Shown: piece after piece, positions 1-22,098 of the stretch
How the letters are laid out: each line of letters starts with the position of its first letter
Position numbering within the stretch: position 1 is the first letter of the stretch
Virus record (IMG/VR): IMGVR_UViG_3300037847_004283
Span: 1 to 22,098 of that record
Reading direction: 5' to 3' (one strand)
Source: a virus
Length of the DNA: 22,098 bases
Notes under the pieces: generated by a model
Database searches by the model: none
What the model was told of the DNA's origin: nothing
What the model saw: the letters and a program-made list of their open reading frames with translations, nothing else
Program-made: the position numbers and the translations under genes

Positions 1-1131
1 AAGTCGGGATTATATTCTTTGTTTATTCCTATGGAATGGAATTACGAAGGATTCATTGATGAATTCGGACGACCTGTATTCAGTGATCCTAAACAACAAA
101 CATTTGATCCACAAGGAGTAGAGATAGATCAAGGTGTTATAAGTCACTGGGAAAATGAAGCAGAAGGTTTAAAAGACGATCAAGACGCTTTAAATGAATT
201 TTACCGCCAGTTTCCTAGAACAGAAGAGCATGCATTTAGAGATGAAACTAAAAATAGTTTATTTAATCTTATAAAGATATATGAGCAGATAGACTATAAT
301 GAAGGAAATAAAAACTCATCAGTAATAACTACTGGTAATTTTCAATGGAACAATGGAGTAAAAGATACAAAGGTTACTTATAATCCAGATCCAAATGGTA
401 GGTTTAAAGTAAGTTGGGTTCCAGACATTAAAATGCAAAATAATATTATTACTAAAAACGGCCAAAAATACCCAGGAAACGAGCACGTAGGAGCGTTTGG
501 CTGTGACTCATACGATATATCAGGAACAGTAGATAATAGAGGTTCTAAAGGAGCTTTGCATGGTTTGACAAAGTTTTCAATGGAAAACGCACCAGCTAAT
601 ACTTTCTTTTTAGAATATATAGCGAGACCACAAACAGCTGAGATATTTTTTGAAGACGTATTAATGGCGTTAGTATTTTATGGTATGCCATTGCTTGCAG
701 AAAATAATAAACCTAGATTATTATATCACTTAAGAAGAAGAGGTTATAGGGGTTTTAGTATGAATAGACCAGATAAAATTTGGAATAAACTTTCGGTAAC
801 AGAAAAAGAAATAGGTGGCATGCCTAATTCTAGTGAAGATATAAAACAAGCACATGCAGCAGCTATTGAAATGTATATAAATGATCATGTTGGATTATTG
901 CAAGATGGAGCATATGGTAATATGTATTTCAATGAAACTCTAAATGACTGGTCTAAATTTAATATAAATAGGAGAACCAAGCATGATGCTTCGATAAGTT
1001 CAGGCTTAGCAATAATGGCATGCAATAGAAACCTTTATAGACCAAATCCAGAGACAAAAAGAAAAAAATTAAACTTAAGTATATCCAAGTATAATAACAA
1101 AGGATTTCAATCAAGAATAATAAAACAATAA
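1..1131 (+). CDS. terL: Terminase large subunit, C-terminal part (5' end outside window)
   Basis: This is the C-terminal 376 codons of the phage DNA-packaging motor; the reading frame is open to base 1, so the N-terminal ATPase with its Walker motifs lies upstream. What remains looks like the RNase H-fold nuclease that cuts concatemeric DNA into genome units. Three acidic sites fit the catalytic cluster: GCDSYD (first Asp at nt 505-507), an acidic helix after YIARPQ (EIFFEDVLMA, about nt 640-670), and KHDAS (Asp at nt 985-987) near the C-terminus, followed by a small-residue helix (SGLAIMA). The stretch FYGMPLLAEN between sites two and three is also typical of the family. A TTG at 19 and an ATG at 31 are in frame but are unlikely to be the real start, since the usual protein is much longer. 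The stop is followed after one base by the portal start, the usual terminase-portal pair. Confidence 0.9.
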   Translation, partial: KSGLYSLFIPMEWNYEGFIDEFGRPVFSDPKQQTFDPQGVEIDQGVISHWENEAEGLKDDQDALNEFYRQFPRTEEHAFRDETKNSLFNLIKIYEQIDYNEGNKNSSVITTGNFQWNNGVKDTKVTYNPDPNGRFKVSWVPDIKMQNNIITKNGQKYPGNEHVGAFGCDSYDISGTVDNRGSKGALHGLTKFSMENAPANTFFLEYIARPQTAEIFFEDVLMALVFYGMPLLAENNKPRLLYHLRRRGYRGFSMNRPDKIWNKLSVTEKEIGGMPNSSEDIKQAHAAAIEMYINDHVGLLQDGAYGNMYFNETLNDWSKFNINRRTKHDASISSGLAIMACNRNLYRPNPETKRKKLNLSISKYNNKGFQSRIIKQ

Positions 1132-1132
1132 A

Positions 1133-3535
1133 ATGGCATATACAAATACACATTTTCCATCTCAAGCGGTTAGCGATCTAGAAAAATTATCTGAAGAATA
1201 TGGATTAAAGGTTGCTAGAGCTATAAAACACGAGTGGTTTTCTAGAAGTACAGCTAGATTTAGTGATAACATATCTAAGTTTAGTAGTAATCTAAACAAC
1301 TATCATCAATTAAGGTTATACGCTAGAGGCGAACAACCAATAGATAAATATAAAAACGAATTATCAATTAATGGTGACTTATCATATTTAAATCTAGACT
1401 GGAAGCCCGTACCTATAGTGTCAAAATTCGTTGACATAGTTGTTAATGGTATGTCACAAAGAAACTACGAAATAAATTGTTTCTCACAAGACGCTAATGG
1501 TGTTAACAAGAGAACCGAATACATGGAGTCTATACTTCGTGACATGAGATCCAAAGAGTATAATGAATTAGCTAAGGCTAACTTTAATATAAATTTATAC
1601 GAAAATGATCCGCAAAACCTTCCACAAAGTGAAGATGAACTAGCATTGCACATGCAACTTGATTATAAGCAAGCTGTTGAGCTAGCTGAAGAACAAGCTT
1701 TAAATGTTTTACTCGAGAATAGTAATTATGATTTAGTAAGAAGAAGATGTCTATATGACCTAACAACAATAGGTATAGCTGCTACTAAAACAACATTTAA
1801 TTATAGCGATGGAGCTAAAGTTGAATATGTTGATCCAGCAGATATGGTTTACTCGTTCACTGATTCTCCTTATTTTGATGATATATATTATGTTGGCGAA
1901 GTAAAAGAAATACCTATCAACGAGCTGGTAAAACAATTTCCAAATCTATCTGAGCAAGAGATAAAAGATATAACAAGTACATCTGCTGATCCTATAAACT
2001 ACAAATCACTTAGAGATAAAAACTTAATACACGTTTTATATTTTAATTATAAAACACACATGAATAATGTTTACAAGTTAAAAACATTAGGCACTGGAGC
2101 TGAAAAGATAATTGAAAAAGATGATCAATTTAATCCACCTCAAGATATGGAAGGTAATTTTCAAAAACTAGAAAGAGTTGTTGAAACATTATACGAAGGT
2201 GTTTATGTATTAGGTGCAGATAAAGTATTAAAGTGGAATATGGCTGACAATATGATGAGATCAGACTCTGATTTTAATAGAGTTAAAATGAATTATCAAA
2301 TAGTTGCACCTAGATTATACAATGGTAAAATAGAATCTTTAGTTAGTAGAATAACTGGTTTTGCTGATATGATTCAATTGACTCATTTAAAGATACAACA
2401 AGTAATGGCGAGAATGGTACCAGATGGTGTTTACTTAGATGCTGATGGATTAGCTGAAATAGATTTAGGTAACGGAACTAATTATAATCCGCAAGAAGCT
2501 TTAAATATGTTCTTCCAAACTGGTAGTGTTGTTGGTAGAAGTTTTACTTCTGAAGGAGATCAAAACCCAGGTAAAGTTCCAATCCAACAAATAAGCAATG
2601 GTGTTAACAGTGGTAAGCTTCAAAGCTTGATACAAACTTACAACTATTATCTTCAAATGATAAGAGATGTAACTGGATTAAATGAAGCTAGAGATGGTAG
2701 TATGCCAGATAAAAATGCTTTAGTTGGTGTACAAAAACTAGCTGCAGCAAACTCAAATACAGCAACAAGACATATACTACAATCAATGCTATATTTAACC
2801 GCTGAAACAGCAGAGTGTTTGTCTCTTAGAATATCTGATATAATAGAATATTCTCCAACAAAAGATGCTTTTATACAAGCTTTAGGTGCTCATAATGTTG
2901 CTACACTAGAAGAAATGAAAAATCTACATTTATATGATTTTGGTATATTCATAGAGCTAATGCCAGACGAGGAGGAAAAAGCGTTGTTAGAAAATAATAT
3001 ACAAGTGGCGCTTGGACAAAAACTAATAGAACTAGATGATGCTATTGATCTAAGAGGTATTAGAAATATTAAGTTAGCTAATCAAATGCTAAAAATAAAA
3101 AGAAGGCAAAAACAAGAAAGAGACCAGGCTATTGCTCAACAAAATATAGAGGCTCAATCACAAGCTAACGCTCAAGCACAAGAGGTTGCTGCTCAAGCTG
3201 AGATACAAAAAACTCAAGCACAAAACATTTCAAACGCTGAACTAGAGTCTGTTAAGAATAATTTAAAGATGGAATATTTAAGGCAAGAAGTTCAATCTAA
3301 AAAAGAGTTAATGATATTAGAATTTGAATTAAATTCTGGTATAAAGAAAGAAGAAAGGGAAATAGCTAGTAAATTAGAGTCTGTTAGAGAAGACAGAAAG
3401 GATCAAAGAATTGATAGGCAAGCTGCTTATCAAAAAGAAATGATAAATCAAAGAACTGAGGGTAATTCACTTAAAAAGTTTGAATCATCAGGTAATGATA
3501 TAGTTACGGGAGATGCCGGTATTGATCGGTTTTAA
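1133..3535 (+). CDS. Portal protein
   Basis: This 800-aa protein is assigned as the dodecameric portal at the capsid vertex, through which DNA enters and leaves and to which the terminase docks. Support comes from its place directly after the terminase and before scaffold and capsid genes, its size (typical of podovirus-type portals), and an N-terminal half with portal-like segments: PVPIVSKFVDIVVNGM (about residues 93-108) and a helix CLYDLTTIGIAATKT (about 206-220) followed by a VDPADMVYS turn. The last 140 residues (about 660-800) are a long, highly charged Gln/Ala/Glu-rich helix, which fits the barrel or crown region that extends into the head in large podovirus portals. The start ATG lies one base after the terminase stop, with A at -3 and no Shine-Dalgarno, so translational coupling is likely. 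The assignment rests on context and length as much as on motifs. Confidence 0.85.
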   Translation: MAYTNTHFPSQAVSDLEKLSEEYGLKVARAIKHEWFSRSTARFSDNISKFSSNLNNYHQLRLYARGEQPIDKYKNELSINGDLSYLNLDWKPVPIVSKFVDIVVNGMSQRNYEINCFSQDANGVNKRTEYMESILRDMRSKEYNELAKANFNINLYENDPQNLPQSEDELALHMQLDYKQAVELAEEQALNVLLENSNYDLVRRRCLYDLTTIGIAATKTTFNYSDGAKVEYVDPADMVYSFTDSPYFDDIYYVGEVKEIPINELVKQFPNLSEQEIKDITSTSADPINYKSLRDKNLIHVLYFNYKTHMNNVYKLKTLGTGAEKIIEKDDQFNPPQDMEGNFQKLERVVETLYEGVYVLGADKVLKWNMADNMMRSDSDFNRVKMNYQIVAPRLYNGKIESLVSRITGFADMIQLTHLKIQQVMARMVPDGVYLDADGLAEIDLGNGTNYNPQEALNMFFQTGSVVGRSFTSEGDQNPGKVPIQQISNGVNSGKLQSLIQTYNYYLQMIRDVTGLNEARDGSMPDKNALVGVQKLAAANSNTATRHILQSMLYLTAETAECLSLRISDIIEYSPTKDAFIQALGAHNVATLEEMKNLHLYDFGIFIELMPDEEEKALLENNIQVALGQKLIELDDAIDLRGIRNIKLANQMLKIKRRQKQERDQAIAQQNIEAQSQANAQAQEVAAQAEIQKTQAQNISNAELESVKNNLKMEYLRQEVQSKKELMILEFELNSGIKKEEREIASKLESVREDRKDQRIDRQAAYQKEMINQRTEGNSLKKFESSGNDIVTGDAGIDRF

Positions 3536-3567
3536 TCCTTATTTTTAATATTTTATAAAATTTTATT

Positions 3568-4752
3568 ATGACAGAAGAAAATAAAGAGGTGCTTGAAGAA
3601 GTTACTGAAGAACAAAACGAACAACAAGTAGAAGAAGTCATTGAAGAAGTCAATGATGAATCTATGTTTGATAGTGCTGGTGATCCAGATATTATCAAAG
3701 TTAATTTAGATAAAACTCCCGAACCTAAAAGCGAAGAGGTTGAGCAACAACCCGCTGAAGAAAAAGAGGAGGACGTAGTCAGTGAAGAAAAAGAAGATGA
3801 TATTTTAGAAGAACAACCAGTTTTAGAAGAGGTTGTTGAGGAAGATACTGATGAAGAAGAGGTTGCTAAAGTTGAAGAGGAGGTAGAAGAAGCTATCGCT
3901 GAAGCTGAAGCAACTGGAAAACCATTGCCAGAAAATATTCAAAAGCTAATTGACTTTATGGATGAAACTGGTGGTGATATAAGTGACTACGTTAATTTAA
4001 ATAGAGACGTTTCTAAAATGGACGACTCTGATGTAATAGACGAGTATTATCGTGCAACCAAACCTCATTTAACTGTAGAGGAAAGAAATTTTTTACTAGA
4101 AGAAACTTTTGGTTACGATGAAGAGGTTGATGATGCTAGAGATATTCGTAAGAAGAAAATAGCCCTTAAAGAGCAAGTTGCCGAGGCTAAAGCCTATTTA
4201 GACGGGCAAAAGTCTAAGTACTATGAAGAAATTAAAGCTGGGTCAAAGTTGACCGCTGAACAACAAAAAGCTGTTGATTTCTTTAATAGATATAATAAGG
4301 AATCTGAAGAGCAGAAGAAATTATCTGAAGCTACTAAAAGAACATTTTTAAATAAAACTAATAATCTTTTTAACGAAAAATTCAAAGGTTTTGATTATAA
4401 CGTTGGAGATAAAAAATTTAGATTTAATGTGAAAGATGTTCAAAAAGTAAAAGAGACTCAAAGTGATTTAAATAATTTTATCAATAAGTATATTGGTGAA
4501 GATAAAATGACAATAAGTGATGCTGCTGGTTATCACAAGTCTTTGTTTACAGCTATGAACGCAGATGCTATTGCTAAACATTTTTACGAGCAAGGTAAAG
4601 CAGATGCTATCAAAGGACAAATTGCTAAAGATAAAAACGTAAACATAAAACCCAGACAACAACACGGTGAAGTTCAAGCCGGTGGAATGAAGGTTAGAGT
4701 GTTAGGTGATTCTGCTAAAGATTTTAAATTTAAAATTAAAAATAAAAAATAA
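3568..4752 (+). CDS. Scaffold-like capsid assembly protein
   Basis: This 394-aa protein lies between portal and major capsid genes, where phages normally place the scaffold. Residues 1 to about 113 are extremely acidic, almost all Glu, Asp, Val, Gln and Pro with repeated EEV/VEEV units, and are probably disordered. Residues about 117-330 are charged and predicted helical (for example an Arg/Lys-rich coil RDIRKKKIALKEQ). The C-terminus is strongly basic (FKFKIKNKK). An acidic N-terminus, a helical middle and a basic C-terminal tail that can bind capsid subunits is the usual scaffold pattern. No protease motif is visible, so a scaffold-protease fusion is unlikely. The start ATG follows a 32-nt AT-only spacer and has ATT just before it. 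The function is inferred from position and composition; an internal head protein is the main alternative. Confidence 0.7.
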   Translation: MTEENKEVLEEVTEEQNEQQVEEVIEEVNDESMFDSAGDPDIIKVNLDKTPEPKSEEVEQQPAEEKEEDVVSEEKEDDILEEQPVLEEVVEEDTDEEEVAKVEEEVEEAIAEAEATGKPLPENIQKLIDFMDETGGDISDYVNLNRDVSKMDDSDVIDEYYRATKPHLTVEERNFLLEETFGYDEEVDDARDIRKKKIALKEQVAEAKAYLDGQKSKYYEEIKAGSKLTAEQQKAVDFFNRYNKESEEQKKLSEATKRTFLNKTNNLFNEKFKGFDYNVGDKKFRFNVKDVQKVKETQSDLNNFINKYIGEDKMTISDAAGYHKSLFTAMNADAIAKHFYEQGKADAIKGQIAKDKNVNIKPRQQHGEVQAGGMKVRVLGDSAKDFKFKIKNKK

Positions 4753-4772
4753 CAATTTAAAAAAAATATATT

Positions 4773-6287
4773 ATGGCAATTTCAAATCCCGGTGGTAATC
4801 TAAATAGCGTTCCTGCTCCTACTAAAGCAGCATTGGAAACAAATTATTTAGATTTAGCGAGCACAGCTAATCAAGGCTGGGCTCAACAATATGTACCTGA
4901 CCTAATGGAAAAAGAAGCTGAGGTTTTCGGACCAAGGACAATCTCTGGTTTTCTTGCTCAAGTAGGTGCAGAAGAGGCTATGACGGCTGATCAAGTCGTT
5001 TGGTCTGAACAAGGTAGATTACATCTATCTTACAAAGGACATGTAGATAACGCTACTCAACAAGAAGGAAATAGTAATGAAGAGGGTGGTACTTTTGAAA
5101 TAGAAACTGATATAGACGGTAATGACGCTAGTGGTAGTGGCACGTCTGTTGCTCACGGTATTAGAGTTAACGATATGGTTTTAATAGCAGACGCTAACGC
5201 GACAGTTAGAGGTTTAGTAACTGCTGTTCAAAACGATTTAATTAGTGTTGCTCTTTATGACGCTGGTAACACAACAGCTACATTTGCTAACGCTGGTTTA
5301 GCTGCTGGATCTGGATCAGATGCTACTATTTTAGTTTACGGTTCTGAATTTAAAAAAGGTGATAACTATAACGGTCAAGCATCTAGAACAGCTAACGAAC
5401 CTCAATTCAAGTCTTTCCAAAACAAACCAATTATTATGAAAGATTACTACGAAGTTTCTGGATCAGATGCTTCAAGAATTGGTTGGGTTGAAGTTTCAAG
5501 TGAAATGGGACAAAGTGGGTACTTATGGTACTTAAAAGCTGAAGCTGACACAAGAGCTCGTTTTACTGACTACATTGAAATGGCTATGCTTGAATCAGTC
5601 TTAACTGACGCTGATGAATCTAAGGTAGATGCTTTCTTAGGAACCGATGGAACTACTTTAAGTGGTACTGAAGGTTTATTCGCGGCTATTGAGTCAAGAG
5701 GTAACGTTACTACTGGTGTAACAGGTGTTAATGCTGCTACTGATTTAGCTGAATTTGACGCTATCTTAGCTGAGTTTGATAAGCAAGGTGCTATTGAAGA
5801 ATACATGATGTTTGTTAATAGAGCTACTAGTTTAGCGGTTGATGACATGCTTGCTTCGATGAATTCTTACGGAGCTGGTGGTACTTCTTACGGAGTATTT
5901 AACAACGATGAAGATATGGCTTTAAACTTAGGTTTCTCAGGATTTAGAAGAGGTTCTTATGACTTCTACAAATCTGATTTTAGATACTTAAATGATCTAG
6001 CTACAAGAGGTGGTATTAACGATAGAGATACTATTAATGCTATTAGAGGTGTTATGATACCTGCTGGTATGTCTTCTGTTTATGATCAAACAGTTGGACA
6101 AAGTATCAAGAGACCGTTTTTGCACGTGAGATATAGAGCTTCTCAAACTGATGACCGAAGAATGAAATCTTGGGTTACTGGTTCTGTTGGAGCTGCTACA
6201 TCAGCACTTGATGCTATGCAGTTACACTTCTTATCAGAAAGATGTTTAGTTACTCAAGGTGCTAACAACTTTATGTTAATGAAGTAA
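4773..6287 (+). CDS. Major capsid protein (HK97-fold type)
   Basis: This 504-aa protein is assigned as the capsid shell subunit. It follows the scaffold-like gene and begins with an N-terminal arm and helix resembling those of HK97-fold capsid proteins of marine phages (WAQQYVPDLMEKEAEVFGPR, about residues 35-54). Residues about 105-190 form a Gly/Ala/Thr-rich beta segment (HGIRVNDMVLIAD, then VRGLVTAV) that ends at VYGSEFKKG, as expected for an insertion domain in the E-loop region. After it come FKSFQNKPIIMKDYYEVSG and SGYLWYLKAEADTRAR, which fit the long spine helix. The C-terminus HFLSERCLVTQGANNF (about 484-500) is compact and typical of capsid proteins that are not cleaved there. The gene has 20 nt of AT-rich leader with ATT before the ATG. 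It is followed within 15 nt by a strong hairpin terminator, which fits a highly expressed gene. Confidence 0.87.
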   Translation: MAISNPGGNLNSVPAPTKAALETNYLDLASTANQGWAQQYVPDLMEKEAEVFGPRTISGFLAQVGAEEAMTADQVVWSEQGRLHLSYKGHVDNATQQEGNSNEEGGTFEIETDIDGNDASGSGTSVAHGIRVNDMVLIADANATVRGLVTAVQNDLISVALYDAGNTTATFANAGLAAGSGSDATILVYGSEFKKGDNYNGQASRTANEPQFKSFQNKPIIMKDYYEVSGSDASRIGWVEVSSEMGQSGYLWYLKAEADTRARFTDYIEMAMLESVLTDADESKVDAFLGTDGTTLSGTEGLFAAIESRGNVTTGVTGVNAATDLAEFDAILAEFDKQGAIEEYMMFVNRATSLAVDDMLASMNSYGAGGTSYGVFNNDEDMALNLGFSGFRRGSYDFYKSDFRYLNDLATRGGINDRDTINAIRGVMIPAGMSSVYDQTVGQSIKRPFLHVRYRASQTDDRRMKSWVTGSVGAATSALDAMQLHFLSERCLVTQGANNFMLMK

Positions 6288-6300
6288 GATACTATTTATT

Positions 6301-6334
6301 TATAAGGGCGGTCTAGTATCGCCCTTATATTTTT
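6301..6334 (+). terminator. Rho-independent terminator after the capsid gene
   Basis: A perfect 10-bp stem (TATAAGGGCG at 6301-6310 with CGCCCTTATA at 6320-6329), a 9-nt loop and a run of five T (6330-6334) lie 13 nt after the capsid stop. The GC-rich core stands out against the AT-rich surroundings. It would end or attenuate transcripts that carry terminase, portal, scaffold and capsid genes. The next gene starts 24 nt downstream with no clear promoter, so some read-through is likely. Confidence 0.9.
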
Positions 6335-6358
6335 ATTAATTTTATTATATATTATATT

Positions 6359-7210
6359 ATGGCAAAGAAAAAAGAAACAACTAAGGTTGAAGAACCTGTG
6401 GTTAATGAGGAAGTGGTTATTAAGGAACCATCGGTTGTAAAAGAACAACCTAAGGTTGAGGCTCCTAAAACAAAAGCTAAACCAAGCGATACTTGGGAAA
6501 TAAAAGATAGAATATATTATCTTAAAGGAAGAAGAAAACCTCTATCTTATATGCTTAAGTCTGCTGGTATTTTTTATTTTGATGAATCTTTAGGTTATGA
6601 AAGAGAGCTTAAGTATTGTGAAAATCAAAGAACATCATTTGTAGATGAGATGAAAGGTGACCAAAGACTAGAGCATATTATTTTTAGAAGTGGCAATCTT
6701 GTTGTTCCTAAAAACAAAACAGTTTTACAAAAATTATTATCATTATACCACCCACATAGAGATAAGGTTTATTATGAGTGGAAACCAGAGGTGAAAGCCG
6801 CTGACGAAATAGAAACTCTAGAGTTGCAGGCTGATGCTATACTAATGGCTAGAACTATGGATATTGATTTAGCTGAGGCTATAATGAGAGCAGAGAAAGG
6901 TTCTGAGGTATCAGATTTAAGCTCTAAAGAACTTAAAAGAGATTTATTATTATTTGCTAGAAATAATCCTCAGTTATTCTTAGAGCTTGCTAATGATGAT
7001 AATGTTCAATTAAGAAACTTTGGTATAAAAGCTGTTGAAGCTGGAGTTATCTCTATATCAAGCGATCAAAGACATTTTTTATGGAGTTCAAATAATAGGA
7101 AGATTATGACTGTTCCTTTTGATGAACATCCATATACGGCTTTAGCTCATTGGTTTAAAACTGATGAAGGTATGGAAATATACTCAAACATTGAAAAAAG
7201 ATTAAATTAA
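6359..7210 (+). CDS. Conserved phage protein of unknown function, head-tail junction region
   Basis: This 283-aa protein lies between the capsid gene and the connector-like genes, each side bounded by a terminator. Residues 1-45 are a charged Lys/Glu/Val/Pro linker, probably disordered. A folded part begins at WEIKDRIYYLKG (46-57), followed by KGRRKPLSYML and QRLEHIIFRSGNLVVP, and includes a run VLQKLLSLYHPHRDK. The C-terminal half is helical, with SSKELKRDLLLFARNNP and FGIKAVEAG (about 187-228) and MTVPFDEHPYTALAHWFKT near the end. No catalytic motif, signal peptide or membrane segment is visible. From memory a similar protein occurs next to capsid genes in Bacteroidota-type and marine phages, without known role. 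A minor head or completion protein is a guess from position only. The start ATG carries ATT at -3 to -1. Confidence 0.85.
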   Translation: MAKKKETTKVEEPVVNEEVVIKEPSVVKEQPKVEAPKTKAKPSDTWEIKDRIYYLKGRRKPLSYMLKSAGIFYFDESLGYERELKYCENQRTSFVDEMKGDQRLEHIIFRSGNLVVPKNKTVLQKLLSLYHPHRDKVYYEWKPEVKAADEIETLELQADAILMARTMDIDLAEAIMRAEKGSEVSDLSSKELKRDLLLFARNNPQLFLELANDDNVQLRNFGIKAVEAGVISISSDQRHFLWSSNNRKIMTVPFDEHPYTALAHWFKTDEGMEIYSNIEKRLN

Positions 7211-7228
7211 TATCTTTTAACTAATATT

Positions 7229-7258
7229 AATAGCCACCTATTTTGGGTGGCTATTTTT
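7229..7258 (+). terminator. Rho-independent terminator closing the capsid-side block
   Basis: A perfect 10-bp stem (AATAGCCACC at 7229-7238 with GGTGGCTATT at 7246-7255), a 7-nt loop and a T-run that starts in the 3' arm (7254-7258) lie 18 nt after the stop of the preceding gene. It is followed 26 nt later by the 22-nt repeated motif, so this intergenic region reads as a terminator followed by a promoter. Confidence 0.9.
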
Positions 7259-7284
7259 ATTTAGGGCTAACCTTTCACTTTATT

Positions 7285-7306
7285 ATGTAACTATATTATA
7301 GTAAAA
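7285..7306 (+). promoter_or_regulatory. Repeated 22-nt motif, copy 1; candidate phage promoter or operator
   Basis: The sequence at 7285-7306 (begins ATGTAACTAT, ends ATAGTAAAA) matches 21 of 22 bases with a second copy at 18936-18957. Each is in an intergenic gap just before a gene. It contains an inverted repeat ACTAT-ATT-ATAGT (7290-7302) and a -10-like TATTAT (7294-7299). It lies between a terminator and the start of the 53-aa gene, 11 nt before its ATG. No -35 element is obvious. A promoter is the simplest reading; a repressor or activator site is possible. Confidence 0.6.
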
Positions 7307-7317
7307 TATATAGTATT

Positions 7318-7479
7318 ATGAAATCGAAAGGACTAGGTGACGACGTCGCTAATTTTACTAAAAAAACGGGTTTAAAAAAACTAACACAAATAGCAATGGA
7401 AGCTATGGGTTACAAAGGTTGTAATTGCGATGAAAGGCAAGCCTGGTTAAACAATCAATTTCCATATTATAAAAAATAA
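7318..7479 (+). CDS. Small conserved phage protein with Cys-x-Cys motif (53 aa)
   Basis: The frame encodes 53 residues, starting MKSKGLGDDVANFTKKTG and ending LNNQFPYYKK. It is positively charged, has an N-terminal GLGDDV...TKKTGLKK segment, a helix (LTQIAMEAMG), a Cys35-Asn-Cys37 pair followed by DERQ, and a C-terminal aromatic-basic tail. I recall similar 50-60 aa proteins (GLGD..., a CxC or CGC pair, LN..FPY) as frequent in phages and prophages of Bacteroidota; their function is not known to me. It is the first gene after the terminator-motif pair and ends 3 nt before the next start, so it leads the connector/tail transcription unit. Two cysteines alone are too few for a zinc finger, but a dimer could bind metal. 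The start has ATT at -3 to -1. Compact intergenic fit and family resemblance argue that it is real despite its size. Confidence 0.82.
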   Translation: MKSKGLGDDVANFTKKTGLKKLTQIAMEAMGYKGCNCDERQAWLNNQFPYYKK

Positions 7480-7482
7480 ATT

Positions 7483-8223
7483 ATGGCGGTAAGTATAAAT
7501 GAAGTATATCAAAAAGTTTTAGTTATAGCAAATAAAGAACAAAGAGGCTATATAACACCTCAAGAGTTTAATTTGTTTGCTGATAAAGCTCAATTAGAAA
7601 TATATGATGGTTATTTCCATGATTTAAAAATGGCTAACTATAAAAATAAAAACCAAAAGGGAGTAGGGTTTGATGAGGTTGAAATGGTTTACCAAAAATT
7701 AGCACCTTTTAAAAACACAGTAGTAATTAGTCAAACAGCAGGTGACAACACATTTGAGCTTCCAGATAGACACTACTTTATTAATAACATAGTTAATGTT
7801 GATTTAGGTGTAGAGCTTAAAGAGTTAAGTATGAAAAAAATTTTACATACTGAAGCAAATCCTTTAACAAGAGCTACTACAAATAGACCTGTTTATGCTC
7901 AGATCGGAATAAACCTTACTACAGATGGTGTGAATGCTATTAGTCAAGTTCGAATATATCCAACCCCTACTGTTGACACATCTCTTCACGTTGATTTTTT
8001 TAAAAAACCTGCAACCCCTAAGTGGGCATATGTTGTTGTTCAAGGTAAAGCATTATATAACGCGTCGGCTACAGATCTTCAAGATTTTGAGTTGCACGTG
8101 TCTGAAGAAGAAAATTTAGTTACTAGAATATTAGGTTTATCCGGCGTAGCTATGAGAAGTCCTGATATTGCACAGGCGGGCGTAATGGACAAGCAGAGTA
8201 TTAAACAATCACAAAATGATTAA
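7483..8223 (+). CDS. Connector or ring-like virion protein
   Basis: This 246-aa protein has an N-terminal helical part with the signature NKEQRGYITPQEFN (residues 17-30) and then FADKAQLEIYDGYF. The rest is mainly beta: VVISQTAGDNTFELP, YFINNIVNVDL, and ISQVRIYPTPT. From memory, proteins starting this way are found beside tail genes in Bacteroidota phages, including crAss-like ones, where such small proteins form rings between portal and tail. Its position after the portal/capsid block and directly before another connector-like gene fits this. No enzymatic motif is seen. It starts 3 nt after the 53-aa gene and ends 2 nt before the next start, so it is part of one tightly coupled operon. The specific role (adaptor, ring or stopper) is inferred. 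Confidence 0.82.
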   Translation: MAVSINEVYQKVLVIANKEQRGYITPQEFNLFADKAQLEIYDGYFHDLKMANYKNKNQKGVGFDEVEMVYQKLAPFKNTVVISQTAGDNTFELPDRHYFINNIVNVDLGVELKELSMKKILHTEANPLTRATTNRPVYAQIGINLTTDGVNAISQVRIYPTPTVDTSLHVDFFKKPATPKWAYVVVQGKALYNASATDLQDFELHVSEEENLVTRILGLSGVAMRSPDIAQAGVMDKQSIKQSQND

Positions 8224-8225
8224 CT

Positions 8226-9119
8226 ATGGGATTACTAGACGATCAAACTCAATTTCAATACTACAACAACGCTGCTAATTATGGTAGCTATCAGTTCGTT
8301 AGTTTAGATAATATAATAAACGCTTTCATGGTTATATATGTTGGTGAAAACAAAATAATATCTAAGGTAGATAGGACAGATGTTCAGTTTCATGCCATGC
8401 GTGCTATACAGGAATTATCATACGATGTGTTTAGATCTTTTAAAACTCAAGAGATAGAAGTTCCAAATACTTTAGTTATGGCACTACCTCAAGACTATGT
8501 TAATTACATAAAGTTATCTAGGGTAGATAGTGATGGTATTGAAAGAGTTTTATATAAAACAGGTAAGACATCTAATCCATTTGCTATATCTCAAGATGAT
8601 GATGGCAACTATCAGTTTAGCGATGAAGAAGCTCCATTTGGAACTCAAGACACTCTTATAGAGCAGACACCTAGTAATACATCTGATAGCTATCAAAATC
8701 AACAAGCTGTTGATACTTTTGCGGATGATTCAACGGATATAGAAATAGATAGTAGAGGTAGAAGATATGGTATAGATCCTCAGTACGCTCAAGCAAATGG
8801 TAGCTTTTATATAGATTTGCTAAGAGGTTATATAAATTTTAGCTCAGCGTTAGCAGGTAAAACAATTATATTACACTATGTGAGTGATGGACTTGGTACT
8901 GACTCTGAAATGGTTGTACATAAGTTTTGTGAAGAAGCTATTTATAAGTGGATAACATATGGCATATTATCTTCAAGATCAAATATACCAGAATATATAG
9001 TACAAAGATATAAAAAAGAAAAATTTGCTGAAACAAGAAAAGCAAAAATAAGATTATCAAATATTAAAATAGAAGAATTTACTCAAATACTTAAAGGTAT
9101 GGGTAAGCAAATAAAATAA
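8226..9119 (+). CDS. Head-tail adaptor / tail tubular-like protein
   Basis: This 297-aa protein carries a helical segment DRTDVQFHAMRAIQELSYDV (about residues 49-68) followed by a beta part with EIEVPNTLVMALPQDYVNYI (about 77-96) and KLSRVDSDGIERVLYKT. A disordered acidic stretch (about 120-175) comes next, then GSFYIDLLRGYINFS and a C-terminal helix-rich part (EEAIYKWITYGILSS). The early helices followed by a short beta domain resemble tail tubular protein A of T7-like phages in general layout, and I recall similar sequences in marine and crAss-like phages, where they belong to the neck. The next gene encodes the giant nozzle-like protein, the partner expected for such an adaptor. It begins 2 nt after the previous stop. 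The fold match is an inference and would need structure prediction. Confidence 0.78.
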   Translation: MGLLDDQTQFQYYNNAANYGSYQFVSLDNIINAFMVIYVGENKIISKVDRTDVQFHAMRAIQELSYDVFRSFKTQEIEVPNTLVMALPQDYVNYIKLSRVDSDGIERVLYKTGKTSNPFAISQDDDGNYQFSDEEAPFGTQDTLIEQTPSNTSDSYQNQQAVDTFADDSTDIEIDSRGRRYGIDPQYAQANGSFYIDLLRGYINFSSALAGKTIILHYVSDGLGTDSEMVVHKFCEEAIYKWITYGILSSRSNIPEYIVQRYKKEKFAETRKAKIRLSNIKIEEFTQILKGMGKQIK

Positions 9120-9122
9120 ATT

Positions 9123-12100
9123 ATGCCGGAATTAAAACATAGTTTTCAAGCCGGAAGAATGAACAAGGATTCAGATGAGAGACTTGTTCCTAACGGTGAA
9201 TACAGAGAAGCAATGAACATACAGGTTAGAACTACCGATGGTGGTACTGATGATCTCGGTGATGCCGGTACCGTGCAGAATATAAAAGGTAATTCTCTAA
9301 TAGAACCTACAGCTCACTTACAATCTGGCTTTACATCAAGCATTATTGGAGGTCCAAATACAAACTTTGTAATGGGTAGTGTTGCTGATGAAAAAACAAA
9401 CTCTATCTACTTTCTTATAGCTGGAGCAAATCTTAGACAGGTAATAAATCTTCCAACCCAAATATCTAGTAAAAAATTATTTATAGACACAATACTTGAA
9501 GTAAAAGAAACTTCTTCTGGAGCTCAAAGTAATCCAGTTGTTGTAGATAAATATGCTATAGTAGATACTTGTTTAAATGTTTTTGGAACAACACCACCTG
9601 ATGGAACTAACCCATACCAACAAGTTACTCTACCTGAAGATAACTCTGTTATAGATGATTTAAGTCCAGGATTTAGATTAACAGTTTGGAGTAATCAAGG
9701 TTTTCCTATAATGAGGGATGTTGAGATACAGCACGTTGATAAAGGTAACAATGTTTTAACTTTTTACAATGAACAAGTAGTTAATCTTCAATTAGGATAT
9801 TCTTTAGTTTTTCAAAGAGATGGTGCTTTAAATTTTAGCACAATAGGTAAAAAACCAACTTTAATTACAGGTATTAATGTGATAGATAATTTATTATTTT
9901 GGACAGACAATGTATCTGAGCCAAAAAAAATAAATATTGATAGATGTAAAAAAGGTACAAGCGACTTTACTTCACATACACAGTTGTTTATTGAAAACCC
10001 TTTAACAAGTAGCACTGAATTAGCCGTAGATGAAGGAACAGGACAGGGCATGGAATTTCAACTATCACCTCTTTTAAATAATGATATAAGAGAGGAGCAC
10101 ATGGTTGTTATGAGACAAGCGCCACTTACTGCCCCAAATATAGAAATGAGTGTTGATGAGAGATCAGGACAAACAAACATATCAGCTTTTCAATATAACT
10201 TTGTGACAACAAATGAAGAAGGATCTCAAACTTTCTTAAATATAGGTGATGAAATAACTGTAGTAAGTTCAGACTTTAATAATATAGACTATATGGTTAA
10301 TGATATATTAAAGTTTACTACAACACTAGAAAACAATACAGAGGTTGTTTTATCAATGACAATAAACTCTATATCTACAGACGAATCGACTGGTAACACT
10401 GCTATAACATTTATGGTATTAACACTATTTGGCAATACCCCAAACATTGATGAAACTTATTGGGAGGTTGAATTAGAAAAATCTAGTCCTTTGTTTGAAT
10501 TAAAACTAGGTAGATTTGGGTATAGATATAAATACACAGATGGAGAGTATTCTTCGTTTTCACCTTGGTCTGAATTAGCTTTCTTACCTGGACCTTATGA
10601 ATCTAATCATAAAAAAGGTTATAATCTAGGTATGGTTAACACAGCTAGAAATATAATAATAAAAGATTTTATTCCACATCCTAGAACTAGACCTCTTGAT
10701 ATAAAATGTGTTGATATACTGTATAAAACAACAGATAATCAAAATGTTTATGTTGTTAAAACAATAGAAAGAGAAAGAGATCCTGAGTGGGAGATGTTTG
10801 TTCCAGGTGGTCCTCTTGGTGGGGAAGGTTTGGATTCTATGGTTTTTGGTAGATACTCAATAACATCAGAGATGATATATAAAACTCTACCATCTAATCA
10901 AACATTAAGAGCCTGGGATAATGTACCTAGAAGAGCTTTAGCTCAAGAGATAGCAGCCAATAGAGTTATATACGCAAACTATACACAAGGTTATGATATA
11001 GTTAATCCAGTGGGATTAATACAAAACTTAAAAAGTAATCAAGAAGCAAATCCTAATGAACCTAAAAAATCTATTAAATCAATTAGGGAATATAGGTTTG
11101 GTATGGTATTTGGAGATAGATACGGTAGAGAAACACCAGTTATTTCTCCTGGTTTAATTGCTGGTGGTGATTATTCTAATTATTCTGTAAATTCTGGTGA
11201 CGTTAGGATTCCTAAAAAGTTATCTAAAAACAAAAACTGGTTTGAAGTTCAACAAGACTGGGATCAAGTTATTGGCAATGGTGTTCCAGAGCAGTGGATG
11301 GAGTATGTTAAATACTATGTAAAAGAAACGTCTAACGAGTATTATAACTTAGTAATGGATAGATGGTATGAAGCCGAAGATGGAAACATATGGTTATCAT
11401 TTTCTTCTGCTGATAGAAATAAAGTGGATGAGGACACTTATTTAATAATGAAGAACGAGCACGGCTCTAATACAGCTGTTGAAGAAAAAGCTAGATACAA
11501 AGTTATAGCAATACAAAATGAAGCGCCAGACTTTATTAAACTAGACCCTAGAGACATGGGTAAAATACCTCTAGATCCAGGTCAAATTGATGGAGTTTTT
11601 GTAGATGATCTAGACGCAAATCCTGAAGCTGTAGTTGCTACCGGATTAGTTGAGAATACTCAATTAAAAATAGAGGCTTCTGTTTGGCAAAATTTTTTAG
11701 ATGATTATAATCCAAGGGGAAATTTAAAAATTAGAGTAGTTGGCTCATGCACAGCTATAGATCAAGTTTTATTTAGTAACTATAGAACAATAACTAGACA
11801 TTCTCCAGGTGTTGATGAGGATGATGATTGTACACTTGTTTGGAATAAGAATTTTGGAGCATCAGCTGACATGTACAGTAGGTTTGTTGCTTTAGGAGCT
11901 GGATCTACTGTTACTGGCTTAAAGTATGAGTTAGAAATAAGAGAAATGGTTGTGGATAACAAACCAGAGTACGAAGGTAGATTTTTTGTAAAAATAGAAA
12001 AAGATATATTAGTTCAAGAAAAAATCCAACATATGCTTCCAGAGCAGGGTGATCTTCTACCAGTGGCTTCGTATCCTCTTGGTTATATAGATTCTCAACC

Positions 12101-15100
12101 ATTCAATCCTGCACTTAATGGTGAATATGCTAATTATCCCTGGGCGAGCGTGTCATCTGCTGCAGTTGAAACGGGAAGTACTAATAATAGTAACGGCGGT
12201 AATGTAGCCACAGATCCAGATGGAATTGATAGCAGATTTCAGGTTGCAGCGTTTGCTCTAGGTGTTACTAAGGAAATTGGCTCAGACTCTAGTATAGACA
12301 ATATAGAGACTACATCTTCAACAGGTCCAGTTTCTTTTATGTCATCTTTTCAACAATATTTTAGAGTAAATTACGGTAGTCTTACTAGAGACTATTGGAA
12401 GTGGCACAAGGAATATGTTGGTGATCCTATTGATCCATCGGGAGCAAATACTCCTAAAACCAGAATGTTTATTGATTCAGCTAGAGCTAGAAGAATGATA
12501 TTAAATAATCCAAATGCCACAACAAATAACGATGGAGATGGATTGGGACCAAAATCAATAGAGTTTTATAAACCAACTGGTTTAGATGAAGGTAGACTAT
12601 CTGGCGATAACTTTTCGCCAACAGTAAATGGGGAGTTAGGCAGAATGTTTGTTTCTATAAGTGATACGTGGCAAGACGGTGGAAACGGAACAAGTGGTTT
12701 TATTGGTAGTGAACTATCTTTTAAAAATGAATTTTCAAAAGCTGGAACTATTTTTAGTTTTGATGGTGATCCAGAAGGCACTTTATATATAACTGTTACA
12801 AATGAGCAGACAATAGATGAAGTAGTTAGAGTTGAAGTCGATAATAGTCTTATACTTGGGGCAATAAATTACGAGCCAGTTCATGAATTTAATGTGTTTA
12901 ACGATGATGTTGAAAGTATAGCACTAATAGATTTTAATACGAACCCCAACTTTATTATGTTTGCAGATGAAGATACTGACAACAATGATGATGGTGACTG
13001 GGACTACGGTGGTAGTGGAGTTAATTTAAGTGGTTCTATTGATAGCGTAGATGATTTTTTAAACTTGCAAAATGATGTTCCAGGAATCTTAGTTAGCACA
13101 TATGCTGGAGGGATGATTACCACTGGAACTGTTAGTATAACTGGAAGTATTAGCGATGGTATAAACTTTAACCAATCATCAGATGGAAGCAACGATATTT
13201 TAGGTGAAGCATTATTTGGTACACAGGTTTTTGGAATGCAAAATCTTGATCAATTTAGAATATCTAGATCTGGTTTTAGATTTGAATTTAGAAGATTAGA
13301 TACTAACAATACGATCGTACCAAACGGTGGTATTATAATTGATGATTTTGATCCAAGAGGATTATTGCTTCACGATGGTAGAAATAGAATAAATATAACT
13401 GTCCACGCTAGACAGTTTTTAGGTGGTGGTCAGTACATACCAACTGATCAAGGAGCTGTTTGGGAAACAGAACCAAAAGAAGACGTTGGATTAGATATAT
13501 ATTACGAAGCTTCTAATGCGATACCAATGATTTTAAATAGTGAAAACACACCATTATTTGCTCCATATAATTCAAAGGTAACAGTACAGAGACCAATAGA
13601 TAATGGGGGTTTTAACGATATAACTCTATCTGGTTTTAACCATCATGTTTGGACGATAGGATATACTCAGTCTACATCTATAATAGGTGTAAAATCTACA
13701 ACCGTAGGTGACACAGCAACTCTTCATACCTCTGAAATAGAGGTAGGAGATTTTTTAATTTTCGAACATAATGATGGTACAAAAACTAGATCAGAAGTAA
13801 CTGCTCACATGGCACCTCTAGTTGAGCACGGAGATGATGCTAACTTAAATGAAACTGTTTTTAGAGAATTAACACCAGAGACCGATGGAGTTGATTTTGG
13901 TTTTTCATGGAATGGTAACACTAGTAATGGTAGTGCCGTGTTTGTAGTAACTGGAAGTTCTGCAGCTGCACTTATATCTGCTGGAATATCATTCAATGGC
14001 AGCTTAATTACAGATCCCGTAGATGACACTTTAGATAATCAAGGAATACCAGAAAACACATATATTACATCTTACACTATTAGCGGTAGTAATGTTTTTA
14101 TTACATTATCTCAAGATGATTTTGCTACCGCTGGTGAGCAAGACGCAGATTACAAGGTTAATGCTTTTCCGTCTAGAACTGGTTACTACGAAATTGAATC
14201 TAAAGTTTATAAATATCCAGTAGAATTAGCATGGCACAATTGTTATTCTTTTGGCAATGGCGTAGAGTCAGATAGAATAAGAGATGACTTTAATGCTCCA
14301 ACTATAGATAATGGTATTATAGTTTCAACAACTTTTACCGGTTATGGCGAAGAGAATAAAGGTAGTGGTTTAATATATTCAGGCTTATACAACTCAACAT
14401 CAGGTGTTAATGATTTAAACGAGTTTAATATGGCTGAAAAAATAACTAAAGATTTAAATCCTAGTTACGGTTCAATACAAGCTTTGAAAACAAGAGATAC
14501 AAACGTTGTTGCTTTAGCTGAAGACAAAGTTCTACAAATAACAACTAATAGAGACGCTTTGTTTAACGCTGATGGTAATGCACAATTATTAGCTTCAAAC
14601 AAAGTTTTAGGTACAGCTGTTCCGTATAGTGGAGATTACGGTATATCTAAAAATCCAGAGTCTTTAGCTGTTGACCAGTTTAGAATGTATTTTACAGACA
14701 CTCAAAGAGGAGCTGTTTTAAGATTATCAAGAGATGGCTTAACACCTATATCTAGTGCTGGTATGAAAACTTACTTTAGAAATAATTTAAAAAAAGCAGA
14801 GTCTTTAGTTGGAAGTTTTGACACTGTTAACGGTGAATATAATTTAACATTAAAGTATATGTCTGGATTAGGAGATGATACTACTGTTTCTTACAATGAA
14901 TCATCTAAAGGTTGGGTTAGCTTTAAGTCATTTGTTTTAGAATCAGGTAAGTCTGTTGGTGGAAAATACTTTACAGCTAAGAAAAACGAAACATATGAAC
15001 ACCATGTTGACGTAGTTGAAAATGGAGTAATAACTAATAGAAATACTTTTTATGGTGTTTTTGAAGAGTCTAGTGTTAGTGTTTTATTTAATGACATGCC

Positions 15101-15491
15101 AAGTAGTATCAAGGATTTTAAAACAATAAACTATGAAGGATCTCAAGCTAGAGTACAACAGTCTTACGATATAGCTGTATCAGCAAATATTACAGACGCG
15201 GCAGGAAATAGTGTTTCTACGTCAGATAACGAATACTATAATTTAACACCTAAAAAAGGTTGGTACGTAGAGTCATTTACCACAGACATGCAAAATGGTT
15301 CTATACCTGAGTTTATTGAAAAAGAAAATAAATGGTTTAATAAAATACAAGGAGCTGATGACGTAGAGTTTGTAGTTGATGCGTCTGAGTTTAGTACTCA
15401 AGGTATTGGTATTTGTTCTGGCGTTGTTTACACAGGCGATCAATTTGAGCTTAGTGTTGGTGCAGATTTAGTAAATGATGATAACGATTAA
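9123..15491 (+). CDS. Giant tail protein (2122 aa), nozzle or hub-like
   Basis: At 2122 residues this is the largest protein of the window. Its N-terminus GRMNKDSDERLVPNGEYREA (residues 11-30) is a signature I know from large tail proteins of marine and Bacteroidota phages; the layout resembles the opening of nozzle or tail tubular B-type proteins, which start by binding the adaptor ring. Recognisable conserved blocks are FGYRYKYTDGEYSSFSPWSE (about 463-482), LPSNQTLRAWDNVPRRALAQ (about 589-608), FGMVFGDRYGRETPV (about 659-673), and a C-terminal block with TFYGVFEESSVSVLFND, NYEGSQARV and KGWYVESF (about 1974-2050). Between these lie long Asn/Asp/Ser/Gly-rich beta segments without clear repeats. 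It has no coiled coil or transmembrane regions as expected for a tape measure. It likely forms the tail body and may carry receptor-contacting domains. It starts 3 nt after the previous gene. Confidence 0.85.
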   Translation: MPELKHSFQAGRMNKDSDERLVPNGEYREAMNIQVRTTDGGTDDLGDAGTVQNIKGNSLIEPTAHLQSGFTSSIIGGPNTNFVMGSVADEKTNSIYFLIAGANLRQVINLPTQISSKKLFIDTILEVKETSSGAQSNPVVVDKYAIVDTCLNVFGTTPPDGTNPYQQVTLPEDNSVIDDLSPGFRLTVWSNQGFPIMRDVEIQHVDKGNNVLTFYNEQVVNLQLGYSLVFQRDGALNFSTIGKKPTLITGINVIDNLLFWTDNVSEPKKINIDRCKKGTSDFTSHTQLFIENPLTSSTELAVDEGTGQGMEFQLSPLLNNDIREEHMVVMRQAPLTAPNIEMSVDERSGQTNISAFQYNFVTTNEEGSQTFLNIGDEITVVSSDFNNIDYMVNDILKFTTTLENNTEVVLSMTINSISTDESTGNTAITFMVLTLFGNTPNIDETYWEVELEKSSPLFELKLGRFGYRYKYTDGEYSSFSPWSELAFLPGPYESNHKKGYNLGMVNTARNIIIKDFIPHPRTRPLDIKCVDILYKTTDNQNVYVVKTIERERDPEWEMFVPGGPLGGEGLDSMVFGRYSITSEMIYKTLPSNQTLRAWDNVPRRALAQEIAANRVIYANYTQGYDIVNPVGLIQNLKSNQEANPNEPKKSIKSIREYRFGMVFGDRYGRETPVISPGLIAGGDYSNYSVNSGDVRIPKKLSKNKNWFEVQQDWDQVIGNGVPEQWMEYVKYYVKETSNEYYNLVMDRWYEAEDGNIWLSFSSADRNKVDEDTYLIMKNEHGSNTAVEEKARYKVIAIQNEAPDFIKLDPRDMGKIPLDPGQIDGVFVDDLDANPEAVVATGLVENTQLKIEASVWQNFLDDYNPRGNLKIRVVGSCTAIDQVLFSNYRTITRHSPGVDEDDDCTLVWNKNFGASADMYSRFVALGAGSTVTGLKYELEIREMVVDNKPEYEGRFFVKIEKDILVQEKIQHMLPEQGDLLPVASYPLGYIDSQPFNPALNGEYANYPWASVSSAAVETGSTNNSNGGNVATDPDGIDSRFQVAAFALGVTKEIGSDSSIDNIETTSSTGPVSFMSSFQQYFRVNYGSLTRDYWKWHKEYVGDPIDPSGANTPKTRMFIDSARARRMILNNPNATTNNDGDGLGPKSIEFYKPTGLDEGRLSGDNFSPTVNGELGRMFVSISDTWQDGGNGTSGFIGSELSFKNEFSKAGTIFSFDGDPEGTLYITVTNEQTIDEVVRVEVDNSLILGAINYEPVHEFNVFNDDVESIALIDFNTNPNFIMFADEDTDNNDDGDWDYGGSGVNLSGSIDSVDDFLNLQNDVPGILVSTYAGGMITTGTVSITGSISDGINFNQSSDGSNDILGEALFGTQVFGMQNLDQFRISRSGFRFEFRRLDTNNTIVPNGGIIIDDFDPRGLLLHDGRNRINITVHARQFLGGGQYIPTDQGAVWETEPKEDVGLDIYYEASNAIPMILNSENTPLFAPYNSKVTVQRPIDNGGFNDITLSGFNHHVWTIGYTQSTSIIGVKSTTVGDTATLHTSEIEVGDFLIFEHNDGTKTRSEVTAHMAPLVEHGDDANLNETVFRELTPETDGVDFGFSWNGNTSNGSAVFVVTGSSAAALISAGISFNGSLITDPVDDTLDNQGIPENTYITSYTISGSNVFITLSQDDFATAGEQDADYKVNAFPSRTGYYEIESKVYKYPVELAWHNCYSFGNGVESDRIRDDFNAPTIDNGIIVSTTFTGYGEENKGSGLIYSGLYNSTSGVNDLNEFNMAEKITKDLNPSYGSIQALKTRDTNVVALAEDKVLQITTNRDALFNADGNAQLLASNKVLGTAVPYSGDYGISKNPESLAVDQFRMYFTDTQRGAVLRLSRDGLTPISSAGMKTYFRNNLKKAESLVGSFDTVNGEYNLTLKYMSGLGDDTTVSYNESSKGWVSFKSFVLESGKSVGGKYFTAKKNETYEHHVDVVENGVITNRNTFYGVFEESSVSVLFNDMPSSIKDFKTINYEGSQARVQQSYDIAVSANITDAAGNSVSTSDNEYYNLTPKKGWYVESFTTDMQNGSIPEFIEKENKWFNKIQGADDVEFVVDASEFSTQGIGICSGVVYTGDQFELSVGADLVNDDND

Positions 15492-15494
15492 AAT

Positions 15495-16919
15495 ATGGCA
15501 GCAGTAAATTACATAATAGAAAACACACCGGTAACAACGGCTCAATATGCTACTACTAGTAGCGGTATAACTAATCCACTTCAACTTATTATTAAGCCAG
15601 CAAACTATGAAACACACACTGTTTCTGCTACAAGCTTTAGAATAAGTGGGTTAACAAACTCTACTTATTACAACGGTTTACCAAATGCTTATTTTTCTTT
15701 TTTAGGTGATGATGTTTTACCAGATGGAGTTTTAGTTGTTCAGTTTAGAGACAGTGGTGATGCTGGAGAACCTGGAAACACCGTTATAGTCGATGTTTAC
15801 GTTGCAGATGATTTCGTGATGCCTGGCAATGATCACCAATTTTTTCTAGACATAGATGGTGACGCAGATGAAATACCCGTAAACACTATAGAAATAGTTA
15901 ATCCAGAAGCTGGTACACCAACAGTATTTGCTTTAAATATGGTTAATTCACTTAGAGGCTTTAATCCAGCTAATCCAGCCTTTCCTTTGCCAGCAGGAAC
16001 ACCAAGTATAGTACCTGGTGCACCTATTTTACCTGGTGATTTTGGCGAGGGTATTGAAATAATTAGTAATCACACTGGCTATCAGATGTTTAATTCGGAT
16101 GCTGAGGTTCTCGGTGGACCAGCAAGTTCACAAATAGTAATACCACAACCTTACGGCGTTTTATTTAACAATTGTTCTACTGGTTTAAACCCTGATACAG
16201 GTGGTTATTCTGGCACACCAAGTAATCCTGTAGTGCCTCAACCATGTTTTGGAAGGCAAAGATTTAATGCCACAGTTGGAGAAGGTATATATCTACCTTG
16301 GCCACACTGTAAGTTTACTATTCGACCAAAAGTCGGCTCAAACTTAGTTGTATCTAGACATTTTTATAGTATTGAAGCTGAGGGTAGTGCGTCTTATACT
16401 GGACAGCAAGTAAGTAATATGGGTACTGTTGCGGGTTCAGGTGTTACTAATGACTTTGATGGTGATGTGGCAAATACGCTTATAGATAATTCTTCTCAAA
16501 ACACAGCTTTAGGACTAGGTGGTGAAGACTACATTGTTAATAACACGAGGTTTGGACAGACTGTTTATTACAATCCAACGGTTTATTTAGGTAGTGACTT
16601 ATCTCAACCACTAACTGGTATTATTAGTAAAATTATATTGTTAGACACTAAAGCCTGGTTCACTCCAGGTGGTAGTATTGCTAGCGGCCAAGGATTAGCA
16701 GATATACTACCCGAAGATACTGATTCACTAGGTGTTTCTAGTAATTTTATAGACAACGATATTAGAATAATTATAAAAGGTTTACATGGTTATATTATAC
16801 CAGAGATATTAACGGATTTATATTTCATTGTAAGTGGACAACCAATACAATTAAATATAGATGAAGAACCTGACGTGCAATTTAATTTTGACATTCAAGT
16901 TCCATTTACAATGGCTTAA
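15495..16919 (+). CDS. Tail-associated protein of unknown function (474 aa)
   Basis: This 474-aa protein is Asn/Gly/Pro/Thr-rich and almost entirely predicted beta, with no signal peptide or membrane segment. Visible segments are an N-terminal LIIKPANYETHTVSA, a domain VLVVQFRDSGDAG followed by NTVIVDVYVADDFVMPGND (about 90-115), a Pro/Gly-rich linker with PLPAGTPSIVPGAPILPGD (about 165-180), and a region with three cysteines (NNCSTG, QPCFG, PHCKF). The C-terminus (LTDLYFIVSGQPIQLNI, then VQFNFDIQVP) looks like a beta strand edge. It sits 3 nt after the giant tail gene and is followed by two similar beta-rich genes, so a tail accessory, fibre-base or receptor-binding protein is likely. No known family is recognised with confidence. 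The ATG has AAT before it and follows the pattern of the other starts. Confidence 0.83.
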   Translation: MAAVNYIIENTPVTTAQYATTSSGITNPLQLIIKPANYETHTVSATSFRISGLTNSTYYNGLPNAYFSFLGDDVLPDGVLVVQFRDSGDAGEPGNTVIVDVYVADDFVMPGNDHQFFLDIDGDADEIPVNTIEIVNPEAGTPTVFALNMVNSLRGFNPANPAFPLPAGTPSIVPGAPILPGDFGEGIEIISNHTGYQMFNSDAEVLGGPASSQIVIPQPYGVLFNNCSTGLNPDTGGYSGTPSNPVVPQPCFGRQRFNATVGEGIYLPWPHCKFTIRPKVGSNLVVSRHFYSIEAEGSASYTGQQVSNMGTVAGSGVTNDFDGDVANTLIDNSSQNTALGLGGEDYIVNNTRFGQTVYYNPTVYLGSDLSQPLTGIISKIILLDTKAWFTPGGSIASGQGLADILPEDTDSLGVSSNFIDNDIRIIIKGLHGYIIPEILTDLYFIVSGQPIQLNIDEEPDVQFNFDIQVPFTMA

Positions 16920-16929
16920 AACACAAACT

Positions 16930-18537
16930 ATGACTAAAGTATTATTAAAAAATGGAGACAGTGTAACTATTACTGGTGCTAACGGCACTAGTGTTTCATC
17001 TATTGTAGAAAACGGTGGTTTTCCTAGCACGGAAAATAATATATTTACCATACGTGGTAGAGCTGCAAATAACACACCAAAAATTATAGCAAATATAACT
17101 ATTGAGGCTGGTGGTAATAGAAAGTTCAACACAACTCCACAGTTAATTTTAGAGTCAGTTTCATCTCAACTTGGTATAAACAATAATGACATGTCAATGA
17201 AACTTACAGGCTCTACAACAAAAGGCACTGGGGTTAATAAAGTAACTACTTCTTATAGTTATAACTTAATATATAATGGTTCTAAACGAATTGAAAGATC
17301 TGACGAACTATTATATTCTTTACACGCTAAATCTATACCGGTAGTTAATATCACAAAAGGAATAAAAGATATAAAGATAACCAATAAAGATATAAGAGCC
17401 ACTGGTTCAACTAGCACTATAAAAGTAATTGGAACTCCTAACACTGATTTTTCTATAGCCGTAACAAGATTAGATGACAATGTAAGATTAACTAATACAC
17501 TAGGAACTGCTAATAGAGTTTTAAAATCTTTAAAACAAATAGGTAACGTAACTGAAACCTCTATTATAAGTAGAGCTATCAATAAAGATGACACTTCAGT
17601 AGAGATAGATACTTTTAATGAACTAACATCTACTATTTATGTGCTTAAAGCAAAAACTAATAATAGTGGTGTTTTTAGTTTTTCTCAAAAATTCCCTAAA
17701 ATAAAAGCCCATGCCTCAACTGCTATTAATGGTAGCATGGCCGCTAGTGGAACTACAAAAATAATATTTGATAGTTTAGCTGGAGTAGGTATTGGTGATG
17801 AAGTTTTATTTTCTGATGGCTCAACAATGCAACAAGGCGTTCCAACTGTGGTTACTGTTATAAATCCAGATGGTGATAACGCTAATGAATGTATTTTATC
17901 TAATAGTGTTACAGCTGCAGATGGCGTAGAATGTAAGTTTATTAGACCTTGCAGATACTCTATAAATCTACTTGATGGAGATCAGGTCGATCCTCTATAT
18001 GAAACGTATTCTATACCAGGATTTGTAGATGGTAGACAAGGTTGGAGTAAGTTTCAGTCGAAAATATTAACTCAAAGCGTAAGGCCAGTAATAATACTAA
18101 GAGCTACAACTGAAAATGATAACTATACAATTAATACAGTTGAACCTCCAGCTTCAGGAACTCATATATTTGATAATGTTTTTCCTGGAAGAGTAAATAC
18201 TATAGCTACGTCTATAAATAATAGATTCATGACAACATCTACGACAACAATTACGTATGCTATAGCTAGAACAGGTGCAGCAGCTTCAGGTGGCAAAACA
18301 TTTTCCACTGTTTCTGGTAAAGAAAATGGTCCAGTATTTGATCCTAGAGATGAAGACAATTCTGACTTCACAAATATAGATCCTAGGAGAAATGGAGGAT
18401 CATTAATATCAATAAGAAATATTACTTTTTCTAATAGTGGCACAGCTGTAAATATTTCATTTAAATTTAGAGTTGAAAGATGGGGATTGGAAACTAAGGT
18501 TATAGAATTAGATTTAGACAATATAATAAGTATATAA
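16930..18537 (+). CDS. Beta-rich tail-associated protein of unknown function (535 aa)
   Basis: This 535-aa protein begins MTKVLLKNGDSVTITGANGT. The frame is open upstream to an ATG at 16861, but that would overlap the previous gene by 59 nt; the ATG at 16930 has ACT at -3 to -1, lies 10 nt after the previous stop and matches the packing of the operon, so it is preferred. The sequence is Thr/Asn/Ser/Ile-rich and reads as consecutive small beta domains; one, STIKVIGTPNTDFSIAVTRL (about residues 163-182), looks like an immunoglobulin-like strand pair seen in marine phage tail proteins. Near the C-terminus are NPDGDNANE and FDPRDEDNSDFTNIDPRRNG, acidic loops that may bind calcium (a guess). No catalytic motif is visible. 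The neighbours suggest a tail appendage or adhesin. The function is not known. Confidence 0.83.
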   Translation: MTKVLLKNGDSVTITGANGTSVSSIVENGGFPSTENNIFTIRGRAANNTPKIIANITIEAGGNRKFNTTPQLILESVSSQLGINNNDMSMKLTGSTTKGTGVNKVTTSYSYNLIYNGSKRIERSDELLYSLHAKSIPVVNITKGIKDIKITNKDIRATGSTSTIKVIGTPNTDFSIAVTRLDDNVRLTNTLGTANRVLKSLKQIGNVTETSIISRAINKDDTSVEIDTFNELTSTIYVLKAKTNNSGVFSFSQKFPKIKAHASTAINGSMAASGTTKIIFDSLAGVGIGDEVLFSDGSTMQQGVPTVVTVINPDGDNANECILSNSVTAADGVECKFIRPCRYSINLLDGDQVDPLYETYSIPGFVDGRQGWSKFQSKILTQSVRPVIILRATTENDNYTINTVEPPASGTHIFDNVFPGRVNTIATSINNRFMTTSTTTITYAIARTGAAASGGKTFSTVSGKENGPVFDPRDEDNSDFTNIDPRRNGGSLISIRNITFSNSGTAVNISFKFRVERWGLETKVIELDLDNIISI

Positions 18538-18538
18538 T

Positions 18539-18925
18539 ATGGCAACATTACAATTAAACTTTGGAACACTAGCTGATGGTTTTGATTTCAACAGTTCACT
18601 TCAAGTAGGTGACACTATTTACTATGCTAGCCCCACCACTAGTGGAGGCTTCAGCGTAGAAGATGATGATGATCAAATTACTTTATTAGGAGTAATAACT
18701 AATATAAACCCCGCAACATCTACAACAATTGCAAATTTAATTTGCGATATTAATAATAATATACCACCTCCACCAAACAACAGTTATATATTATTTAGTA
18801 AAGACCGATCTGTAAATGTGTCAAATATAAAAGGCTATTATAGTGAAGTTAAATTTAATAATGACTCCAAGAACAAGGCTGAACTATTTGCCACGTCGTG
18901 TGAGATCAATGAGACTAGTAAATAA
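18539..18925 (+). CDS. Small virion-associated protein, beta-rich (128 aa)
   Basis: This 128-aa protein starts one base after the stop of the previous gene. It has SSLQVGDTIYYAS (about residues 19-31), an Asp-run EDDDDQITLLG, a linker with four prolines (NIPPPPNNS), and a terminal block SYILFSKDRSVNVSNIKGYY (about 82-101) followed by SEVKFNNDSKNKAELFA. From memory this last block, with ILFSKD and GYY.EVKF.N, is common in small structural proteins of marine phages, including cyanophages, where the role is not established. It ends the connector/tail block: the second copy of the 22-nt motif begins 11 nt after its stop. The TAA stop overlaps an ATG (TAATG at 18923-18927) that opens only a 13-codon frame and is not taken as a gene. 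Confidence 0.8.
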   Translation: MATLQLNFGTLADGFDFNSSLQVGDTIYYASPTTSGGFSVEDDDDQITLLGVITNINPATSTTIANLICDINNNIPPPPNNSYILFSKDRSVNVSNIKGYYSEVKFNNDSKNKAELFATSCEINETSK

Positions 18926-18935
18926 TGAGTAAAAA

Positions 18936-18957
18936 ATGTAACTATATAATAGTAAAA
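18936..18957 (+). promoter_or_regulatory. Repeated 22-nt motif, copy 2; candidate phage promoter or operator
   Basis: This is the second copy of the motif at 7285-7306, with one mismatch. It holds the inverted repeat ACTAT-ATA-ATAGT (18941-18953) and a perfect -10 consensus TATAAT (18945-18950). If this is a -10 box, transcription would start near 18957, about 20 nt before the next ATG at 18978. There is no clear -35 element at the matching distance, which argues for a phage polymerase, an activator or an extended element. No terminator hairpin is visible between the previous gene and this copy. Confidence 0.6.
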
Positions 18958-18977
18958 ATAATTTAAAAAATTACGAC

Positions 18978-19616
18978 ATGGCGTTTAAAATGAAGGGGAT
19001 GAGTTTCGGTAAAGGGACTTCTCCAAATAAAAAAATGAATACAACCTCAAACTTTTATGGCAAAAGAGGTATACAAACAGGAGAATCAAAACAGCAATAT
19101 AGAGACAGGCAAAGAGTTGAAAGAATATATTCTGGAATGAAAAATAAAACATCATATGAAGATGTTGCAAAAAAACTACAAAAAGGTGATGCTTTTAAAG
19201 CTGGTAAAACTAAAGACGCAACTAACACTATAATTACAGGTGGACCAAAAATTAAAAAAACAACAACAACGCCTAAGGTTGCGCCAAAAAAACCAACACC
19301 TAAAGTTACAACAACAAAAACAACAACACCTAAAACTAAATCTCCATCTGGATTTGGTGCGGCTTTTAATGCTGCTAGAAAAAGTGGAAAAAGAACATTT
19401 AAGTTTAACGACAAGTTATACACTACTAGACAAAAAGGAGAATCAAAACAAGCGTTTGAAGCTAAGTTCAAAAAACCTAGTAGTAGTGTAGCTAAAACAA
19501 AAGTAACACCCATTAGAAGAGATAAAACAAAAGTAACAGCTCCTAAAATTAATATTAAAAAGAAAAACGGAGGCAAAAAAGTTGGTGTTAAATTTCCTAT
19601 TGGTAGAAAAGTTTAA
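18978..19616 (+). CDS. Basic Thr/Lys/Pro-rich phage protein with AFNAARKSGKRTF motif
   Basis: This 212-aa protein is strongly basic. It starts MAFKMKGMSFGKGTSPNKK, an opening I know from short phage proteins. Residues about 95-121 are a Thr/Lys/Pro tract (TTTTPK, PKVTTTKTTTPK). Then comes GFGAAFNAARKSGKRTFKF (about 125-143) with NDKLYTTRQ, a motif that recurs in marine phage proteins and is of unknown role. The segment GESKQ occurs twice, before and after the tract (residues about 35-39 and 155-159), encoded by the same 15-nt sequence at 19079-19093 and 19436-19450. The C-terminus is Lys/Gly-rich (KKKNGGKKVGVKFPIGRKV). High charge and low complexity suggest a DNA-binding internal virion or ejected protein; this is inference. 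It is the first gene after motif copy 2. The start is one of the few with G at -3. Confidence 0.78.
   Translation: MAFKMKGMSFGKGTSPNKKMNTTSNFYGKRGIQTGESKQQYRDRQRVERIYSGMKNKTSYEDVAKKLQKGDAFKAGKTKDATNTIITGGPKIKKTTTTPKVAPKKPTPKVTTTKTTTPKTKSPSGFGAAFNAARKSGKRTFKFNDKLYTTRQKGESKQAFEAKFKKPSSSVAKTKVTPIRRDKTKVTAPKINIKKKNGGKKVGVKFPIGRKV
19260..19341 (+). repeat. ACA/CCT-rich low-complexity tract inside the basic protein gene
   Basis: This stretch is built from imperfect ACAACAAC(A/G)CCTAA(A/G) units with intervening A-runs and encodes the Thr/Lys/Pro linker of the basic protein. It is purine-poor in C+G context and strand-asymmetric (almost no G or T runs on the + strand), so the opposite strand shows a long shadow frame. 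It is an in-frame low-complexity linker, not a mobile repeat. Confidence 0.7.
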
Positions 19617-19633
19617 TTTAAAATTATAATAAT

Positions 19634-20506
19634 ATGGCATTATTCGGAGGATTATTAGGTGTGGCTGGTAGCGCTATAGGTTTTTTTGGCGCCAAGAAAG
19701 CTGAGAAAGAAGCTGCTGCTAGAGAAGCTGCCGCTAAGAGAGAAATGGATAGATACAAGTCTCAATATGCTTCTATAGATACTAGTAATCCGTATTTAAA
19801 CATGACTAATACTATGGCTGGTCTTGAGAATACAATGGAAGACGCCACCATTAATCAAAAGCAAGCAGAGATGGAAGCTCAACAGTTTCAACAAAGTCAA
19901 GCTAATATATTAGACTCAATGAGAGGTGCTGCTGGTGGTAGTGGTATAGCCGCTACAGCTCAAGCGCTAGCTCAGCAAGGTCAACAAGCTGCTCAAAGGT
20001 CTGCGGCAAGTATAGGCGCTCAAGAGTCAGCTAACCAAGCAGCTGCTCTTCAACAAGCTGGAAGACTACAAGAGATGGAAGCTAGAGAGGCAGGAAGATT
20101 ACAGGGTTTAGAAAGACAAGGTGAGATTTTATCAAGACAACAACAGCAACAACAAATAGGTACTTTACTAGGAATGTCACAATCAGACGTTGCTGCTGAG
20201 AGACAACTAAAGGCACAAGCTACAGAAGCTAAAACAAGTGCTTTAGGTAGTGGACTTCAAGCTCTTGGTGGATTGTTTTCAGATAGAAGATTAAAAAAGA
20301 ATATTAAACTAATAGGTAGTTCTCCTAGTGGTTTAAAAATATATGCTTTCGAATATATTGATAAAGTGTTTGGAGAAGGTGTTTTTCAAGGCGTTATGGC
20401 TGATGAGATGTCTAGTGATGTCACAGTTAAACATCCAAATGGATATAATATGGTTGACTATTCTAAGATAGACGTAGAATTTAAAAACATAAACCATGGC
20501 AGATAG
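19634..20506 (+). CDS. Ejection-like virion protein with C-terminal S74 peptidase-like domain
   Basis: This 290-aa protein has three parts. Residues 2-19 (ALFGGLLGVAGSAIGFFG) are a hydrophobic Gly/Ala helix, typical of proteins ejected into the cell envelope with the DNA. Residues about 20-210 are helical, Ala/Gln/Glu-rich (repeated AEMEAQQFQQ, AQALAQQGQQAA, a Gln6 run), as in podovirus internal proteins. Residues 216-290 match the start of the intramolecular chaperone/peptidase S74 family: FSDRRLKKNIKLIG, then GLKIYAFEYIDKVFG and GVFQGVMADEM, ending NGYNMVDYSKIDVEFK. Ser216 (nt 20279-20281) and Lys221 fit the Ser...Lys pair of the self-cleaving domain. The domain is usually at the end of tail fibres and is longer (over 100 residues in endosialidase); here it is short, and cleavage before Ser216 would release 75 residues. 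The gene ends in TAG, the only non-TAA stop, and overlaps the next start by 11 nt. Confidence 0.83.
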   Translation: MALFGGLLGVAGSAIGFFGAKKAEKEAAAREAAAKREMDRYKSQYASIDTSNPYLNMTNTMAGLENTMEDATINQKQAEMEAQQFQQSQANILDSMRGAAGGSGIAATAQALAQQGQQAAQRSAASIGAQESANQAAALQQAGRLQEMEAREAGRLQGLERQGEILSRQQQQQQIGTLLGMSQSDVAAERQLKAQATEAKTSALGSGLQALGGLFSDRRLKKNIKLIGSSPSGLKIYAFEYIDKVFGEGVFQGVMADEMSSDVTVKHPNGYNMVDYSKIDVEFKNINHGR

Positions 20507-21677
20507 AACACTTATAGAAGGTCAGTATAGAGCTACAGTATCAAACACTAGTGACATAGAGTTTGCTAAGGGTATGATTAGAATAGCTGATATAGTTAAA
20601 GATTGGAAACTACCACGAGCAGCTAAGAAACAACAAGATGATATGTTAGCAGCTGAAGTTGTAAATCAAAATGGTGAGTTACCAGCAAGTTACGTTAAAG
20701 CTACTGAAGAGCATTTACAAGAAGGTAAAGATCAATACATAAATGGCACAGAGCAAGATAAAGCTCTGGCTATGCGTGATCAAAACATGTTAACTAATGA
20801 GTTAATGGAACTTCAAGAAACAAGATTACAGTTAGCTAATTCACAAGCTCCAACTGAATCAAATTACCAAGCTCTTATAGATAGCAATACAGTTATGAGT
20901 AACGCATTTAGAGACCCATACAATCCTAATAACGAAATTATAACAAAGTTATTATCTGAAGAAGACAACTTAATTATTCAAGGCGGTAAAGCAGGTATGG
21001 AAATAGGTGGCAAGTTTCTTAGTGTTGCTGAGATAAAGAACAGTATGATTTATAGAGATGAAACTTCTAGAAAAAACGTACAAAACGCATATGACTCATA
21101 TGTGCAATTAGGCGCAAAACAAGCTTCTTCTCCTAGTAAGTTTTTTAACTATAACGTGGCTGAACTTGACGTAAGAGATAAGATATTAAAACCAGGAAAT
21201 TTAGTATCACTAGCAGTTGATCCAATGAAAGATGACACAGATATACTTTTGCCAGATATGGATGCGCAGACAACGTGGTATAATCAGGCTGTAGAAGCAC
21301 TGGTTAATCCAGATAGAATTACTTCTTTAAAAAATATAAATTCGTATCAAAAAGCTGCTGATCAGAAAGGTGTTAACTGGAAAGATGGTTACAGTCTAGA
21401 AGAAGCGCATACTGTGGTTAGAAACATGGTTTATAATCCATTGTTTAAAAAAAACCTAGAAGATGAGTTAGCGTTTTACTACACAGATATGGCTAGAAAG
21501 GGTTATGAAGTAGGATTTGGTACTAGAGAAGAAAGATTAAACAGAGATGCTGAAAAGCAAATATACAAACAAGATCTTGCTGATAGGGTTGAAAAACTTA
21601 GATTAGAAAGAGATGAAGAAAAAGAAAAAAACGAGAAAAAAGACATAACACAAATGTTCAACTCTGAAGCAGAGTAA
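20496..21677 (+). CDS. Virion protein of unknown function, charged helical (393 aa)
   Basis: This 393-aa protein begins within the end of the ejection-like gene (11-nt overlap, ACC at -3 to -1) and so is translationally linked to it. The sequence is mainly helical and acidic-basic mixed: FAKGMIRIADIVKDWKLP (about 24-41), DQNMLTNELMELQETRLQL (about 95-113), and a C-terminal segment of about 45 residues of almost only Glu, Lys, Arg, Asp and Leu (DRVEKLRLERDEEKEKNEKK). It has no signal peptide or membrane helix. In podoviruses the genes after the first internal virion protein encode further internal proteins that leave with the DNA, and this one fits by position and by its long helices. I do not recognise a family. 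The first base of the frame and the packing with the neighbours support that it is real. Confidence 0.83.
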   Translation: MADRTLIEGQYRATVSNTSDIEFAKGMIRIADIVKDWKLPRAAKKQQDDMLAAEVVNQNGELPASYVKATEEHLQEGKDQYINGTEQDKALAMRDQNMLTNELMELQETRLQLANSQAPTESNYQALIDSNTVMSNAFRDPYNPNNEIITKLLSEEDNLIIQGGKAGMEIGGKFLSVAEIKNSMIYRDETSRKNVQNAYDSYVQLGAKQASSPSKFFNYNVAELDVRDKILKPGNLVSLAVDPMKDDTDILLPDMDAQTTWYNQAVEALVNPDRITSLKNINSYQKAADQKGVNWKDGYSLEEAHTVVRNMVYNPLFKKNLEDELAFYYTDMARKGYEVGFGTREERLNRDAEKQIYKQDLADRVEKLRLERDEEKEKNEKKDITQMFNSEAE

Positions 21678-21704
21678 TTATTAACGGGTAACTAACGAAA
21701 CAGT

Positions 21705-22098
21705 ATGAACAAAAAGAATTATAACGTAGAAGGTTACAATAAACCTTTTACAGTAACAGAAGATAAAGAAAAAGAGTTCTTAGCTTGGGCTAAAGAAAAT
21801 AATAAACAATATGAGCTAGCAAGTGAAGACTTGGGAAAGCAATCGAGCTCTGCAGCGGATGCGACTGTAGAGCAAACAACTACAGCATCGACTCAAGAGG
21901 TGGATCAACCTCAAAACAATCAACAAACAGATACGGACTACAAGCCGGTAGATGGTTCTTTGGAGTCACTAAGAGATAGCTTTGAATCATTAGAAAAAGA
22001 TTTAAAAGAAAATGATTATGAATCTACGTTAAATAGTTTAAAGAAATCTATTGATAGTATTGATAAAAACAATCAATCTAGTGAATATAATTCTTTAG
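21705..22098 (+). CDS. N-terminal part of a probable large virion protein (3' end outside window)
   Basis: From the ATG at 21705 the frame is open for 131 codons to the right edge. The protein starts MNKKNYNVEGYNKPFTVTED, followed by KEKEFLAWAKENNKQYE, a short charged domain (residues about 1-40), then a Gln/Thr/Ser/Asp-rich linker (about 45-85) and a helical coiled part (SLESLRDSFESLEKDLK, NSLKKSIDSIDKNN). In memory, similar starts occur in long internal or lytic-transglycosylase-type virion proteins of marine phages, with enzyme domains further in; none of these domains is visible here. The TAG at 22096-22098 is out of frame, so it is not the stop. The 27-nt gap before it has no terminator and holds a partial GTAACTA that is too short to count as a third motif. 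The start has AGT at -3 to -1. Confidence 0.75.
   Translation, partial: MNKKNYNVEGYNKPFTVTEDKEKEFLAWAKENNKQYELASEDLGKQSSSAADATVEQTTTASTQEVDQPQNNQQTDTDYKPVDGSLESLRDSFESLEKDLKENDYESTLNSLKKSIDSIDKNNQSSEYNSL

Follow-up and report, generated by a model that had tools for sequence, protein, structure and literature searches.

A repeated 22-nt motif in an uncultured phage genome probably supplies the -10 half of each of two late promoters read by a phage sigma factor

Introduction

The switch to late transcription by a phage-encoded sigma factor is already known. Both gp36 of Escherichia phage phiEco32 and gp47 of Salmonella phage 7-11 activate late genes from a small number of well-conserved promoters (PMC4331800, PMC8948821). 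The late promoters of 7-11 follow the pattern GTAAtg-(16)-aCTA, and those recognised by gp36 the pattern tAATGTAtA (PMC8948821).

Here we analyse a virus record from IMG/VR, referred to as the window, which is 22,098 bp in length and is a fragment ending short of the sigma locus. It contains two copies of a 22-nt motif, which the original prediction took for a phage late promoter or the site of its activator. We assign a probability of about 0.78 to the reading that each copy supplies the -10 half of a late promoter, and that the enzyme acting there is probably the host core RNA polymerase carrying a phage factor of the sigma-70 family. What would be new is this particular sigma and its promoter sequence (i.e. 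no description of either was found in the literature searched, nor of any promoters of this phage group).

Results

Gene layout and the motif pair

The genes of the window run from a partial large terminase through the portal, a 394-aa ORF, the capsid protein and a 283-aa protein to copy 1 of the motif (7285–7306, + strand). Beyond this lie tail-side genes, including one for a 2122-aa protein, followed by copy 2 (18936–18957, + strand) and an ejection-like block. The capsid protein shares 40–45% identity with capsids of Flavobacterium phages, Maribacter phages and MW202828. As claimed, the copies are identical at 21 of 22 bases, the single difference being base 13, which is T in the first copy and A in the second, and they are unique within the window: no third match with up to three mismatches was found, and shuffled sequences gave a mean of 0.07. 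The predicted spacings are also borne out, with copy 1 located 26–30 nt past a strong terminator and 11 nt ahead of a 53-aa ORF, and copy 2 located 20 nt ahead of the ORF at 18978, bearing in mind that ORFs were called mechanically and that distances to start codons may be off in places.

The terminator that closes the capsid block (7229–7262, + strand) is intrinsic, with a 12-bp stem (7229–7255), a 3-nt loop and a T-rich tail; it lies directly 5' of promoter 1 and is conserved in group A, one of two groups of relatives considered below. The 53-aa ORF (7318–7479, + strand; phrog_27568, E 1.8e-7) is the first gene of the tail block, a position taken over by the next gene in several relatives, and it is followed by a 246-aa virion structural gene (7483–8223, + strand; phrog_14543). 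On the ejection side, no family match was found for the first gene (18978–19616, + strand, 212 aa), and the second (19634–20506) matches the DNA ejection/virion proteins phrog_6121 and phrog_4287. Elsewhere in the window, positions 6301–6358 contain the terminator of the capsid gene and then a conserved AT-rich leader (TTAATTTTATTATATATTATATTATG) which precedes the 283-aa gene; this leader is found in groups A and B and is without a sigma-type promoter.

Recurrence in other phages

The exact 22-mer, allowing A or T at base 13, is present in 98 stretches of IMG/VR viral contigs. With up to three mismatches it occurs in 23 of 29 long relatives, usually as exactly two same-strand copies separated by 9–15 kb, and a reversed control pattern produced one match in total across these 29. 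A search of relatives for further copies had been set beforehand as the observation on which the prediction would stand or fall, and the copies are there; this recurrence, together with the shuffles of the window, upholds the claim that a chance match is improbable. The distinct copies listed are found in two contexts, either following a terminator where the tail block begins, or behind a gene ending in a conserved AGTAAATAA, and the most frequent variation affects the three central bases.

Bipartite architecture

The 22-mer corresponds to the downstream (-10) half of a bipartite promoter form, [GC]TAA[AC][TC]-N13-TGTRAYTAT. In 20 related genomes or fragments, TGTRAYTAT was observed 53 times at no more than 50 nt upstream of ORF starts, against 3.3 expected. 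The looser pattern TGTRAYWAT was observed 68 times against 3.8 expected, the best of 400 column permutations reaching 45 and the reversed pattern 3. A -35 element is located exactly 19 nt 5' of the TGT in all 73 of the distinct 22-mer copies with enough upstream DNA, at a spacing which is constant over four different site classes (sites 0 to 3; see below). In the alignment, sites 0, 2 and 3 share GTAAAT in this place, and site 1 has CTAACC. A single-element promoter was considered and dropped after the -35 had been seen at this fixed spacing.

All elements of the two promoters in the window lie on the + strand. In promoter 1 (site 1), the -35 CTAACC occupies 7267–7272, the CTAA being found 19 nt 5' of TGT in 10/10 group A site 1 sequences; the putative extended -10 (TGT + AACTAT; 7286–7294) contains the core TGTRAYTAT common to the site classes, and transcription is predicted to start at A7300/G7301, 6–7 nt past the -10. 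In promoter 2 (site 2), the -35 GTAAAT occupies 18918–18923, again 19 nt 5' of TGT in 10/10 group A site 2 sequences, the putative extended -10 (TGT + AACTAT) occupies 18937–18945, and the start predicted from its position is A18951/G18952. The last Lys codon and the stop codon of the 18539–18925 gene share bases with the -35 of promoter 2 (window 18910–18925), and this overlap may explain the frozen AGT AAA TAA codons seen in relatives.

Judged by the spacing, the -10 hexamer is most likely AACTAT preceded by TGT, and not TATAAT. With the -35 ending at -29, AACTAT falls at -12 to -7, 16 nt away, and the TGT falls in the place of an extended -10. The TATAAT to which the original prediction pointed is indeed present in copy 2, but it is unlikely to be the -10, since this position is occupied by TATTAT in copy 1 and by TAATAT in relatives, and lies 21 nt from the -35. 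The start codon coincides with the predicted transcription start in L127 and L131, so the register fits AACTAT rather than TATAAT. The late promoter stands as the best-supported reading of the motif, although the 22-mer as first delimited is out of register and comprises only the -10 half, with the -35 lying 19 nt 5' of its TGT. A scan of site 1 with the sigma-70 consensus gave a match count equal to that in shuffles.

The motif might instead act in RNA, as a hairpin in the 5' leader that serves processing or translation, and in fact the copies are near start codons and a weak hairpin is possible. We consider this extremely improbable, because promoter 1 directly follows a terminator and transcription must start there. 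The second, upstream element at fixed spacing and the site 3 copies that have no hairpin both fit DNA recognition, as do the host promoters which occupy orthologous gaps in relatives (see below).

Four sites in two groups of relatives

In ten group A genomes the bipartite pattern gave 42 matches against 5.2 expected, 36 of which are at four expected places: site 0 heads the late cluster, site 1 the tail block and site 2 the ejection block, and site 3 follows directly on the sigma gene. Both originally predicted sites are real, but they are two of four in the long relatives, which also have those at the late-cluster head and behind the sigma gene. Group B contains sites 2 and 3 in a related form, more often with TTAAAT. 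The sigma is present in this group, yet it is mostly without a promoter at site 1, where a hairpin lacking a T-run is found instead. This conserved long hairpin, ACTGTAG..CTCTTCGGGG..CTACA, often with a TTCG-type loop, lies between the 283-aa and 246-aa genes (L149, L102, L126). A weaker fifth site, ATAAACRTGTAATAATA, is located behind the giant ejection gene in G002, G003, G004, G007, G030 and G034; it has the -10 core and no -35 at 19 nt.

Most group A copies at sites 1 and 2 contain a 5+3+5 dyad, ACTAT-NNN-ATAGT, which could suggest a dimeric operator bound by a phage regulator. Such an operator is very unlikely, since sites 0 and 3 do not have the dyad and G034, G032 and group B have it in broken form, with TGTRAYTAT and the spacing of the -35 retained, and since the orientation of the motif is fixed relative to the genes.

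A phage sigma factor encoded next to site 3

G003, a 71-kb relative with repeated ends, encodes a 251-aa protein (G003 63415–64170) containing Pfam Sigma70_r2 and Sigma70_r4, which a sequence search links to bacterial sigma factors of solved structure. Across the clade, 18 contigs, the complete members included, encode a sigma-70-family protein of 247–260 aa with regions 2 and 4, at 78–100% identity to the G003 sigma in genomes with the full 22-mer and 50–63% in the other group. As a forward test, the site 3 pattern by itself was used to retrieve contigs, and the sigma gene was found directly upstream in 20 of 21 (11 new contigs), ending 31–45 nt before the TGT. The site 0 or site 3 patterns brought in another 19 contigs, and site 1 and/or site 2 is present in 12 of these. 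No sigma match was found in most of the shorter contigs, which are fragments and may not all reach the sigma locus. A close homologue was not found in any isolated phage of the collection searched. An AlphaFold model of the sigma (pLDDT 74.6, pTM 0.45) matches sigma factors in the PDB with TM-scores of about 0.3 and adds little to the identification. These observations make a phage-encoded sigma a more likely reader of the motif than the activator that had been proposed, and suggest that the window's own genome also carries the gene. The sigma and the motif occur together in genomes of a single clade only, which means that these genomes do not count as independent evidence. The two versions of the -35 (CTAACC and GTAAAT) and the missing site 1 promoter in group B, whose members encode the sigma, also weigh against this reader.

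Other polymerases were considered as readers. A T7-type RNA polymerase gene (PF00940) gave no match in 29 relatives, with control genomes equally silent, and is absent from the family list of G003; this candidate was set aside. A virion RNA polymerase was also rejected: when ORFs >200 aa of G001 and G003 were scanned for a DxDxD-type motif, the sole match was in the tail protein of G001.

Distant relatives and the early promoter class

Neither the sigma nor the late-promoter motif was found in Elemovirus, Maribacter phage Panino or MW202828, which are distant relatives infecting Bacteroidetes. Ordinary host promoters (TATCTTTG; GTATCTTTG) are instead found in the orthologous gaps, in both gaps of Panino and MW202828 and in the first of Elemovirus. 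The GTATCTTTG type is the housekeeping consensus of Bacteroidetes, TTTG / TAnnTTTG (PMC6847099). The gaps are therefore promoter positions in which the type of promoter differs between clades. TATCTTTG is upstream of genes in 15/34 cases in the isolates, against 1/36 in group A and 0/38 in group B, and so is not enriched in the clade of the window; it is absent from the gaps of G001–G005, and TAnnTTTG at -7 is absent from both window sites. Two small MAG contigs, L210 and L211, are binned as Maricaulis sp. IN14, and each has a gene for a protein related to the capsid protein (65% and 77%). They are without the motif and the binning is doubtful, and Maricaulis was not retained as a host.

A second promoter-like class, ACAAA-TAAATACGA-N9-GATAATATAAAT (AAATACGA-N9-[GT]ATAAT), was counted 64 times on the early strand but not once on the late strand. 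It was seen in G001, G002, G003 and other relatives (e.g. L186, L193, L194), and it matches neither TTGACA/TATAAT nor TAnnTTTG.

These comparisons bear on whether the late promoters might be read by a host sigma of unusual consensus, perhaps with a phage activator, leaving the phage sigma to other sites or a minor role. A TGn followed by a -10-like hexamer is a general extended -10 form, and recognition by the phage sigma is itself deduced. We nevertheless regard this as unlikely: the separate early class suggests that two specificities are in use, and neither sigma nor motif was found in the distant isolates. A phage sigma with cognate late promoters is favoured by the sigma-70-family gene of the relatives and by a repeated motif which precedes virion gene blocks and is distinct from the early promoter class.

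Discussion

What can be read directly from the DNA is how the sites are built, conserved and placed, and that relatives have a sigma gene; beyond this we propose an order of events. Early transcription would produce the sigma, which is encoded on the early strand. The sigma holoenzyme would then fire four promoters, those of the late-cluster head, the tail block, the ejection block and the gene that immediately follows sigma; in the window, promoter 1 would open the tail block and promoter 2 the ejection block. We tentatively suggest that the clade acquired the sigma and rewired its late promoters in place, from the host type to a sigma-specific bipartite type, beside its own early class. If so, one recognising enzyme replaced another at promoter positions that did not change, a natural case of promoter exchange at fixed genome positions, of a kind foreseen in the 7-11 study (PMC8948821). 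More broadly, the analysis proposes a transcription programme from DNA alone for uncultured marine phages (i.e. the late genes, their starts and the probable reader protein), and offers a sigma-promoter pair for test-tube work.

Among known systems, the Bacteroidetes housekeeping promoter occupies the same gaps in related phages, with a sequence unrelated to the promoter of the window's clade. With phiEco32 the clade shares a sigma that would direct late transcription from few conserved sites. The phiEco32 promoter is a single element and gp36 is without region 4 (PMC8948821), whereas the promoter here is bipartite; the clade sigma neither aligns with gp36 nor shows detectable similarity to it, and we do not place it in a gp36-like family. 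The closer parallel is 7-11, which also combines a sigma containing region 4 with few, well-conserved bipartite promoters before late genes. The gp47 protein is shorter (185 aa, compared with about 251 aa here), the virion genes and host are unrelated, and similarity between the sigmas is weak (hhalign probability 20%, pairwise E 0.0011), so membership in the gp47 family is not claimed. The promoters are nonetheless strikingly similar in geometry and letters (GTAAtg-(16)-aCTA in 7-11 and GTAAAT-16-AACTAT here), with the window's clade distinguished by a conserved TGT in the spacer.
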